Assembly: GCF_004403985.1 (NCBI RefSeq)
Contig: NZ_SOHL01000009.1
Location: 34,580 to 98,579 of the forward strand
Reading direction: 5' to 3'
Source of the DNA: Cryobacterium gelidum
Lineage (GTDB): Bacteria; Actinomycetota; Actinomycetes; Actinomycetales; Microbacteriaceae
DNA: 64,000 nucleotides
Numbering within the stretch: the stretch's first letter is position 1; each line of letters opens with the position of its first letter. This document shows positions 1-64,000 of the stretch, one piece after another. Under the pieces are notes generated by a model. It was not told where the DNA came from and did no database searches. It was given only the letters and a program-made list of their open reading frames with translations. The translations under genes were made by a program, and so were the position numbers.

Positions 1-39
1 GGGCGGTGGGCGGGGCGGTGGGCGGGGCGGTGGGCGGGG
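1..39. repeat. 12-bp tandem repeat encoding PPTA units
   Basis: Three full units of GCGGTGGGCGGG run into the window edge. On the minus strand they encode consecutive PPTA units near the C-terminus of the DUF255 protein. The repeat may continue beyond the window. It is an in-frame low-complexity linker or tail rather than intergenic sequence. Confidence 0.8.
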
Positions 40-1870
40 CGACGCCGGTCGTCGGGAGCGTCGCGGCGGGGGTGTCGGGCGAGACGATGACGAGCTGCTC
101 GATTGGAACTCGCAGCTCGTCGAACAGGCGCAAGGCGGCGCCGAACGCGAGCGGACGGTCGGGTGCGAGGGTCGCGACGAGTCCCAGACCGGCCTGCGCC
201 GCCCGAAGATAGCGGTCGTCGCCGGTGAGGCGGTGCAGCAGCAGGGCCGCGTCGGCGGTGGCGGACAGGCCGGATGGGTACGCTCCCTCGGAGGGATCGA
301 CGGCGCTGACTCGGCCCTGTATGGTGAGCACCGGGTCCGCGCCGTGTGGCGGGCGGAAGGCGGGCGCCAGAGTCGTGGTGGCGGACAGCGATGTGATTCC
401 CGCATCGGACCGGGGCGCTGAGGAGGACGCAACGGGTGTGTCGGCGGTGACCGATAGCGTGCTGTCGAGCAGGTGACGAGCCTGGGTGGCGTAGGTCACG
501 TCACCGGTGACGAGTGCAAGTTCGAGGAGACCCCGTGAGTACATGCCGTAGTCCTCCAGCGTGGCCCTCGCCGTTGAGATGCGTCCGCTGACAGAGGCGC
601 GCACGAGGGTACCGTCGGCGCGCTCGTGGTGCTCGCGCAGGTAGTCTGCCGCGCGGCGCGCAGCGTCGATGAGGTGCGGCTGGTCGAAGGCGAAGCCGGC
701 CCGGGCCAGAGCCTGGATGGCGAGGCCGTTCCAGCCGGTCAACACTTTCTCGTCGAGGGCGGGCGGCGTCTGCCGCAGGCGATCGTGCTGCTCGAGTGCG
801 TAATACCCGCCCTCGACCCGGTGGCCGTCGACGGTGCTCTCGGAGTCCTGGGCGCTCGCGAACCCGCCGCCGGGTAGCTGCATCACGTCGCAGAGAAAAC
901 GGGCGATTCCGTCGGCGACGAGGCGTGCCCAGGCCGCTCCGGTGAGCATCCAGGCGCGGGTGTACAGGGTGAGCAACTGGGCGTTGTCGTAGAGCATGCG
1001 TTCGTAGTGCGGGTCACTCCAGTCGCGGTTCACCGCATAGCGAAAGAAGCCGCCCTCGACCGGGTCTCGCAGCGGGGACGCGCCCATGAGCTTGAGCGTG
1101 CGCAGGGCGAGCATCGGTCCGTCGTCACTCGGCGCCCCCGCCGCCCCCTCGCCGCGCGGGTACCCCGCACCGGTCGTGTTCTCGTCCCCGTGGCCGAGGA
1201 GAAAGGAGAGCGCCGGGGCCACCGGAAATTTCGGCGCGCCACCGAAGCCACCGAAACGGGCGTCTTCGTAGCCAACCAACTGTGCGACGGCCTTGTGGAG
1301 CGTGTCGGCAGTGGGCTGCGCGCCAGACTCGGAGGCGGCGGCGTCCGCGGCGTCCGAAGCGAGCTCGCGCGCTGAGCCGGCGAGCAACTCGGCCACGCGG
1401 GCGGCGCCGGCCAACACCTCGACGCGGCGGGTGAGCCAGGCCGTCGTCACCGCGGTCAGAACGTCGCGAAATGACGGATGTCCGGCCAGCGCCACCGGCG
1501 GAAAGTACGTTCCCGCGTGAAACGCCTGCCCGTCGGGCGTGACGAACACATTGAGCGGCCAGCCGAGTCCCTCGATGAAGGCACTCGCAGCGGCGAGGTA
1601 GCTCGCATCAACGTCGGGGTGCTCCTCCCGGTCGACCTTGATGGAGACGAAGTGCGCGTTGAGGTACTCCGCGATCGCCGGGTCACTGAAACTTTCCCTG
1701 GCCATGACATGGCACCAATGGCAGGTGGAGTAGCCGATCGACACGAGCACGGGCACATCCCGCTCGCGGGCTTTTGCGAACGCTTCCTCTCCCCAGCCGA
1801 ACCAGTCGACCGGATTGTCGGCGTGGCTTCGCAGGTAGGGGCTGATGGCGTCGGCGAGGCGATTGGGCAT
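1..1870 (-). CDS. Thioredoxin domain-containing protein, DUF255/YyaL family (3' end cut by window edge)
   Basis: The reading frame is open from an ATG at 1870 down to the window edge, so the C-terminus is missing (623 codons visible). The N-terminal part is a thioredoxin-like DUF255 domain with the family signature STCHWCHVM (CxxC at residues 50-53) after the conserved opening [11 protein letters not shown]. The rest is the alpha/alpha-toroid region typical of YyaL/spermatogenesis-associated protein 20 homologues ([25 protein letters not shown]). Family members are usually about 600-700 residues, and their physiological substrate is not established. At the edge the protein runs into a Pro-Pro-Thr-Ala repeat encoded by a 12-bp tandem repeat. 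It lies 150 bp downstream of the co-directional aldo/keto reductase gene. No good Shine-Dalgarno precedes the start, but no better start is visible. Confidence 0.9.
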
Positions 1871-1964
1871 ACTCCATTGTGCTCCCGAGATGCCGTTTCG
1901 GGCGAGCGGCCCTTGACGCTAGACGACGCCGAGCCTGCCAGACGGCCGGCGCATCCCCGTGACA

Positions 1965-2020
1965 CCCAGTGGCCCGGCAGCATCGGTCGGCGGGCCACTG
2001 GGAACAACGGATGCTGCCGG
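1965..2020 (-). terminator. Two interlocked 11-bp perfect inverted repeats after the aldo/keto reductase gene
   Basis: Directly after the stop codon of the gene at 2021-2854 are two overlapping perfect inverted repeats. One is CCCAGTGGCCC at 1965-1975 with GGGCCACTGGG at 1992-2002. The other is CCGGCAGCATC at 1974-1984 with GATGCTGCCGG at 2010-2020. The stems cross each other and share 2 nt, so the RNA can form one or the other hairpin. A terminator role is inferred from position; there is no clear U-run. Confidence 0.55.
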
Positions 2021-2857
<837 letters not shown>

Positions 2858-2860
2858 TCA

Positions 2861-2866
2861 ACACTA
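2861..2866 (-). promoter_or_regulatory. -10-like box of a leaderless promoter (aldo/keto reductase)
   Basis: TAGTGT on the minus strand ends exactly 6 nt before the ATG at 2854, placing the predicted transcription start at the start codon. No convincing -35 box is visible. Confidence 0.45.
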
Positions 2867-3009
2867 TGGGCCGCCGCCACCCGTCTACCCTTCACGCGCC
2901 GGATGTTCACTGACCGCGAAAGCGCGCACAGAGCCCCCTGTGGCCTCCTCGAACGGGCATCTTCTGTGCTCGCGCAGCACGGGTGAGGGCGAAGTAACAT
3001 TGAAGCTTC

Positions 3010-6000
3010 ATGGAAACGCTGAATATCACCTTCCCCGCCGAACTGCCGGTCAGCCAGCGCCGGGAGGACATCGCCCGCGCTATTGCCGACAACCAGGTCG
3101 TGATCGTCGCCGGATCGACCGGGTCGGGCAAGACTACCCAGCTGCCCAAGATCTGCCTCGAACTCGGCCGAAAGAACATCGGCCACACCCAGCCGCGCCG
3201 ACTCGCCGCGCGCACCATCGCCGAACGCATCGCCGAAGAGCTCGGCCAGGAGGTCGGCCAGCTGGTCGGTTACCAGGTGCGGTTCACCGACAAGGTCGGC
3301 CCGGATACCCGCATCAAGTTAATGACCGACGGTATCCTCCTGAATGAGATCCACCGCGATCGCATGTTGCGCAAGTACGACACGATCATCATCGACGAGG
3401 CGCACGAGCGCAGCCTCAATATTGACTTCCTGCTCGGCTACCTGCGGCAGCTGCTGCCCCAGCGCCCCGATCTCAAGCTCATCATCACCTCAGCCACCAT
3501 CGACCCAGCGAGCTTCGCGAAGCATTTCGCGGCGCCGGACGGTACCCCGGCGCCGGTCGTCGAGGTGTCTGGCCGCACCTTTCCGGTCGAGATCCGCTAC
3601 CGGCCGCTCGTGGCGGAGCCCGGCCTCGACGACGACGACGGGGCGGATGCCGCTCCCCCGGTCGACCGCGACTACATCGAGGGCATCACCTCGGCTCTCG
3701 ATGAACTCGAACGGGAGTCCAACGGCGACGTGCTCGTCTTTCTCTCCGGCGAGACCGAGATTCGCGACGCCGCCGACGCCCTGCAGGGCAAGTACGCCTC
3801 CTCGGCCAGCCGCAATCCCACCGAGGTGCTGCCGCTCTACGGCCGGCTGTCGTCGGCCGACCAGCACCGGGTGTTCCAGCCGTCGACCGTGGCCGGGGTG
3901 AAACGGCGCATCGTGCTCGCGACCAACGTGGCCGAGACCAGCCTGACCGTGCCGGGCATCCGCTACGTCATCGACGCTGGAACCGCGCGCATCAGCCGGT
4001 ACAGCGTGCGCTCCAAGGTGCAGCGACTGCCGATCGAAGCGATCTCGCAGGCCTCTGGCAACCAACGCAGCGGCCGCAGTGGGCGCACCAGCGACGGCAT
4101 CGCGATTCGGCTCTATTCCGAAGAAGATTATCTGCGCCGCCCGGACTACACCGAGCCGGAGATTCTGCGCACCAACCTCGCCGCCGTCATTCTGCAGATG
4201 ATCTCGCTCGGCCTCGGCGACATCGCCTCGTTCCCGTTTTTGACCCCGCCGGACAGCCGTAATATCAAGGACGGCCTCGACCTGCTCGCCGAACTCGGCG
4301 CCATCGAGGCGGAAGGGGGCGGGCGCACCAAGAGCGCACGCGGCACCACCCGTGCCACCAGCAGCGGAGCCGATGCCGCCGTCCCGACTAGCACCGCTGC
4401 GCCGGCTACCACCACTGCGCCGGCCGCCGCCGCCGCCCCGACCACCCCGCGCCTCACCCGCATCGGCCAGCAGCTCGCGCAGCTGCCGATCGACCCGCGC
4501 TTTGGCCGCATGGTGATCGAATCGAAAACGCAGGGCACCAGCCGGGAAGTCATGGCGATCGTGGCCGGGCTGACCATTCAGGACCCGCGGGAGCGCCCGC
4601 TCGAGCGTCGCGCCCAGGCCGACCAGTTCCATGCCCGGTTCGCCGACCCGACGAGCGACTTCCTCAGCCTGCTCAACCTCTGGAACTACCTCGAAAAACA
4701 GCAGTCCGAGCTGGGCTCGAGCGCCTTTCGGCGGTTGTGCAAGAACGAATACCTCAACTACCTGCGGGTGCGCGAGTGGCAGGACGTGCTGCGGCAATTG
4801 CGCCAGCTCGCCAAGCCGCTCGGGCTGACGCAAGGCGAACCCAGCACGAACCCCGACGGCGTGCACCGATCGCTGCTGGCCGGGCTGCTCTCCCATATCG
4901 GTCTCAAGGACGTCGCCAAGAAAGACTACGTCGGTGCGCGCCAGCAACGCTTCGTGCTGTTTCCCGGTTCGACGCTGGCCAAGAAGCAGCCCAACGCGGT
5001 CATGAGCGCCGAACTGGTCGAAACCAGCCGGCTGTTCGCCCGCATGAACGCCGTCGTCGACCCAGCCTGGGCAGAACCGCTCGCCGGCAACCTGTGCAAG
5101 CGCAGTTACTCCGAACCGCATTGGGAGATGAAGCAGGGCGCCGCCGTGGTCTACGAACGTGTCACGCTGTACGGCGTGCCGATCGTGGCCCGGCGTCGGG
5201 TGCAGTTCTCGCGGATCGACCCGGCGTATGCCCGCGAGCTGTTCATTCGCCACGCGCTGGTCGAGGGCGAATGGGACCGGGCCTCGGGACCGCAAACGGC
5301 GGCAACCGAGCCGGAAACGGACCGTGGCGGTCGCGGGCCGTCGCGCAACGAACGCGTCGGCATCTCGGTCGACGGCGGCACTGCTACGGGCGGGCGCGGT
5401 TCCGGCCGCGGCGCACCCGCGGTCGGCAGCAGCGCGAGCCGTGGCGGCCGGCCCGGCCAAACCGGCGACCCCGGCATGTGGGCGTTCGAACGAGCCAACA
5501 CCCGGCTGCGGGAGGAACTCGCCGAGCTGGAGGAGCGCACCCGGCGCCGGGACATCCTCTTCGATGACGAGGCCGTCTTCGACTTCTACCAGCGACGCAT
5601 TCCAGCCGAGGTGTCGTCGACCAAGAGCTTCGAGGGCTGGTGGCGCACGGCCAGGTTCGACACCCCCGACCTGCTCACCATGACCGCCGACGCGCTTGTC
5701 GCCGAGGACTCCCCCGAGATCGATGAGGGGCTCTTTCCGCCGAGCTGGCAGCAGGGCGACCAGCGTTTGACCCTCGGTTACCGGTTCGAACCCGGCGAGG
5801 AGGACGACGGCGTGACCGTGCGCATCCCGCTCGCGCTGCTCGCCCGCCTCTCCCCCCATGGTTTCGACTGGCAGGTGCCGGGCCTCCGCGCCGAGCTGGT
5901 GACCGCCATGATCAAGTCGCTGCCGAAAAGCATCCGCCGCAATGTCGTCCCCGCCGCCGACTGGGCCGCTCGGTTGCTCGGCGAGCTGCCGGCCGAGCCC

Positions 6001-7143
6001 GGCCTGGTCGAGACGCTGCCCACGCCGGTGCCGCACGTCTCGTTCGCCGAAACCCTCGCGGCGCTGATTCAAAAGCTCACCTATGTGCCGGTGAGCCTGC
6101 GCGACTTCGAGCTCGGCCGGGTTCCCTCGCACCTGCGCATGACGTTTGTCGTCACCGACGAACGCGGACGCACCGTCGCCGCCGATAAGGACCTCGCCGA
6201 CCTGCAGCGCCGGCTCGGCACCCGGGTGCGGGAGAGCGTCGCGAAGGCGACGAGCTCCGCGGCTCCGAGCAACGCGATCGAGCGCGGTGGCGTCACCACC
6301 TGGGACCTCGGTGAGCTGCCCCGCTTTCTCGACACCAAGCAGGGCGACAACACGATTCGCGGCTATCCGACGCTCGTCGATGACGGGACATCCGTCTCTA
6401 TTCGCATGATGAGCACCGAGCTGGAACAAGCCCGCGCGCTGCCTCGCGGCGTGCGCCGGCTGCTGCTGCTCGCGACGCCGTCGCCGGCCGCGTATGTGCA
6501 GCAGCACCTGACCGCGGCCGAAAAGCTCAGCCTTGCCACCAGCCCGTACAAAACCACGCAGGCCCTGTTCGAGGATTGCCTCGCCGCCGCGATCGACGAC
6601 GTGCTCTTTCGCGTGCGCCCGGGCGGCCAGGTGTTCATGAAGGCGGAGTTCGACACCATTCGCGATCGGGTGTCGGGGGTCGTGATGGACTCCATGTTCG
6701 AAACCGTGGGTTTGGTCGCCCGTATCCTCACCGCGAGCCGCGCCGCGGACAAGGCGCTCAAGGCCGCGACCAGCATGGCGCTGCTGCCGGGGATCAGCGA
6801 TGCCCGCCAGCAGCTCACGGCCCTGGTCTACCCCGGGTTCGTCAGCGAAACCGGCCTCACCCAGCTGCGGCACCTGCCGCGCTACCTCGGCGGGATCAGC
6901 GCCCGGGTGCCGAAACTCATCGACAACCCGAGCCGCGACCGGGTCTGGATGAACGAGACCCAGGCCGCCACCACCCGATTCGAGAACGCCGGTGGCACGA
7001 TGCCGGTGAAAGCGGATGCCACGGCGCCGGTTCTGCGCGCCCGCTGGATGATCGAGGAGCTGCGCATCAGCCTGTTCGCGCAGGAGCTCAGGGCGGCGGA
7101 GTCCGTCTCGCTGCAGCGCATCCAGAAGGTGCTCGCCGGCTAG
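3010..7143 (+). CDS. hrpA: ATP-dependent RNA helicase HrpA
   Basis: This 1377-residue DEAH-box helicase has Walker A GSTGSGKTT at residues 35-43, the DEAH box at 129-132 (IIDEAHERS), the SAT motif near residue 160 and the QRSGRSGRT motif. HA2/OB-fold regions follow, and then the long C-terminal DUF3418 domain specific to bacterial HrpA. E. coli HrpA is about 1300 residues. Two low-complexity insertions are obvious: an Ala/Thr-rich stretch at about 438-478 before the HA2 region and a Gly/Arg-rich stretch at about 772-822. The family is linked to mRNA processing and rescue of stalled ribosomes. The start has no Shine-Dalgarno; TAACAT lies 9 nt upstream, so a leaderless mRNA is possible. It converges with the ABC genes at 7229. 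Confidence 0.96.
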   Translation: METLNITFPAELPVSQRREDIARAIADNQVVIVAGSTGSGKTTQLPKICLELGRKNIGHTQPRRLAARTIAERIAEELGQEVGQLVGYQVRFTDKVGPDTRIKLMTDGILLNEIHRDRMLRKYDTIIIDEAHERSLNIDFLLGYLRQLLPQRPDLKLIITSATIDPASFAKHFAAPDGTPAPVVEVSGRTFPVEIRYRPLVAEPGLDDDDGADAAPPVDRDYIEGITSALDELERESNGDVLVFLSGETEIRDAADALQGKYASSASRNPTEVLPLYGRLSSADQHRVFQPSTVAGVKRRIVLATNVAETSLTVPGIRYVIDAGTARISRYSVRSKVQRLPIEAISQASGNQRSGRSGRTSDGIAIRLYSEEDYLRRPDYTEPEILRTNLAAVILQMISLGLGDIASFPFLTPPDSRNIKDGLDLLAELGAIEAEGGGRTKSARGTTRATSSGADAAVPTSTAAPATTTAPAAAAAPTTPRLTRIGQQLAQLPIDPRFGRMVIESKTQGTSREVMAIVAGLTIQDPRERPLERRAQADQFHARFADPTSDFLSLLNLWNYLEKQQSELGSSAFRRLCKNEYLNYLRVREWQDVLRQLRQLAKPLGLTQGEPSTNPDGVHRSLLAGLLSHIGLKDVAKKDYVGARQQRFVLFPGSTLAKKQPNAVMSAELVETSRLFARMNAVVDPAWAEPLAGNLCKRSYSEPHWEMKQGAAVVYERVTLYGVPIVARRRVQFSRIDPAYARELFIRHALVEGEWDRASGPQTAATEPETDRGGRGPSRNERVGISVDGGTATGGRGSGRGAPAVGSSASRGGRPGQTGDPGMWAFERANTRLREELAELEERTRRRDILFDDEAVFDFYQRRIPAEVSSTKSFEGWWRTARFDTPDLLTMTADALVAEDSPEIDEGLFPPSWQQGDQRLTLGYRFEPGEEDDGVTVRIPLALLARLSPHGFDWQVPGLRAELVTAMIKSLPKSIRRNVVPAADWAARLLGELPAEPGLVETLPTPVPHVSFAETLAALIQKLTYVPVSLRDFELGRVPSHLRMTFVVTDERGRTVAADKDLADLQRRLGTRVRESVAKATSSAAPSNAIERGGVTTWDLGELPRFLDTKQGDNTIRGYPTLVDDGTSVSIRMMSTELEQARALPRGVRRLLLLATPSPAAYVQQHLTAAEKLSLATSPYKTTQALFEDCLAAAIDDVLFRVRPGGQVFMKAEFDTIRDRVSGVVMDSMFETVGLVARILTASRAADKALKAATSMALLPGISDARQQLTALVYPGFVSETGLTQLRHLPRYLGGISARVPKLIDNPSRDRVWMNETQAATTRFENAGGTMPVKADATAPVLRARWMIEELRISLFAQELRAAESVSLQRIQKVLAG

Positions 7144-7228
7144 TTCGCACCCCAAGCCCACCTGATGAACCCGGGCCCAGGCCCCGAACGCACTTGTACG
7201 CGGCGGGGCGGAACGGCGGGCACCGGGG

Positions 7229-8005
7229 CTAGAGCACCTTGGAGAGGAAGGCGCGGGTGCGCTCGTGCTGCGGGTTGGTGAGCACCTCGGTGGGGACGCC
7301 ACTCTCGACGACGACGCCGCCGTCCATGAAGACCAGCGAATCGGCGACCTCGCGGGCGAAACCCATCTCATGGGTGACCACGATCATGGTCATGCCGTCG
7401 CGGGCCAGGCCCTGCATGACGTCGAGCACCTCGCCAACCAGCTCGGGGTCGAGCGCGCTGGTGGGCTCGTCGAACAGCATGAGCTTGGGTTCCATGGCGA
7501 GGGCGCGGGCGATCGCGACCCGCTGCTGCTGGCCGCCGGACAGGTGCGCCGGGTAGTAGTCAGCGCGTTCGGCGAGACCGACCCTGGCCAGCAGGGCGCG
7601 GGCGTTGGCCTCGACCCCGGCCTTCGACAGGCCCTTGACCCGGATGGGTGCCTCCATCACGTTCTGCAGCGCGGTCATGTGTGGAAACAGGTTGAAGCGC
7701 TGAAACACCATGCCGATATCGCGGCGCTGCCGCGCGGCCTCCTTGGGGCGCATCTCGTAGAGCTTGTTGTTGGCCTCGCGGTAGCCGATGACTTCACCAT
7801 CCACGCTCAGGCGTCCAGCCGAAACGACCTCGAGGTGGTTGATGCAACGCAGAAAGGTGGACTTGCCCGAGCCGCTGGGCCCGACCAGACACATGACCTC
7901 GCCGCGCTTGACCTCGAGCGAGATGCTCTTGAGCACCTCGTTGGAGCCGAAACTCTTGGAGACACGGTCGGCGACCACCATAGGGGTGTCGATTACAGCA
8001 ACCAT
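7229..8005 (-). CDS. Polar amino-acid ABC transporter ATP-binding protein
   Basis: This 258-residue ATPase has Walker [10 protein letters not shown], signature [15 protein letters not shown], Walker [15 protein letters not shown] and the H-loop in VVTHEMGFA. The last part is characteristic of the GlnQ/HisP (polar amino acid) subfamily. It energises uptake through the permease encoded just upstream, whose TGA stop overlaps this ATG by one base (TGATG), so translation is probably coupled. It is the last gene of a three-gene operon with the permease and a binding lipoprotein. Substrate specificity cannot be resolved beyond amino acids or close analogues. Confidence 0.95.
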
Positions 8006-8988
8006 CAGCGGTCTCCCTGGTACGGGTCGGTGGCGGGCGACACAACGGTGGGTTGGCCGCTGCCGACGACCGGGGTGACCCCCGTGAGCGCCGCGCTCGC
8101 GTCATCCGCTTTCTTGTCTGGACGGCGGTCGCCGATGCCGCGGGCGAACCGTTTCTCGAGAAAGTACTGACCGACCATGAGGATGGAGGTGAAGAACAGG
8201 TACCAGATCGACGCGACGATGAGCATCGGCACTGTTTCGAAGGTCACGGCGGCAATGTCTCGGGAGCGCGTGTAGAGCTCGAGGGTGAAGGGAATGGCCG
8301 TCACGAGCGAGGTCGTCTTGAGCATCGAGATGACCTCGTTGCCGGCCGGCGGAATGATCACCCGCATCGACTGCGGAACGATCACGCGCACCATGGTCTG
8401 GAACCAGCTCATACCGAGCGCGGTCGCCGCTTCTTCCTGCCCGCTGTCAACCGAGAGCAGGCCGGCGCGCACGATTTCAGCCATGTAAGCGGCCTCGTTG
8501 AGGGCCAGTCCCACGATCGCGAGAATGAACGCGCTCAGCGCGACCCGGGTCGGAAAAGACACCCACGGTTCGGTGAAGGGCAAGCCGATGTCGATGGACT
8601 GGTAGATCGTGCCGATCAGGCCCCAGAATGCGAGCTGAACGTACACCGGGGTACCACGGAAGATCCACAGGTAGACCCAGGCGATACTGCTGACGACCGT
8701 GTTGGGTGAGAGCCGCATGATGGCGAGCGTCACCCCGAGAATGATCGCGATGACCATGGAGTAGACCGTGAGCTGCAGGGTGATGAATGCCGCCTGCGAG
8801 ATGCGCTGGTCGAACAGGTACTTGCCGACCGCCGGCCAGTTGTAGGCCGGGCGCATCGCCGCATCGGCGATGAACAGCGCCACGATGAGCAGTAACACGA
8901 CCGCGAAGGTGTTGCGCCACGGGTGACGCAGGCGAATGGCCTTGATACCGGGTTCCGTCTTGACGCCGGTCGCGGTCGTGTTAGTCAT
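8005..8988 (-). CDS. Amino-acid ABC transporter permease
   Basis: This 327-residue membrane protein has the HisM/GlnP permease domain: several hydrophobic segments and the cytoplasmic EAA loop ending in [19 protein letters not shown], which docks the ATPase. The segment [14 protein letters not shown] is a hallmark of polar amino-acid permeases. The N-terminus has an extra cytoplasmic stretch plus one hydrophobic segment, and the C-terminus a charged tail followed by a Pro/Val-rich end. It lies 21 nt downstream of the binding-protein gene and overlaps the ATPase gene by 1 nt. Only one permease is encoded, so it presumably forms a homodimer. Confidence 0.94.
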
Positions 8989-9009
8989 GATGTGGGTCGC
9001 TGACTCTTT

Positions 9010-9903
9010 CTAGCCGTTGGCGGCGGCGTTGATGGTGATGGTGTCGATGCCACCGTCGGTGACACCCCAGGCGTCGAGGATCTTGCCGTAGGAACCGTCA
9101 TCGACCATGGACTGCAGGGCGGCCTGCACGGCCGCCGTCAGCTCGGATCCCTTGTCGACGGTGATGCCGTACGGCGCCGTGTCGAAGCTCTCGCCGGCAG
9201 GCTGCAGCTTGCCGTTGGCCTTGGAGATGGCGTAGAGGGTGACGGGCGAGTCGGCGCTGAGGGCATCGGCCTTGCCGAGCACGACCGCGTTGGTCGCTTC
9301 GTCCTGCGAACCGTAGGGCAGCACCTCGATGGGCTCCTTGCCGGCGGCGGCGCAGGCCGCGTTCTTGGCGGGCAACTCATCGGTGTCTTCAACCGTGTTG
9401 GACTGCACGGCGACGGTCAGGCCGCAGGCATTGTCGGGGTCGACGGTGCTGCCAACGGGCGCGGCCCAGAGGATTCCGGCGTTGTAATAGTTGACGAAGT
9501 CAACCTGCTTCTCGCGCTCGAGGTTATCGGTGAAGGAGGATTCGCCAATGTCGACGGTGCCACCGGTGATGCTCGGAATGATGGTGTCGAACGACGCGAT
9601 CTGGTACTTGGTGGTGAGGCCGAGCTTGGCGGCGATACCGTCGGCGAGCTCGATACCCCAGCCGATCGGTGCACCCGACTCGTCCTTGAACTCGTTCGGC
9701 GGGTAGGCCGCGTCGGTTCCGACGACGAGCACGCCTGCGCTCGCGATGTCCGCGGGGAGCAGCGCGACCGCGGCGGCATCCGGTTCAATGGTGCTCGCGG
9801 CATCGGGCGGCGTCGTGGCTGCAGGAGTGGAGTTGTCGACACAGCCGGTCAGCAGCAATACGGCGGCGGCAGCGAATGCCGGGATAACGTGGCGTGCGCG
9901 CAT
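9010..9903 (-). CDS. Amino-acid ABC transporter substrate-binding lipoprotein
   Basis: This 297-residue protein has a lipoprotein signal peptide with lipobox LLTGC (mature N-terminal Cys at residue 21), followed by a family 3 extracellular solute-binding domain (VGTDAAYPPNEFKDESG, DIGESSFTDNLEREKQVDFVNYY). It captures an amino acid at the outer face of the membrane and delivers it to the permease encoded downstream. A Shine-Dalgarno-like GAAGGAAG precedes the ATG at 9903. It is the first gene of the operon; its leader contains a perfect 8-bp hairpin (9935-9956). The C-terminal TITINAAANG tail is unremarkable. Confidence 0.95.
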   Translation of the reverse strand: MRARHVIPAFAAAAVLLLTGCVDNSTPAATTPPDAASTIEPDAAAVALLPADIASAGVLVVGTDAAYPPNEFKDESGAPIGWGIELADGIAAKLGLTTKYQIASFDTIIPSITGGTVDIGESSFTDNLEREKQVDFVNYYNAGILWAAPVGSTVDPDNACGLTVAVQSNTVEDTDELPAKNAACAAAGKEPIEVLPYGSQDEATNAVVLGKADALSADSPVTLYAISKANGKLQPAGESFDTAPYGITVDKGSELTAAVQAALQSMVDDGSYGKILDAWGVTDGGIDTITINAAANG

Positions 9904-9934
9904 GGCACTTCCTTCTCTAGGTGGTCGAAAATGC

Positions 9935-9956
9935 GCGGGTTCGACGATGAACCCGC
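9935..9956 (-). promoter_or_regulatory. Hairpin in the 5' leader of the amino-acid ABC operon
   Basis: GCGGGTTC at 9935-9942 and GAACCCGC at 9949-9956 form a perfect 8-bp inverted repeat with a 6-nt loop, about 30 nt upstream of the start codon at 9903. It could be a leader hairpin or a protein-binding dyad. Function is not known. Confidence 0.35.
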
Positions 9957-10024
9957 ACGCGGGTAAGACCTAACGAGCCTAGTGCAAGCGCGGCGCGGCA
10001 AATTCGAGCGTTGACCCCCAGCGG

Positions 10025-10072
10025 GATATTCTGGGCGAGGGATATTTTGGGCGAATGATATTTTGACGAGGG
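10025..10072. repeat. Three tandem 16-bp repeats upstream of the GNAT gene
   Basis: Three consecutive 16-bp units begin GATATT(C/T)TG at 10025, 10041 and 10057; the first two share GATATT-TGGGCGA and the third diverges after GATATTTTG. Each unit contains a -10-like TATTYT. The block ends at the first possible start codon (10074) of the acetyltransferase gene, so iterated promoter or operator boxes are plausible. Confidence 0.6.
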
Positions 10073-10073
10073 G

Positions 10074-10640
10074 ATGCCGCGGATCTATCGTCGAGGGGTG
10101 TCTACCGAAACCCCGAACATTTTGTACACCTCGCCAACCGATCCCCTTGCCGCGCCCCTCGTGGCCGAGCTGTCCCGGGAGTATGACGAGCGCTACGGCT
10201 CGACCGACAAAATCCTGCCGTCGGTCGAGCTCAGTCGATACCCGGCCAGGCGTTTCCAGCCGATTGACGGCGGTACATTTCTGCTGCTGGTGGAGAACGG
10301 CCGCGCGGTCGCCGGCGGCGCGTTCATGCGGTCCGATGACCCTCGCGCTGCTGATGGCAGCTCGGTCGAGATCAAACGGGTGTGGACCCACTCGGCCCAC
10401 CGCCGGCGCGGGCTCGCCCGCCAAGTGATGGCCGAACTGGAGGCCGAAGCGAAGCGGCGCGGCATCCGTTCGATCGTGCTGACGACGGGAGCGCGCCAGC
10501 CGGAGGCTGTGGCGTTGTACCTCGCGCTCGGCTACGAGCCACAGTTTGATCCGGCCGCGAACTGGGAATCGCTCGGCTATCTGGAGTTTCGCAAGCGGCT
10601 CGATGCTGTCGTCGACGACCGAGATTCTGACGAGCAGTAG
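10074..10640 (+). CDS. GNAT family N-acetyltransferase
   Basis: This protein of up to 188 residues has the GNAT fold: the acetyl-CoA pyrophosphate-binding segment is RVWTHSAHRRRGLARQVMAE, followed by GIRSIVLTTG and the C-terminal ALYLALGYEP. The acceptor substrate is unknown. Two starts are possible: ATG at 10074, abutting the 16-bp repeat block, or GTG at 10098, which removes eight residues and gives VSTETPNILYT. Neither has a well-spaced Shine-Dalgarno. The gene converges with the iron-binding lipoprotein gene, with a strong hairpin between them. Confidence 0.85.
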   Translation: MPRIYRRGVSTETPNILYTSPTDPLAAPLVAELSREYDERYGSTDKILPSVELSRYPARRFQPIDGGTFLLLVENGRAVAGGAFMRSDDPRAADGSSVEIKRVWTHSAHRRRGLARQVMAELEAEAKRRGIRSIVLTTGARQPEAVALYLALGYEPQFDPAANWESLGYLEFRKRLDAVVDDRDSDEQ

Positions 10641-10681
10641 ACCGGTCGGCGAAACCGGTCAACCGTGCACGCCGCCGGGTC

Positions 10682-10709
10682 GGTAGTCGGTAGTCGGTAG
10701 TCGGTAGTC
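10682..10709. repeat. 7-bp tandem repeat, four units of GGTAGTC
   Basis: Four perfect consecutive units of GGTAGTC, with partial units on both sides, lie in the intergenic region just before the terminator hairpin. A slippage-prone microsatellite-like tract; no coding role is visible. Confidence 0.8.
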
Positions 10710-10720
10710 GGTGCTGAGGG

Positions 10721-10760
10721 AAACGGATGCCGCAGCGGGCTGACGCTGCGGCATCCGTTT
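10721..10760. terminator. Bidirectional terminator hairpin
   Basis: A perfect 16-bp stem (AAACGGATGCCGCAGC at 10721-10736, complement at 10745-10760) with an 8-nt loop lies between the converging acetyltransferase and iron lipoprotein genes. The stem starts with AAA and ends with TTT, giving short T-runs in both directions. Confidence 0.8.
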
Positions 10761-10773
10761 GCGGAATGCGTTA

Positions 10774-11772
10774 CTACTTGACGGCGGCGGCGAGCAGGGC
10801 AACGTAGTCGGCGAGGCCCCAGGATAGCGAGAGTCCGGTGGGCGGGGAGACCGAGCTGATGAACGCCGCTCCGACCGGCGACGCGACCGTACCGGCCTGC
10901 ACCTGCGGCATGGCCTGGGCGTAACTCGCAGTCAGGAACGCGTCGGACTCTTCCCTGGTGGAACCGAAGTTCACCAGCAGGTCGCTCGAGAGCTGGTCGA
11001 GCTGCTCGTAGCTGAGCGTGTAGTAGAAGCTTGCCTCGTCGGTGGCGAGGTCGTCGACGGCGGGGGCGCTGACAAAGCCGAGGTCGAGGGTGAAGTCGAC
11101 CCGGGGGTCTTCTTTCTTATAGACGTAGAAGGTGCCGGCGCTGTCGCTCGCGAGGGCGATGCTCTTCCCGGCGAATTCGGGGTGGGCGGCGGCCTGGTCG
11201 GCGATCTGGCCGTCGATCGACGCGAGCAGACTGTCGGCTTCAGCGTTCTTGCCGAGCGCGGTCCCGGTGATCTCGATGAGGTCACGCCACGGGGTGGCCC
11301 AGGCATCTCCGGGGTAGGCGACAACCGGAGCGATCTGACTGAGCAGGTCGTACTCCTGCTCGGTGATGCCGGAGTAGGCGGCAAGAATCACGTCGGGCGT
11401 TGCTGCCGCGATGTCTTCGTAGGGCGGCTCATCGGAATCAGGCAGTATGACGGGCATCTCTTCGCCCGCGAGCGCCTCGGTTATCCACGGGAGCACGCCG
11501 TCGGCGTCGCCGCCATAGCTCTGGAACGGCATGGCCACTGGAGTCACGCCGAGTGCGAACGCGTCGTCGGCGCTGCCCCAGCCCCATGTGACGACGCGCG
11601 TCGGCTGAGCGTCAATCGTGGTTTGGCCGAACGCGTGCTCGATGATGACGGGGAAGCTTTCGGATGCCGCGGTGTCGGGTGCGGGGTCGGCCGCGCCAGC
11701 AGTGCAACCGGAGAGGCCCAGGGCGAGAATGCTCGCTGCGGCAGCGAGTGTGACAGTGAAGTGTCGGGACAC
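10774..11772 (-). CDS. Iron-siderophore ABC transporter substrate-binding lipoprotein
   Basis: A FecB/FepB-type periplasmic-binding-like lipoprotein: hydrophobic signal ending in lipobox LGLSGC, then VIIEHAFGQTTIDAQPTRVVTWGWG, VTPVAMPFQS and PDVILAAYSGITEQEYDLLSQIAPVV, which are standard for siderophore receptors of Gram-positives. I place the start at GTG 11772 (VSRHFTVTLAAA), which has GGAG 7 nt upstream. An upstream in-frame ATG at 11814 would add 14 residues without a ribosome site. A DtxR/IdeR box lies at 11834-11852, so the gene is probably iron-repressed. It is the last gene of the uptake locus and seems to have its own promoter. Confidence 0.92.
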   Translation of the reverse strand: MSRHFTVTLAAAASILALGLSGCTAGAADPAPDTAASESFPVIIEHAFGQTTIDAQPTRVVTWGWGSADDAFALGVTPVAMPFQSYGGDADGVLPWITEALAGEEMPVILPDSDEPPYEDIAAATPDVILAAYSGITEQEYDLLSQIAPVVAYPGDAWATPWRDLIEITGTALGKNAEADSLLASIDGQIADQAAAHPEFAGKSIALASDSAGTFYVYKKEDPRVDFTLDLGFVSAPAVDDLATDEASFYYTLSYEQLDQLSSDLLVNFGSTREESDAFLTASYAQAMPQVQAGTVASPVGAAFISSVSPPTGLSLSWGLADYVALLAAAVK

Positions 11773-11833
11773 GAAAAATCTCCAGTTCATCGGGCGGGAT
11801 CGAGGCGCAAGCACACCCGGATCACATCGGTCA

Positions 11834-11852
11834 TAAGGTTAGCCTAACCTAA
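11834..11852. promoter_or_regulatory. DtxR/IdeR-type iron box
   Basis: TAAGGTTAGCCTAACCTAA matches the 19-bp DtxR/IdeR consensus palindrome at all but one position. It lies about 60 nt upstream of the GTG start of the iron-binding lipoprotein gene, consistent with Fe(II)-dependent repression. Confidence 0.9.
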
Positions 11853-11953
11853 GTCAGATCTTGCTGGTGTTGCACCGCACGGGCGTCGACCCAGCTGCCC
11901 CCATTGCTGCGGTCGTGCAGGGTGCGGTCTGGGCGCTGCGGTCCAGGGCGGGG

Positions 11954-12760
11954 TTACGCGGCGGGTACACGCCCGTGGAACCGGCCGATCGGCACGACCA
12001 TGGGCGCGCCGCAGACCGGGTCGGACACGATCCGTGCCTCGAGATCGAAGGCATGCCGCACGATCTCGGCGGTGAGCGTCTCGGTCGGCGTGCCGTTCGC
12101 GACGATTCGCCCGGCACGCATGACGACGAGGTGGTCCGCGTAGCGGGCAGCCAGGTTGAGGTCGTGCAGCACCATCACGACGGTCGTTCCGTGCTCGCGG
12201 TTGCGCTCGAGCAGCAGGTCGAGCACCTCGATCTGGTGGGTCACGTCGAGAAACGTGGTCGGTTCGTCGAGCAGCAGAATCTCGGGATCCTGGGCGAGCG
12301 CCATGGCGATCCAGACGCGCTGGCGCTGGCCGCCGGAAAGGTCTTCGAGGCGGCGCGCGGCCAGCTGCTGGGTGTTGGTGGCGGCCATGGCCTGGGCAAC
12401 GATCGCGTCATCCGTGCTTGACCACTGCCGAAACCAGCCCTGGTGCGGGTAGCGGCCGCGGCTGACGAGGTCGGCCACGGTGATGCCCTCGGGTGCGATC
12501 GGCTGTTGCGGCAGCAGGCCCACCACGGTCGCGACCTTTTTGCCGGGAAGCGCGGCGATGTTGCGGCCACCCAGGGTGACCTGGCCGGCCTCCGGTTTCA
12601 GCAGCCGCGAGAGTCCTTTCAGCACTGTGGACTTGCCCGAGGCGTTGGCACCGACGATGACGGTGATCGCGCCGGGCACCAGGTCGAGGTCGAGGTCGTC
12701 AATGATGGGGATGTGGTCGTAACCGAGGCTGAGCCCCTCGGCGCGCAGTCGCGGGGTCAT
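11954..12760 (-). CDS. Iron-siderophore ABC transporter ATP-binding protein
   Basis: This 268-residue FepC/FecE-type ATPase has Walker A GANASGKST, signature LSGGQRQRVWIAMAL, Walker B ILLLDEPTTFLDVTHQ and H-loop VMVLHDLNLAARYADH. The DEPTTFLD and HDLNLAARY motifs are typical of the ferric-siderophore and cobalamin uptake class. The ATG at 12760 overlaps the TGA of the upstream permease (TGATG), so translation is coupled. It powers import of ferri-siderophore through the two permeases encoded upstream. Confidence 0.95.
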   Translation of the reverse strand: MTPRLRAEGLSLGYDHIPIIDDLDLDLVPGAITVIVGANASGKSTVLKGLSRLLKPEAGQVTLGGRNIAALPGKKVATVVGLLPQQPIAPEGITVADLVSRGRYPHQGWFRQWSSTDDAIVAQAMAATNTQQLAARRLEDLSGGQRQRVWIAMALAQDPEILLLDEPTTFLDVTHQIEVLDLLLERNREHGTTVVMVLHDLNLAARYADHLVVMRAGRIVANGTPTETLTAEIVRHAFDLEARIVSDPVCGAPMVVPIGRFHGRVPAA

Positions 12761-13836
12761 CAGGCGCCCTTTCCGGTTGTGTTGCTGGTTGCGAGCAACC
12801 AGAGCAGGTAGGGGGCGCCAATGGCGCCCGTGATGATTCCGGCGGGCAGTTCGAGCTGCCCGGGGAGTAGATGCTGGGCGGTGAAGTCGGCGACAGCAGC
12901 AATGAGGGCGCCCACGAGAGCCGCCGGGATCAACGCCAGGCCGCCGGTGCCGAGCACGCGCCGCGCGATCGGAGCCGAGACAAAAGCCACGAAGGCGAGC
13001 GGGCCGACCGCAGCGGTGGCCGTTGCAGCGAGGGCGACGGCAATCACGAGCAGCACGAGCCGGGTACGTTCGGTGCCGACGCCAAGGCTGCGCGCGAGGT
13101 CGTCGCCGAGTTGCAGGGCGCGCAGGCGTGCGCTCAACACGCCAATAACGGGAATCAGCACAAGCAGCACGACGGCCATGGCGGAGATGTCCTGCCAGCG
13201 AGCACCACTCACACTGCCGACCAGCCAGAGCAGGGCTCCCTGAGCGTCATTTCGCGTGGCGCGGGAGAGCAGATAGCCCAGCAGGCCCTGCACCATGAAC
13301 GCGACCCCTACCCCGATCAACACGAAGCGGTAGCCGACCACGCCGCCGCGCCAGGCCAGCAGGTAGATGACACCGGCGACGATGATGGCCCCGGCGAACG
13401 CGGCGACAGAGGTCGCGACGGCTCCGAAGCCGAGGATGAGCATGCCGAAGACCGCGGCGGCGCTCGCTCCCCCGGTGACGCCGATGATGTCGGGGCTCGC
13501 GAGCGGATTGCGCAGCACGGTCTGGAACAGCGCGCCGGAGAGTGCAAAGGCCACCCCGACGAGCACGGCGAGGGTCAGTCGGGGTAACCGCAGCGAGAGC
13601 ACGATGAAGTTCTCGCTCTGACTGCCCTGGCCGGTGAGCGTGCGCAGCAGGTCGGGCACACTGAGCGAATAAGCGCCGACCGCGAGGCTGAGCGCCGCGA
13701 CTATGACGAGGGCACCGAGCAGCACGAGCACGACGCTTCGGCTGCGTCTGCTCCGCTGAGCGCGCGCTCGGGCCAGCGGTGCGGCATCCGCTGGGCGAAC
13801 GGATGCCGCTGCCCCGGCGCGCACGGCGCCCCACAT
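12760..13836 (-). CDS. Iron-siderophore ABC transporter permease (FecCD family, second subunit)
   Basis: A 358-residue FecCD-type permease with about ten hydrophobic segments and conserved motifs LRLPRLTLAVLVGVAFALSG, NPLASPDIIGVTGGASAAA and GPLAFVAFVSAPIARRVLG. The frame stays open further upstream to 14100, but the true start is ATG 13836: it overlaps the TGA of the preceding permease and gives a normal family length. The two permeases are paralogous and presumably form a heterodimer, as FepD and FepG do. The short Ala/Arg-rich N-terminus precedes the first membrane segment. Confidence 0.94.
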   Translation of the reverse strand: MWGAVRAGAAASVRPADAAPLARARAQRSRRSRSVVLVLLGALVIVAALSLAVGAYSLSVPDLLRTLTGQGSQSENFIVLSLRLPRLTLAVLVGVAFALSGALFQTVLRNPLASPDIIGVTGGASAAAVFGMLILGFGAVATSVAAFAGAIIVAGVIYLLAWRGGVVGYRFVLIGVGVAFMVQGLLGYLLSRATRNDAQGALLWLVGSVSGARWQDISAMAVVLLVLIPVIGVLSARLRALQLGDDLARSLGVGTERTRLVLLVIAVALAATATAAVGPLAFVAFVSAPIARRVLGTGGLALIPAALVGALIAAVADFTAQHLLPGQLELPAGIITGAIGAPYLLWLLATSNTTGKGA

Positions 13837-14891
13837 CACAGGCCAGCCAGTTTCACGCAGCGCACGAGGGCGATGAGTACCGGCGCCCCGAGGAACGCGA
13901 CGACGAGACCGGCCTCGATTTCGCCGGGCTGGGCGATGAGGCGGCCGAGCACGTCCGCCGCCACGAGCAGGGTCGGACCGAACAGGGCCGAGAATCCGAT
14001 GATGAGGCGGTAGTCGGGGCCGGTGATCCAGCGCGCGATGTGTGGCACGGCGAGTCCGACGAACACGATCGGGCCGGCCATCGCGGTAGCCGAGCCGCAC
14101 AGCAGTACGATCGCGACGGCGCAGACGATGCGGGCGGTCACGAGGTTTTGGCCGAGTCCGCGGGCGAGGTCGTCGCCGAGGGCGAGAGCGTTGAGCATGC
14201 GCGCGGCGACGATGCTGAGAATCGCACCGACCAGAATGAACGGGGCGAGCGGCAGGGCCGCGTCGAGGCCGCGCGCCACGAGCGACCCGGCCGCCCAGAA
14301 CCGGTAGCGGTCGAAGGCCTCCGTGTCGGCGAGCAGCACGATCGTGATCAGCGAGGTGAACGCGGCGGTGAGTGCGGTGCCGGCGAGGGCGAGCTTGACC
14401 GGGGTCGCGCCCTCGCGGCCAAGCGAGCCGATCAGATACACGATCGTGGCCGCCACGGCGGCACCCGCGAAGGCGAACCAGACGTAGCCGATCGAGGAAG
14501 TGACGCCAAACCAGGCGACACCGGCGACGACGAACAGCGAGGCGCCCGCGTTCACACCGAGCAGGCCGGGGTCGGCGAGCGGATTGCGGGTGACACCCTG
14601 CATGAGGGCGCCGGCCAGACCGAGGGCGAGGCCGGCCAGGAGGCCGACGACCGTGCGCGGCACCCGCAGGTCGAGAATGACGGTGTGGTCGGTCAGCCTG
14701 CGATCGGGGTTGGTCAGCGCATCGAAAACGGTGCCGAGGGTGATCTCCCGGGTGCCGACCACGAGCGACACCGCAATGCTGAGCCCGAGCAGCACGAGCG
14801 CGAGGGCGAAGCCGATGACGACGCGGCGCGGACGCATGCGGGCCGGTGCGGCCGGTTCCAGAATGGCGGACTCCGGGTGAATCTGGATCAT
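13836..14891 (-). CDS. Iron-siderophore ABC transporter permease (FecCD family, first subunit)
   Basis: A 351-residue FecCD-type permease with LRVPRTVVGLLAGLALGLAG, NPLADPGLLGVNAGASLFV and GPIVFVGLAVPHIARWITG, which are the conserved membrane and ATPase-coupling motifs. The start is ATG 14891 (MIQIHPES), overlapping the stop of the siderophore-interacting protein gene (ATGA); the longer open frame to 15068 is an extension inside that gene. Together with the next permease it forms the membrane channel of the ferri-siderophore importer. Confidence 0.94.
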   Translation of the reverse strand: MIQIHPESAILEPAAPARMRPRRVVIGFALALVLLGLSIAVSLVVGTREITLGTVFDALTNPDRRLTDHTVILDLRVPRTVVGLLAGLALGLAGALMQGVTRNPLADPGLLGVNAGASLFVVAGVAWFGVTSSIGYVWFAFAGAAVAATIVYLIGSLGREGATPVKLALAGTALTAAFTSLITIVLLADTEAFDRYRFWAAGSLVARGLDAALPLAPFILVGAILSIVAARMLNALALGDDLARGLGQNLVTARIVCAVAIVLLCGSATAMAGPIVFVGLAVPHIARWITGPDYRLIIGFSALFGPTLLVAADVLGRLIAQPGEIEAGLVVAFLGAPVLIALVRCVKLAGL

Positions 14892-15865
14892 TGGCCTTCG
14901 GACCGGCCGAGCCGCCAGTAGCCCATGAAGGCCACGCGCGACCGCTCGAGGCCGGTCTCGCTCACCAGAAAGCGTCGCAGCAGTTTGATCATGCACGATT
15001 CGCCCGCGAGCCAGGCGTAGAAGCCGGTTCCGGCCGCGTTGCTCGGCGATTCCCAGAGCGGGTCGCATTCCACGTCGATCTCGGCGAGGGGCTGCGGAGC
15101 CGTCGCGACCGCCGTGCGCACCAGGGCGGTGTTGCTCTCGGCCCAGCCGCGCACGGCGGCGTACAGGCGTTCCCCGTGCGCGGCGGCGTCGCGGGCCAGC
15201 CAGGTGATCTCGCAGCCGGCGGGCAGAACCAGGGGGAGAGCATCCGCTTCGCTGGGCACTTCAATGAACGCGCGTGCGCGGCGACCTGCCGGGAGGCTCT
15301 CCAGGATGCTGCAGATGGCGGGGGCCGCGGTCTCGTCGCCGGCCAGCAGCAGGTCGGTCGCGTGGGCCGGACGCCAGTCGAGGCCGATCCCGCGGCCGGG
15401 GCTGCGCTCGTCGGGGCCGATGATGACGACGTCGGAGCCGATCGTCGCGGCGAGCAGCCAGCGCGCTGCCGGGCCGAGAGGGGCGTGATCGGGGTGGGTG
15501 ACGAAATCCACGTCGACTTGGCGCAGTTCGGGGCGCACCGCTCGAATAGTGTAGGTACGAAACGGATTGCGGTCGGCGTCTGGCAGCTCACGCCAGCGGG
15601 TGTACCACGTGCCGTCGGCCACGGTGCGCTCATCGTCGGCTCCGATGTCGGTCACTCCACGGCCGGGCAGGGGCAACACGATCTTGATGCGCTGATCGAG
15701 GCCCATGGTTCCGAAACTGTTGAACTGTGCACCGAAGAATGTCACCCGGGTGAAGTGGTCGCTCAACGAACGGATGCCCACGACCGTCGCCCGGTATGGA
15801 CGGTAGGCCGGGCGGTCAGCGACCGCCCGGCCGCCGCCTCCCGTCCCGATCGGTAAGGTAAGCAT
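14888..15865 (-). CDS. Siderophore-interacting protein (FAD/NAD(P)H ferric-siderophore reductase)
   Basis: A 325-residue SIP-family flavoprotein thought to release iron by reducing imported ferric siderophores in the cytosol. It has an FAD-binding domain with FRTYTIRAV, a C-terminal SIP domain with LLAGDETAAPAI and ESCMIKLLRRFLV, and the family-typical ending RVAFMGYWRLG. It is the first gene of the iron operon. The only sensible start, ATG 15865, lies inside the DtxR/IdeR box at 15854-15872, with a -10-like CATACT exactly 6 nt upstream. Translation is therefore probably leaderless and the operator overlaps the transcription start. Confidence 0.93.
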   Translation of the reverse strand: MLTLPIGTGGGGRAVADRPAYRPYRATVVGIRSLSDHFTRVTFFGAQFNSFGTMGLDQRIKIVLPLPGRGVTDIGADDERTVADGTWYTRWRELPDADRNPFRTYTIRAVRPELRQVDVDFVTHPDHAPLGPAARWLLAATIGSDVVIIGPDERSPGRGIGLDWRPAHATDLLLAGDETAAPAICSILESLPAGRRARAFIEVPSEADALPLVLPAGCEITWLARDAAAHGERLYAAVRGWAESNTALVRTAVATAPQPLAEIDVECDPLWESPSNAAGTGFYAWLAGESCMIKLLRRFLVSETGLERSRVAFMGYWRLGRSEGQ

Positions 15866-15872
15866 TACCTAA
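15854..15872. promoter_or_regulatory. DtxR/IdeR-type iron box overlapping the siderophore-interacting protein start
   Basis: TAAGGTAAGCATTACCTAA matches 15 of 19 positions of the DtxR/IdeR consensus palindrome. The start codon of the SIP gene (CAT on the plus strand, 15863-15865) is inside it. It lies in the intergenic region shared with the divergent MFS gene. Confidence 0.85.
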
Positions 15873-15877
15873 GTATG
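15872..15877 (-). promoter_or_regulatory. -10-like box of the iron operon
   Basis: CATACT on the minus strand ends 6 nt before the ATG at 15865 and touches the iron box, giving a leaderless, operator-embedded promoter. No -35 box is clear. Confidence 0.4.
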
Positions 15878-15968
15878 GCAGGCCTTCCTGGGAAAGGATG
15901 TCCAGCCTGACCCAGTCAGGGGTCCTGCAGGTCGCGTCTTCTCCCCCAGTTTTCTGCCTACCCGACCC

Positions 15969-15974
15969 TAGACT
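15969..15974 (+). promoter_or_regulatory. -10-like box before the MFS gene
   Basis: TAGACT lies 9 nt before the GTG start at 15984. This would give a leaderless or near-leaderless mRNA. Confidence 0.35.
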
Positions 15975-15983
15975 GAAATCATT

Positions 15984-17192
15984 GTGAAAAGTTACTGGAC
16001 CCTCCTGCGCACGCCCGGCGTATCGCGCCTGATCGGCGCACAGCTGACGGCCCGTTTCCCATTCGGAATGCTCTCGCTCGCTTTTCTCATCCACATTGAG
16101 CGGATCTTCGATTCCTATGGCGCGGCCGGGCTGGTCCTCGGCGCCATGAGCATCGGCCAGGCCATCGCCGGGCCGCTCACCAGTCGCCTGATGGGCCGAC
16201 TGGGCATGCGCCCCGTGATCATCGCCACGATGTTCATCTGCGCGGTCTCGATCATCGTCATGGCGCTGGTTCCGCTGTCGATTCCGAGCCTCATGCTCAT
16301 CGGATTCGTCTCCGGCCTGTCCACGCCGCCGATCCAACCGGCCGTGCGCACCATCTATCCCAAGATCGTCAACTCCCGCCAGCTCAACCCGCTGTTCTCG
16401 CTCGACGCTTCGGCCCAGGAGATCATCTGGGTGCTCGGCCCCGTGATCGCGACCTTCGTGGCGCTGCAGGTATCGACGACCGCTGGCATCCTGCTCGCCG
16501 CATTCTTTCTGGTCGCCGGCGGCATCTGGTTCGTCTCCCTGCCCGAGGTCGGACGGGTGCGCATCCCGCGCAGTCGCCGCAAGATCGGCGTCGTGCTCAA
16601 AAAACCCGAGGTGCTGCTCAGTACCATCGTCGGGTTCACGCTCGTCGCGGCCTGCGCCGCCGTCGAAGCCGGCGTGGTCGCGGTGTTCGGCCACGGCAGC
16701 GCTGACGCCGGTTGGGTGCTCGGCATCTTCGCGATCGGCTCCCTCATCGGCGGCCTCGCGCTCGGCCACGCACCGATCGGCCCGTGGGCCCTCGCCGCCC
16801 GCATGCTCATCGTCACCATCGGGCTGGCCTTGGCGAGCCTGTGGCTCACATTCTGGTGGCTGTCCCTGGCGTTGCTCGTGGCGGGGGTCGGTATCGCCCC
16901 CGCCTTCGCGGTCTTGTTCGGCATCGTCTCGGCGAGCGTGAAGTTCAGCGACACCGCCGAGGCCTACGGCTGGGTGGGCACCGGCCAGCTGATCGGCGCC
17001 GCCATGGGCTCTGCCATTGCCGGGTTCTCGATCGACCAATCCGGACCGGTCTCGGCGATCTATGTCGCCGCGGGCTTCGCCGCCCTCGGCTGCATCATTC
17101 CCGCGCTCGGACGCCGCTGGCACCCCGATCTCCGTGGCCGGGACATCAGCCCCATCCCCGACACCGAACCCATCCAAGTGCAGGTTTCCTAG
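15984..17192 (+). CDS. Major facilitator superfamily transporter
   Basis: A 402-residue membrane protein with about 12 hydrophobic segments and the MFS loop signature between helices 2 and 3 (GPLTSRLMGRLGMRPVI). Helix-rich halves are joined by a basic central loop (RVRIPRSRRKIG). The GTG at 15984 follows a TAGACT -10-like box by 9 nt. The gene diverges from the iron uptake operon across a 118-bp region holding the iron box, so a role in siderophore export is possible, but specificity cannot be read from sequence. The last codons (PDTEPIQV) are repeated at DNA level just after the stop codon. Confidence 0.88.
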   Translation: MKSYWTLLRTPGVSRLIGAQLTARFPFGMLSLAFLIHIERIFDSYGAAGLVLGAMSIGQAIAGPLTSRLMGRLGMRPVIIATMFICAVSIIVMALVPLSIPSLMLIGFVSGLSTPPIQPAVRTIYPKIVNSRQLNPLFSLDASAQEIIWVLGPVIATFVALQVSTTAGILLAAFFLVAGGIWFVSLPEVGRVRIPRSRRKIGVVLKKPEVLLSTIVGFTLVAACAAVEAGVVAVFGHGSADAGWVLGIFAIGSLIGGLALGHAPIGPWALAARMLIVTIGLALASLWLTFWWLSLALLVAGVGIAPAFAVLFGIVSASVKFSDTAEAYGWVGTGQLIGAAMGSAIAGFSIDQSGPVSAIYVAAGFAALGCIIPALGRRWHPDLRGRDISPIPDTEPIQVQVS

Positions 17193-17221
17193 CCTCTCCC
17201 CGACACCGAACCCATCCAAGT
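17155..17221. repeat. 25-bp direct repeat straddling the MFS stop codon
   Basis: A 25-bp sequence starting TCCCCGACACCGAACCC occurs at 17155-17179, inside the gene, and again at 17197-17221, after the stop. The offset is 42 bp (14 codons), so the second copy is in the same frame beyond the TAG at 17190-17192. The remaining intergenic DNA to 17354 holds only a weak hairpin. Confidence 0.85.
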
Positions 17222-17292
17222 CTGGGTCTCCCCGCCTGCTCCCTTCAGGTTCCTCTCTTCTTCATTGCGCCGTAGTGTGAATTTGGAGTCTG

Positions 17293-17320
17293 TTTTGGGC
17301 GGCGGCAAATTCGTCCAAAA
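17293..17320. terminator. Weak hairpin between converging genes
   Basis: TTTTGGGCG (17293-17301) and CGTCCAAAA (17312-17320) pair over 8 of 9 positions with a 10-nt loop. It lies between the converging MFS and alpha-glucosidase genes, so it may act as a terminator. Confidence 0.4.
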
Positions 17321-17354
17321 TCACAGATCGCTGCCGGGGCGGCCGGGAGAGAGA

Positions 17355-19142
17355 TCAGCGGAGGCAACGGGTCAGTACCCGGGCCTGCCACGGCGCGAGC
17401 ACCAGGTTGTCGATCCCCTCGTTTGCTGGGTAGTTATCGATCAGTGTCGGCGCCGTGCGCCAAGCGTCAGCCTCTGGCAACTCGATGTCGGATAGCTCAC
17501 CAACCTCCAGGTGTCCATTGCCAAAGTTGGCCAACACGAGCAGCTGGCGATTCTTCAGCGTGCGGGTATAAGCCACGAGCGTCCGATGCTCTGGGTACAG
17601 CAGTTCGAACGTCCCACGTGAGATCACCGGATCGGTATGGCGCAAAGCGATGAGGGTACGGTAGAACTCAAAGATTGATCCGGCCCGGCCGTGCTGCGAC
17701 TGGGCATTGATGGTCGGGTAATTCGGGTTCACGGCGATCCAGGGCGATCCTGCCGTGAAGCCAGCCTGCGGCTCGTCGCTCCACTGGATTGGAGTTCTCG
17801 CATTGTCCCGGCTGATGTGCCGGATGCTATGGAGTACGTTCTCCGGTTACCCGCCCAACTCTTCGATTGCCTCGGCGAAGTAGTTGAGCGACTCGATGTC
17901 ACGAAAGTCTGATATTCCGCCGAACGGAACGTTGGTCATCCCGAGCTCTTCGCCCTGGTAGACGTAGGGCGTGCCGCGCTGAAAGTGCAAGACCGTCGCG
18001 AGCATGGTTGCCGACTCGGCCCAGTACAGACGATCATCGCCGAATCTGCTCACCGCACGGGGCTGATCGTGGTTGTTCCAATAGAGACTGTTCCACCCGA
18101 CCTTAGCCAGGCCCTCCTGCCATCTGGCGAAAGACGCTTTGAGTTCACGCACGTCGAGGGGGCGGGGATCCCATTTCCCGGAGGGGCCGTTATCGAGGCT
18201 GACATGCTCGAACTGAAATACCATGTCGAGTTCGCGCCGAGCGGGGTCGGTAAATCGGCGTGCCTGTTCGACGGTCACACCCGGCATCTCACCAACGGTG
18301 AGAAACCGACCAACCCGGCCGGCGAAGACACGCTCGTGCATCTCATGCAGAAATTCGTGGATGCGCGGGCCGTAGCCGTAGTGCGGGAAACCGTCTCCGT
18401 AGTGCTTATCGGGCGCGATGACCCCGTCGGGAAGCGCCGGATCCTTTGAGATGAGATTGATTACGTCCATGCGGAAACCGTCGACCCCCCGATCGAGCCA
18501 CCACCGCATCATCTCGTACACGGCCTCGCGCACGTCGGCATTTTCCCAGTTGAGGTCCGGCTGCTTGCGGGAGAACAGGTGCAGATAGTATTCGCCGGAA
18601 GCCTCGTCCAATTCCCAGGTCGAACCCGAGAAGAATGAACCCCAGTTGGTCGGCTCCGCACCCGGTTCTCCCCCAATGCCCCCCGTGCGCGCCGGCCGCC
18701 ACCAGTACCAGTCGCGTTTGGGGTTATCGCGGCTCGAGGCAGATTCCACGAACCACGGATGCTCGTCCGATGTGTGATTGACGACAAGATCCATGAGCAG
18801 CGTCATGCCGCGCCGATGAACCTCGGCCACAAGCAGATCGAAGTCTTCGAGCGTACCGAAGACCGGGTCGATGGCACGATAATCGCTGATGTCGTAGCCG
18901 TTGTCGTCGTGCGGCGATGCGTAGATCGGGGAGAGCCAGATGATGTCGACACCGAGGATCTCCAAGTGATCGAGACGCGCGATGATGCCGCGTAGATCCC
19001 CGATCCCGTCTCCGTTCGAATCCGCGAAGCTTCGGGGGTAGATCTGGTACACGACGGACGATTGACACCACGCGGTGTCGTCAGGAGTGTCGTCGGAATC
19101 AGTTTCTCCGGCGCCGAAAACGTCCGGCATACTGTCGTTCAT
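17355..19142 (-). pseudogene. GH13 alpha-glucosidase (oligo-1,6-glucosidase-like) interrupted by an in-frame TAA
   Basis: The first part (19142 to 17850, 431 residues) contains the GH13 catalytic barrel: VYQIYPRSFADSNGDGIGDL, MDLVVNHTSDEHPWF, nucleophile Asp in DGFRMDVINLI, acid/base Glu in LTVGEMPG, and the third Asp in NNHDQPR. The frame then hits TAA at 17847-17849, right after AIEELGG. Translation in the same frame continues for 163 more codons with recognisable family sequence, including SRDNARTPIQWSDEP and the C-terminal beta domain, to the stop at 17355. Together the length is normal (about 595 codons). This is a single nonsense change, not a frameshift; a sequencing error or readthrough is not excluded. 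GGAG precedes the ATG. It is the last gene of the sugar cluster. Confidence 0.85.
17847..17849 (-). other. Premature in-frame stop codon (TAA) in the alpha-glucosidase gene
   Basis: Both flanking open segments are in the same frame (their ends differ by 492 nt, a multiple of 3). The TAA separates AIEELGG from PENVLHSIRHISRDN, a region where intact homologues are continuous. One base change would restore a sense codon. Confidence 0.85.
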
Positions 19143-19195
19143 GAGGCTCCGATCGGGGCAGGGTAACGAGGGAGGCCGCCCCGGCGGGGCAGAAG

Positions 19196-21280
19196 CTAAT
19201 TCTGGACCAGCGTCACAAGTGTGAATCCGCCTGCGGCAACGGATACCCGGCCCGAGTGGTCCGCCCCGTTGCTGTTCTGACCTGCGACCAGGAGCTGACC
19301 GTTAGCGTCGAACGCCTGCTGTTGCAGCATGTAGCCTCGCGGCACTCCGCTCTTCCAGACGGTGGTTTCGTTGGCCGCACTCACATACAGGGTGGAGTCC
19401 CCACCAGATCCGGTGACGGCGACGGACGAGATCAACGGCTGGATGAGTAGTGCGTCGATGGAGGCCGTTCCAGCGCTGTGGCCGACGACGGAGGTGGCAC
19501 CGGCGGGCAGGGTGCGTTCCAGCGAGAACGGGAAGATCCTCCCCGGTGCGTCCGTGATGCCTTGGGCACCGGCACCGCCGTTGGGCGTGCTGCCCAGATC
19601 GATGCTCTTCCCGGCAGTCCATGCCGTGCTCCCGGCCGGTTCAACCGACTGGTTCACGATCGGGTAGATGGTCCGTGCCTGGTCGGCGGCCGGCACCGGA
19701 ATCGATAGTGCGTCCCCGGCATCCAGCCGCACGTAGGCACCGCCTGACCAGTTGGACTCCCCGGTCCACGCCGAAGCGGGCGTGACGACGGATCCGCTGT
19801 TGGTGATGGTGCCGGATTCCGCTTCGATGACGCTCAGGCCGTTGGCGGAGACGGTCTCGTTGATCCCCAGCGACTTGGCCTTGAGAACCGGATTCGCGTC
19901 GAGGACCAGCATGGAGAGCAGCGCATGGATTGTGGACTCAGCGCCGGAATTCGGGTTGACCCGGCCATCCCGTGCGATCCCGTCGATGGCCGTTCCGGTG
20001 GCGGGGTTGTAGGTCGGGGCGCCGCTGCGGTTGGCTCCGAAGTACCAGCTTGCCGCGATGGCGGCGATGTCCAGCAGTCCAGGGGCGTTGGCGGCATGAG
20101 CGGTGGCGACCAGACTTTGCACTCGTGAGTCGACCCCGTAGGCAATCTGCGATTCACCGGGCGTCGGTGTCCAGGCATTGTCCGCTCCACCGGCTGCCAG
20201 AAGCTGTGGGGTGAACTGCGCGGCATCCTTGATAGCCGCCGTCAGCAGGTCAGGCCGGTCCAGCACGTCGGCGGCCGTGGCGACGGCGGCCGGAGCCATT
20301 CCGCCCCAGGCGTGCCAGAGCGTCTGTGACTTGTTCCACGGGAGGATGGCACCGAACGGCCACTGATTCACCGATCCGGACGACATCGCGGCGATGCCCT
20401 CGGTCAGCTGAGTCAGTGCAGTGGTGGCGATGGCGTCGGTCGGTTCTGCGCTGGCATATGCGACAAGTCCGAGCACGGCCTCGGCCGAGGCATCCGCCCC
20501 ACCCGCGATCAACCAGGCCGGGACCTCCACGCCGTCGGCCACGTCATAGCTGCCGTATTCGGCCAGCGATTGCTCGTTCAGGGAGCCGAGCGCCAGGTGC
20601 AGGCGGTCTTGCAGGAACGCGGCGAACTCCGGGTCGGCCGACTTGAACGCTGCGTATCCCTCTCCCAGTGCCCACACGGTGCGCGCCAGCCAGTAAGATT
20701 CGGACGAGTCGCTCGGGTCCGGCAGCTCGACGGGTGACGCACTGGGCGTCAGGCTGCCATCCGTCTGCTGCCAGAGCACCACGTTGCCGGCGTTGGGGCC
20801 GGTCGTGGTCTGTAGGAAGGTGAGCGAGCGAAGAGTCTGGAATGCGTGCTCCCGGCTGGTCTCATCACCGGTCTGTTGCCAGTGCCGCAGGTAGACAACG
20901 GCGGTGCGGGCGATATCGTCAGCGTTAAAGGCGCCTTGGCTCCAGTAGCCGGTCACCGCATCCAGGGACCCGCCGCCGACGCGCGTGTACCTGCCATCGC
21001 CGTTGCTGTTGTCCGCATAGGTCCATGGAGCCAGGACCTTCGGATTCTCTTCCAGCCGATAGGTGGTGTGCCCCTCGACCGCCGTGAGCGGCACGGTGTC
21101 GAGCAGAAAGTTTAGGTGGGCCAGATTAGTCAAGGACGCCATCGACGCTGGCGTGCCGTGGACGAGCGCTGACGCGGGTGCCGCGGCCGCGGCACCCGCA
21201 CCCGCCAGGAGCATCGATAGCGCGGCGGCGAGGGCCACAGGCTTGGATATCAGTCTTCTGCGAACATCGTCGAAGGTCAT
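19196..21280 (-). CDS. Large secreted protein, (alpha/alpha)-barrel-like with a carbohydrate-binding-like domain; function unknown
   Basis: A 694-residue protein with a Sec signal peptide (basic start, long Ala/Leu core, cleavage near AAAAAP-ASA). Residues of about 50-460 look all-helical with repeated W/Y-rich turns (ESYWLARTVWALGEGY, QTLWHAWGGMAPAAV, ASWYFGANRSG), as in six-hairpin glycosidase or epimerase folds. Residues of about 480-620 begin VIEAESGTI and contain WSGGAYVRLDAGDALSIPV and ASIDALLIQP, resembling a CBM6/CBM35 beta-sandwich. A final beta-rich segment follows. I do not recognise a defined family or catalytic residues. It sits between the GH130 gene and the GH13 gene, so it probably acts on the extracellular glycan imported by the neighbouring ABC system. 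AGGAGAG precedes the ATG. Confidence 0.7.
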   Translation of the reverse strand: MTFDDVRRRLISKPVALAAALSMLLAGAGAAAAAPASALVHGTPASMASLTNLAHLNFLLDTVPLTAVEGHTTYRLEENPKVLAPWTYADNSNGDGRYTRVGGGSLDAVTGYWSQGAFNADDIARTAVVYLRHWQQTGDETSREHAFQTLRSLTFLQTTTGPNAGNVVLWQQTDGSLTPSASPVELPDPSDSSESYWLARTVWALGEGYAAFKSADPEFAAFLQDRLHLALGSLNEQSLAEYGSYDVADGVEVPAWLIAGGADASAEAVLGLVAYASAEPTDAIATTALTQLTEGIAAMSSGSVNQWPFGAILPWNKSQTLWHAWGGMAPAAVATAADVLDRPDLLTAAIKDAAQFTPQLLAAGGADNAWTPTPGESQIAYGVDSRVQSLVATAHAANAPGLLDIAAIAASWYFGANRSGAPTYNPATGTAIDGIARDGRVNPNSGAESTIHALLSMLVLDANPVLKAKSLGINETVSANGLSVIEAESGTITNSGSVVTPASAWTGESNWSGGAYVRLDAGDALSIPVPAADQARTIYPIVNQSVEPAGSTAWTAGKSIDLGSTPNGGAGAQGITDAPGRIFPFSLERTLPAGATSVVGHSAGTASIDALLIQPLISSVAVTGSGGDSTLYVSAANETTVWKSGVPRGYMLQQQAFDANGQLLVAGQNSNGADHSGRVSVAAGGFTLVTLVQN

Positions 21281-21325
21281 ATGTCTCTCCTGGTCGGGTC
21301 AATGGTGGGGTCAGATTAATGAGAC

Positions 21326-22411
21326 CTAGACCCGGTCGAGTTTGGCGACACCGATCTTGGAATCGGCCATGCCGTAGAACACGAACAACTGGCCATCGAT
21401 CTTTTCGATCGCCGTCGGAAACACCACGTTCGGCACGATGCCGGAAATTTCGTCCTCGGTTTCGGGCGTCAGCAGCGGCTTGTCAGTGCGGGCGATCACT
21501 ATAGAAGGATCATCGGCGTCGAGAATCATGGCGCCTGCGGCGTAGTTGACCTTCTGCTGATGATCGAACGCCGACTTCTCCAGCGCCCCGGCGACACCGT
21601 GGTGGATGAGCAGCCAGCCCTCGTCGACCCGGATTGGCGCCGGTCCACCGCCGATCTTGAGCGCCTCGAACGGATACTCGCTCAGGGCGACGAGCTTGTG
21701 CTTGCCCATGTGCACCAGGTTGCGGATGTCCGCCTGCACGTCGGTCACGGCGACGTAGGAGATCCAGATGCCAGGGCGGTTGTCGGTCAGACCGGCGGGC
21801 AAATGCTCACCCTCGCCCTCACGGATCCAGCCCAGGTCCCACATGGGCCGGTGCAGCATCGCGTAGGAGGGGACGCCGTCTGGGTCGTTTACCGGCTCAG
21901 GGAAGAAAACCGCGTCCTTGTTCGGGAACAGGTTCAGGTCTAGGGATAGCTCGGCTTTGTACTCGAACAGACACGGGCCGAGGCGTTCCCAAGTGCGCAG
22001 GTTCTCGGAGTGGGCGAAGGCCAGGCGCGGCCCCATCGGCCCGTACGCCACGTACGTCATAAGGTGTCTGCCGAGGGACGGCACCCAGGTGACGCGCGGG
22101 TCTTCGGTACCGGCATTATTCCGGCCGCGTTCCCAGCCCTCGTCAGGGGCGAGTACGGTACCTTCGCGCTCGACGCCGGAGGGCACGCCGTCGTCACCGA
22201 TGATGATCCTGGCGATCCCTACCCGGGAGACGTTTCCCTTGGCCACCAGCCGTGGCAGGAGGTAGAGCACGCCGTCGGGGCCACGGCCGCTGGCCGGGTT
22301 TAGCACGCCCTCGGCCTCGAGGTCGTTGCCCTCTTCCGGCGTCATGATGACGCCGGCGCGGGTGAGTGTGAACGGAACGGTTGGCAATGCAGATGTTGCT
22401 GCGGAGTTCAT
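21326..22411 (-). CDS. GH130 family glycoside phosphorylase/hydrolase
   Basis: A 361-residue five-bladed beta-propeller enzyme of the GH130 type. Typical motifs are LNPASGRGPDGVLYLLPRLV near the N-terminus, NNAGTEDPRVTWV (the catalytic Asp region), TYVAYGPMGPRLAFAHSENL and, near the C-terminus, RVDEGWLLIHHGV. Characterised members phosphorolyse or hydrolyse beta-1,2- or beta-1,4-mannosidic bonds; which linkage applies here cannot be decided by eye. No signal peptide is visible, so it acts in the cytosol on imported oligosaccharide. It follows the second permease gene by 7 nt, without a strong ribosome site, so translation may be coupled. Confidence 0.85.
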   Translation of the reverse strand: MNSAATSALPTVPFTLTRAGVIMTPEEGNDLEAEGVLNPASGRGPDGVLYLLPRLVAKGNVSRVGIARIIIGDDGVPSGVEREGTVLAPDEGWERGRNNAGTEDPRVTWVPSLGRHLMTYVAYGPMGPRLAFAHSENLRTWERLGPCLFEYKAELSLDLNLFPNKDAVFFPEPVNDPDGVPSYAMLHRPMWDLGWIREGEGEHLPAGLTDNRPGIWISYVAVTDVQADIRNLVHMGKHKLVALSEYPFEALKIGGGPAPIRVDEGWLLIHHGVAGALEKSAFDHQQKVNYAAGAMILDADDPSIVIARTDKPLLTPETEDEISGIVPNVVFPTAIEKIDGQLFVFYGMADSKIGVAKLDRV

Positions 22412-22418
22412 GTGTCAG

Positions 22419-23288
22419 TTAGCCCTTTACGCTGGATCCGAGATTGTTGGAAATGAATTGACGCTGGAAGAAAATGAACAACGCGATGGCAGGTGCTGCG
22501 AGCACACAGGCACCGGCCAGGATGGCCCCGAACGGGTTGGAGGCTGTCGCCGCGATGTTGGAGATGTAGTTGGCCAGTGAGACGGCCAGCGGCTGAAGGG
22601 CCGCGTCTTTCGTGATCAGGAATGGCCATAAGAACTCGTTCCAGGGGCCGATGAAAGTCAGCAGGATGGCCGTGACGATAGCGGGGCGCACCAGTGGGAT
22701 GGCGATCTGCCACAGAATCCGAAGCTCGCTGGCGCCATCGATCCGGGCCGCCTCGAACAGGCTCGCGGGCAGCTGCAGGAAGTACTGCCGGAATACGAAT
22801 ACCGCGGTGGAGTTGATGGCGAACGGCAGGATCATGCCGAGGTAGCTGTCGGCGAGACCGTAGTCGCGCGCGATCATCACATACAGCGGGATGAGTAGCA
22901 GCTGGAACGGGATCATCTGTACTAGCAGCATCATGCCGAACACCACACCGCGGCCCCGGAACTGCATCTGCGCCAGAGCATAGCCCACCAGAAGGCCGAA
23001 CACCACGGTGCACAGGATGACGCCGCCGGTGAAAATGCCCGAGTTCATCAAGCCGATTAGCAGGCTTATCCGGTCGTTGATCTCGGTGTAGTTTTCCAAA
23101 CTGAGATTGGCCGGATTGGGGAAGGCGCCGGCCACCGACGTGTCTGGTGAGGCCTGCAGCGAGCCGATGAGCATGTAGTAGAACGGGAAGAGGAACACGA
23201 AGGCGCCGACGGCGAGCATCAGAAAACTGCCAACTGTCAGGTTCCGGCGTTTCTCAGTTTTTTCTTGGTGAGGCTTAAACCGTGCCAT
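22419..23288 (-). CDS. Carbohydrate ABC transporter permease (MalG-type)
   Basis: A 289-residue permease with six hydrophobic segments and the EAA loop EAARIDGASELRILWQIAIP, typical of the MalG/UgpE class. I start it at ATG 23288 (MARFKPHQEK) because AAGGAGG lies just upstream and the TGA of the MalF-type gene ends one base before; an in-frame start 8 codons earlier has no such support. It pairs with the MalF-type permease and the binding lipoprotein encoded upstream. The ATPase is not encoded here, as is common for CUT1 systems that share an MsmK/MsiK-type ATPase. Confidence 0.94.
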   Translation of the reverse strand: MARFKPHQEKTEKRRNLTVGSFLMLAVGAFVFLFPFYYMLIGSLQASPDTSVAGAFPNPANLSLENYTEINDRISLLIGLMNSGIFTGGVILCTVVFGLLVGYALAQMQFRGRGVVFGMMLLVQMIPFQLLLIPLYVMIARDYGLADSYLGMILPFAINSTAVFVFRQYFLQLPASLFEAARIDGASELRILWQIAIPLVRPAIVTAILLTFIGPWNEFLWPFLITKDAALQPLAVSLANYISNIAATASNPFGAILAGACVLAAPAIALFIFFQRQFISNNLGSSVKG

Positions 23289-23289
23289 T

Positions 23290-24243
23290 TCAGTCCTCCT
23301 TCCCGCCGACAAGGCGTTTCTGAATCAAAGCGACCAGCAGCACACCGAGTACCAGCACGACGCCCAGCGCGGCCGCAACATCCGGGTTTCCCTGCAGGAT
23401 CCCCTTTTGGTACATCAGGAATACCGGAGAGCTAGATGCACCGTCCGGCCCGCCGCCTCCGGTGAGTAGGTAGGGTTCCGTGAACAGATTGGCACCGGTA
23501 ATGGTGGCGAGGAGGGTGACCAGCACGCTGGCCGAGCGCACGCCGGGGACGGTGATGTTCCAGAATTGCGCCCATTTGTTTGCGCCGTCTACCGAGGCAG
23601 ATTCGTAGAGTTCTTCCGGGATGTTCTGCAGCGCGGCCAGATAGAGCAGGATGAAGAATCCCAGCTGTTTCCAGGTCACATACAGCGCTACGGTGGGCAT
23701 CGCCAGCCAGGAGCTAACCAACCAAGATGGGTCGGGGGCCAACGGACCGAGCAGGACGTTGACCAGACCGTTCTCCTGGAAGAGGAACAGCCACACGCCA
23801 ACGACGGCGACACTGGCCGTGATGTAGGGCACGAAGTAGCTCACACGAAAGAACGTCCGCAGCCTCGTCACCCGGTTGAGGGCGTTGGCCAGGATCAGCG
23901 ACAGGCCCACCGTGAGCGGAACGTTGATGACCAGAAAAATCAGAATGTTGAGGAAAGAGCGTTGCACGGCGGGGTCGGACAAGATCGTGACGTAGTTGTC
24001 CAACCCGACGAACGGCCGGTCGACCTGCACCCCGGGGGCGGTGAAGAAGTAATCGTGGAACGAGATGTAAACGGCATAGCCGAGCGGGAACGCCAGGACC
24101 CCCAGAACGTACACCACGTACGGCGCGCTGAACAGAAGCCCTAGCGGCTGACGGCCCAAGGGAGACGTTTTCTTCCTGGGGCGCGTCAGCTGCCGGTTTG
24201 CCGTTACCCCGACCGGGCTGTCTTGGACGGTGCGGAGTGACAT
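23290..24243 (-). CDS. Carbohydrate ABC transporter permease (MalF/UgpA-type)
   Basis: A 317-residue permease with six membrane segments preceded by a basic cytoplasmic N-terminus. The EAA loop is ELYESASVDGANKWAQFWNITVPGVR, and GVRSASVLVTLLATITGANLF with PYLLTGGGGPDG are standard for CUT1 permeases of the MalF/UgpA type. It begins 11 nt after the stop codon of the binding-protein gene with no Shine-Dalgarno, suggesting coupled translation. It forms the heterodimeric channel with the downstream MalG-type protein. Confidence 0.94.
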   Translation of the reverse strand: MSLRTVQDSPVGVTANRQLTRPRKKTSPLGRQPLGLLFSAPYVVYVLGVLAFPLGYAVYISFHDYFFTAPGVQVDRPFVGLDNYVTILSDPAVQRSFLNILIFLVINVPLTVGLSLILANALNRVTRLRTFFRVSYFVPYITASVAVVGVWLFLFQENGLVNVLLGPLAPDPSWLVSSWLAMPTVALYVTWKQLGFFILLYLAALQNIPEELYESASVDGANKWAQFWNITVPGVRSASVLVTLLATITGANLFTEPYLLTGGGGPDGASSSPVFLMYQKGILQGNPDVAAALGVVLVLGVLLVALIQKRLVGGKED

Positions 24244-24254
24244 GGGAATCGCCG

Positions 24255-25562
24255 TTAGTTCTGCGCTACGAGCTGATCAATTTTTTCGGCTGCATCCTGA
24301 AAGGCCTCGTCAATGCTTTGGTTTTCGAAGACCACGGATGCTGCGTAGGCCGTGCGGAAAGTCTGCCAGACCTCGACCGAGTTGGAAACGTTGGGAACCT
24401 CAACGGTGCGAGCAGCCTGGTCGGCGAACTGCTCATACGCCGGGTTCGCGGCGAAGTAGTCGGCGTAGGTGCTGGTCAGGTCTTCGCGCATCGGCATCTG
24501 TCCGGTGAGGGCCAGAAGGCTTCCGTCCTGCTCCTCGCTCGTGGCGAACTTCAGCACCTCCCAGGCCGTTCCCTGGTTCTCGCAGGCGGAATACAGGCCA
24601 ATGTTCTTGGCGTCTGAGAAGGTATAGCCGTCATCCTGCGCCTCAGCGCCAGGGATCGCGACGGCGCCCCAGTTGACCGCGTCCTTGTAAGCATTGATGG
24701 CCCACGGACCGGCCAGCGACATGGCCGACTTGCCCTCAGCAAAGGAGTCGCCTTGGTACACCTCTTTGGAAGCTAGGTTCTCCTGGTAGAGGGTCTCGAA
24801 CATTGTGGCCACCTGCTTGCCCGCGTCGCTGTCGAAGGTGGCCTTGCCGTCCTCAACCAGCGAGGCACCATTGGAGTTGGCCGCATAGAACGGGTAGAAG
24901 TCGAACCACGATTGGAAGAAGTCACTGGCCGGGGAAGGCCAGATGGCGTTCTGTACGGCGCCGGATTCCACCAGTGCCCGTGCGGTGTCGAGGAATTCCG
25001 CCTGCGTGGCCAGCTTCGGGTTCTCGGCGTCCAGGCCGGCCGCGGTGAAGATGTCCTTGTTATAGAACAGCACTACCGGGTTCGACTTCCACGGCATCTG
25101 GTAGGTCTTGCCGTCGCTGGACTGATACTGGTCGGTCAGGTCCCCGGTGCGCTCCGCGAGGTAGTCGGCACCATCCGGGAAGGAATCCAATGCCACCAGA
25201 CCGCCCTGCTTCTGGAACTGAGGCACGGCCACCGGGGCGGTATTGAAGACCAGGCAAGGGGCGTTGCCAGCGGTGATGGCAGCGCCGATGACTTCTTCGC
25301 TGCTCTTACCGGCCGGGATTTGCTGGCCGGTGACCTGTTCGTCCGGGTTGGCGTTGTTCCAGTCGGCCACCATTTTCTCGGCCCACTGGACTTCGAACTC
25401 GTTGTTGGAGTACCAGACCTTAATCGGGCCAGTCGCGGTGAGTGCTCCGCTCGCGTCCTTGCTATCACTCCCCCCGCTACTGCAGGCTGCCAAGACCATA
25501 CTCCCCGCCACGGCGACGGCCGACATGGTGAGTCGTCGAGCAGTGGTTTTTATGTGCTTCAT
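24255..25562 (-). CDS. Carbohydrate ABC transporter substrate-binding lipoprotein
   Basis: A 435-residue family 1 extracellular solute-binding protein. The signal peptide ends in lipobox VLAAC followed by an SSGGSDSKDAS linker; then come IKVWYSNNEFEVQWAEKMVADWN, MPWKSNPVVLFYNKDIFTAAG and FAEGKSAMSLAGPWAINAYK, as expected for CUT1 receptors. It binds an oligosaccharide outside the cell. GAGGAG precedes the ATG by 5 nt. The gene lies 38 nt downstream of the LacI regulator gene, so both are probably on one transcript. Confidence 0.95.
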   Translation of the reverse strand: MKHIKTTARRLTMSAVAVAGSMVLAACSSGGSDSKDASGALTATGPIKVWYSNNEFEVQWAEKMVADWNNANPDEQVTGQQIPAGKSSEEVIGAAITAGNAPCLVFNTAPVAVPQFQKQGGLVALDSFPDGADYLAERTGDLTDQYQSSDGKTYQMPWKSNPVVLFYNKDIFTAAGLDAENPKLATQAEFLDTARALVESGAVQNAIWPSPASDFFQSWFDFYPFYAANSNGASLVEDGKATFDSDAGKQVATMFETLYQENLASKEVYQGDSFAEGKSAMSLAGPWAINAYKDAVNWGAVAIPGAEAQDDGYTFSDAKNIGLYSACENQGTAWEVLKFATSEEQDGSLLALTGQMPMREDLTSTYADYFAANPAYEQFADQAARTVEVPNVSNSVEVWQTFRTAYAASVVFENQSIDEAFQDAAEKIDQLVAQN

Positions 25563-25600
25563 TGCGTCTCCTCGGAAAGTGACTGTGTTGGTGCAGGTCG

Positions 25601-26626
25601 TTAGGTTGTGCTGAATCTGACCGGTCCGGTGGAGCCTCGGACCAGAAGCCTTGGCGGGGGAAGAACGATATCCTGCCCGTCGTGGGTGCCAGCGAGCTGG
25701 TCAAGCAGAACCGCCGCGGCCAACCGGCCCCACCTGAGCGGATCGGACGAGATCGTGGTCAGCGGTGGATTGAGATACTGGGCAAATTCGGCATTATCGA
25801 AGCCGGTAATGGATAAGTCACCTGGCACGGTGAATCCGTGGGTGAGGGCGAACGACTGCCCGGCGGTGGCCATGAGGTCGTTGGCGTAGACGATAGCGGT
25901 GGGTCGATCGGGCCGGCGCAGCAAGGCTTCGGTAGCGGTGACTCCCCCAGACGCGGTGAAGTCGGCGTCGGCGAAGAGGTCAGCCGGCAACCCGGCCGCG
26001 GAAAGTGCCCTTTCCCACGCCAGACGGCGGCTGCGGCCGTGAACGTAGGCCTGCGCTCCGCCGACATGAGCAATGCGGGTGTGGCCCAGGCCAATGAGAT
26101 GGTCGACGGCGGCCGTGATTCCGTCCGTGTCATCCGTGCGCAGGGCAGTAAACGGGGAGGGTGTATCCGAACGCTCCAGCGTGACTGCGGGAAGCTTGAG
26201 TTCTCGCAGGAGAGCAATCCTGGAATCGTCGTTCCGCATGTCGGTGAGGATTACGCCATCCACCCGTCCACCCTCGACGAGCTTGCGGTAGCTACGCTCT
26301 TCCGCGTCGGGATCGGTGGCTATGGTGAGGACCAAAGCGTACTCGTGCTCCGAAAGGGTGGATTCGATACCGGCAATGAAGGCCGGGAAAAACGGGTCTG
26401 TACCCAGCAGCTTCAGATCACGAGCGACGACGAGCCCCAACGCATAGGCCTTGGATGAAGAGAACCCCTTGGCGCGCAGGCTCGGCTTCCAACCGAGTTG
26501 TTTCGCCGCCTCCACGATGCGCTGGCGGGTCACGTCACTGACGCCCGGTCGGCCGTTGAGCGCGTACGAGACGGCACCCTTGCTCACGCCGGCCGCACGA
26601 GCGACGTCGCTGATCGTGACCGCCAT
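25601..26626 (-). CDS. LacI family transcriptional regulator of the sugar cluster
   Basis: A 341-residue LacI/GalR regulator. The N-terminal helix-turn-helix is ISDVARAAGVSKGAVSYALN with hinge SLRAKGFS, and the periplasmic-binding-like effector domain contains LKLPAVTLERSD, HVGGAQAYVHGRSRRLAWE and SITGFDNAEFAQYLNPPLTTI. AAGGAGG precedes the ATG. It is the first gene of the leftward cluster. Two CCGG-centred dyads just upstream (26668-26681, 26691-26704) fit LacI operators, so it probably represses itself and the downstream transport and glycosidase genes until an oligosaccharide inducer binds. Confidence 0.94.
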   Translation of the reverse strand: MAVTISDVARAAGVSKGAVSYALNGRPGVSDVTRQRIVEAAKQLGWKPSLRAKGFSSSKAYALGLVVARDLKLLGTDPFFPAFIAGIESTLSEHEYALVLTIATDPDAEERSYRKLVEGGRVDGVILTDMRNDDSRIALLRELKLPAVTLERSDTPSPFTALRTDDTDGITAAVDHLIGLGHTRIAHVGGAQAYVHGRSRRLAWERALSAAGLPADLFADADFTASGGVTATEALLRRPDRPTAIVYANDLMATAGQSFALTHGFTVPGDLSITGFDNAEFAQYLNPPLTTISSDPLRWGRLAAAVLLDQLAGTHDGQDIVLPPPRLLVRGSTGPVRFSTT

Positions 26627-26667
26627 GCGCCTGCCTCCTTACAACGACGGGCCAGCGATTTCCATTG

Positions 26668-26681
26668 CTGAACCGGTTCAG
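26668..26681. promoter_or_regulatory. LacI-type operator O1
   Basis: CTGAACCGGTTCAG is a perfect 14-bp palindrome with the central CG typical of LacI family operators, 42 bp upstream of the LacI start codon and just downstream of the predicted promoter. Confidence 0.8.
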
Positions 26682-26690
26682 TAAATCCAA

Positions 26691-26718
26691 CTCAACCGGT
26701 TAAGTCAGGAACTGTCAA
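26691..26718 (-). promoter_or_regulatory. LacI promoter with operator O2
   Basis: On the minus strand a perfect TTGACA -35 box (26713-26718) is followed by a spacer holding the near-palindrome CTTAACCGGTTGAG (26691-26704). A weak -10 (TTGAGT) overlaps its end at 17-bp spacing. O2 therefore lies within the promoter, and O1 immediately downstream. Confidence 0.6.
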
Positions 26719-26739
26719 GTGCCTGCGGTCAATCCGGAA

Positions 26740-27092
26740 TTGTAACTTTCAAAACAAATTTTCTTCCCCCGTGCGCACAATCGGATGGCTGCCGTAGCCG
26801 GAAAGCGCGCTGCCTGAGGACGAAGACCTCGACTGATCAGGCGCTTTCGGATGCACGATGGGGGGCTGGCCCGAGCGGGTCCACAATATCCCTCCGGAGT
26901 TTGCAGCGTGCGGATACCTTGGTAAGTGAAGCGTCCACGTATGACATTTGCTCAGAATCGGCACTAGTGGGGTCGTTGGTCAGGTGTGCCTCAGGCAGCG
27001 GCAGCGCGTGCCGACGCCGAGGACGTCGGCGAGGCTGGCCGCTACCGGGCGGGTGACACCTGGCCCGAGGCCGCCCGGTGCGGGCCCCTGCC
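26740..27092. other. Intergenic region with no recognised gene
   Basis: About 350 bp between the sugar-cluster promoter and the end of the second aldo/keto reductase gene. Two short open frames here have no codon pattern or homology I recognise. The only structures seen are the hairpin at 27044-27079 and a small 6-bp dyad (CCGACG/CGTCGG) at 27011-27029. Confidence 0.5.
27044..27079 (-). terminator. Possible terminator after the aldo/keto reductase gene
   Basis: ACCGGGCGG (27044-27052) and CCGCCCGGT (27071-27079) form a perfect 9-bp GC-rich stem with an 18-nt loop, just beyond the stop codon at 27093. There is no U-run, so it is a moderate candidate. Confidence 0.45.
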
Positions 27093-28079
27093 TCACCAGC
27101 GCGGGTGGATCTGCTTTCGCAGGAGCCGATCGTAGATGTCCTGCACGGCCTCGTTGAACGCGACGCTCAGCGGCTCGGCTACGCCCGCAGCGGCATTTGC
27201 CTGTGCCTGCGCGACCGAGCGGGCTCCCGGAATCACGGCGCTCACACCGTCGATCTGGGCGACCCAGGCCAAGGCGGCCTGCGCCGGGGTGAGGCCGGCC
27301 GGAACCAGGGCCGCGAACTCGGTGGCGGCCTGCAGACCGACCTCGAAGTCGACGCCGGAGAAGGTCTCACCGACGTCGAAATGGCTGCCGTCTCGGTTGT
27401 AATTGCGGTGGTCGCTGTCGGCGAACACGGTCTCGCGGGAATATTTGCCGGTGAGCAGCCCGCTGGCCAGCGGAACCCGGGCGATGATGCCGACCCCGGC
27501 AGCGCGCGCGGCGGGCAGCACCTCATCGAGCGGCTTGAGCCGAAAAGCGTTCAGGATGATCTGCACCGTTGCGACGCCCGGGTGGCTGATCGCAGCGAGG
27601 GCCTGGTCGCAGGTCTCCACGCTCACACCATAGTTCTTGATGACGCCCTCGTCGACGAGGGTGTCGAGAGCGTCGTACACCTCGTCGGACTCAAAGACCG
27701 CGCTCGGCGGGCAGTGCAGTTGCACGAGGTCGAGGGTATCCATGCCGAGGTTGGTTCGCGACCGGTCGGTCCACTCGCGAAAATTGGCGAGCACGAAATT
27801 CTCCGGCAGCTGTTCGGCCCGGCGACCCATTTTGGTGGCGACGATGATTTCAGCACCTGAGGCGTCGTTCGCAAGAAAATGCCCGATCAGACGCTCGCTG
27901 CGGCCGTCACCGTAGACATCCGCTGTGTCGAAGATGGTGATTCCGGCTTCGACGGATGCCGCGAGTACAGCGGCCCCATCGGCGTCGGTCACGGCGCCCC
28001 AATCGCCCCCAAGCTGCCAGGTTCCCAACCCGATCACGGAAACAGTGTGGCCGGTTCGTCCAAGAGTGCGTGTTTGCAT
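27093..28079 (-). CDS. Aldo/keto reductase (IolS/Tas-like)
   Basis: A 328-residue NADPH-dependent oxidoreductase of the larger aldo/keto reductase group. The tetrad is visible: DTADVYGDGRSE (Asp, Tyr), VATKMGRR (Lys) and VQLHCPP (His). The cofactor-binding end contains VSAVIPGARSVAQAQANA. It has no close sequence relation to the shorter reductase at 2021. The substrate is unknown. TAAGCT ends exactly 6 nt before the ATG at 28079 and no Shine-Dalgarno is present, so the mRNA is probably leaderless. Its own promoter separates it from the nucleoside operon upstream. Confidence 0.92.
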   Translation of the reverse strand: MQTRTLGRTGHTVSVIGLGTWQLGGDWGAVTDADGAAVLAASVEAGITIFDTADVYGDGRSERLIGHFLANDASGAEIIVATKMGRRAEQLPENFVLANFREWTDRSRTNLGMDTLDLVQLHCPPSAVFESDEVYDALDTLVDEGVIKNYGVSVETCDQALAAISHPGVATVQIILNAFRLKPLDEVLPAARAAGVGIIARVPLASGLLTGKYSRETVFADSDHRNYNRDGSHFDVGETFSGVDFEVGLQAATEFAALVPAGLTPAQAALAWVAQIDGVSAVIPGARSVAQAQANAAAGVAEPLSVAFNEAVQDIYDRLLRKQIHPRW

Positions 28080-28085
28080 GTACCC

Positions 28086-28091
28086 AGCTTA
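28086..28091 (-). promoter_or_regulatory. -10-like box of a leaderless promoter (aldo/keto reductase at 27093)
   Basis: TAAGCT on the minus strand ends 6 nt before the ATG at 28079. No -35 box is clear. Confidence 0.45.
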
Positions 28092-28179
28092 GGCATCGGG
28101 TGTGCTTCGCCGACGCAACGGTGCGCCACGGCCCTGACGCGCCGCTTTGCAGAGGCGACCGCCGGCGATCGTGCCGCCG

Positions 28180-29484
28180 CTAGCGGCTCCCGATGCGTTC
28201 CGCGATCAGCGGACCGCCATCCTGCACGCGCTCCCCCGGGTCACCGATGCGCCAGGCTCCCTCGACGGCGGCAAGCGCCCGTGCGAACCGCTCGGGCTCA
28301 TCGGCGCTGAGCGTAAACAGCGGCTGACCCTTGACGACGGTGTCGCCCGGCTTGGCGTGCAGGTCGATTCCGGCGGCATGCTGCACGGGATCCTGCTTGC
28401 GCGCCCGCCCCGCACCGAGCCGCCAGGCGCCGACGCCGAACGGCAGGGCCTGCTGTTCGACCAGCACGCCGCTCCGCTCGGCGAGCACGACGTGAGTCTC
28501 ACGCGCGACCGGCAACGCGGCATCCGGGTCGCCGCCCTGCGCCCGAATCACGGCACGCCATTTGTCCATCGCTCGGCCATCCGTGAGGGCCGCCGCGACA
28601 TCGACATCGGTGATCCCGGCCAGGGACAGCATCTCCGCCGCCAGGGCGACGGTGAGCTCCACCACGTCGGCCGGGCCGCCGCCGGCGAGTACCTCGACCG
28701 ACTCGCGCACCTCGTTGGCGTTCCCGATCGCACGTCCCAGCGGCACGTTCATGTTGGTCAGCAAAGCGGATGTCGCCACCCCGGCATCTTCGCCGAGCTC
28801 CACCATCGTGCGTGCCAACTCCCGCGACCGCTCGATGTCTTTCAGGAAGGCGCCGGAGCCGTACTTGACGTCGAGCACGAGTGCGCTGGTGCCCTCGGCG
28901 ATCTTCTTCGACATGATGGACGACGCGATCAGCGGAATCGACTCGACCGTGCCGGTGATGTCACGCAGGGCGTAGAGCTTGCCGTCGGCCGGGGCCAGGC
29001 CGCTGCCGGCCGCGCAGACCACCCCGCCGATCTCCTGCAACTGCTTGAGCATCTCGGCGTTGGTGAGGTTGGCACGCCAGCCCGGGATCGACTCGAGCTT
29101 GTCGAGGGTACCTCCGGTGTGGCCGAGGCCGCGGCCGGAGAGCTGCGGCACGGCCGCCCCGAACACCGCGACGAGCGGCATCAGCGGCAGGGTGATCTTG
29201 TCGCCGACACCGCCGGTGGAGTGCTTGTCGGTGGTCGGCTTGCCGAGGCCGGCAAAGCTCATCCGCTCGCCGCTCGCGAGCATGGCCATGGTGAGGGCGC
29301 GAATCTCGTGACGGTTCATGCCGTTCAGAAAGATTGCCATGGTCATAGCGGCCATCTGCTCGTCGCCGACATAGCCGCGCGTGTATGCGTCGATCAGCCA
29401 GTTGATCTGCGGCTCGCTGAGTTCGCCGCGATCGCGCTTGGTGTGAATGAGGTCGACGGCGTCAAACGCTTCGATGGCGGTCAT
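28180..29484 (-). CDS. deoA: Thymidine phosphorylase
   Basis: A 434-residue pyrimidine-nucleoside phosphorylase that splits thymidine or deoxyuridine with phosphate to base and deoxyribose 1-phosphate. The family signature is clear (GMNRHEIRALTMAM, then TDKHSTGGVGDKITLPL and GLGHTGGTLDKLESIPG). The open frame extends upstream to 29817 in one piece, but AAGGAG sits 6 nt before ATG 29484 (MTAIEAFDAVDLIHTKRD), which matches the usual N-terminus and length. It follows the cytidine deaminase gene by 10 nt and ends the nucleoside salvage operon. Confidence 0.96.
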   Translation of the reverse strand: MTAIEAFDAVDLIHTKRDRGELSEPQINWLIDAYTRGYVGDEQMAAMTMAIFLNGMNRHEIRALTMAMLASGERMSFAGLGKPTTDKHSTGGVGDKITLPLMPLVAVFGAAVPQLSGRGLGHTGGTLDKLESIPGWRANLTNAEMLKQLQEIGGVVCAAGSGLAPADGKLYALRDITGTVESIPLIASSIMSKKIAEGTSALVLDVKYGSGAFLKDIERSRELARTMVELGEDAGVATSALLTNMNVPLGRAIGNANEVRESVEVLAGGGPADVVELTVALAAEMLSLAGITDVDVAAALTDGRAMDKWRAVIRAQGGDPDAALPVARETHVVLAERSGVLVEQQALPFGVGAWRLGAGRARKQDPVQHAAGIDLHAKPGDTVVKGQPLFTLSADEPERFARALAAVEGAWRIGDPGERVQDGGPLIAERIGSR

Positions 29485-29494
29485 GTGAGACTCC

Positions 29495-29914
29495 TTAGGA
29501 AGCGGTGACTGCGCGGTAGTCGGCGAGTTGCCGCGGTCCGAAGGCATCCGGAAGCACTTCGTCGATGGTCTTGACCCCCGACACGGTTTCGAGCAACATG
29601 CCCGGCGCGGAGTGTTCGTAGAGCAGCTGTCGGCAGCGACCGCACGGCATGAGAATGCCGCCGTTGCCGTCGACGCAGGTGAACGCGACGAGCTGGCCGC
29701 CACCGCTTCGATGCAGCGCCGAGACCAGACCGCACTCCGCGCAGAGGGTGAGGCCGTAGGAGGCGTTCTCCACGTTGCATCCGCTGATGATCCGCCCGTC
29801 TGTGACGAGCGCGGCAACGCCGACCGGAAACTTCGAGTACGGCACGTAGGCGGTCTTCATGGCGGCCAGGGCGACCTCGCGCAGCGCGGCCCAGTCGACG
29901 GTCACCGTGCTCAC
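29495..29914 (-). CDS. cdd: Cytidine deaminase
   Basis: A 139-residue homotetrameric-type cytidine deaminase, converting cytidine and deoxycytidine to uridine and deoxyuridine. Zinc ligands and catalytic Glu are C58-A-E60 (TLCAECG) and C91/C94 (PCGRCRQ); FPVGVAAL and SGCNVENASYG are conserved. The start is GTG 29914, overlapping the TGA of the preceding permease by 4 nt (GTGA), so translation is coupled. The deoxyuridine produced is a substrate for the thymidine phosphorylase encoded next. Confidence 0.95.
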   Translation of the reverse strand: MSTVTVDWAALREVALAAMKTAYVPYSKFPVGVAALVTDGRIISGCNVENASYGLTLCAECGLVSALHRSGGGQLVAFTCVDGNGGILMPCGRCRQLLYEHSAPGMLLETVSGVKTIDEVLPDAFGPRQLADYRAVTAS

Positions 29915-31203
29915 TTGATGTACGGCTTTCCGTCGGCGGCAGGCGCCCGCGAGCGGCCGACGAACCCGGCGACGGCGAAGATCGTCACGACGTAGGGCAA
30001 CATGAGCATGAATTCGCTCGGAACGGGCGAGCCGATGATGCCCAGCACGTTTTGCAGGTTGGTTGCGAAGCCGAACAGAAGCGCCGCGAGGGTGGCCTTG
30101 ATCGGATGCCATTGGCCGAAGATCACCGCGGCCAGGGCGATGAAGCCCATGCCGTTGGTCATTTCTTTGTTGAACGCACCGACCGCGCCGAGCGTGAAGT
30201 ATGCGCCGCCGAAACCGGAGATGACGCCGCCCAGGGTGACGGCGATGAAGCGTGTGCGGTTGACGTTGATGCCGACCGTGTCGGCGGCCTGCGGATGCTC
30301 ACCCACGGCCCGCACGCGCAGGCCCCACTTCGTGCGAAACAGACCGAAATACACCAGGGCAATCGCGACGTACATGACGTAGACGATGATGGTCTGGCGA
30401 AACAGCACCGGACCGATGATGGGGATTTCGCTGAGGAACGGAACGTTGAGCCGGGGAAAGACATCCGGAGAGTTGAGGTTGGCGCTCGGCGCGAGCACCT
30501 GCGAGTAGAGAAAACTGGTCAGGCCGATCACGAGCACGTTGAGCACGACACCGACGATGACCTGATCGACGAGGTATTTGAGGACGAAGGCGGCCAGCAC
30601 CATCGACACGAGCGCACCGGCGACCATGGCCGCTAGCAGGCCGAGGTAGGGGTTGCCCGTGGCGGAGGCCACAACGGCCGAGCTAAAAGCTCCGGCCAGC
30701 AGCTGACCCTCAATGGCCACGTTGACGACGCCGGCACGTTCTGAGAGCACCCCCCCAAGGGCGCCGAAGATGAGCGGTGCGCTCAGGGTGACCGTTCCGA
30801 TCAGCAGTCCGGGCACCGGAATCGTGGAGCCGGACGCCGCCCAAGCCAGAAATCCGACCAGGAACAGAAGCGCGAACAGGATGGTCAACACGATCGGAAT
30901 CTTGGTATGACGGTAGACCAGCCAGGCCGACGCCGCGGCCATGAGCACGAGGACGACGGCGACGAACACGCCGGTAGCGAAGGTCGGCAGGGCAACCTCG
31001 GGCAGTTGGATCAGGTCGCGTCCTTCGGACAGGCGGAAGGTGCTGAGTTCACCGCGCAGGCCGCGCCCGAGCACGACGAACAGAAACAGCGACAGCACGG
31101 CGAAGCTGCCGAAGGTGATCGGAATCTTCCAACTGCGAATCTGCGCCGCTGGCTTCACGATCGGGGTCGAAGCCGGAGCGGAGCTCTGTGTGAGAGTGCT
31201 CAT
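29911..31203 (-). CDS. Nucleoside ABC transporter permease (second subunit, NupQ/YufQ-like)
   Basis: A 430-residue branched-chain-type permease with about ten hydrophobic segments. Residues of about 130-400 carry the BMP-system permease motifs TLSAPLIFGALGGVLSERAGVVNVAIEG, GVGVVLNVLVIGLTSF-type helices and a VGEHPQAADTVGINVNRTRFIAV coupling loop. The N-terminal 120 residues add two extra membrane segments. It overlaps its partner permease gene by 4 nt (ATGA) on one side and cdd on the other. With the ATPase and BMP lipoproteins it imports nucleosides. Confidence 0.92.
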   Translation of the reverse strand: MSTLTQSSAPASTPIVKPAAQIRSWKIPITFGSFAVLSLFLFVVLGRGLRGELSTFRLSEGRDLIQLPEVALPTFATGVFVAVVLVLMAAASAWLVYRHTKIPIVLTILFALLFLVGFLAWAASGSTIPVPGLLIGTVTLSAPLIFGALGGVLSERAGVVNVAIEGQLLAGAFSSAVVASATGNPYLGLLAAMVAGALVSMVLAAFVLKYLVDQVIVGVVLNVLVIGLTSFLYSQVLAPSANLNSPDVFPRLNVPFLSEIPIIGPVLFRQTIIVYVMYVAIALVYFGLFRTKWGLRVRAVGEHPQAADTVGINVNRTRFIAVTLGGVISGFGGAYFTLGAVGAFNKEMTNGMGFIALAAVIFGQWHPIKATLAALLFGFATNLQNVLGIIGSPVPSEFMLMLPYVVTIFAVAGFVGRSRAPAADGKPYIK

Positions 31204-32474
31204 TTCGCCACCACCTCGTTGGTCTGGCGCGTCTTGACAGCGCGAATTTTGGGTTTCCTGGAGGTGCCGGGTGTGGGCAGGTGGAACATGGCGCGCACCA
31301 GCGGCGGGGCCGCGATGAACAGCACGATAAGAGCCTGCACGACCACGACGATATCGATCGGCACACCCTCAGCAGCCTGCATGGCGAACCCACCGGCTTT
31401 GAATGCACCGAAGAGGATGCCGGCGGCGAAGATACCCCAGGGTTTTGAACGACCGAGCAGGGCGACGGTGATGGCGTCGAAGCCGATACCAGCATCGATG
31501 CCGGACCCGAACCCGGTGGTCACCGTGCCGAGCACCTGATTGATGCCGGCCAGGCCCACGAGCGCGCCCGAGATGGCCATCGCATACAGGTAGACGTTCT
31601 TCACGTTGATACCGGCCACCCGAGCCGCGCTCGGGTTCTGCCCGACGGCGCGAAACTGAAACCCGAGGTTGGAGCGACTCAGCAGCCACCAGACGAAAAT
31701 CGTGGCCGCGACGACCGTGAGAAAACCGGCGTGCAGGTTGTACCTCGGCCCGAACAGGTCGGGAAACACCGCGGTGGCCGCCATGGCCGGGGTCTTCGGG
31801 TTGTTGCTCCCTGGAGCCTGCAGGGCGCCCGGGGTGCGCAGCAGGAACTGAATGAGATAGAGGGCCACAAAGTTGAGCATGATCGTGACGATCACCTCGT
31901 GGGCTCCGGTACGCGCCTTGAGCAGGCCCACGATTCCGCCCCAGATGGCGCCGCCGAGCAGTCCGGCCAGAATGGCAACGATCAAATGGATGCCAGCGGG
32001 CAGCTCCACCGCGAAGGCAACCCACCCTGCGGCCCCGGCAGCGATGAGCATCTGCCCGCGGCCACCGATGTTGAACATGCCGACCCGGAAAGCGAGTCCG
32101 ACACCGAGACCGGCCGCGATCAGCGGGGTAGCGAAGGTGAGAGTCTCGGTCAATGGGCGAATCGCGGTGAGAAAGTTCGTGGCGCGGAAGTTGTAAATCG
32201 AGCCCTGGAACAGGGCGGAGTACGCCCCCGCGACAGCGTCCCAGACGGCTCGAAGCAGGTCGGTCGGACGCGAGAAGAAGTATCCGGCGGTCTCCTGTAC
32301 GCGTTCATTGGTGAACGCGATCAGTATGGCGCCGACCACGAGCGCGAAGAGGACAGCAAGGACGGAGATCATGGCGCTGCCGCCGGTGATGTCACGCAGC
32401 GTCTGGATCCAGCGCTCAGAACCGTCCATCCTGCTGTCACGGCCCGCCGGCGCAGTGGTCGTCGTGGCGCTCAC
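31200..32474 (-). CDS. Nucleoside ABC transporter permease (first subunit, NupP/YufP-like)
   Basis: A 424-residue permease with GVGLAFRVGMFNIGGRGQMLIAA, GLLKARTGAHEVIVTIMLNFVALYL and the coupling loop FRAVGQNPSAARVAGINVKNVYLYAM, characteristic of BMP-family purine/pyrimidine nucleoside importers. An N-terminal membrane segment and a soluble stretch precede the core. Start and stop overlap neighbours by 4 nt each, marking a tightly coupled operon. It heterodimerises with the permease encoded downstream. Confidence 0.92.
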   Translation of the reverse strand: MSATTTTAPAGRDSRMDGSERWIQTLRDITGGSAMISVLAVLFALVVGAILIAFTNERVQETAGYFFSRPTDLLRAVWDAVAGAYSALFQGSIYNFRATNFLTAIRPLTETLTFATPLIAAGLGVGLAFRVGMFNIGGRGQMLIAAGAAGWVAFAVELPAGIHLIVAILAGLLGGAIWGGIVGLLKARTGAHEVIVTIMLNFVALYLIQFLLRTPGALQAPGSNNPKTPAMAATAVFPDLFGPRYNLHAGFLTVVAATIFVWWLLSRSNLGFQFRAVGQNPSAARVAGINVKNVYLYAMAISGALVGLAGINQVLGTVTTGFGSGIDAGIGFDAITVALLGRSKPWGIFAAGILFGAFKAGGFAMQAAEGVPIDIVVVVQALIVLFIAAPPLVRAMFHLPTPGTSRKPKIRAVKTRQTNEVVAK

Positions 32475-33991
32475 AGTCCGGACTCCGTCGCCGGGGCGTG
32501 TTCGCCGGCCATCATGAGGCCGAGCGTGGCGCGGGGGGTGTTACCGGGCACGATTCCCACGATTTCTCCTCGATACATCACCGCGATGCGGTCTGCGAGA
32601 GCGACGACCTCGTCGAGCTCGGTGGATACAACGATCACCGGAATGCCGGAGTCCCGGGTTTCGATGATGCGCGTGTGCACGAATTCGATCGACCCGACAT
32701 CGAGCCCCCGAGTCGGCTGCGCCGCCACGAACAATCGCAGTTCTCGGCTCAGTTCCCGCGCGAGTACGACCTTCTGTTGGTTGCCGCCGGACAGCCGGCC
32801 GGCCTCCATCTCACTGCCCTGCGACCGAATATCGAATTCCGCAATCTTCTCCGCGGCGAACTGAGCCCGGAATCCCAGCTGCAGGTTGCCGGCCTTCACG
32901 AACGGAGCCCCGGAACTGCGGTCGAGCATGAGGTTCTCGGCGATGCTGAAGTCGGCGATCAGGCCGTCTTCCGTGCGGTCTTCGGGCACGAACCCGACTC
33001 CTGAATCAAGAATGTGCCGCACGCTGTAGCCGCGCAACGGTTTCCCGTCGAGTTCGATCAACCCCGTGACGTGCTGCTGCAGCCCCAGCAGGGCTTCGGT
33101 CAGCTCGGTTTGGCCGTTGCCCTGCACGCCGGCGATGGCGAGCACTTCACCGGCCTGCACGTCGAAGCTCACACTGTTGACGACGATCTGGTTGCGGGAG
33201 TCGATCACCGAGAGGTTTTTCACCGACAGGGCGGTTCCGCGCAGTTCGGGGGCGTTCTTGTGCACCGTCAGCTCGACGGCGCGGCCGACCATGAGCGAGG
33301 CCAGCTCCGCGTTCGTCGCGGTCGGCGACGCCTCACCGACGACGGTTCCCAAGCGGATGACGGTGATACGGTCGGCGACGGCGCGCACCTCCCGCAGTTT
33401 GTGCGTGATGAACACGATCGAGGTGCCGGACTCGGCGAGCTGTCGCATGATGATCATGAGCTCGTCGGTTTCTTGCGGAGTGAGCACGGCGGTCGGTTCG
33501 TCAAAGACCAGCACCTTCGCATCCTGAGACAGCGCCTTGATAATCTCCACTCGCTGCTGCACACCGACCGGCAGGTCCTCGATCAGGGCGTCGGGGTCGA
33601 TGTCGAAGCCGAAACGGTCAGAGATCTCGCGCACCTTGGCCCGGGCCGCGCTCAGGTCGAGGCGGCCGCCGAAGGTGGTTTGCTCGTGGCCGAGCACGAC
33701 ATTCTCAGCGACGGTGAACACCGGGACGAGCATGAAGTGCTGGTGCACCATGCCGATTCCCGCGTTCATGGCGTCGCCAGGGCCAGCAAACTTCTGCACC
33801 ACGTCGTCCAGCAGAATATCGCCTTCTTCGGCGTTATACAGGCCGTACAAGACATTCATCAAGGTGGACTTGCCAGCGCCATTCTCACCCAAAAGGGCAT
33901 GAATTTCACCCGACTCGACGGTGAGGGAGATGTTGTTGTTGGCGACCAGCGCACCAAAGCGCTTGGTGATGCCGCGAAGTTCGAGCTTCAT
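32471..33991 (-). CDS. Nucleoside ABC transporter ATP-binding protein (two ATPase domains, NupO/YufO-like)
   Basis: A 506-residue protein with two ABC domains in tandem. Domain 1 has Walker A GENGAGKST, signature LPVGVQQRVEI and Walker B LVFDEPTAVLTPQE. Domain 2 has a degenerate Walker A (GVQGNGQTE), signature LSGGNQQKVVLAREL and AAQPTRGLDVGSIE. This arrangement is normal for sugar/nucleoside importers of this group. It follows the first BMP lipoprotein gene after an intercistronic hairpin (34040-34073), which probably lowers its expression relative to the receptor. Confidence 0.95.
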   Translation of the reverse strand: MKLELRGITKRFGALVANNNISLTVESGEIHALLGENGAGKSTLMNVLYGLYNAEEGDILLDDVVQKFAGPGDAMNAGIGMVHQHFMLVPVFTVAENVVLGHEQTTFGGRLDLSAARAKVREISDRFGFDIDPDALIEDLPVGVQQRVEIIKALSQDAKVLVFDEPTAVLTPQETDELMIIMRQLAESGTSIVFITHKLREVRAVADRITVIRLGTVVGEASPTATNAELASLMVGRAVELTVHKNAPELRGTALSVKNLSVIDSRNQIVVNSVSFDVQAGEVLAIAGVQGNGQTELTEALLGLQQHVTGLIELDGKPLRGYSVRHILDSGVGFVPEDRTEDGLIADFSIAENLMLDRSSGAPFVKAGNLQLGFRAQFAAEKIAEFDIRSQGSEMEAGRLSGGNQQKVVLARELSRELRLFVAAQPTRGLDVGSIEFVHTRIIETRDSGIPVIVVSTELDEVVALADRIAVMYRGEIVGIVPGNTPRATLGLMMAGEHAPATESGL

Positions 33992-34039
33992 TCATCCTGA
34001 ATTCTTGGGTCGAGCATGCGGGACTGCACGAGGGACATG

Positions 34040-34073
34040 AAATGGGGAGGCCGAATACTCGGCCTCCCCATTT
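34040..34073 (-). terminator. Intra-operon hairpin after the BMP lipoprotein gene
   Basis: A perfect 15-bp stem (AAATGGGGAGGCCGA at 34040-34054, complement 34059-34073) with a 4-nt loop, ending in TTT on the minus strand. It lies between the receptor gene and the ATPase gene, so partial termination or 3'-end stabilisation of the receptor mRNA is likely. Confidence 0.8.
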
Positions 34074-34084
34074 CCATGAGCCTA

Positions 34085-35191
34085 TTACTGCTTGGGCGAA
34101 GCGGGCGATTCGACCGTGATCGAACCGTCGATGATGCCGGCCTTGATGGCGTCGACGTCGTCGATCATCGACGCGGGAACCTTGGACTCGAAGTCGTGGA
34201 ACGGTGCGATGCCCACGCCTTCATTATCGAGGGTTCCAACGTAGGCGGTCGCGTCGAACGTACCGGATCCGGATGCCGTCACAACGTCGGACACGGCGAG
34301 CTTGATGTCCTTCAGGATGCTGGTGAGGAACACACCGGAGTCGGCGGGGTTGGTCTCGAACAGGTCGGCGTCAACACCGACCATGGCGATGTCCTTACCC
34401 GAGCTCTTGATCGCTTCGATAGCGCTCAGGAAGATCGGTCCACCAACGGGCAGGAGCACGTCAGCATTCTGGTCGATCAGGGCCTGGGCCTTGGCGAGCG
34501 ATTCGACGCCGGCCGCGAAGCCACCGGTGAACGATCCGGTCTGCGAGGCGACGTCCCAGCCGATCGTCTGAACGGAGGTGCCGTTCTGGTCGTTGTAGTA
34601 TGCGACGCCGTCAGCGAAGCCGTCCATGAAAATGGTGACCGGGGGGATCTGCAATCCGCCATAGGTACCTACGACGGCGGTCTTGCTGTATCCGGCAGCG
34701 GCATAACCGGCCATGAATCCGGCCGGTGCCGTGTCGAACAGAATGGGCTTGATGTTCGGCGCGTCAACCTTGCCGTTGAAATCCAGGTCGGCATCGTTGT
34801 CGATGATGGCGTAATTCACTTCGGGGTTGGCCAGAGCCGACTCCACGGTGGCGGCGGCGAGGTTGAAACCGACCGTCACGATGAGGTTGCAGCCCTGGTC
34901 GACCAGGTTCTGAACGTTCGACTGGTAGTCGGTCTCCGCTGCGGATTCAACAGTTTTCGGCGTCACGCCAAGTTCGGTGGAGGCCGCGGTGAGGCCCTCG
35001 AAGCCGAGCTGGTTGAAGGACTGGTCGTCGAATCCGCCCTCGTCGGACACCATGCAGGGCAGGAAGTCGCTGGCGGCGGCGGCGTTGGTGCCGTCGGTGG
35101 TTGCGGGCGCTTGAGCACAGGCGGCGAGCATCGCCACGGTACCGAAGATGGCAAGACCGGCAAGTACGGTCTTACGGGACGAAATTGTCAA
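34085..35191 (-). CDS. BMP family nucleoside-binding lipoprotein (copy 1)
   Basis: A 368-residue basic-membrane-protein-type receptor. The signal peptide ends in lipobox MLAAC; the mature part has CMVSDEGGFDDQSFNQLGFEGL, FDTAPAGFMAGYAAAGYSKT and VGTYGGLQIPPVTIFMDGF, typical of nucleoside receptors (TmpC/BmpA, NupN). The start is TTG 35191, with GGAGG 6 nt upstream. It is closely similar in layout to the adjacent copy 2 but clearly diverged. Its product feeds the ABC permeases encoded downstream. Confidence 0.93.
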   Translation of the reverse strand: MTISSRKTVLAGLAIFGTVAMLAACAQAPATTDGTNAAAASDFLPCMVSDEGGFDDQSFNQLGFEGLTAASTELGVTPKTVESAAETDYQSNVQNLVDQGCNLIVTVGFNLAAATVESALANPEVNYAIIDNDADLDFNGKVDAPNIKPILFDTAPAGFMAGYAAAGYSKTAVVGTYGGLQIPPVTIFMDGFADGVAYYNDQNGTSVQTIGWDVASQTGSFTGGFAAGVESLAKAQALIDQNADVLLPVGGPIFLSAIEAIKSSGKDIAMVGVDADLFETNPADSGVFLTSILKDIKLAVSDVVTASGSGTFDATAYVGTLDNEGVGIAPFHDFESKVPASMIDDVDAIKAGIIDGSITVESPASPKQ

Positions 35192-35333
35192 GAGGGCCTC
35201 CAGTGTGCTGCCCAGCGCGATCGCACGGGCGTGATGCGATCCACGTTACCCAATCTGGCGCTGCGCAGATGAGCAATGTGGGTGCGCGACCGAGTCGTTA
35301 CCAAGCCGCGACATTGTGGAACCGAATCTCCCG

Positions 35334-36395
35334 CTATTGGGGCGAACTCGGGCCCGTCACGGTGATGATCCCCGCTATGATCGCGGACCGTATCTGCTCG
35401 ATTTCGCCGACCAATTCCACCGAGACCAGGGCGGACTGATCATGGAAGTCAGCGATTTCGACGCCGCCGTTTTCGAGCGTGCCGACGAACGGCGCATTGT
35501 CGAAGTTACCGTCCAGGTCGGCTCCGATCGCTTCCACGACCGCCGCCGACGTATTTTTCAGCACGCTGGTGAGCACGACCGACTGAAACTGGGCCGGCAG
35601 GGTGACGTATCCGTCGTTGTCGACCCAAATAATGGAGACGCCCGGGGTCTCGATCGCAGCAGCCGCTGCGCCCTGCCCCACCTGGCCCGCCACCGGCAGG
35701 ATGATGTCGGCGCCCAGGTCGATGAACGACTGGGCGAGAGCCTTCCCCTTGTTGACGTCCTCGAAGTCGCCCGTGAAACTGCCGTCCTGGGTGTCCTTGT
35801 TCCAGCCGAGCACCTGCACGGCAACTTTGTGCTTGTCGTTGTACATGGCGACGCCGTCGACAAAGCCGTCCATGAACAGGGTGACAGGCGGCTGGTTGCC
35901 GCCACCGAAGGTGGCCACAATGCCGGTCTTGCTCACGCCGGCGGCGAGGTAGCCGGCTAGAAACGCGGCCTGGGCCGTGTCGAAGACGATCGGTTTCACG
36001 TTGGGCGCGTCGACGACTTCGTCGACGATCGCGAAGTGCACGTCGGGGTTGGCGGTCGCCTCGGCGAGGGTGGCGTCGGCGAGTTCGAAGCCGACGGTGA
36101 GGACGAACTGGCATCCGGTCGCGACGGCCTGACTCACGTTGGGCGCCAGGTCGGTCTCCGACGTCGACACGATCGCCTCGGTGTCGATGTTGTACTTCGT
36201 CGCCGCCTCCTGCAGCCCCTCCCAGCTGGACTGGTTGAATGAGCGGTCATCGAGCCCACCCGAGTTCGTGACCATGCGGGCGCAATAGTCCGGCGCCGTC
36301 GCATCCGTTGTCGCGGTGGGTGTCGGCGCCTGCGCGCAACCGGCCAGCAGCACAGCGGATACCGCGAGGGCAGAAACAGCAATCAAGCGACGCAT
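35334..36395 (-). CDS. BMP family nucleoside-binding lipoprotein (copy 2)
   Basis: A 353-residue paralogue of the neighbouring BMP lipoprotein: lipobox VLLAGC, then CARMVTNSGGLDDRSFNQSSWEGL and FDTAQAAFLAGYLAAGVSKTGIVATFGGGNQPPV-type sequence. I start it at ATG 36395 (MRRLIAVSAL) because AAGGGAG lies 5 nt before it; an in-frame ATG six codons upstream lacks a ribosome site. Two receptors in one operon suggest broadened nucleoside specificity. It lies 44 bp after manC on the same strand, and 142 bp before copy 1. Confidence 0.92.
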   Translation of the reverse strand: MRRLIAVSALAVSAVLLAGCAQAPTPTATTDATAPDYCARMVTNSGGLDDRSFNQSSWEGLQEAATKYNIDTEAIVSTSETDLAPNVSQAVATGCQFVLTVGFELADATLAEATANPDVHFAIVDEVVDAPNVKPIVFDTAQAAFLAGYLAAGVSKTGIVATFGGGNQPPVTLFMDGFVDGVAMYNDKHKVAVQVLGWNKDTQDGSFTGDFEDVNKGKALAQSFIDLGADIILPVAGQVGQGAAAAAIETPGVSIIWVDNDGYVTLPAQFQSVVLTSVLKNTSAAVVEAIGADLDGNFDNAPFVGTLENGGVEIADFHDQSALVSVELVGEIEQIRSAIIAGIITVTGPSSPQ

Positions 36396-36439
36396 TGACA
36401 CTCCCTTAATCATGAACTGGAATTCTAGCCAGAACTGGG

Positions 36440-37561
36440 CTAGAGCACGTCGCTGGAACCGGACAGCTTGAGCGCGTCGACAACCGCCTTGACCTTTTGG
36501 GCGTTCGCGCTCGTCGTGACCAGCAGGGCATCCGGGGTGTCAATGACGACGATATCTTCGACACCGATGAGCGCGATCATACGACCGGTGTGGCTGACCA
36601 CGATGCCGCTCGACGAGTCGGCGAGCACCCGGGCACCGTCGCCGAGGATGGCGAGGTTGGACTTGCGGCCGCCGGAATGCAGCTTGGCGATCGACGCGAA
36701 GTCGCCGACGTCGTCCCAGTCGAACTGGCCGGGAATCACCACGAGCTTGCCGGCCGCGGCGGCCGGTTCAGCGACCGAATAGTCAATGGCGATCTTCTTG
36801 AGGGTCGGCCAGACCTGATCGACCACGGCGCCGCGGGCCGGGGTGTCCCATGCCTCGGCGAGCCTCATGAGCCCGGCGTGCAACGCGGGCTCAGTCGACG
36901 CGATCTCGGCCAGCAAGCGGTCGGCGCGGGCGATGAAGATCCCCGCGTTCCACAGGTAATTGCCATCGGCGAGGTACCGTTCAGCGACCTCGGGGATCGG
37001 CTTCTCCACGAAGGAGTCGACGGCCAGTGCGGTCGGGGCGCCATCGACCGCCAGCGCGGCGGCGCTCTTGATGTAGCCGAAGCCGATCGCGGCTTCGGTC
37101 GGCCGGATGCCGATCGTGACGATATAGCCAGCATCCGCCGCGGCCACCGCCTCCGTCACGGCCGAGCGGAACAGGGCGTCGCCCTTGATGACCTGGTCCG
37201 CCGGGAACGATCCAATGATCACTCCGGGTTCGCGCAGCTGCAAGATAGCCGCCGCGAGGCCGATTGCGGCGGTCGAGTCGCGTGGTTCGCTCTCGAGCAC
37301 GACGTTCGGGTCGGCCAGTTCGGGCAACTGCTGTTCGACGGCGGAGCGGTGGGCACGCCCGGTGACGACCATGATGCGCTGCTCGCTCGAGAGCGGAACG
37401 AGACGATCCCAGGTGTCGCGCAGCAGCGTCTGGCCCGAGCCGGTGAGGTCGTGCAGAAATTTGGGGGCGTCCGCTCGTGACAGCGGCCACAGACGGGAGC
37501 CGATGCCGCCGGCGGGAATCACGCTGTACAGGCGGTCGATGGGCTCACTGGACGTAATCAT
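36440..37561 (-). CDS. manC: Mannose-1-phosphate guanylyltransferase
   Basis: A 373-residue nucleotidyltransferase making GDP-mannose from mannose 1-phosphate and GTP. The signature is VIPAGGIGSRLWPLSRADAPKF, with SFVEKP and NAGIFIARAD further on. There is no fused phosphomannose isomerase domain, so it is the short actinobacterial type. The ATG at 37561 has TAGTCT exactly 6 nt upstream and no Shine-Dalgarno, indicating a leaderless mRNA. It is divergent from a GT4-type glycosyltransferase that may use GDP-mannose. Confidence 0.93.
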   Translation of the reverse strand: MITSSEPIDRLYSVIPAGGIGSRLWPLSRADAPKFLHDLTGSGQTLLRDTWDRLVPLSSEQRIMVVTGRAHRSAVEQQLPELADPNVVLESEPRDSTAAIGLAAAILQLREPGVIIGSFPADQVIKGDALFRSAVTEAVAAADAGYIVTIGIRPTEAAIGFGYIKSAAALAVDGAPTALAVDSFVEKPIPEVAERYLADGNYLWNAGIFIARADRLLAEIASTEPALHAGLMRLAEAWDTPARGAVVDQVWPTLKKIAIDYSVAEPAAAAGKLVVIPGQFDWDDVGDFASIAKLHSGGRKSNLAILGDGARVLADSSSGIVVSHTGRMIALIGVEDIVVIDTPDALLVTTSANAQKVKAVVDALKLSGSSDVL

Positions 37562-37567
37562 TGGTCC

Positions 37568-37573
37568 AGACTA
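37568..37573 (-). promoter_or_regulatory. -10-like box of a leaderless promoter (manC)
   Basis: TAGTCT on the minus strand ends 6 nt before the ATG at 37561. The divergent glycosyltransferase gene has the identical hexamer at the identical distance. Confidence 0.5.
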
Positions 37574-37632
37574 TCGGGCGGCCCCGACACGACTGTTCAT
37601 GCGCCGGTCACCCGGCGGCAATGCCCGTTACC

Positions 37633-37638
37633 TAGTCT
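37633..37638 (+). promoter_or_regulatory. -10-like box of a leaderless promoter (glycosyltransferase)
   Basis: TAGTCT ends 6 nt before the ATG at 37645, mirroring the divergent manC promoter 60 bp away. Confidence 0.5.
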
Positions 37639-37644
37639 CCAATC

Positions 37645-38829
37645 ATGCGGATCGCAGTCATCAGCGAAAGTTTTCTCCCCACCATCAGCGGGGTGACCAC
37701 CAGTGTCTGCAAGGTTCTGGAGCACCTGGCCGCCACCGGACACGACGCCATGGTCATCGCGCCCGCCGGCGCTCCGGCCGAATATGCCGGATTTCCGGTG
37801 CACACCGTCTCCGCGTTCAACTACCGCGAGTTTCCGGTCGGCATGCCGAGTCCTCAGGTGCAGAAGCTGCTCGCCGATTTTCGCCCCGATGTGTTGCATG
37901 CCGCGTCGCCGTTTCTGCTCGGGGCCCAGGGCATCAGTGCGGCCAACCGGCTCGACATTCCCTCTGTGGCGATTTTTCAAACGGATGTCGCCGGCTACGC
38001 TCACCGAAATCATCTCGGCCCCGCCGCCGCGCTGGCCTGGCGATTTGTGAAATGGGTGCACGAGGGCGCCACCCGCACCCTGGTGCCGTCATCGTCGTCG
38101 ATGGCGGCGCTGCTGCGCCTCGGCGTGCCGCGGCTGGCCCTGTGGACCCGCGGCGTCGACCTTACGGGGTTCCACCCGAACCTGAAGAACGATCCGGCGG
38201 TCACGGCACTGCGGGAACGAATTGCGCCGCTCCCGCGTGCTCCGCACGCCGAGGGCGCCGCTCGCGACGTGATCGTCGGGTATGTCGGTCGAATGGCTCC
38301 GGAGAAGCAGGTGGAGCGGCTGCGTGCGCTGCGCGGGATTTCGGGCATCCGTTTGGCCCTCGTCGGTGACGGGCCCAGCGTTCCGTCGATACAGCGTGCC
38401 CTCGCGGATCTGCCGGTCACCTGGCTGGGACGACTCTCCGGCCGCGAACTCGCCGTCGCCTACGCGAGCTTTGACGTGTTCGTGCACGCGGGCACCGAGG
38501 AGACCTTCGGTCAGACCATTCAAGAGGCGCACGCCGCCGGGCTGCCCGTGGTGGCCCCGCACGCGGGCGGTCCGATCGACCTCGTGGCGCACGGCGAGAA
38601 CGGCTACCTGTTTCGCCCCGACGACGACCGCGATCTGCGGCACTGGGTGTGCCGCCTCGTGCGTGACCCCATGCTGCGTGCACGCATGGGCGAAGCCGGG
38701 CGTCGCGCTGTACTGGGGCGCTCCTGGCCGACGGTCTGCGCCGAACTGGTCGACTACTATGAGCAGGCTGTCGACGAGCGCCTGGCCGTGCGCGCCGACA
38801 CACACATACCACCTTCGATGCAGCGTTAG
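37645..38829 (+). CDS. Glycosyltransferase family 1/4 (MgtA/PimB-like alpha-mannosyltransferase)
   Basis: A 394-residue GT-B glycosyltransferase. The N-terminal domain begins MRIAVISESFLPTISGVTTS, typical of GDP-mannose-dependent alpha-mannosyltransferases of actinobacteria. The C-terminal domain has the EX7E motif in EETFGQTIQEAHAAG followed by GLPVVAPHAGGPIDLV. The likely role is mannosylation of a membrane glycolipid or of lipoglycan; the divergent manC supplies a fitting donor. The exact acceptor is not determinable. The start is supported by the -10-like TAGTCT 6 nt upstream. Confidence 0.88.
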   Translation: MRIAVISESFLPTISGVTTSVCKVLEHLAATGHDAMVIAPAGAPAEYAGFPVHTVSAFNYREFPVGMPSPQVQKLLADFRPDVLHAASPFLLGAQGISAANRLDIPSVAIFQTDVAGYAHRNHLGPAAALAWRFVKWVHEGATRTLVPSSSSMAALLRLGVPRLALWTRGVDLTGFHPNLKNDPAVTALRERIAPLPRAPHAEGAARDVIVGYVGRMAPEKQVERLRALRGISGIRLALVGDGPSVPSIQRALADLPVTWLGRLSGRELAVAYASFDVFVHAGTEETFGQTIQEAHAAGLPVVAPHAGGPIDLVAHGENGYLFRPDDDRDLRHWVCRLVRDPMLRARMGEAGRRAVLGRSWPTVCAELVDYYEQAVDERLAVRADTHIPPSMQR

Positions 38830-38861
38830 GCCACCCTAACCGGCACGAGTGGGCTGACCGC

Positions 38862-38889
38862 TTGTAGAATAATGACATGTGCTTATAGC
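38862..38889 (+). promoter_or_regulatory. Candidate promoter of sdhCDAB
   Basis: TTGTAG (38862-38867) and TATAGC (38884-38889) are separated by 16 bp, about 50 bp upstream of sdhC. A housekeeping sigma-factor promoter is plausible. Confidence 0.4.
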
Positions 38890-38939
38890 GCATTCTCGGT
38901 CTCATCAAAGAGCCATTATTCAGCCAGGGAGGGTTGTTC

Positions 38940-39353
38940 ATGCCACAGACGGCAGGAACCCTAGATTCTCAGCAGAAGACGACGTCACGTCGCCCCGCCG
39001 GCACCCTGTATCGGGGTAACACGGGCATGTGGTCGTGGGTATTGCACCGCATCACCGGCGTCGCGATCTTCTTCTTTCTGCTCGTTCATATTCTCGACAC
39101 GGCACTCGTGCGGGTCAGCCCCGAAGCGTATAACGCGGTCATCGCGCAGTACCAGACGCCGATCATGGGTCTCGGTGAGGTCGCACTCGTCGGCGCCATC
39201 GTGTTCCACGCGTTCAATGGACTGCGCATCATTCTGATCGACTTCTGGAACGCCAAGTACCAGCGGGTGCTGTTCTACGTCGTCATCGGCCTCTGGGTCG
39301 TCACCATGCTGGCATTCGTGCCGCGCCACCTCATCAACGTGTTCAGCCACTAG
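38940..39353 (+). CDS. sdhC: Succinate dehydrogenase cytochrome b556 subunit
   Basis: A 137-residue membrane anchor with three hydrophobic helices. RGNTGMWSWVLHRITGVAIFFFLLVH is the SdhC signature near the quinone site, and His residues in LLVHILDT and FHAFNGLR are candidate haem ligands. The ATG at 38940 has GGGAGG upstream; a TTG two codons earlier is less likely. It is the first gene of sdhCDAB, which encodes respiratory complex II. Confidence 0.95.
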   Translation: MPQTAGTLDSQQKTTSRRPAGTLYRGNTGMWSWVLHRITGVAIFFFLLVHILDTALVRVSPEAYNAVIAQYQTPIMGLGEVALVGAIVFHAFNGLRIILIDFWNAKYQRVLFYVVIGLWVVTMLAFVPRHLINVFSH

Positions 39354-39365
39354 GGGGCGACAGAC

Positions 39366-39818
39366 ATGACTTCAACAATCGAAGCTCCACGCAGCCCGTA
39401 TAGCCGCAGCACGAAAAAGAGCGGTGTCAACTGGGAAAAGTGGGGCTGGATCTACATGCGTGTCTCCGGCGTCGTGCTGGTCGTGCTCATCTTCGGCCAC
39501 CTGTTCGTCAATCTCATGATCGGTGAGGGCGTCAGCGCCCTGAACTTCGCGTTCGTCGCCGGCAAGCTCACCAACCCGTTCTGGATGGTCTGGGACATCA
39601 TCATGCTCTGGCTCGCGCTCATTCACGGCGGCAACGGCATGCGCACCCTGGTCAACGACTACGCCACCTCGCGGATCAGCCGCGGCATCTTGAAGGTCGC
39701 GATTCTGGTCAGCGTTGTCTCGCTGATCGTGCTCGGCACCCTCGTGGTGTTCACCTTCGATCCCTGCCCCGCCGGTGCGCCCGCCAACCTCGTCGCCTCG
39801 TTCTGTACGTCCCTCTAG
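39366..39818 (+). CDS. sdhD: Succinate dehydrogenase hydrophobic anchor subunit
   Basis: A 150-residue protein with three membrane helices ([23 protein letters not shown]; then [26 protein letters not shown]; then [19 protein letters not shown]). HLFVNLM and HGGNGMR supply conserved His residues of the anchor. AGGGGG precedes the ATG, 12 nt after sdhC. With SdhC it binds quinone and anchors SdhAB on the cytoplasmic face. Confidence 0.94.
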
Positions 39819-39835
39819 GAGCTGCACTCATAAAT

Positions 39836-41662
39836 ATGACTTCTTCCACAACGCCTCCCGGCGCTACTCCAACTTCGGAGGCCACCGTCGTAGACGGCGT
39901 GCACTACCACCAGCACGACATCGTCATCGTGGGAGCGGGGGGAGCGGGCATGCGTGCCGCCATCGAAGCCGGCCCCAACGCCAGCACGGCGGTCATCTCC
40001 AAGCTCTACCCGACGCGTTCGCACACCGGTGCGGCGCAAGGCGGAATGGCTGCCGCCCTCGCCAACGTCGAGGAAGACAACTGGGAGTGGCACACCTTCG
40101 ACACGATCAAGGGTGGCGACTACCTGGTCGACCAGGATGCCGCCGAGATCCTAGCCAAGGAAGCCATCGACGCCGTCATCGATCTCGAGAACATGGGCTT
40201 GCCGTTCAACCGCACCCCGGATGGCAAGATCGACCAGCGGCGCTTCGGCGGTCACACCCGCGACCACGGCAAGAGCCCGGTTCGCCGCTCCTGCTACGCC
40301 GCCGACCGCACCGGCCACATGATTTTGCAGACGCTCTATCAGAACTGTGTCAAGCGCGGCATCAACTTCTTCAACGAGTACTACGTGCTCGACCTCGTCA
40401 TGACCAACGTCGATGGTGTCGACCAGCCGTCGGCCGTGGTCGCCCTCGACCTGTCGACCGGCGAGCTGCACGTGTTCCAGGGCAAGGCGTTCATTTTCGC
40501 CACCGGCGGTTTCGGCAAGATCTACAAGACCACCTCCAATGCGCACACCCTCACCGGTGACGGTGTCGGTATCGTCTGGCGCAAGGGCCTGCCGCTCGAG
40601 GACATGGAATTCTTCCAGTTTCACCCGACCGGCCTGGCCGGGCTGGGCATCCTCCTGACCGAGGGAGCCCGCGGCGAGGGAGCCATTCTGCGGAACGCGA
40701 GCGGTGAGCGGTTCATGGAACGGTACGCGCCGACGATCAAGGACCTCGCGCCGCGTGACATCGTCTCGCGCTGCATGCTCAAGGAGGTCGCTGAGGGTCG
40801 CGGCGCCGGGCCGGAGAAGGACTACCTGTATCTGGACTGCACGCACCTCGGCAAGGAGCTGCTCGAGACCAAGCTGCCCGACATCACCGAGTTCGCCCGC
40901 ACCTATCTCGGCGTCGACCCGGTCACCGAGCCGGTACCGGTCATGCCGACCGCGCACTACGCGATGGGCGGCATCCCCACCAATGTGAAGGCCGAAGTCT
41001 GGCGCAACAACGAGCAGGTCGTTCCCGGCCTGTACGCCGCCGGCGAATGCGCCTGCGTCTCGGTGCACGGCTCCAACCGTCTCGGCACCAACTCGTTGCT
41101 CGACATCAACGTGTTCGGCAAGCGCGCCGGCATCAACGCGGTCGAGTACGTCAAGACGGCCGAGTTCGTTCCGCTGCCGGAAGACCCGGCCAAGGAGGTG
41201 CGCGAACTGCTGGAAGGTATCCGCTCATCGACTGGAACCGAACGCATTGCCGTGCTTCGCAAGATTCTGCAGGAGGAGATGGACAAGAAGGCTCAGGTGT
41301 TCCGCACCGACGAGTCGCTCGCCGAGGTCACCGAGACCATCCACCTGCTGCGCCAGCGTTACAAGAACATCGGTGTGCAGGACAAGGGCCGTCGGTTCAA
41401 CACCGACCTGCTCGAGGCGGTCGAACTGGGCTTCCTGCTCGACCTCGCCGAGGTCGTCGTGTACTCCGCCCGCAACCGCAAGGAAAGCCGCGGCGGACAC
41501 CAACGCGAAGATTACCTCGTGCGCGACGACGAGAACTACCTTAAGCACACCATGGCGTACCTCCAGGGTGACGCCATGAGCGCGGATGCCGCCGACCACA
41601 TCAAACTCGACTGGAAACCGGTTGTCATCACCCGCTACCAGCCGATGGAGAGGAAGTACTAG
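39836..41662 (+). CDS. sdhA: Succinate dehydrogenase flavoprotein subunit
   Basis: A 608-residue flavoprotein oxidising succinate to fumarate. The dinucleotide-binding motif is [14 protein letters not shown] (residues about 30-42), and the covalently flavinylated His is H63 in [10 protein letters not shown]. Active-site regions [23 protein letters not shown]-type sequence ([12 protein letters not shown]) and the C-terminal [13 protein letters not shown] are conserved. Its stop codon shares one base with the sdhB GTG start. Length is normal for the family. Confidence 0.97.
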
Positions 41663-42423
41663 TGAGTTCCGCCACGATTGATCAGAAGCCCGTCGTTCCT
41701 GAGGAGATCAAGTCCTTCACGGTCACGCTCATTATTCGTCGCTTCAACCCGGAGGTCGACGACGAGCCGCACTGGCAGGACTTCGATGTGCAGATGTACC
41801 CGACCGACCGTGTGCTCGACGCGCTGCACAAGATCAAGTGGGAACAGGACGGTTCGCTGACCTTCCGTCGCTCCTGCGCACACGGCGTCTGCGGCTCGGA
41901 CGCCATGCGCATCAACGGCCGCAACCGCCTGGCCTGCAAAACGCTCATGAAGGACCTCGACATCACGAAGCCCATCTACGTGGAGGCCATCAAGGGCCTG
42001 CCGCTGGAGAAGGACCTCATCGTGGACATGGAGCCGTTTTTCGACTCGTTCAAGGCGGTGCAGCCGTTCCTCATGAACAGCGTCACCCCGGAGAAGGGTA
42101 AGGAACGCATTCAGACGGTCGCCCAGCGCGCCCGTTTCGACGACACCACCAAGTGCATCCTGTGTGCAGCGTGCACGTCGAGCTGCCCGGTGTTCTGGAC
42201 CGACGGCCAGTACTTCGGGCCGGCCGCAATCGTCAATGCGCACCGGTTCATCTTCGACTCCCGCGATGAGAATGCGGCCGTGCGCCTGGACATTCTCAAC
42301 GACAAGGAAGGCGTGTGGCGTTGCCGCACGACCTTCAACTGCACGGAAGCCTGCCCACGCGGTATCCAGGTGACCCAGGCCATCGCCGAAGTCAAGCAGG
42401 CCATTATGCGCGGCAAGGCATAG
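41662..42423 (+). CDS. sdhB: Succinate dehydrogenase iron-sulfur subunit
   Basis: A 253-residue protein with three Fe-S clusters. The [2Fe-2S] ligands are C72, C77 and C92 (SCAHGVCGSD ... RLAC), with Asp80 replacing one Cys as in E. coli SdhB. The [4Fe-4S] and [3Fe-4S] ligands are in CILCAACTSSCPVFW and CRTTFNCTEACPRGI. The GTG at 41662 overlaps the sdhA stop (TAGTG). It passes electrons from FAD to quinone. A strong hairpin terminator follows at 42438. Confidence 0.97.
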   Translation: MSSATIDQKPVVPEEIKSFTVTLIIRRFNPEVDDEPHWQDFDVQMYPTDRVLDALHKIKWEQDGSLTFRRSCAHGVCGSDAMRINGRNRLACKTLMKDLDITKPIYVEAIKGLPLEKDLIVDMEPFFDSFKAVQPFLMNSVTPEKGKERIQTVAQRARFDDTTKCILCAACTSSCPVFWTDGQYFGPAAIVNAHRFIFDSRDENAAVRLDILNDKEGVWRCRTTFNCTEACPRGIQVTQAIAEVKQAIMRGKA

Positions 42424-42437
42424 CCGATTGATTGTGT

Positions 42438-42474
42438 GACAGACACCCTCGTCGATTCGACGGGGGTGTCTGTC
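42438..42474 (+). terminator. Terminator of sdhCDAB
   Basis: A 17-bp stem (42438-42454 with 42458-42474) with a 3-nt ATT loop; one T-G wobble, otherwise perfect, running from GACAGACACCC to GGGTGTCTGTC. It is followed by ATTGTG rather than a long U-run. Confidence 0.8.
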
Positions 42475-42534
42475 ATTGTGTGGGCAGCGGATGCCGCGTG
42501 CGGCTGCCCTCGCCGCCACACCGGGCACTGCGGT

Positions 42535-42540
42535 TAAGCT
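42535..42540 (+). promoter_or_regulatory. -10-like box of a leaderless promoter (YihY-type gene)
   Basis: TAAGCT ends 6 nt before the GTG at 42547. Confidence 0.45.
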
Positions 42541-42546
42541 GACACC

Positions 42547-43617
42547 GTGAAAGAGCTGGTAGAGCGCATCCTGGCCTGGCGCCCCGTGCGGGTGCTGACC
42601 CATTTCAACACCGTGGGTGGCGGAATCCTGGCCGCCGGAATGTCGTACCAGGCCATCTTCGCCATTTTCGCCGCCGTCTGGGTGGGCTTCTCTATCGCTG
42701 GGCTCGTTCTGACCGCGAACCAGGGGCTGCTCAACGCCCTGTACGCCATCATCAACCAGTCGATTCCGGGTCTGATCGGCACCGACGGCATCATCGATCC
42801 GGAGGTGCTCGCCACTGCGGGCATCCTGACCTGGACCGGCACCATCGCCCTGGCCGGACTGCTCCTGACCGCTCTAAGCTGGCTCTCGACCACCGCGCAG
42901 GCCGTACGGACCATCTTCGGCATGCCCCCACAGACCACTTTCTTCATCTGGGTCAAGCTGCGCGAGCTCGGTCTCGGGCTGATCTTCGGACTCGCCCTGG
43001 TCGTGTCGGCGCTCGTCTCCCTCGCGAGCACCGCGCTGCTCGGCGCCCTGTTTCGCCTCTTTCAGATTGCGCAGGACTCGTTCTTCTACGAGGCATCCGC
43101 CCGCGGCATCGGCCTCGCTGTCGTGCTCATCATCGACATGCTCACCCTCGCCGGCTTGTTCCGGGTGCTGTCGCGGGTGCGCATTCCGTTGCGACGACTG
43201 CTCGCCGGGGCGCTGCTCGGCGCTGTCGCCCTCGGACTCCTGAAAATTCTCGGTGGAGTGCTCCTCGGTGGCGCCAGCCGCAACCCGCTGCTGGCGACCT
43301 TCGCCGTGATCATCGGTCTGCTGGTCTGGTTCAACCTCGTGAGTTCCGTGACACTCATCGCCGCCTCGTGGATCGCGGTCGGCATGGCCGACGCCGGCAT
43401 TCCGCCGCACATGCTGAGCGCCGATGAGGCCGCAGACCGGCAGGAGAAACGGATGCACGACGCCCTCCGGTTGACCGCGCAGGCCGAGCTCACGGCAGCC
43501 AGGGCCGACTTCGATGCGTCGCCGTGGTATGCCCGGTGGGCCGCCGGCCGTCGACTGAGGGCGGCGGAAGCGCGGGTGGCCGAGTACGCCCTGGCCGATG
43601 CGGCAGACGCGCGCTAA
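42547..43617 (+). CDS. YihY/virulence factor BrkB family membrane protein
   Basis: A 356-residue inner-membrane protein of the UPF0761/YihY group, once called ribonuclease BN but without a confirmed nuclease role. About six hydrophobic helices are visible; conserved features are GGGILAAGMSYQAIFAIFAAVWVG near the start and LVWFNLVSSVTLIAASWIAVGMAD near the end. A charged 70-residue cytoplasmic tail follows. The GTG start is supported by TAAGCT 6 nt upstream and by the lack of any Shine-Dalgarno. It is followed after 13 bp by the exonuclease III gene with its own -10-like box. Confidence 0.9.
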   Translation: MKELVERILAWRPVRVLTHFNTVGGGILAAGMSYQAIFAIFAAVWVGFSIAGLVLTANQGLLNALYAIINQSIPGLIGTDGIIDPEVLATAGILTWTGTIALAGLLLTALSWLSTTAQAVRTIFGMPPQTTFFIWVKLRELGLGLIFGLALVVSALVSLASTALLGALFRLFQIAQDSFFYEASARGIGLAVVLIIDMLTLAGLFRVLSRVRIPLRRLLAGALLGAVALGLLKILGGVLLGGASRNPLLATFAVIIGLLVWFNLVSSVTLIAASWIAVGMADAGIPPHMLSADEAADRQEKRMHDALRLTAQAELTAARADFDASPWYARWAAGRRLRAAEARVAEYALADAADAR

Positions 43618-43618
43618 C

Positions 43619-43624
43619 TAGACT
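43619..43624 (+). promoter_or_regulatory. -10-like box of a leaderless promoter (exonuclease III)
   Basis: TAGACT overlaps the stop region of the preceding gene and ends 6 nt before the ATG at 43631. Confidence 0.45.
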
Positions 43625-43630
43625 TGACCC

Positions 43631-44488
43631 ATGTCTTCAGCCAAACCCCTGCGCATTGCCAGTATCAACACGAACGGGGTACGGGCCGCGTACCGCAAGG
43701 GCATGGGCGACTGGCTGCACACCCGTGATGTGGACATTCTTGCCATTCAAGAGGTGCGCGCCTCGACCGAAGACCTCGAGGGTCTGCTGGGGCCGGACTG
43801 GAACATTCTGCACGATGCCGCCACCGCCAAGGGCCGGGCCGGTGTCGCCCTCGCCAGCCGGGCGGGCGCATCCATTCACCGGGTTGCCCTCGGCGCCGAA
43901 GAGTTCGACAGCGCCGGCCGCTGGCTCGAAGCCGACTACGAGGTCGACGGCCAGATGATCACCGTCGTGAGCACCTACGTGCACTCCGGCGAGACCGACA
44001 CCCCGAAGCAGATCGAGAAGTACAAGTTTCTCGACGCCATGTTAGCCCGGCTGCCCGAGCTGACCGAGCACAGCCCGCTCGCGCTCGTGCTGGGCGACCT
44101 CAACGTGGGCCACCGCACGCTCGACATCAAGAACTGGCGCGGCAACAAGAAGCACGCGGGTTTTCTGCCGGAGGAGCGGGAGTATTTCGACCGTATCCTC
44201 GGAAGCGAGGGCGACCCGCACTACAACGCGGGGGCCGGACTGGGCTGGGTCGACGTCGGACGTAGGTGGGCCGGAGAGGTCGAGGGGCCGTACACCTGGT
44301 GGTCTCAGCGCGGCAAGGCCTTCGACACCGACACCGGGTGGCGCCTCGACTACCAGCTCGCCAGCCCGCAGCTGGCGGCATCCGTTCTGAACTATGCGGT
44401 CGACCGGGCCGCAGCATACGACCAGCGCTGGAGCGACCACTCCCCCGTCGTCGTCGACTATGACCTCTCGAAAGACGCACGCTCGTGA
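43631..44488 (+). CDS. xthA: Exodeoxyribonuclease III (AP endonuclease family)
   Basis: A 285-residue Mg-dependent nuclease for base excision repair. Active-site motifs are present: [22 protein letters not shown] (metal-binding Glu), [10 protein letters not shown] (Asp/Asn), WRLDYQLAS, and the terminal [12 protein letters not shown] with the catalytic His. It cuts DNA 5' to abasic sites and may have 3'-5' exonuclease activity. The stop overlaps the trpS GTG by 4 nt, so the pair is translationally coupled. Confidence 0.94.
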
Positions 44489-45489
44489 CCAAACCCCGCC
44501 TCTATTCGGGCATGCAGCCCTCCGCCGAGTCCCTGCAGATCGGCAATTACATCGGCGCGCTCCTGAACTGGAAGTCGCTGCAGCAGACGCACGACGCGTT
44601 CTTCTCCATCGTCGACCTGCACGCCATCACCGTCGCACAGGAGCCCGCCAAGCTACGCGAGAACACGCGCGGCACGGCCGCGCAGTACATCGCGGCTGGC
44701 ATCGACCCGTCGGCCTCGACGCTGTACGTGCAGTCGCACGTCGCCGCGCACGCGCAGCTGGCCTGGGTGCTCAACACCATCACCGGGTTCGGTGAGGCGA
44801 GCCGCATGACGCAGTTCAAGGACAAGTCCGTGCGGCACGGCGCCGACGCGACATCCGTTGGCCTGTTCGCCTACCCGACGCTGATGGCGGCGGACATCCT
44901 GCTGTACCAAACCACGGTGGTGCCGGTCGGGGAAGATCAGCGCCAGCACGTGGAACTCACCCGCGACCTCGCCCTGCGCTTCAACTCACGGTTCGGCGAC
45001 ACCTTCACTATTCCCGAGGTGGCGATTGTGAAGGAGACCGCGAAGATCTACGACCTGCAGAATCCCACGTCGAAAATGTCGAAGTCGGCCGAGTCGCATG
45101 CCGGTATCATCTGGCTGCTCGATGAGCCCGGCGTCACCCGGAAGAAGATCATGCGGGCCGTGACGGATGCCGACGGCGGCGTAATCTTCGACCGCGAGAA
45201 CAAGCCGGGTGTGGCCAACCTGCTCACGATCTACTCCGTGCTCGCCGGCGAGTCGATCGAGTCGATCGAGAACGAATACGCTGGCCGCGGGTATGGCGAC
45301 CTGAAAAAGGGGCTCGTCGAGGTGGTTCTGGGTACGTTCGATCCGATCCGCCAGCGCGTGGCCGAGCTGCTGGGTGACCCGGCCGAGCTCGACCGGGTTC
45401 TCGCGTCCAACGCGGCCCGGGCCTCTGATGTCGCCAATGAGACCCTGGCCACCGTCTACGACCGCGTCGGCTTTCTACCCCCTCGCTAA
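44485..45489 (+). CDS. trpS: Tryptophanyl-tRNA synthetase
   Basis: A 334-residue class I aminoacyl-tRNA synthetase. The HIGH-like motif is SAESLQIGN at about residues 13-21, and KMSKS is at 197-201 in [34 protein letters not shown] is another conserved block. Length is normal for bacterial TrpS. It begins with GTG overlapping xthA and ends with TAATG, so the next gene's ATG overlaps its stop by one base. Confidence 0.97.
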
Positions 45490-46094
45490 TGCAGCCGTTC
45501 TCGCTCTCCTCACCGCTGGTACTGCTGGACGAGCTAGCGGCCAGCGACACCGACCGCGTCTTCGACTACTGCCAGGACACGATCTTCGAACGCTATTTGA
45601 CCGTTCCGTGGCCCTACGAACGTGCACACGCCGAGGGATTCATCCTCGAGTATGTTCCCGACGGTTGGCTGTCGGATCGGGAATACACCTGGGCGCTGCG
45701 GGACCCTGCCGGGCCAGGACTTCTGGGCGTGATTGGGCTACGCCTGACAGGCGAATCCGTCGCGGCGGACGCATCCGTTCACCGGGTGGGGTCAATCGGA
45801 TTCTGGCTGGGTGCCCCGCACCGTGGCCGCGGGCTCATTCCCGAAGCGCAACGGCTCGTCGCCGATTGGGCATTCGCACAGGCGATTATCGATGATCTGC
45901 ACTGGGAGTGCCTGCTCGGAAACGTCGCGTCAGCCCGAGCTGCGTGGAAGTCGGGGTTTCGATATACCGGCGTCGCGCCGTCCGTCGCCGCCTACCGCGA
46001 CAAAAGCTACCCCGACTCGTGGCACGGCCACCTCGCAGCCGGCGATGACCGCAGCCCGCAGCCCGGCTGGCCCGCCGCGGCCCTCGCCCGATGA
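45489..46094 (+). CDS. GNAT family N-acetyltransferase (RimJ/RimL-like)
   Basis: A 201-residue acetyltransferase. The GNAT core includes SIGFWLGAPHRGRGLIPEAQRLVADWAF, which is the acetyl-CoA pyrophosphate loop of RimJ/RimL-type proteins, then WECLLGNVASARAAWKSGFRYTG. The substrate could be a ribosomal protein N-terminus or a small molecule. It overlaps trpS by 1 nt and the following HAD gene by 4 nt (ATGA), so it is co-translated in a trpS-GNAT-HAD string. Confidence 0.88.
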   Translation: MQPFSLSSPLVLLDELAASDTDRVFDYCQDTIFERYLTVPWPYERAHAEGFILEYVPDGWLSDREYTWALRDPAGPGLLGVIGLRLTGESVAADASVHRVGSIGFWLGAPHRGRGLIPEAQRLVADWAFAQAIIDDLHWECLLGNVASARAAWKSGFRYTGVAPSVAAYRDKSYPDSWHGHLAAGDDRSPQPGWPAAALAR

Positions 46095-46840
46095 CCGTGC
46101 CGCGGGTTGTGCTGTTTGACCTCGACGACACCCTGTTCGCGCACCGGGACGCGGTCGCTGTGGGCATTCTGCTGCACCTCGACCGGGTCGGCGGCGCCTT
46201 TGCGTCCGGCGACCGAACGGCGGCGACCGTGCTGTGGAACGCGCTCGAGGAGGAGCATTATCACTCCTACCTCGCCGGCGATTTGGACTTTGCCGGTCAG
46301 CGCCGCGCCCGGGCCCAGGATTTCGCGGCGTCATTCCGCATCGCACTGACCGACACCGAGGCGGATCTGTGGTTTGACGAGTATTTCGAGAGCTACCGGT
46401 CCAGTTGGCGGCTGCACGACGACGCGCTCCCCTGCATCGATAAGCTGGCCGAGATGATTCCCGGGGTGCGTTTTGGCCTCATCACGAACGGCGACCCGGT
46501 TTTTCAGGGCGAGAAGATTCGTCGCGTCGGCCTGGCCGACCGGTTCGAGCATGTCGTCACCTCGGGTGCGCTCGGTTTTGCCAAGCCCGACGCACGCATC
46601 TTTGAGCACGCCTGCGCGCTGTTCGACGTGCCCGTGGAGTCGGCGGTCTACGTCGGGGATCGATTACGCACGGATGCGCTGGGCGCGGCCGCTGCGGGGC
46701 TGACCGGTGTCTGGCTCGACCGAGCCGGCGCATCCGCTATGGGCCCTGCCGACACAGATGATGCCGCACGCCTCGGAGTTCTCCGCATCGACACTCTCAC
46801 CCGCCTGCCAGGCCTGTTTGCCGCCCTCCATGGGGCATAA
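46091..46840 (+). CDS. HAD family hydrolase
   Basis: A 249-residue haloacid-dehalogenase-type phosphatase. Motif I is VLFDLDDTLFAHRDAV with both catalytic Asp residues, motif II LITNGDPVF, motif III Lys in FAKPDARIFEHA, and motif IV VYVGDRLRTDALGAAAAGL. A helical cap lies between motifs I and II. The substrate is unknown. Its TAA stop codon (46838-46840) is the first three bases of repeat element E1, so the last base of the gene is set by the element. Confidence 0.9.
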   Translation: MTVPRVVLFDLDDTLFAHRDAVAVGILLHLDRVGGAFASGDRTAATVLWNALEEEHYHSYLAGDLDFAGQRRARAQDFAASFRIALTDTEADLWFDEYFESYRSSWRLHDDALPCIDKLAEMIPGVRFGLITNGDPVFQGEKIRRVGLADRFEHVVTSGALGFAKPDARIFEHACALFDVPVESAVYVGDRLRTDALGAAAAGLTGVWLDRAGASAMGPADTDDAARLGVLRIDTLTRLPGLFAALHGA

Positions 46841-46922
46841 CTCCTGCAAATTGCCACCTTCGCTCGGTGAGGCCTCGCATTGCGGGCTTCTCTTCCGGCT
46901 TATGCAAAATCTGCAGGAGTTA
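46838..46922. repeat. Repeat element E1 (85 bp, inverted termini TAACTCCTGCA)
   Basis: It starts TAACTCCTGCAAATTG and ends with the inverted terminus, read on the minus strand as TAACTCCTGCAGATTTTG. The termini can pair over 11 bp or more, while the interior is not obviously shared with E2 or E3. It lies exactly between two converging genes: its left TAA is the stop of the HAD gene and its right TAA (46920-46922, minus strand) the stop of the DUF559 gene. Confidence 0.85.
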
Positions 46923-47861
46923 CGCGCCACGGATGCCCGTTGTCTGGGCGGCAGTGAAAACTCGGGGACTCCCATACCGGCAAATGTCGACGAGCTTCTG
47001 AATTGCCCGAAGCACGCCCTCCGGATCGAACATGATGTCTTGATAGAGCACGCGGAGTGTGACATAGCCGAGGGCTGCCAGCAAACGGTCTCGGGTGCGG
47101 TCGCGAATGTGCTCCTCCCAGGCTTTGTGGTGACTCTGGCTGTCCGCCTCAACGACCACACAGCCCTCGACCAGTAGATCGACCCGGCCGACCCGGTCGA
47201 TGTGCACCTGGATGTCGCAGCGGTACCCGGCGGAACGAAACAGGTCGCGCACGATGGACTCCTGGCCGGCATCCACTCGCGCATCGATGCGGGACCGCAG
47301 CCCACCATGCTTCTCGGGGACATGGGCGAAGATGTCATCGAGGTCGGTTGCCCGAATCTTGTGCTCGTGTAGGGCGGTGTCGAGCGCCGCGAGAGCAAAG
47401 CGAGGTTCCTGACACTGGATAATCTGGGCGAGGGCGTCGCGGGGCCCGACGCAGTACTCGGTGCCATCAGTTCTGTCGATGAGCGGCCACCAGTGCAGCT
47501 CGACGCCGTCCCGCGGAGCGGCCGCCAGCGGAACGTGACGATTTTGGGGACTGCGCAGACGAGAGCCCTCGCGCGGGATATGCACGTGGGTGAATTGCGA
47601 ATCGAAGGCAAAGAAGCCGATCTCCCGGGCCGCCGAAACGCAGGCTTCGCGCCCGCCGACGCGAACCGCCTCGAGGGTGTGGCGATCGGTTCCCGGCAGA
47701 GCGTAGTGATCGCGGCGGACTCGGATGAGCGTATTGCTCCGCACTGCAGCCGTGATGTGTTTGGCTCGCATGCCGCTGTTCAATAGATCTTGTCGGCTGA
47801 CGATGCGGCACTGGCCAGCGAGGGAGGTCAGGAATGGGTTCATGCAGACGATCGTCGTCAT
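46920..47861 (-). CDS. DUF559 domain protein (Vsr/PD-(D/E)XK nuclease-like) with N-terminal winged-helix region
   Basis: A 313-residue protein if started at ATG 47861 (an ATG at 47843 and one at 47924 are alternatives; none has a well-spaced Shine-Dalgarno). The N-terminal part (QCRIVSRQDLLNSGMRAKHITAAV, then RVRRDHYALPG) resembles the winged-helix region of AbiEi-type and DUF559 proteins. The C-terminal domain carries a nuclease-like core: E201 (QESIVRDLF), D228 (RVGRVDLLVEG), E238-A-D240 (VVVEADSQSHH) and RDRTRDRLLAALGYVTLRVLYQD. DUF559 proteins are related to very-short-patch endonucleases, but their role is unknown. Its stop codon comes from element E1, and E2 and E3 lie upstream of its start. 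Confidence 0.8.
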   Translation of the reverse strand: MTTIVCMNPFLTSLAGQCRIVSRQDLLNSGMRAKHITAAVRSNTLIRVRRDHYALPGTDRHTLEAVRVGGREACVSAAREIGFFAFDSQFTHVHIPREGSRLRSPQNRHVPLAAAPRDGVELHWWPLIDRTDGTEYCVGPRDALAQIIQCQEPRFALAALDTALHEHKIRATDLDDIFAHVPEKHGGLRSRIDARVDAGQESIVRDLFRSAGYRCDIQVHIDRVGRVDLLVEGCVVVEADSQSHHKAWEEHIRDRTRDRLLAALGYVTLRVLYQDIMFDPEGVLRAIQKLVDICRYGSPRVFTAAQTTGIRGA

Positions 47862-47986
47862 TTTCCAGTGGCTGTGACCTCCCCGCAACCAATCTGGGAA
47901 CAGCACTTCCAGCCGCCTGTGCATAACTCTTCCGTGCTTACTCTTTCGAGTTTATTCTTCCGTGTCACACCACTCGCGAGAGCGCC

Positions 47987-48072
47987 TAACTCCTGCAATC
48001 TCCCCACAAGTCCGCAATCTGACCCGGAAGCACTCGGGTCGGCCGGACCGAGATATCAAATTGCAGGAGTTA
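47987..48072. repeat. Repeat element E2 (86 bp, inverted termini TAACTCCTGCA)
   Basis: It starts TAACTCCTGCAATC and ends CAAATTGCAGGAGTTA, the inverted copy of the terminus. It lies upstream of the DUF559 gene in non-coding DNA. The interior differs from E1 and E3 except for a vaguely shared CCGGAA-type word. Confidence 0.85.
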
Positions 48073-48158
48073 CGCGATTGGGCCATCCCGGAGTGAAAAC
48101 GGTCACCCAGAAGGGCGGTCGAGCCGAATTGATGGATCACCGGGCAGTCACCAAGGCA
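48073..48158. other. 86-bp spacer between repeat elements E2 and E3
   Basis: Exactly 86 bp separate E2 and E3, equal to the length of each element, so corresponding termini of E2 and E3 are offset by 172 bp. No gene or TAACTCCTGCA motif is inside. Confidence 0.6.
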
Positions 48159-48244
48159 TAACTCCTGCAGATTGCACGCGCTGTGTCTACGGACCGCGAA
48201 AACACGGACCTCCGGAAAGTTGACACGGCAATTTGCAGGAGTTA
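48159..48244. repeat. Repeat element E3 (86 bp, inverted termini TAACTCCTGCA)
   Basis: It starts TAACTCCTGCAGATTG and ends CAATTTGCAGGAGTTA, flanked by GCA on the left and TGC on the right. It lies 47 bp beyond the 3' end of glpK, whose gene converges towards it. No coding sequence is visible between 47862 and 48291 apart from the elements. Confidence 0.85.
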
Positions 48245-48291
48245 TGCGCCCTGGGAGATGGGGAGCGGCCCGGCCGGTGGAAGGGGTGAGG

Positions 48292-49806
48292 CTAACGCAC
48301 GTCTTCGTCTACCCAGTCCAGGGTTTTCGTGACTGCTTTTTTCCAGTTGCGCAGCAGGCGGGCTGCTTCCTCCGGCTCCATCGAGGGCTCCCAGCGGGCG
48401 TCTTCCTGCCAGTTGGAGCGCAGGTCATCAAGGCCGCTCCAGAAGCCCACGGCGAGGCCGGCCGCGTAGGCGGCGCCGAGCGCGGTGGTCTCGGCGACGA
48501 CCGGGCGCACGACGGGCACGCCGATGATGTCGGCCTGGAACTGCATGAGCAGGTCGTTCACCGTGGCACCGCCGTCGACCTTGAGCTCGGTCAGCGGCAC
48601 CCCGGAGTCCGCGTTGACCGCGTCGAGCACCTCCCGGGTCTGATAGGCGATGGCCTCGAGTGCTGCACGGGCGATGTGACCCTTGTTCACGTAGCGGGTG
48701 AGGCCGACCAGGGCGCCGCGGGCGTCCGACCGCCAGTACGGCGCGAACAGGCCGGAGAAAGCCGGCACGAAGTACGCCCCGCCGTTGTCCGTGACCGTCT
48801 TGGCCAGGTCTTCGATCTCGTTGGCGTTCTTGATGATGCCGATCTGGTCGCGCATCCACTGCACGAGCGAGCCGGTGACAGCGATCGACCCCTCCAGGGC
48901 ATAGTGCACCGGGGCGTCGCCGAGCTTGTACCCCACGGTGGTGAGCAAGCCGTTCTTCGAGTGGATGATCTCGGTACCGGTGTTGAAGATCAGAAAGTTT
49001 CCGGTGCCGTAGGTGTTCTTCGCCTCGCCCTGGTCGAAGGCGGCCTGGCCAAAAGTCGCCGCCTGCTGGTCGCCGAGGATTCCGGATATCGGCACCTCGC
49101 GCAGCAGGCTGTGCCCGCTTGCAGTGCCGTACACCTCGGAGGACGACTTGATCTCGGGCAGCATCGACTTCGGCACGTCGAAGATGCTGAGAATCTCGTC
49201 GTCCCACTGCAGGGTTTCGAGGTCCATGAACATGGTGCGGCTGGCGTTGGTGACGTCGGTCGCGTGGACGCCGCCCTCGATGCCGCCGGTCAGGTTCCAG
49301 AGAACCCAGGAATCCGTGGTGCCGAACAGGAGGTCGCCGGCATCCGCTCTCGCGCGTGCTCCCTCAACGTTTTCCAGGATCCAGACGATCTTGGTTCCGG
49401 AGAAGTAGGTGGCCAGTGGTAGACCGACCTTCGCTTTGAACCGGTCGACGCCACCATCCGCTGCCAACCGGTCGACGATGGGCTGGGTCCGGGTATCCTG
49501 CCAGACGATGGCGTTGTAGACGGGCACGCCGGTGTTTTTGTCCCAGACGACAGCGGTTTCGCGCTGGTTGGTGATGCCGACGGCTTCGATGTCGTGGCGG
49601 GTGATGTTCGCCTTCGATAGCGCCTGGCCGATGGCCTCACGGGTGTTGTCCCAGATTTCCTTCGGGTCATGCTCGACCCAGCCGGCCTGCGGCAGAATCT
49701 GTTTGTGCTCGAGCTGGCCGGTCGAAATGATCGAGCCAGCCTTGTCGAAGACGATCGCGCGGGAGCTGGTGGTTCCCTGGTCGATGGCGAGAATGTATTT
49801 GGCCAT
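48292..49806 (-). CDS. glpK: Glycerol kinase
   Basis: A 504-residue FGGY-family kinase phosphorylating glycerol to sn-glycerol 3-phosphate. The N-terminus [21 protein letters not shown] and the blocks [35 protein letters not shown] and [18 protein letters not shown] are diagnostic. AAGGAG lies 6 nt before the ATG. It is the last gene of the glpD-glpF-glpK series, 77 bp after glpF. Confidence 0.97.
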
Positions 49807-49883
49807 GTGTAACTCCTTTGTTGTTCCAGGTGAGAAAGCAAGTTTTACGACTACAGCGCATGCTGCAAAATATGTGAGCGGGC

Positions 49884-50642
49884 TTAGCCCAGGATGGGCA
49901 GCAGCACCCCCGACGAAGCTCCGGCAAGGACCCCGCCGATGATGGGACCAACGACCGGCACCCAGGCATAGGACCAGTCGCTGCCCCGCTTGCCCTTGAT
50001 CGGCAGGAGGAAGTGCGCGATGCGAGGGCCGAGGTCACGCGCCGGGTTGATCGCGTACCCGGTCGGCCCACCGAGCGAGGCGCCGATGGCGATCACGAGC
50101 AGGGCCACCGGCAGTGCACCCAGGGCGGCGAGGCCGCCGGCGTCCCCGTTCCGGCCGAAGCCGATGACCACGAAGACGAGCAGGAAGGTGCCGATGATCT
50201 CGGTGACGAGGTTCCAGCCGTAGGAGCGGATGGCCGGCCCTGTCGAGAAGACACCGAGCTTGTTGGCGGCATCCGGTTCCAGGTCGAAGTGCTGCTTGTA
50301 GGCGAGCCAAACGACGACGGCACCGAGAATGGCACCGATCATCTGCGCACCGATGTAGGTGAGCGTCGACGCGACGTTGACCGGTACACCGGACCCGAAG
50401 GTCTCGGCCCCGCTCGCGACGAGGCCGAGCGTGACGGCCGGGTTCAGGTGGGCACCGGAGTTGTAGGCGGCGATCACACCGGCGTAGACCGCGAGGCCCC
50501 ACCCGATCGTGACCATGAGGAACCCACCGCCCAAGCCCTTGTTCTTGGCGAGCGCCACGTTGGCGACCACACCGCAACCGAGGAGCACGAGGATGGCCGT
50601 TCCCACGACCTCTGACATAAAGACGACACCTATATTGTCCAC
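49884..50642 (-). CDS. glpF: Glycerol uptake facilitator (aquaglyceroporin)
   Basis: A 252-residue MIP-family channel with six membrane helices. The two NPA boxes are [12 protein letters not shown] and [12 protein letters not shown]; the Asp following the second box marks glycerol facilitators rather than water channels. The GTG at 50642 is preceded by GAAAGG. It admits glycerol by diffusion, and the kinase encoded downstream traps it. It lies 151 bp downstream of glpD on the same strand. Confidence 0.96.
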
Positions 50643-50793
50643 ATTGACCTTTCAGATGGGGAGTGCTGTTCGCCGATCGACCTTGTTGTCGAGTGCGGCA
50701 GTCGAGCACCTTGTCTAAAAGGTATCGGCGCGCGCGCCGGCCCCGGCCGATTTCCACTGCACGTTCGTGCAGATTGCCGGCCGGGTGCTGCGG

Positions 50794-52536
50794 CTACGAG
50801 ACCAGGGCGTTGTTGTGGCTGACCGGGCCGAGCTCGACCCCGTGCACGTCGCTCAGGATTCGGCGAGTCAACTCGATCTCCTCGGCCCGACGCCCGGCAT
50901 CCCAGCCGAGAACGGGGGCGACCACGAGCGTCAACTCCTCGATCAACGGCGTGGTCACGTCGCCGACGAAGGCCATGCTGGTGCGGCGCAGGAGTACGTC
51001 GAGCAGGCGAACGACGCCCTCGGTCGAGGCCAGAAACTCAATTTCGCGCCGGGTGTATGCGGCGTTGTGCGCCAGAGGAGCATCCGGTGCACCGGCCGGG
51101 TCCGCCAGGAAGTCGATGACCTCGCTCGCCCGGGTACCGTAGCGGGCGAGCAGTGCCGCTGCACGGTCGACCCCGACCTCGTCACCGTGGGCGGTGACCC
51201 AGACCAGGGTGGCGGCTTCCGTAGCAGGCCAGTCGCGCCCGCCGCCGATGGCGAGGCCCTCGGTGGAGACTGTGCGCGGCAGGCCGAGAAGTTTCAGAAT
51301 GTCCGTGCTGAGATTCTCGGCGAGGGCGCGGAAGGTGGTCCACTTGCCGCCGACCAGGCTGAGCAGCGTGCCGTTCGCAGCGCCCGTGCGCGGCAACGGC
51401 CGCGACTCGATGCGGTAGTCGCGGGAGACGAAACCGGGGGCTTCATCGTCGTGGCGCGGCAAGGGGCGCACTCCGGCGAAGCGGAACACGATGTGGGATC
51501 GGTTTACCGTAACGGTTGGGAAAACGTGCGCGACCAGGTCGAAGAAGTAGTCGATCTCCTCTTCGGTACAGCGAATCGGCTGGGTCATGTCGTGCTCGAG
51601 GTCGGTGGTGCCGACCAGGACACGGCCCTTGAGCGGGTAGATCAGCACAATGCGGCCGTCTTCGTGCTCGAAGAAGATCTCCCGGCCCCCGGTCGCCGCG
51701 AGCAGCTCCGGGTTGTCGAGTACGACGTGGGAGCCCTTGGTACCGCCCATGAAGGTGCTCGGCTGGCCGAGCACCTCGTTGGTCAGGTCGGTCCACGGCC
51801 CGCTCGTATTCACGACGACATCCGCCTCGAATCGAAATTCCTCGCCGGTGATCGTGTTGCGCAGGAGCACGCCGGTGTCGTTCATTCCGGCAGCCTCAAC
51901 GTAGTTTGCGGCGCGGGCGTGCGGGCCGGCCTCGAGGCCGTCGCGCAGCACGTCGAGGGCGAGGCGTTCCGGGTCGTGCATGGCGGCGTCATAGTAGGTG
52001 GCCGTGTACTTGAGGCCGGGGTTGAGCATGGGCAGCGCGGCAAGGGCCTTCGTGCGGCCCTTGAACTCGTGGCGCGGCACCGTACCGCCATCGCGGGAGA
52101 AAGCGTCGTAGATCATCATGCCGATTTTGATGAGCAGGGCACCGCGCTCTACGTGCTTGGCACCTTGTTTGTGGGTGAGGAACCGCAGCGGCGCTGCCAT
52201 CACACCGGAGAAGGCGGAGAAGATGGGAATGGTCGTCTGTAGCGGCTTGACATAGTGCGGCGCGATCTTGAGGAGGCTGTTGCGCTCCTCGACCGATTCC
52301 TTGACGAGGCGGAATTCGCCGTTTTCGAGGTAACGCACCCCACCGTGAATCATATGCGAACTCGCCGACGAAGCACCCGAAACATAGTCGTTCTTCTCCA
52401 CGAGGACCACATCAACGCCCTGCAGGGCCAGGTCGCGGAAGGTAGCGATGCCATTGATGCCGGCGCCGATGATGAGCACCTGGGCGCGGGGACGGTCGGA
52501 GATCGCGGACGGCGTCTGTTCGTGTTGGAACGACAT
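50794..52536 (-). CDS. glpD: Glycerol-3-phosphate dehydrogenase (FAD-dependent)
   Basis: A 580-residue membrane-associated flavoenzyme oxidising glycerol 3-phosphate to dihydroxyacetone phosphate. The FAD motif is VLIIGAGINGIATFRDLALQG near residue 20, followed by VEKNDYVSGASSASSHMIHGGVRYL; the C-terminal GlpD cap domain is present (RREIEFLASTEGVVRLLDVLLRRTSMAF). I start it at ATG 52536 (MSFQHEQTPS), which has AGAGGTG upstream; the frame is open 33 codons further but without support. It diverges from a SorC-type regulator. Confidence 0.95.
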   Translation of the reverse strand: MSFQHEQTPSAISDRPRAQVLIIGAGINGIATFRDLALQGVDVVLVEKNDYVSGASSASSHMIHGGVRYLENGEFRLVKESVEERNSLLKIAPHYVKPLQTTIPIFSAFSGVMAAPLRFLTHKQGAKHVERGALLIKIGMMIYDAFSRDGGTVPRHEFKGRTKALAALPMLNPGLKYTATYYDAAMHDPERLALDVLRDGLEAGPHARAANYVEAAGMNDTGVLLRNTITGEEFRFEADVVVNTSGPWTDLTNEVLGQPSTFMGGTKGSHVVLDNPELLAATGGREIFFEHEDGRIVLIYPLKGRVLVGTTDLEHDMTQPIRCTEEEIDYFFDLVAHVFPTVTVNRSHIVFRFAGVRPLPRHDDEAPGFVSRDYRIESRPLPRTGAANGTLLSLVGGKWTTFRALAENLSTDILKLLGLPRTVSTEGLAIGGGRDWPATEAATLVWVTAHGDEVGVDRAAALLARYGTRASEVIDFLADPAGAPDAPLAHNAAYTRREIEFLASTEGVVRLLDVLLRRTSMAFVGDVTTPLIEELTLVVAPVLGWDAGRRAEEIELTRRILSDVHGVELGPVSHNNALVS

Positions 52537-52660
52537 TGTTGTCACCTCTGTCTCGGGGCAGGCCCGGTGTGAATCTGCGCAGTGGATTTGCGCGGGGCAA
52601 GCCATGTGAATAGATTCAGTCTGACAGGACGACACAATTTCTCAACTGGATTGAACATAC

Positions 52661-52675
52661 GTGCAAGGAGCCGCT
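52661..52675. promoter_or_regulatory. Ribosome site of the SorC gene next to a partial dyad
   Basis: AAGGAG at 52665-52670 is 5 nt before GTG 52676 and decides that start over the upstream GTG at 52661, which overlaps the ribosome site itself. The partial dyad TTGAACATACGTGCAA (52651-52666) just precedes it and could be an operator. Confidence 0.5.
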
Positions 52676-53662
52676 GTGACCTACGCTATTGATCCGATGC
52701 CCGATCCCGTGCAATCCGATCGCAGCCGCGACGCACTCACCGCGGCACACCTGTATTACATGCAGGACCTCACGATGGATGCCATCGCTCACGAGCTCCA
52801 CACCTCCCGCTCCTCGGTCTCCCGCCTGCTCAGCCATGCCAGGGAGACGGGTTTGGTCGACATCCAGATCAAGTCTCCCCTGGATGCCCCGAGTCACCTC
52901 GAGCAGCAGCTCGACGCTCGGTTTCAGATCACCGCGCACGTGGTTCCGGTGCCCGACAGTGCTACCGACGTCGATCGGCTCGAGCGGGTGGCCCTATCCG
53001 TTGCACGAATTCTCGGTCAGTATTTCGACTCCAACATGACCATGGGCATCGCGTGGGGTTCCACCATGAACGCGATCAGCCGGCACGTTACCCCGAAACA
53101 AACGCACAACTCGCAGATCGTGCAGCTCAACGGAGCCGGAAACATGCGCACGACCGGCCTGGGCTATGCGAGCGAAATCCTCGGACGTTTCGGCACGGCG
53201 TTCGGCGCGCACGTGCAGCAGTTCCCGGTACCCGCATTCTTCGACGACCCGGCGACCAAGCAGGCGTTGTGGCGGGAGCGCAGCGTCAGCCGCCTGCTCG
53301 AGATGCAAGCCATCATGGACATCGCCTTATTCGGTCTCGGTTCCCCCTTTTCCGGCGTGGTCAGCCGCGTGTACGCCGGCGGATACCTCGAACAGGCCGA
53401 ATTCGATGAGCTCAGCGCGGCCAGCGTCGTCGGCGATGTGGCGACCGTGTTCTACCGCGCCGACGGCTCGACCGACGGCATCGCCCTGAATGAACGCTCG
53501 ACCGGCCCGGACTTCACCGTGCTACGCCGCACCCCACGCCGCATCTGCGTGGTAGCCGGCCGCTCCAAGCTCGCCAGCCTGCGCGGGGCCCTCGCCGCGC
53601 GGCTCATCACCGACCTGTTCGTCGACGAGAGCACCGCCCGCGCCCTGGTCGGAGCCCCCTGA
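52676..53662 (+). CDS. SorC family sugar-binding transcriptional regulator (probable glp regulator)
   Basis: A 328-residue regulator starting at GTG 52676. The N-terminal helix-turn-helix is LTMDAIAHELHTSRSSVSRLLSHARETGLV. The C-terminal SorC effector domain contains MGIAWGSTMNAISRHV, VQLNGAGNMRTTG, ALFGLGSPFSGVVSRVYAGGYL and RRICVVAGRSKLASLRGAL, related to sugar-phosphate isomerase folds. The divergent position next to glpD suggests it responds to glycerol 3-phosphate or a related phosphate ester and controls glpD, glpF and glpK. This role is inferred from position. Confidence 0.88.
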   Translation: MTYAIDPMPDPVQSDRSRDALTAAHLYYMQDLTMDAIAHELHTSRSSVSRLLSHARETGLVDIQIKSPLDAPSHLEQQLDARFQITAHVVPVPDSATDVDRLERVALSVARILGQYFDSNMTMGIAWGSTMNAISRHVTPKQTHNSQIVQLNGAGNMRTTGLGYASEILGRFGTAFGAHVQQFPVPAFFDDPATKQALWRERSVSRLLEMQAIMDIALFGLGSPFSGVVSRVYAGGYLEQAEFDELSAASVVGDVATVFYRADGSTDGIALNERSTGPDFTVLRRTPRRICVVAGRSKLASLRGALAARLITDLFVDESTARALVGAP

Positions 53663-53720
53663 ACTCGTACCCGTGACAGCGGATGTCGGCGGGAATAACG
53701 CGGCGTGCAGCCTGTTGCAC

Positions 53721-53726
53721 TATAAC
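53721..53726 (+). promoter_or_regulatory. Candidate -10 box upstream of the FMN riboswitch
   Basis: TATAAC lies 23 nt before the riboswitch. No good -35 box is visible at the usual distance. Confidence 0.35.
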
Positions 53727-53748
53727 TAGAAGTAGTACTTGCAGTACA

Positions 53749-53888
53749 CGTGCTCCGGGGTCGGTGTAATTCCGAACCGGCGGTTAAAGTCCGCGACCCG
53801 TTAGTCCCTCGAGAACGTTTGGGGGACGAAGCGGTTGAGCTGGTGAAACTCCAGCACCGACGGTCACAGTCCGGACGGGAGGCGCACG
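53749..53888 (+). ncRNA. FMN riboswitch (RFN element)
   Basis: The conserved RFN core is easy to read: GTGCTCCGGGGTCGG near the 5' end, AATTCCGAACCGGCGG, AGTCCGCGACCCG, then CTGGTGAAACTCCAGCACC and GACGGTCACAGTCCGGA near the 3' end. P1 closes between CGTGC (53749-53753) and GCACG (53884-53888). It lies in the leader of ribD and, when FMN binds, should lower expression of the rib operon. Confidence 0.95.
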
Positions 53889-53892
53889 AGTT

Positions 53893-53913
53893 GGTTGGCT
53901 GCTACAGCCGACC
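53893..53913 (+). terminator. Hairpin after the FMN riboswitch (expression platform candidate)
   Basis: GGTTGGCTG (53893-53901) pairs with CAGCCGACC (53905-53913) through a 3-nt loop, with one G-T wobble, and TTTT follows 8 nt later. It could be a terminator arm of the riboswitch. About 75 nt remain before ribD with nothing else recognised. Confidence 0.5.
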
Positions 53914-53989
53914 AGCGGAATTTTGCGTGCGGTATTTTCCGTGCGCAGATCCACACCCCCGGAGCTCGTCCGATACGGATGAGGGCGGG

Positions 53990-55045
53990 ATGATCGAGAA
54001 CGCGGCAGTCGGCACGGGCCTGACCGGTCTAGCTGTCGAGGGTGCCATGCGCCGCGCATTCGAACTCGCCGCCCACGGCCCGGCCACCGGCGTGAACCCG
54101 CGGGTCGGCTGCCTCATCCTGAACGGGCACGGCGAGACCCTCGCCGAAGGCTGGCACCGCGGTGCCGGAAGCCGGCACGCCGAGGTCGACGCCCTTGCGA
54201 AGCTCGCCCCCGGCGCGGCTAGCGGCAGTACCGCCGTCGTCACCCTCGAACCATGCAACCATGTCGGCCGTACCGGTCCGTGCGCGCTGGCCCTGATCGA
54301 CGCTGGCGTCGCCCGCGTCATCTACTCCGTGAGCGACCCCGGCAAGCACTCCTGCGGCGGGGCTGCCCGGCTACGCGCCGCCGGTATCGAGGTGCAGGGC
54401 GGCGTGATCGTCGAGCAAGGCGAAGCATTTCTCGGTGACTGGCTCGTTGCCGCCCGCCTCGGCCGCCCCTTCGTCACGCTCAAATGGGCCTCGAGTCTCG
54501 ACGGTCGCGCGGCCGCGACCGACGGCTCCAGCCGGTGGATCACCGGCGCAGCGGCCCGCCTCGACGTGCACCGACGCCGCGCGGCCCGCGACACGATTCT
54601 GGTCGGTACCGGCACCGTGCTCGCCGACGACCCGGCGCTGACCGCACGGGGCGAAGACGGCGGGCTGCTCGCCCAGCAGCCCGTGCCCGTGATCGTCGGC
54701 CGTCGTGCGCTGCCGAGATCCGCTGCCCTGTTCGCGCACCCGAAGCAACCGTTGTTCTTCGACGGCCTCGATCTGCCAGGCCTGCTGGCCGATCTGCACA
54801 GCCGGGGCCTGCGCAGCGTGTTCATCGAGGGCGGACCGACCCTGGCGAGCGCCTTCGTCGCCGCGTCGCTGGTCGACGAATACCTCATCTACCTCGCGCC
54901 CACACTGATCGGCGGGCCCCGACTGGTGCTCGGCGACATCGGCGTGAGCGTCATCGGCGAGCAACGCCGCCTCTCTATTCAGTCTCTCGACCGGCTCGGC
55001 GACGACGTTCTCATCGTGGCCCGGTCCCAACCCGCTTCGATCTAA
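53990..55045 (+). CDS. ribD: Bifunctional pyrimidine deaminase/reductase RibD
   Basis: A 351-residue enzyme for two successive steps of riboflavin synthesis. The N-terminal deaminase has zinc-site residues H63-A-E65 (SRHAEVDALAKL) and C89/C98 (EPCNHVGRTGPC). The C-terminal reductase begins PFVTLKWASSLDGRAAATDGSSRWITG. The start is ATG 53990 (MIENAAVGTG) with GAGGGCGGG upstream; the open frame runs back through the riboswitch, which is not coding. It is the first gene of ribD-ribE-ribBA-ribH. Confidence 0.95.
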   Translation: MIENAAVGTGLTGLAVEGAMRRAFELAAHGPATGVNPRVGCLILNGHGETLAEGWHRGAGSRHAEVDALAKLAPGAASGSTAVVTLEPCNHVGRTGPCALALIDAGVARVIYSVSDPGKHSCGGAARLRAAGIEVQGGVIVEQGEAFLGDWLVAARLGRPFVTLKWASSLDGRAAATDGSSRWITGAAARLDVHRRRAARDTILVGTGTVLADDPALTARGEDGGLLAQQPVPVIVGRRALPRSAALFAHPKQPLFFDGLDLPGLLADLHSRGLRSVFIEGGPTLASAFVAASLVDEYLIYLAPTLIGGPRLVLGDIGVSVIGEQRRLSIQSLDRLGDDVLIVARSQPASI

Positions 55046-55054
55046 GGACCACCC

Positions 55055-55729
55055 ATGTTTACCGGAATCATCGAGGAGCTCGGCCAGATCGAGCGTATCG
55101 ACCACACAGGGGATGCCGCCCGCCTCACCATCCGCGGCCCGCTCGTCGTCGACGGAGTCGGTCACGGCGACTCCATTGCCGTACAGGGCGTCTGTCTCAC
55201 GGTGGTCGAGCGCACGCCCGACACCTTCACCGCCGACGTCATGAAGCAGACCCTGACCATGTCAACGCTGTCCGACGCCCGCATCGGCTCCCCGGTCAAC
55301 CTCGAACGCGCCGCCCTCGTCGGCGGACGCCTCGGCGGTCACATCGTGCAGGGCCACATCGACGGCACCAGCACCGTGCTGGTCATCACGCCCGGCGAGG
55401 CCTGGCGGGTACTGCGATTCAGCGTCAACGCCCGGCTTGCCAAGCTCGTCGTTGACAAGGGCTCGATCGCCATCGACGGCGTCTCCCTGACCGTGAGCAA
55501 CATCAGCCCCGCCACCGAGGCGAGCCAGTGGTTCGAGGTCTCCCTCATCCCCGAAACCCTCGCCGCGACCACCCTGGGCGGCCTCGCCGTTGGCGACCGA
55601 GTCAACATCGAAACCGACATTCTGGCCCGCCACATTGAACGGATGCTGGCTCTTTCCGCCGCCGCACTGCCGTCGCAAGCTTCACCCCCAGAATCCCAGC
55701 ACGCAACCGCACCAAGGAGCGCATCATGA
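55055..55729 (+). CDS. ribE: Riboflavin synthase alpha subunit
   Basis: A 224-residue enzyme that dismutates two 6,7-dimethyl-8-ribityllumazine molecules to riboflavin. It has the internal duplication typical of the family: MFTGIIEELGQIERI and VNLERA in the first half, GHIVQGHIDGTS, then VDKGSIAIDGVSLTV and VNIETDILARHIERML in the second. A Ser/Pro/Ala-rich tail of about 20 residues follows. The gene starts 9 nt after ribD and overlaps ribBA by 4 nt. Confidence 0.96.
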   Translation: MFTGIIEELGQIERIDHTGDAARLTIRGPLVVDGVGHGDSIAVQGVCLTVVERTPDTFTADVMKQTLTMSTLSDARIGSPVNLERAALVGGRLGGHIVQGHIDGTSTVLVITPGEAWRVLRFSVNARLAKLVVDKGSIAIDGVSLTVSNISPATEASQWFEVSLIPETLAATTLGGLAVGDRVNIETDILARHIERMLALSAAALPSQASPPESQHATAPRSAS

Positions 55730-56985
55730 GTCTCGCCGATATTCCCTCCGCACTGGACGCCCTGCGCCTCGGCCGACCGGTCATCGTCGCCGACGACGAG
55801 GGCCGCGAAAATGAGGGCGACGTCATCATCTCGGCTCAGCTCGCCACCCAGGAATGGATCGCCTGGACCGTGCGCTACTCGTCCGGGTTCATCTGCGCGC
55901 CGATGACCAACGAGATCGCCGACCAGCTCGACCTGCCGGTGATGGTCGTGAACAACGAAGACCCACTCGGCACCAATTACACGGTGAGCGTCGACGCCGC
56001 CGACCGCCTGTCGACCGGGATCAGCGCCGCCGACCGTGCCCACACCCTGCGGGTGCTCGCCGACCCGGCATCGGCTCCGGCGAGTCTGCACCGCCCCGGC
56101 CACATCCTGCCGCTGCGCGCCCGCGACGGTGGCGTGCGCGAGCGCAGTGGTCACACCGAAGCCGGCGTCGACCTGATGAAACTGGCCGGCCTGTTTCCGG
56201 TCGCCGCGATCGCTGAGATCGTCGCCGAAGACGGCGAGATGATGCGCCTCCCCGGCCTGCTCGAACTCGGCGAGCGCGAGGGCCTGCTCGTCATCACCAT
56301 CAAAGACCTGATCAGCTACCTCAACGAGTTTCATCCCGACGAGGTCCTTCAGACGCGTGCCCCGCTCATCGAGGCACCACGGGTCGACTTCGAGGTGGAG
56401 ACGACGGTACCCACGCGGCACGGTGCCTTTCGCGTGCGCGCCTACCGCGACCGCTCCACCGGCGCCGACCACGTTGCGATCGTGGCGGGAACCCCGGTGG
56501 ATGGCGCCATCGTGCGGGTGCACTCCGAGTGCCTCACCGGCGAAGCCTTCGGCTCGCTCAAGTGCGAGTGTGGACCGCAGCTCGATGCCTCGCTCGACAT
56601 CATCCAGGAGGAAGGCGGAGTGGTCGTCTACCTGCGCGGTCAGGAGGGGCGCGGCATCGGCCTCACCAACAAGCTGCGGGCCTATGCGCTTCAGGAAGAC
56701 GGCCTCGACACCCTGGACGCCAACTTGGCGCTGGGTCTTCCCGTTGACAGTCGCGATTACGGCGCGGCCACCAGCATCCTGCACGATCTGGGATTGACGT
56801 CGGTGCGACTGCTCACCAACAATCCCGAGAAGGTGCGTCAGCTCGAGCTGCACGGCGTCGCCGTGACCGAACGGGTGCCACTCGTCGTCGGTATCGGCGA
56901 ATTCAACGAGGAGTACCTCGCGACCAAGCGTGACCGGATGGGTCACCACATCACGAACACCGAAATCATGAATGGAATCGCCTAA
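55726..56985 (+). CDS. ribBA: Bifunctional 3,4-dihydroxy-2-butanone 4-phosphate synthase/GTP cyclohydrolase II
   Basis: A 419-residue fusion. Residues 1 to about 205 form the DHBP synthase ([19 protein letters not shown], then [24 protein letters not shown]). The rest is GTP cyclohydrolase II with zinc Cys residues in [22 protein letters not shown] and the [20 protein letters not shown] loop. It supplies both precursors of riboflavin. The ATG overlaps ribE (ATGA), and the last base of its TAA is the first of the ribH ATG. Confidence 0.97.
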
Positions 56986-57461
56986 TGGCCGGAACAGGAC
57001 CCACCATCACTGTTGACGGACGAGGCTTGCGAGTCGTGATCGTGGCCGGACAGTGGCACGACGTGATCACCGACGGTCTCATCGCCGGCGCCACCCGGGT
57101 ACTGCAGGCGAGCCACGCCGAATTCTCACTCGTGCGTGTTCCGGGCAGCTTCGAACTTCCCGTTGCCTGCAAGGTCGCGCTCGAGAACGGGGCCGACGCG
57201 GTCATCGCCCTGGGCGTGATCATTCGCGGCGGCACCCCCCACTTCGAGTTCGTCTCGAATGCGGCAACGGATGGCCTCACTCGCGTCGCCCTCGACACCG
57301 GCAAGCCCGTCGGCTTCGGCGTGCTGACCATCGACGACGAACAGCAGGGCCTCGACCGCGCCGGGCTTCCCGGTTCGAAAGAAGACAAGGGTGAGGAGGC
57401 GGCATCCGCTGCCCTGGCCACCGCCCTGGTGCTGCGGCAGTTGCGCGGACAGATCGGGTAA
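56985..57461 (+). CDS. ribH: 6,7-dimethyl-8-ribityllumazine synthase
   Basis: A 158-residue enzyme condensing the ribityl pyrimidine with dihydroxybutanone phosphate. Conserved features are [33 protein letters not shown] and [16 protein letters not shown], where the catalytic His region is expected, and the C-terminal [14 protein letters not shown]. It ends the riboswitch-controlled operon and likely forms an icosahedral or pentameric shell. Confidence 0.97.
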
Positions 57462-57481
57462 TGTGCGGCGTGGATGGTCCC

Positions 57482-57487
57482 TAGGCT
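57482..57487 (+). promoter_or_regulatory. -10-like box of a leaderless promoter (small membrane protein)
   Basis: TAGGCT ends 6 nt before the ATG at 57494. Confidence 0.45.
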
Positions 57488-57493
57488 GAAGTA

Positions 57494-57847
57494 ATGGACC
57501 TTCTACGCAATATTCTGCTCATTCTGCACTTCGTCGGCCTCGCTTCGCTGCTCGGTGGCTTTCTCGTGCAGATCAAGCCGATCATTGCCGGCAAGGGCAC
57601 GATTGTCGCCGCAATGTTCCACGGTGCGCTGACCCAACTGGCCACCGGCCTGCTGCTCGTCGGCATCATCGAGATGGGCTCGCTCGGCCATATCGACAAC
57701 ATTAAAATCGGCCTCAAGCTGCTCCTACTCATCGTGATCACCGTGCTCGTGATCGTGAACCGCAAGAAGCCGACCGTGCCGTCGCTCGCGCTGTGGGCCA
57801 TCGGCGCCCTGACTTTCACCGACGTCGTGATCGCGGTGCTCTGGTGA
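57494..57847 (+). CDS. Small integral membrane protein of unknown function
   Basis: A 117-residue protein that is almost entirely hydrophobic, with about four predicted membrane segments: LLRNILLILHFVGLASLLGGFLV, MFHGALTQLATGLLLVGII, IGLKLLLLIVITVLVIVN and ALWAIGALTFTDVVIAVLW. Short basic loops (RKKP) lie between. I recognise no family-defining motif. The start is supported by TAGGCT 6 nt upstream. It lies just after the rib operon on the same strand but has its own promoter. About 220 bp follow with only a weak hairpin (57905-57934). Confidence 0.8.
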   Translation: MDLLRNILLILHFVGLASLLGGFLVQIKPIIAGKGTIVAAMFHGALTQLATGLLLVGIIEMGSLGHIDNIKIGLKLLLLIVITVLVIVNRKKPTVPSLALWAIGALTFTDVVIAVLW

Positions 57848-58065
57848 CAGCAGCAGTGTGCGGAAGCGGATAACGGGGTGCTCCGGTTCACTCCCGGCGA
57901 CCAGGAGCCCGCTTTCGCTCGTTGCTGCGGGCTTCGCGGTAAACTCCACCGTGCCCTCTAAACACGGCCACGCCCCAATTCGTGCGTCAGCGCTACCGCG
58001 GGAAGTCAGATCGACTTGCGGGTTACGTCGCCGCTCAGCCATCCCGACCGGAGCGTTCCACCCTC

Positions 58066-59418
58066 ATGTCTACAACCACAGCGTCAGTTTCGATGCCGAC
58101 CACGCCTTTGAATCCAAAGGGCCGCGTCATCATGGCGAGCCTCATCGGCACGACCATCGAGTTCTACGACTTCTACGTCTACGCCACGGCCGCCGTGCTG
58201 GTCTTTCCGCACCTGTTCTTTCCCACCGGAAACGAGACCACCGCTCTCCTCGCTTCCTTCGCCGTCTTCGGCGCCGCCATGGTCGCCCGCCCGATCGGCG
58301 CACTGTTCTTCGGCCACTTCGGTGACCGCAAGGGACGCAAGGCCACCCTGGTTGGCGCCTTGCTCACGATGGGCATCGCGACCTTCTTGATCGGCCTGCT
58401 GCCGACCTACGACATGATCGGCTGGTGGGCACCGTTCATGCTCGTCATCCTCCGCCTCGCCCAGGGCTTTGCCCTCGGCGGCGAGTGGAGTGGCGCGGCC
58501 CTCGTGGCGACCGAAAACGCACCCGTCGGCAAGCGCGCCTGGTACGGCACCTTCCCGCAGGTCGGCGCCCCGCTCGGCTTTATCATCGCCAACGGCCTGT
58601 TCCTCGGCCTGGCCCTGGCCCTGCCGTCAACCGACCCGACCCGTCCGTCCGAGGCGTTCCTCGAGTGGGCCTGGCGCATCCCGTTCCTGTTCTCGGCCGT
58701 GATGGTCATCGTCGGTCTCTGGGTGCGTCTGCGCCTGGTCGAAAGCGAGGTCTTCACCAAGGTCGTCAAGGCCGACCGGGTCGAGAAGCTGCCGCTCGCG
58801 GCGGTGTTCAAGTCCAACTGGCGTGAGCTCATCCTCGGTACGTTCATCATGCTCGCGACCTACGTGCTGTTCTACCTGATGACCACGTTCACGCTCGGCT
58901 ACGGCCGGGCCGCGACGGATGCCCCGGTTCCGGGACTCGGCTTCAGCTACAACAACTTCATCCTCATGATGATTCTCGGCGTCGTGTTCTTCGGGATCTT
59001 CACCCTCGCCTCTGGCCCCTGGGCTGACAAGCATGGCCGCCGCAAGACACTCATCATCGTGACCCTGGCCATCATCGTGTTCGGTTTGCTGTTCGTGCCG
59101 CTGCTCGGCGCCGGCTTCCCCGGCGTGATGCTGTTTCTCATCGTCGGCTTCTCGCTGATGGGGATGACCTTCGGCCCGATGGGCGCGCTCCTGCCCGAGC
59201 TGTTCCCGACGAGCGTGCGCTACACCGGCTCCGCGTTCGCCTACAACATGAGCTCGATTCTCGGCGCGGCCGTCGCCCCGTTCATCGCCATCTGGCTGTG
59301 GACGCTCGGCGAAGGCAGCCCGTTCTGGGTTGGCATCTACCTCTCGATCATGGCCGTGATCACCCTGATCGCGCTGGTCCTCAGCCGCGAGACGAAGGAC
59401 CTCGACCTGCACCGTTAG
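58066..59418 (+). CDS. MFS transporter, metabolite:H+ symporter (MHS) family
   Basis: A 450-residue, 12-helix transporter. SLIGTTIEFYDFYVYATAAVLVF with FGDRKGRKATL marks the MHS subgroup (KgtP, ProP, ShiA relatives), and RLAQGFALGGEWSGAALVATENAP is the conserved helix 4-5 segment. It probably imports an organic acid, osmolyte or aromatic acid with protons; substrate unresolved. I start it at ATG 58066 (MSTTTASVSM) because the 28-codon upstream extension lacks coding character. GGAG lies 12 nt upstream, further than ideal. Confidence 0.92.
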   Translation: MSTTTASVSMPTTPLNPKGRVIMASLIGTTIEFYDFYVYATAAVLVFPHLFFPTGNETTALLASFAVFGAAMVARPIGALFFGHFGDRKGRKATLVGALLTMGIATFLIGLLPTYDMIGWWAPFMLVILRLAQGFALGGEWSGAALVATENAPVGKRAWYGTFPQVGAPLGFIIANGLFLGLALALPSTDPTRPSEAFLEWAWRIPFLFSAVMVIVGLWVRLRLVESEVFTKVVKADRVEKLPLAAVFKSNWRELILGTFIMLATYVLFYLMTTFTLGYGRAATDAPVPGLGFSYNNFILMMILGVVFFGIFTLASGPWADKHGRRKTLIIVTLAIIVFGLLFVPLLGAGFPGVMLFLIVGFSLMGMTFGPMGALLPELFPTSVRYTGSAFAYNMSSILGAAVAPFIAIWLWTLGEGSPFWVGIYLSIMAVITLIALVLSRETKDLDLHR

Positions 59419-59437
59419 GCTGTCGCCGCACAGCATC

Positions 59438-59469
59438 CGCACCCCTCTCGCGATTGCGAGGGGGGTGCG
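59438..59469. terminator. Bidirectional terminator hairpin
   Basis: CGCACCCCTCTCGC (59438-59451) pairs with GCGAGGGGGGTGCG (59456-59469) through a 4-nt GATT loop with one wobble pair. It lies between the converging symporter and exporter genes and is followed by TTGCTT on the plus strand. Confidence 0.75.
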
Positions 59470-59474
59470 TTGCT

Positions 59475-60314
59475 TCAGTTCAAGAAGAGGGCCTTGAGGC
59501 GGCGAGTGGTGAAGATCAGGCCGATCATGATCATCACGGCGTAGTAGAGCACGTGCCAGAGCATTCCGGGGTCGATCTGCCCGGTGGTCAGGCCGCGTAC
59601 GAGCTCGACACCGTGCCAGAGCGGCAACGCCTGGATCACGTATTGGATGCCCTGCGGGTAGACGCTGAGCGGGTAGAACGTGGCCGAGAACAGAAACATC
59701 GGCAGCAGTACAAAGTTGATCCAGTCCATCTGCTGGAAGGTCTTCATGTAGCTCGTCACCGCCATCCCGATGCTCGCGAAGCCGAATGCGATGAGCACGA
59801 CCGCCGGCAGGGCCAGCAGCGCCCACCAGGACAGGTTGAGCCCGAGCGCCTGCATCACGAGCAGGAATCCGGTCGCGTAGAGCAGCCCGCGCACCAGGGC
59901 GAGCGAGATTTCGCCGAGCGCCACGTCGAGCGGGCCGAGTGAGGTCGACAGCATGCCCTCGTAGAGCTTGGCGAACTGCATCTTGAAGAACACGTTCCAG
60001 GTCGAGTCGTAGATCGCGCCGTTCATCGCGGCGACGGCGAGCAGGGCCGGGGCGATGAACGCCGCGTACGGCACGCTCGCCCCGTCAGCCGTATGCACCT
60101 GCCCGATCAGTGCCCCGAGGCCGAGGCCCATCGACAGCAGGTAAAAGATGGGTTCGACGAACCCGCTCAGAATGGCGAGCGAGTTGGAGCTGCGTGTCGC
60201 CCGCCAGCCGCGCGCCATCACGCTGCGCGCGTTGCCGGCATAGAGGCTACCGAACGTGCGCGGTGCGCGAGCGCCGGCTGTGAGCGTCGAGGGAGACAGG
60301 TGTGGTCCGGTCAC
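59475..60314 (-). CDS. ABC-2 type transporter permease (NodJ/DrrB-like, second)
   Basis: A 279-residue export permease with six hydrophobic segments. FVEPIFYLLSMGLGLGALIG, YDSTWNVFFKMQFAKLYEGML and MFLFSATFYPLSVYPQGIQYVIQALPLWHGVELVRG are typical of the NodJ/DrrB group. GTG start; it lies 13 nt after the first permease gene. The two permeases are paralogous and probably form a heterodimer with the ATPase encoded at 61238. The exported compound (drug, lipid or oligosaccharide) is unknown. Confidence 0.92.
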   Translation of the reverse strand: MTGPHLSPSTLTAGARAPRTFGSLYAGNARSVMARGWRATRSSNSLAILSGFVEPIFYLLSMGLGLGALIGQVHTADGASVPYAAFIAPALLAVAAMNGAIYDSTWNVFFKMQFAKLYEGMLSTSLGPLDVALGEISLALVRGLLYATGFLLVMQALGLNLSWWALLALPAVVLIAFGFASIGMAVTSYMKTFQQMDWINFVLLPMFLFSATFYPLSVYPQGIQYVIQALPLWHGVELVRGLTTGQIDPGMLWHVLYYAVMIMIGLIFTTRRLKALFLN

Positions 60315-60327
60315 TCGTTCACCCTTC

Positions 60328-61212
60328 TCATTTGTTCAGGCGCCGCAGGGTGAGACGGCGGGCCCAGAACCAGCCGATAGCCAACAACGCCGTCAGGTAG
60401 AGCACGTGCACGACGCTCAGCCAGATCGGCTCCGGCCTGCCGTAGGCGAAGACACGGGATAGCTCGGTGCCGTGCCAGAGCGGCGAGATCCAGCCGATCC
60501 ACTGCAGGTAGGGCGGCAGCAGATCGAGCGGAAAGAACGTGCCAGAGAACAGGGTCATCGGCAGGACCACGAAGCGCTGCAGCATGGCGAGCTGACCGGT
60601 GTCGTCTTTGAGGGTGGCCGTGTAGGCCATCACGAGCGCGCCGAAGGCGAGGCCGGTGAGCAGCGCCACCGGCACGGCGATGAACCCGAGCGCCCCGGGC
60701 ACCGCCCCGAAGACCAGCATGAAGACATAGAAGATGGCGCAGGTGAGCAGCATGCGCGCCGCGACCGAGATGAGGATGCCGTTGACGATCTGGCCGGGTT
60801 GAATCGAACTCGCGTTCATGCCGAAGAAGGTGGGGTTCCATTTGAAGCCGAGCATGATCGGGTACGTGAACTCCTCGGACGCCACCGCGATCGCGCTGCT
60901 CGAAAGCAGCGCCGGGGCCAAAAACACCAGGTAGCTGACCCCATTGACGGCGTTGCCGCCAAGATTACCGTCGACGAGGCTGGCGAGGCCCACCCCCATC
61001 GCGTACAGGTAGATGAGGGGGCTGCCGACCGCGGTGAACAGCACGGTCTGGGCGTACGACCGCATGACCCGAAACCGGTGTTCGGCCACGTACCAGGAGC
61101 CGTAGCGCCGGGTGCGTGCCGCCGCCGCGACGGCCGCGGCCAGGGTCTGTGAACGGATGCCATCGCCCGCGCCATCCGCGTCCCGAACGCTACCCGCATC
61201 GCCCGCGCTCAC
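60328..61212 (-). CDS. ABC-2 type transporter permease (NodJ/DrrB-like, first)
   Basis: A 294-residue export permease with GSPLIYLYAMGVGLASLVDGNLGG, EFTYPIMLGFKWNPTFFGMNASSI and MTLFSGTFFPLDLLPPYLQWIGWISPLWHGTELSRV, parallel to the following permease. The N-terminus (MSAGDAGSVRDADGAGDG) is an unstructured, Asp/Gly-rich extension of about 40 residues. The GTG at 61212 lies 25 nt after the ATPase stop codon. Both permeases share the same fold but differ clearly, so this is an old duplication. Confidence 0.92.
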   Translation of the reverse strand: MSAGDAGSVRDADGAGDGIRSQTLAAAVAAAARTRRYGSWYVAEHRFRVMRSYAQTVLFTAVGSPLIYLYAMGVGLASLVDGNLGGNAVNGVSYLVFLAPALLSSSAIAVASEEFTYPIMLGFKWNPTFFGMNASSIQPGQIVNGILISVAARMLLTCAIFYVFMLVFGAVPGALGFIAVPVALLTGLAFGALVMAYTATLKDDTGQLAMLQRFVVLPMTLFSGTFFPLDLLPPYLQWIGWISPLWHGTELSRVFAYGRPEPIWLSVVHVLYLTALLAIGWFWARRLTLRRLNK

Positions 61213-61237
61213 GGGCGCAAGCTCTCAGACAGGCCAC

Positions 61238-62164
61238 TCATTCGATCAGATTCCTGCCGGTGAGACGCAGGAACACGTCTTCGAGGCTGGAGCGGCGTAC
61301 CAGGCTGGTGATCGGGCGGAGTCCCGCCGCGGTCATCTGCTCTAATTCATTCTCGCCGCTGTCGCTGTAGACCAGAATGCGGTCGGGCAGCACATCGACC
61401 CGTTCGCCGAAGCCTTGGATGCGGTCGGCGACGGCGGCGTTCTGGGTGGAGCCGAAGCGCACCTCGAGCACTTCGCGCGAGGAATACCGGCGAATGAGGT
61501 CGGCCGGGGAACCCTCGGCCATGATGCGGCCCTTGTCGACGACGACCAGGCGGTCGCAGAGCTGTTCGGCTTCATCCATGTAGTGCGTGGTCAAAAGCAG
61601 GGTCGTGCCCTGCTCCTTGAGGCGAAACAGCCGGTCCCAGAGGATGTGTCGTGCCTGCGGGTCGAGGCCAGTCGTCGGCTCGTCGAGCAGCAGCAGGCGC
61701 GGGTCGTTGATGAGCGCCCTGGCGATGGTGAGGCGACGTTTCATTCCGCCGGAGAGGTCATCGACCTTGGCGCTCGCCTTGTCCGCGAGCTGCGCGAACT
61801 CCAGCAGTTCGTCGGCGCGGCGAGCCACCCGGGCGCGCGGGAGCCCGAAGTAGCGGCCGTAGACCAGCAGGTTCTCTCGCACCTTGAGTTCCATGTCGAG
61901 GTTGTTCTCTTGCGGCACCACGCCGAGCTGCGAGCGAATCTCCGGACCGTACCGATTGGGGTCGAGCCCGAGTACGTTGAGGTCGCCGCTCGTGCGGGTG
62001 GAGACCGCGCCGATCATGCGCATCGTCGTGGATTTTCCCGCGCCGTTGGGGCCCAGCAACCCGAAGGATTCCCCCGGCGCCACCTCGAAACTGATGCCGT
62101 CGACGGCGACGAAATCCTGGTATCTCTTGATGAGATTCTGGGTGGCGATGACAGGCTCTGGCAC
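61238..62164 (-). CDS. ABC exporter ATP-binding protein (NodI/DrrA-like)
   Basis: A 308-residue ATPase with Walker A GPNGAGKST, signature LSGGMKRRLTIARAL, Walker B LLLLDEPTTGLDPQARH and H-loop LLTTHYMDEAEQL. NLDMELKVRENLLVYGRYFGL and the C-terminal SLEDVFLRLTGRNL are typical of NodI/DrrA ATPases. The GTG start at 62164 has TACAGT 8 nt upstream and no Shine-Dalgarno, so a leaderless start is possible. It is the first gene of the ATPase-permease-permease exporter operon. Confidence 0.94.
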   Translation of the reverse strand: MPEPVIATQNLIKRYQDFVAVDGISFEVAPGESFGLLGPNGAGKSTTMRMIGAVSTRTSGDLNVLGLDPNRYGPEIRSQLGVVPQENNLDMELKVRENLLVYGRYFGLPRARVARRADELLEFAQLADKASAKVDDLSGGMKRRLTIARALINDPRLLLLDEPTTGLDPQARHILWDRLFRLKEQGTTLLLTTHYMDEAEQLCDRLVVVDKGRIMAEGSPADLIRRYSSREVLEVRFGSTQNAAVADRIQGFGERVDVLPDRILVYSDSGENELEQMTAAGLRPITSLVRRSSLEDVFLRLTGRNLIE

Positions 62165-62221
62165 AGTTCCCCACTGTAGACCGCACGGGTGACATTGGGG
62201 ATTGTTCGCATCTTTGACGGT

Positions 62222-62227
62222 TAAGAT
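62222..62227 (+). promoter_or_regulatory. -10-like box of a leaderless promoter (ABC exporter)
   Basis: TAAGAT ends 6 nt before the GTG at 62234, which supports that start over the nearby ATG at 62230 in another frame. Confidence 0.45.
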
Positions 62228-62233
62228 TCATGA

Positions 62234-64000
62234 GTGACTACCGCTACCCGTGCGCCCGAAACCACCCCTGCATCCGCTTTCCCGGCCGCTGTGAAGTCGT
62301 CGCGCGGCCGACGCGGCCGTCCGGCCCCCACCGGGCCACGCGCGAAGTTCAGCCAGCTGCTGCCCTACCTGGGCGAGCACAAAAAGGTGCTCGCCGTCGT
62401 CATCGTGCTGAGCGTGCTCGGCGCCGCTGCAAGCCTGGCCCAGCCGCTGCTGGTGAGCCAGGTCATCACGATCGTGCAGGCTGGGGACCCGCTGGGGTCG
62501 CTCGTTGGTCTGCTCATTGCCCTCGTGGTTATTTCGGGGCTGATCAGCGGCTACCAGCACTACCTACTGCAACGCACCGGCGAGGGTGTCGTGCTCTCGA
62601 GTCGCCGCAAACTGGTGGGGCGCCTGCTGCGCCTGCCGATCAGCGAGTTCGACGCCCGTCGCACCGGAGACCTCGTCTCCCGCGTCGGCAGCGACACCAC
62701 CCTGCTGCGCGCGGTACTCACCCAGGGGCTGGTCGAAGCGATCGGCGGATCGCTCACATTCATCGGCGCCCTTGTGGCGATGCTCATCATCGACCCGGTG
62801 CTGCTCGGGCTGACCGTGCTCGTCATCGCGGTGTCGGTGATCACCGTCATCCTGTTGTCACGACGGATCCGCACGGCGAGCCAAGCGGCCCAGGCGAAGG
62901 TCGGTGACCTCGCCGCGAGCGTTGAGCGTGCCATCAGCGCCATTCGCACCGTGCGTGCTTCCAATGCGACCGAGCGCGAAGTCGCCGTGATCGAAGGAGA
63001 CGCCCGCGGCGCCTGGCGCATGGGGATCAAGGTCGCCAAGATCAGCGCCCTCGTCGTGCCGATCGCCGGTATCGCCATGCAGGTGTCGTTTCTCGTGGTG
63101 CTCGGCGTCGGCGGCTTTCGGGTCGCCAGCAACGCCATCACGATCGCCGATCTGGTCGCGTTCATTCTGTTCCTGTTCCTGATGATCATGCCGCTCGGCC
63201 AGTTTTTCGGCGCCATCACCTCGGTCAACGCGGCGCTCGGCGCGCTCGGCCGGATTCAGGAGATCATCGACCTGCCCGCCGAAGACCAGTTCGACCGCGA
63301 TATCGCCCCGCTGGCCATGACGGTCGGCGCCGCCAACGAGAAGGTCAACCCCGAGGCCGCCGCAATCAGCTTCGAGAACGTGCACTTCGGCTACGCGGTG
63401 ACGCCGGTGGCGGTTGATGCTGAGGCAGAAGCTGAGGGTACCGCGGTAACGGATGCTGCCGGCCCAGCGGGCTCCGCCGCTGCTACCCCCGCCCCATCCA
63501 CCGCCGCCACCACCGCCGGTGCCGACTCGGCCGACTCCCCCGGTACCGCCACCGCCACCTCCACCGCCGGTGCCGACTCCCCCGGTACCGCCGGTGCCGA
63601 CTCGGCCGTCTCCCCCGCGTCCACAGAGCCCCGTCCGGTGCTCACCGGCGTCTCGTTCAGCGCTCCGCGCGGGCTGCGCACGGCGCTCGTCGGGCCCAGC
63701 GGCGCCGGAAAGAGCACGATCCTGGCCCTGATCGAACGGTTTTACGATGTCTCGGCGGGCACCGTGCGGCTCGGCGGGCTGGACATCCGCTCGCTGGATC
63801 GCACCGCGCTGCGCGCCCAGATCGGCTATGTCGAGCAGGACGCCCCGGTGCTCGCCGGGTCGCTGCGCGACAACCTCACCCTCGCGACTCCCGACGCCAC
63901 CGACGACGAGTGCATCGCCGTGCTGCACGCGGTCAATCTCGGCGAGGTGCTTGACCGCGACCCGGCCGGGCTCGATGCCGCGGTCGGCGAGTCGGGCGTG
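62234..64000 (+). CDS. ABC transporter, fused membrane and ATPase half-transporter (3' end cut by window edge)
   Basis: From GTG 62234 the frame is open to the window edge (589 codons). Residues of about 30-330 form a six-helix exporter membrane domain (SRRKLVGRLLRLPISEFDARRTGDLVSRV is the conserved loop). The ATPase domain starts with ISFENVHFGYA near residue 380. Walker A GPSGAGKST appears only after an extra 75-residue Ala/Thr/Ser/Asp/Pro-rich segment placed between the first strand and the second (VLTGVSFSAPRG). The Q-loop YVEQDAPVLAGSLRDNL follows; the signature and Walker B lie outside the window. It may be a multidrug or lipid exporter; function is not assigned. Confidence 0.9.
   Translation, partial: MTTATRAPETTPASAFPAAVKSSRGRRGRPAPTGPRAKFSQLLPYLGEHKKVLAVVIVLSVLGAAASLAQPLLVSQVITIVQAGDPLGSLVGLLIALVVISGLISGYQHYLLQRTGEGVVLSSRRKLVGRLLRLPISEFDARRTGDLVSRVGSDTTLLRAVLTQGLVEAIGGSLTFIGALVAMLIIDPVLLGLTVLVIAVSVITVILLSRRIRTASQAAQAKVGDLAASVERAISAIRTVRASNATEREVAVIEGDARGAWRMGIKVAKISALVVPIAGIAMQVSFLVVLGVGGFRVASNAITIADLVAFILFLFLMIMPLGQFFGAITSVNAALGALGRIQEIIDLPAEDQFDRDIAPLAMTVGAANEKVNPEAAAISFENVHFGYAVTPVAVDAEAEAEGTAVTDAAGPAGSAAATPAPSTAATTAGADSADSPGTATATSTAGADSPGTAGADSAVSPASTEPRPVLTGVSFSAPRGLRTALVGPSGAGKSTILALIERFYDVSAGTVRLGGLDIRSLDRTALRAQIGYVEQDAPVLAGSLRDNLTLATPDATDDECIAVLHAVNLGEVLDRDPAGLDAAVGESGV

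Follow-up and report, generated by a model that had tools for sequence, protein, structure and literature searches.

A DUF559 nuclease gene paired with fixed-length, inverted-end DNA elements in Cryobacterium and other Microbacteriaceae: a probable REPtron-like unit

Three short elements with inverted termini lie on either side of a DUF559 gene in a 64,000-nucleotide stretch of Cryobacterium gelidum DNA (the window), which raised the question of whether the gene and the elements belong together. The first-pass annotation had read the nuclease-fold gene and the elements as a small mobile or target-site system, or else as a family of structured regulatory elements. The locus contained the following features.

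46091 to 46840, forward strand: HAD-family hydrolase gene, bordering the locus on the left
46838 to 46922, no strand assigned: element 1, type-A dyad of 85 bp, where the HAD-hydrolase and DUF559 genes converge; orthologues in four relatives
46920 to 47924, reverse strand: DUF559 gene, 334 amino acids, proposed cognate protein of the elements; AbiEi_4-like winged-helix N terminus (below cutoff) and Vsr-like nuclease C terminus (DUF559/REase_MTES_1575)
47987 to 48072, no strand assigned: element 2, type-A dyad of 86 bp, upstream of the DUF559 gene; orthologues in four relatives
48159 to 48244, no strand assigned: element 3, type-A dyad of 86 bp, between the DUF559 gene and the 3' end of the presumed glycerol kinase gene; orthologues in four relatives
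48292 to 49806, reverse strand: gene bordering the locus on the right, which we take from its sequence to encode glycerol kinase

The three elements of 85, 86 and 86 bp were confirmed, the exact 11-mer TAACTCCTGCA being detected at 6/6 ends such that each element is an inverted TAACTCCTGCA pair. The claim that the motif has no other copy in the window was true for exact copies, of which these six were the only ones; when up to two mismatches were allowed, 15 matches were found, compared to a shuffle mean of 6.5, and 15 was reached in 0/100 shuffles. The outer TAA triplets of element 1 coincided with stop codons, that of the HAD gene at 46838 to 46840 and, on the opposite strand, that of the DUF559 gene at 46920 to 46922. 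The genome of the strain itself had six exact TAACTCCTGCA pairs and three further pairs with at least one mismatch, indicating about nine elements, and no matches to a reversed control pattern.

Type-A elements were present in 44 of 57 genomes of the genus Cryobacterium, with 0 to 29 exact pairs per species. Their lengths clustered near 75 and 86 bp, and 127 of 132 were of 74 to 77 or 84 to 88 bp. Of the ends surveyed at 118 loci, 131 forward ends were paired and 7 ends appeared unpaired; only one of all these lacked a partner at the fixed distance, since 6 of the 7 had a partner with one or two mismatches 75 to 87 bp away. The interiors, described in the annotation as largely unrelated, were not wholly so across the family: the 86-bp class had a weakly conserved central palindrome, approximately CCSCGKRATTMCGSGG. 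Searches of the open-licence PMC literature listed no paper on these elements.

Relatives of the DUF559 gene were detected in 130 of 199 sampled Microbacteriaceae genomes. Genes were typed by identity to the window protein, with at least 64% for type A and 47 to 55% for type B; one fragment with 63% identity was scored as lacking A. A usable match was obtained at 91 of the 101 loci examined, and the tests of flank motifs and residue conservation covered 89. Gene subtypes possessed their own terminal motifs. The same motif was observed on both flanks in 20/21 type-A loci, at some as a single recognisable end, while loci with a type-B gene (about 50% identical) had another motif, GGCTAAYTCAGGA or close to it, in 11/11 cases, and further motifs were present at many paralogues and at genes from other genera of Microbacteriaceae. 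Readable type-B elements were all (75/75) of 81 to 82, 91 to 94 or 103 to 104 bp, which is the type-A ladder plus 6; a 97-bp type-B class, with 5/6 copies in a single genome, probably derived from one founder. A motif common to inverted pairs in both flanks was detected at 36/89 family loci (12/21 A, 11/12 B and 13/56 more distant loci) and at 3/498 control genes, the latter drawn from loci picked for A elements minus ten with a DUF559 neighbourhood. Gene-specific motifs on both flanks were still seen at protein identities as low as about 25% and in genera other than Cryobacterium; the family-wide flank test that covered these genera had slightly wider limits than the comparison with control genes.

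Element numbers followed the gene in comparisons that ignore the kinship of genomes. The median number of A elements was 13.5 in genomes with an A gene (n = 22) and 2 in those without (n = 35), and that of B elements was 8 with a B gene (n = 15) and 0 without (n = 42). A elements were still found in 24/35 genomes without an A gene. At one site unlinked to the gene, the A-gene genomes holding an end had kind A in 13/13 cases (two with a single intact end and one with an adjoining B pair) and the B-gene genomes holding an end had kind B in 9/9 and A in none, while gene-less genomes had A elements in 12/20 cases, plus one with both kinds. Five gene-less genomes had one mutated end at this site, which was suggestive of motif decay after gene loss; this idea was dropped and these ends were not taken as evidence, as a single change recurs in some of them, perhaps through common ancestry, and both ends are retained in seven gene-less genomes. 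Similarity of proteins correlated with similarity of motifs (rho of 0.53, reached in 0/2,000 permutations; Mantel test ignoring kinship) in a set of 64 loci picked for 11/12-base motif identity between flanks. One locus from a metagenome-assembled genome (L094) had an A element beside a gene 46% identical to that of the window and 50% identical to a B gene. Near A elements, the DUF559 cluster ranked first among gene clusters (9/119 loci, mostly one orthologous locus); none of the other clusters, which are unannotated, have the appearance of orthologous neighbourhoods and could include a transposase gene, exceeded seven loci. A phylum-wide search gave 30 PF18741 loci outside the family, 17 of them in long frames and left out of the flank test; inverted pairs in both flanks were present in 0/13 of the others, two of which had very short frames, and the pairing is therefore claimed for Microbacteriaceae only.

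The only Pfam matches of the window protein were to MTES_1575, DUF559 (30.2 bits; cutoff, 20.6) and, weakly, AbiEi_4 (20.2 bits, under the 25-bit cutoff). Residues E222, D249, H266 and D275 were invariant in 89/89 aligned frames and, judged from the fold, are putative catalytic residues. Values of dN/dS were 0.11 to 0.17 in eight gene pairs. Foldseek comparison of the catalytic domain detected a TM score on the target of 0.76 for 3hrl, 0.71 for the homing endonuclease I-Bth0305I and 0.44 for Vsr at E values of 0.025 to 0.2; as no match reached an E value of 0.001, likeness to the fold of these nucleases, including E. coli Vsr and Caulobacter VsrA (PMC12907096), is only suggestive. The predicted structure had a mean pLDDT of 56.7 with an unusable N terminus, and hence the reading of the motif was not deduced from this model. 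No mismatch-repair or intron context was seen in the window, no AbiEii/DUF1814 toxin gene lay beside the DUF559 gene, whose neighbours were the HAD hydrolase gene and the presumed glycerol kinase gene, and no role for the winged-helix DUF559 form was found in the open-licence literature searched.

Copies of the element had spread within a genome. Six copies in one complete genome had interiors that were 70 to 87% identical (maximum of the shuffled null, 0.70) within unrelated flanks, and the genome with the clearest burst had two stops within its DUF559 gene. Element-free orthologous sites were detected in some relatives for 5/5 copies tested. No base-exact empty site was found; flanks aligned at about 73 to 94% identity, so that insertion points were uncertain by tens of bases. 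There was no clear excess of target-site duplications of at least 5 bp among 128 A copies, 15 A copies of the burst genome and 21 B copies, and a duplication could have been lost from old copies. Direct repeats of 4 bases were in excess, at 21/128 A copies (16% versus 8.5%), but 20 of these were the palindrome TGCA, which could just as well belong to the inverted ends. The spread of copies and the element-free sites supported the proposal of a mobile or target-site system that involves the nuclease gene, for which the flank counts, the match of motif to gene subtype and the recurrence in other genera also argue: the association with DUF559 genes was present, positions differed among relatives and the paired spacing recurred elsewhere.

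Other explanations have to account for both the pairing and the spread. Bidirectional terminators or structured RNAs, spread and retained for 3'-end formation, would be in keeping with inverted ends that are able to pair, with the 56/137 neighbouring gene 3' ends sitting 20 to 59 bp from an element, with the 22/262 element ends that provide the stop codon of an upstream frame and with interiors whose folding is slightly stronger than that of shuffled sequences (mean z of -0.8 to -1.2). An RNA hairpin or terminator was rejected, however, as spacer positions 17 to 35 of 64 elements of the 86-bp class paired in register at 0.299 versus 0.296 expected; the values were 0.386 versus 0.369 for the 75-bp class (n = 18) and 0.282 versus 0.298 for the 87-bp class (n = 37), and no gathering-level Rfam match was detected at the elements. 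Terminators would not be expected to come in length steps of about 11 bp or to have motifs specific to a gene, and 21/119 classified copies lay between divergent genes, making this explanation very unlikely. The structured regulatory elements of the annotation are not supported as RNA-like structures, while protein-binding sites are a rival reading, and the interpretation of the annotation was, overall, partly supported.

Such sites could be operators through which the winged helix represses its own gene and a small regulon, with the nuclease otherwise employed, spread being passive or recombinational and selection keeping useful sites. Orthologous elements differed at 2.9% of sites in the ends, 13.6% in the centre and 26.6% in the spacer, a pattern that would fit selection on the sites; different species had the gene-matching element type at the unlinked site; and AbiEi antitoxins autoregulate via 23-bp inverted repeats, according to PMC7319586. 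Yet elements also occurred downstream of the gene and were relatively common between convergent genes (39/119 classified copies versus 74/398 background gaps of at least 90 bp, element-bearing gaps included), and the variation in exact pairs among species, the spread of copies in one genome and the unchanged nuclease residues in 89 frames also argue against operators, which we consider unlikely. MITEs are short, non-coding and dispersed, with inverted ends and element-free sites in relatives. Elements of this kind moved by another transposase, with the DUF559 gene as a frequent landing place or passenger, would explain the short dyads with their conserved ends, dispersed copies and element-free sites, and also the A elements persisting in many genomes without the A gene. 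This is an improbable account given the subtype-specific motifs on both flanks across such protein divergence and several genera, the almost exclusive occurrence of ends as fixed-distance pairs and the rank of DUF559 among the neighbouring clusters. Furthermore, the elements differ from MITEs in lacking target-site duplications of at least 5 bp and in having spacers that differ among most copies at a fixed length, and no parent element with the same ends was seen around the ends surveyed at the loci.

A solitary Vsr-fold nuclease gene is bracketed by fixed-length dyads, and the same dyad is dispersed in intergenic DNA. In PMC8266576, the REPtron (TnpA-REP/RAYT) is a mostly single-copy gene directly near its REP palindromes, which are dispersed in intergenic DNA with an abundance that correlates with the gene, and gene groups co-evolved with their repeats. 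The DUF559 gene likewise adjoins cognate repeats that are also dispersed. The enzyme differs, as a Vsr-fold nuclease that probably carries a winged helix takes the place of an HUH tyrosine transposase (no HUH/Y1 transposase domain was detected in the window protein with Pfam), and so do the repeats: paired dyads of 75, 86 or 97 bp with variable spacers are found rather than the 20- to 50-nucleotide palindromes with a GTAG foot described there. The ends were TAACTCCTGCA or GGCTAAYTCAGGA at a distance of 75 to 97 bp with no excess of spacer pairing, and not GTAG/CGTC-tagged palindromes of 20 to 50 nucleotides that function as single strands in folded form; the ends alone might act as hairpins. 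The N terminus resembles, by a weak match, the AbiEi_4-type winged helix of AbiEi and Rv2827c. In PMC7319586, AbiEi proteins with a winged helix act as monomers in binding 23-bp inverted repeats, and the inverted half-sites, with a gap differing by 10 bp between the two systems studied, can be likened to the dyads; unlike AbiEi of the type IV toxin-antitoxin system described there, the window protein has a nuclease at its C terminus and sites dispersed genome-wide. It is also unlike Vsr/DUF559 nucleases, having about 200 extra N-terminal residues and a gene bracketed by cognate dyads.

The DUF559 gene and the elements therefore probably form a two-part, REPtron-like unit in which a winged-helix, Vsr-fold nuclease replaces the HUH transposase, and we infer that this nuclease mobilises the elements. 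This reading is favoured by the pairing, the spread, the fixed lengths, the low divergence of element ends at orthologous loci and the invariant nuclease residues together with the low dN/dS. Against it stand the A elements in genomes lacking the A gene, the A element beside the divergent gene of L094, the two stops in the gene of the burst genome, the sub-cutoff AbiEi_4 match, an end conservation that selection on the sites would also explain, and the lack of target-site duplications of at least 5 bp and of a base-exact empty site. The winged-helix part would bind the end motif of about 20 bp. A pair of such proteins, one at each inverted end and both facing the same side of the helix, would keep the element looped in a complex together with the central palindrome; this shared face would account for lengths that rise by one turn, from near 75 to 86 and 97 bp. 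The nuclease domain might then cut an end or close to it, after which the dyad could be copied elsewhere by repair or strand transfer, while the gene would stay as a stable chromosomal locus, like tnpA-REP in REPtrons.

The system may well represent a new class of mobile element, in which a stand-alone winged-helix/Vsr-fold nuclease recognises and moves fixed-length double-stranded DNA dyads via paired inverted ends in one-turn steps (75, 86 and 97 bp), with many mutually distinct gene-element pairs across Microbacteriaceae. A cognate DNA partner provides a testable substrate for many members of this gene family, and, with element lengths that change by one turn at a time, the geometry of the complex can be tested directly. 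The many distinct gene-motif pairs are a natural set for the study of co-evolution between a protein and its DNA site. If the nuclease moves the dyads, then REP-like dispersal arose again with an unrelated enzyme, seemingly on double-stranded DNA.

Three elements had been placed by the first-pass annotation around a DUF559 gene, and all were re-located in the window at the same positions and lengths (85, 86 and 86 bp):

46838-46922: element 1, 85 bp, between the convergent HAD hydrolase and DUF559 genes
46920-47924, minus strand: DUF559 gene (334 aa), between elements 1 and 2
47987-48072: element 2, 86 bp
48159-48244: element 3, 86 bp

The annotation's statement that the end motif has no other copy in the 64 kb held for the exact 11-mer TAACTCCTGCA, which was present in all six element ends and nowhere else in the window; allowing up to two mismatches gave 15 matches versus a mean of 6.5 in shuffled sequence. 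The HAD and DUF559 genes use the two outer TAA triplets of element 1 as their stop codons. An ordinary FMN riboswitch (RF00050, 94.6 bits) was also detected at 53747-53890 on the plus strand, just 5' of a long frame at 53750-55045.

The geometry of these inverted end pairs (A elements) was surveyed in 132 distinct pairs from 118 listed loci, using a scan pattern that permitted lengths of 67 to 97. Lengths of 84 to 88 (n = 105) and 74 to 77 (n = 22) predominated, the others being 81, 90, 90, 96 and 128; the right end of the longest also belonged to an 86-bp pair. Lone ends were rare: 131 forward ends were paired and 7 apparently unpaired, 6 of which had a partner with one or two mismatches at 75 to 87 bp. 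The 86-bp class had a weakly palindromic centre, CCSCGKRATTMCGSGG, and spacers of ~20 bp with little information. Pairing across the dyad at spacer positions 17 to 35 was 0.299, versus 0.296 between different elements (n = 64). As the spacers were information-poor and showed no excess of pairing, what is conserved is a pair of inverted ends and a centre, spaced at fixed distances, an arrangement that suits a protein-DNA complex on duplex DNA better than a hairpin. Microbacterium sp. Marseille-Q6648 carried two neighbouring 90-bp A-type elements with similar interiors (locus L065, 4974-5063 and 5150-5239), off the 75/86/97 ladder.

Constraint was compared between orthologous elements of equal length: those of the window, all three followed across five species, and an unlinked one followed across six. 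Differences were found at 28/960 end sites (2.9%), 65/479 centre sites (13.6%) and 303/1140 spacer sites (26.6%). Synonymous divergence of the DUF559 gene was 0.19 to 0.79 (dS), and the spacers thus change at about the synonymous-site rate, while element length stays within 1 base of 86.

The C. gelidum genome (3.47 Mb, 30 contigs) contained six exact A pairs and no match to a reversed control pattern; three further pairs with mismatches gave about nine elements altogether. Exact pairs were present in 44/57 Cryobacterium genomes (1 to 29 per genome) and in 8/299 genomes and 2/85 genera of a Microbacteriaceae sample. A scan of GTDB genomes yielded at least 118 stretches with A pairs, nearly all from Cryobacterium; the others among the listed matches were a few from Lacisediminihabitans, Microbacterium, Rhodoglobus and other MAG contigs, and one Bacteroidetes MAG contig. 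This last, a single 96-bp pattern match (L117, 7753-7848), is probably due to chance or misbinning.

Element type was compared with gene type at 41 loci, comprising the window and the HAD-glpK interval or DUF559 neighbourhood of 40 genomes. The A motif flanked the gene on both sides at 20 of 21 type A loci (≥64% identity to the window protein), some flanks having only one recognisable end (≤3 mismatches over 15 bases); the remaining locus held a gene fragment and one element. At type B loci (~47 to 55% identity), a gene-adjoining A motif was absent from 10/11 and reduced to a single weak half in 1/11, and all 11 had dyads with ends of GGCTAAYTCAGGA or a near variant. These B dyads were dispersed in 25/57 Cryobacterium genomes. 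Their readable lengths (n = 75; pattern permitting 76 to 106) were 81 to 82 (n = 6), 91 to 94 (n = 63) and 103 to 104 (n = 6, five from one genome), or 75 to 76, 85 to 88 and 97 to 98 from TAA to TTA, which is the type A ladder. A case against a strict rule is MAG locus L094, in which 40 bases separate a 75-bp A element (936-1010) from the preceding gene, which is 46% identical to that of the window and nearer type B (50% to that of locus L152). In two genomes (G047, locus L144; G011, locus L148), the HAD-glpK interval had no DUF559 gene and held a remnant of ~35 bp that looks like a fusion of two A ends (left, TAACTCC; right, CAAATTGCAGGARTTA), as if the gene had been lost with the join falling inside the end motifs.

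Element number goes with gene type. Genomes carrying an A gene (n = 22) had a median of 13.5 A elements versus 2 in those without (n = 35; p = 3e-6), and genomes carrying a B gene (n = 15) had a median of 8 B elements versus 0 in the rest (n = 42; p = 5e-6), both tests being uncorrected for phylogeny. An intergenic site unlinked to the DUF559 gene (C26:223997 in C. gelidum) was compared in 56 genomes. Among 22 A-labelled genomes, 13 had an A end (one intact end only in 2), 8 had a short, end-free gap and G055 had a variant motif like that beside its second, 52% identical gene; in one A genome, A and B dyads were adjacent. The 14 B-only genomes had a B end (n = 9) or no end (n = 5), and none had an A end. 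The 20 genomes without either gene had A ends (n = 12, one end being mutated in 5), a B end (n = 1), both kinds (n = 1) or no exact end (n = 6).

A further 60 DUF559-family loci from Cryobacterium, nearly all distant paralogues, were examined. Many had flanking dyads with other ends, such as CCGAATTCAGGAGT, ACCATTCGACGGAGTT, ATTCGACGGAGATTTTGC, GTCGGAGATTTTCGC and ATGGAGATTCTCGC; none were seen at the other loci of this set. A test for inverted pairs of 65 to 112 bp in both 500-bp flanks with a common 12-base motif was positive for 36/89 family loci versus 3/498 other genes. By group, the positives were 12/21 for type A (20/21 by the less strict A motif scan), 11/12 for type B and 13/56 below 45% identity. 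Relatives of the gene occurred in 130/199 genomes and 61/85 genera of a Microbacteriaceae sample of 199 genomes. Among the best 30 loci, 12 shared a motif fully between flanks, under limits slightly wider than for the control, as did 10/27 of those outside Cryobacterium. G132 and G245, the two non-Cryobacterium genomes with A elements in the 299-genome sample, each had a strong A gene relative with A elements alongside, on both sides in G132. Protein identity correlated with motif similarity (Mantel rho of 0.53, 0/2000 permutations) in 64 loci, all picked for a motif common to both flanks. The motif was shared by >90% of pairs above 60% protein identity and 2% of pairs below 40%; common descent of the linked locus explains part of this correlation. 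Inverted pairs in both flanks were found at 0/13 testable PF18741 loci from the wider phylum.

Evidence for spread of copies came from the complete genome G025, in which 15 of 29 A elements were fully read. Interiors were 70 to 87% identical among six copies, some oppositely oriented (null maximum, 0.70), and the likeness of their flanks was about background. For 5/5 of these copies tested, element-free orthologous intergenic gaps were found in relatives (seven genomes searched); other contents were a B-like relic in G050 and an insert in G032. At L371 (G022), orthologous to L337, a TAAACTCGGATTTT...AAAATCTCCGAGTTTA dyad was present where G025 has a type A copy. Flank divergence prevented base-exact placing of junctions, and no target-site duplication of ≥5 bp was visible. 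A 4-base direct repeat was present at 21/128 A copies (8.5% expected), nearly always TGCA, which may be part of the element ends because it is palindromic. In G025 the DUF559 gene is interrupted by two stops; copies can therefore outlast the gene. The right flank of L343 (G025) held, as judged by eye, the apparent start of another nuclease gene of the same family. By our own gene calls, 119 classified A copies lay in 39 convergent, 59 tandem and 21 divergent contexts, versus 74, 211 and 113 for 398 background gaps of ≥90 bp.

The window protein matched Pfam DUF559 (30.2 bits; cut-off, 20.6), fell just under the cut-off for MTES_1575 (36.4 versus 38.2) and was under that for AbiEi_4 (20.2 versus 25). 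PADLOC gave a weak match alone, and there was no NCBIfam match and no PDB sequence relative at an E value of 0.1. The name MTES_1575 derives, in the account of PMC3710099, from the Vsr-REase domain of a large multidomain protein. Only the C-terminal domain was modelled well, and its nearest plausible Foldseek neighbours in the PDB, with TM on target, were an endonuclease-like protein from Neisseria (0.76), the homing endonuclease I-Bth0305I (0.71) and Vsr (0.44); E values were 0.025 to 0.2, none reaching 0.001. E222, D249, H266 and D275 were invariant over 89 frames, Q239 and D261 were nearly so, and dN/dS was 0.11 to 0.17 (eight pairs), which make it likely that the protein is a catalytic enzyme under selection.

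The main rival explanation is that the elements are operator sites of a regulon. Conservation of the ends supports such a role, and the occurrence of elements downstream of the gene, the spread of copies and the retention of an active site argue against it. We favour, with somewhat better than even confidence, a nuclease that recognises its cognate dyad through the paired ends and promotes its copying. Recognition of the ends is strongly implied, and we infer that the nuclease mobilises the dyads. A REPtron, as portrayed in PMC8266576, pairs a stable gene with short symmetric elements that adjoin it, also occur dispersed and have co-evolved with it. The DUF559 gene and its dyads repeat this gene-element logic; however, as the enzyme and the element are both of other kinds, the system is not a member of the REPtrons.
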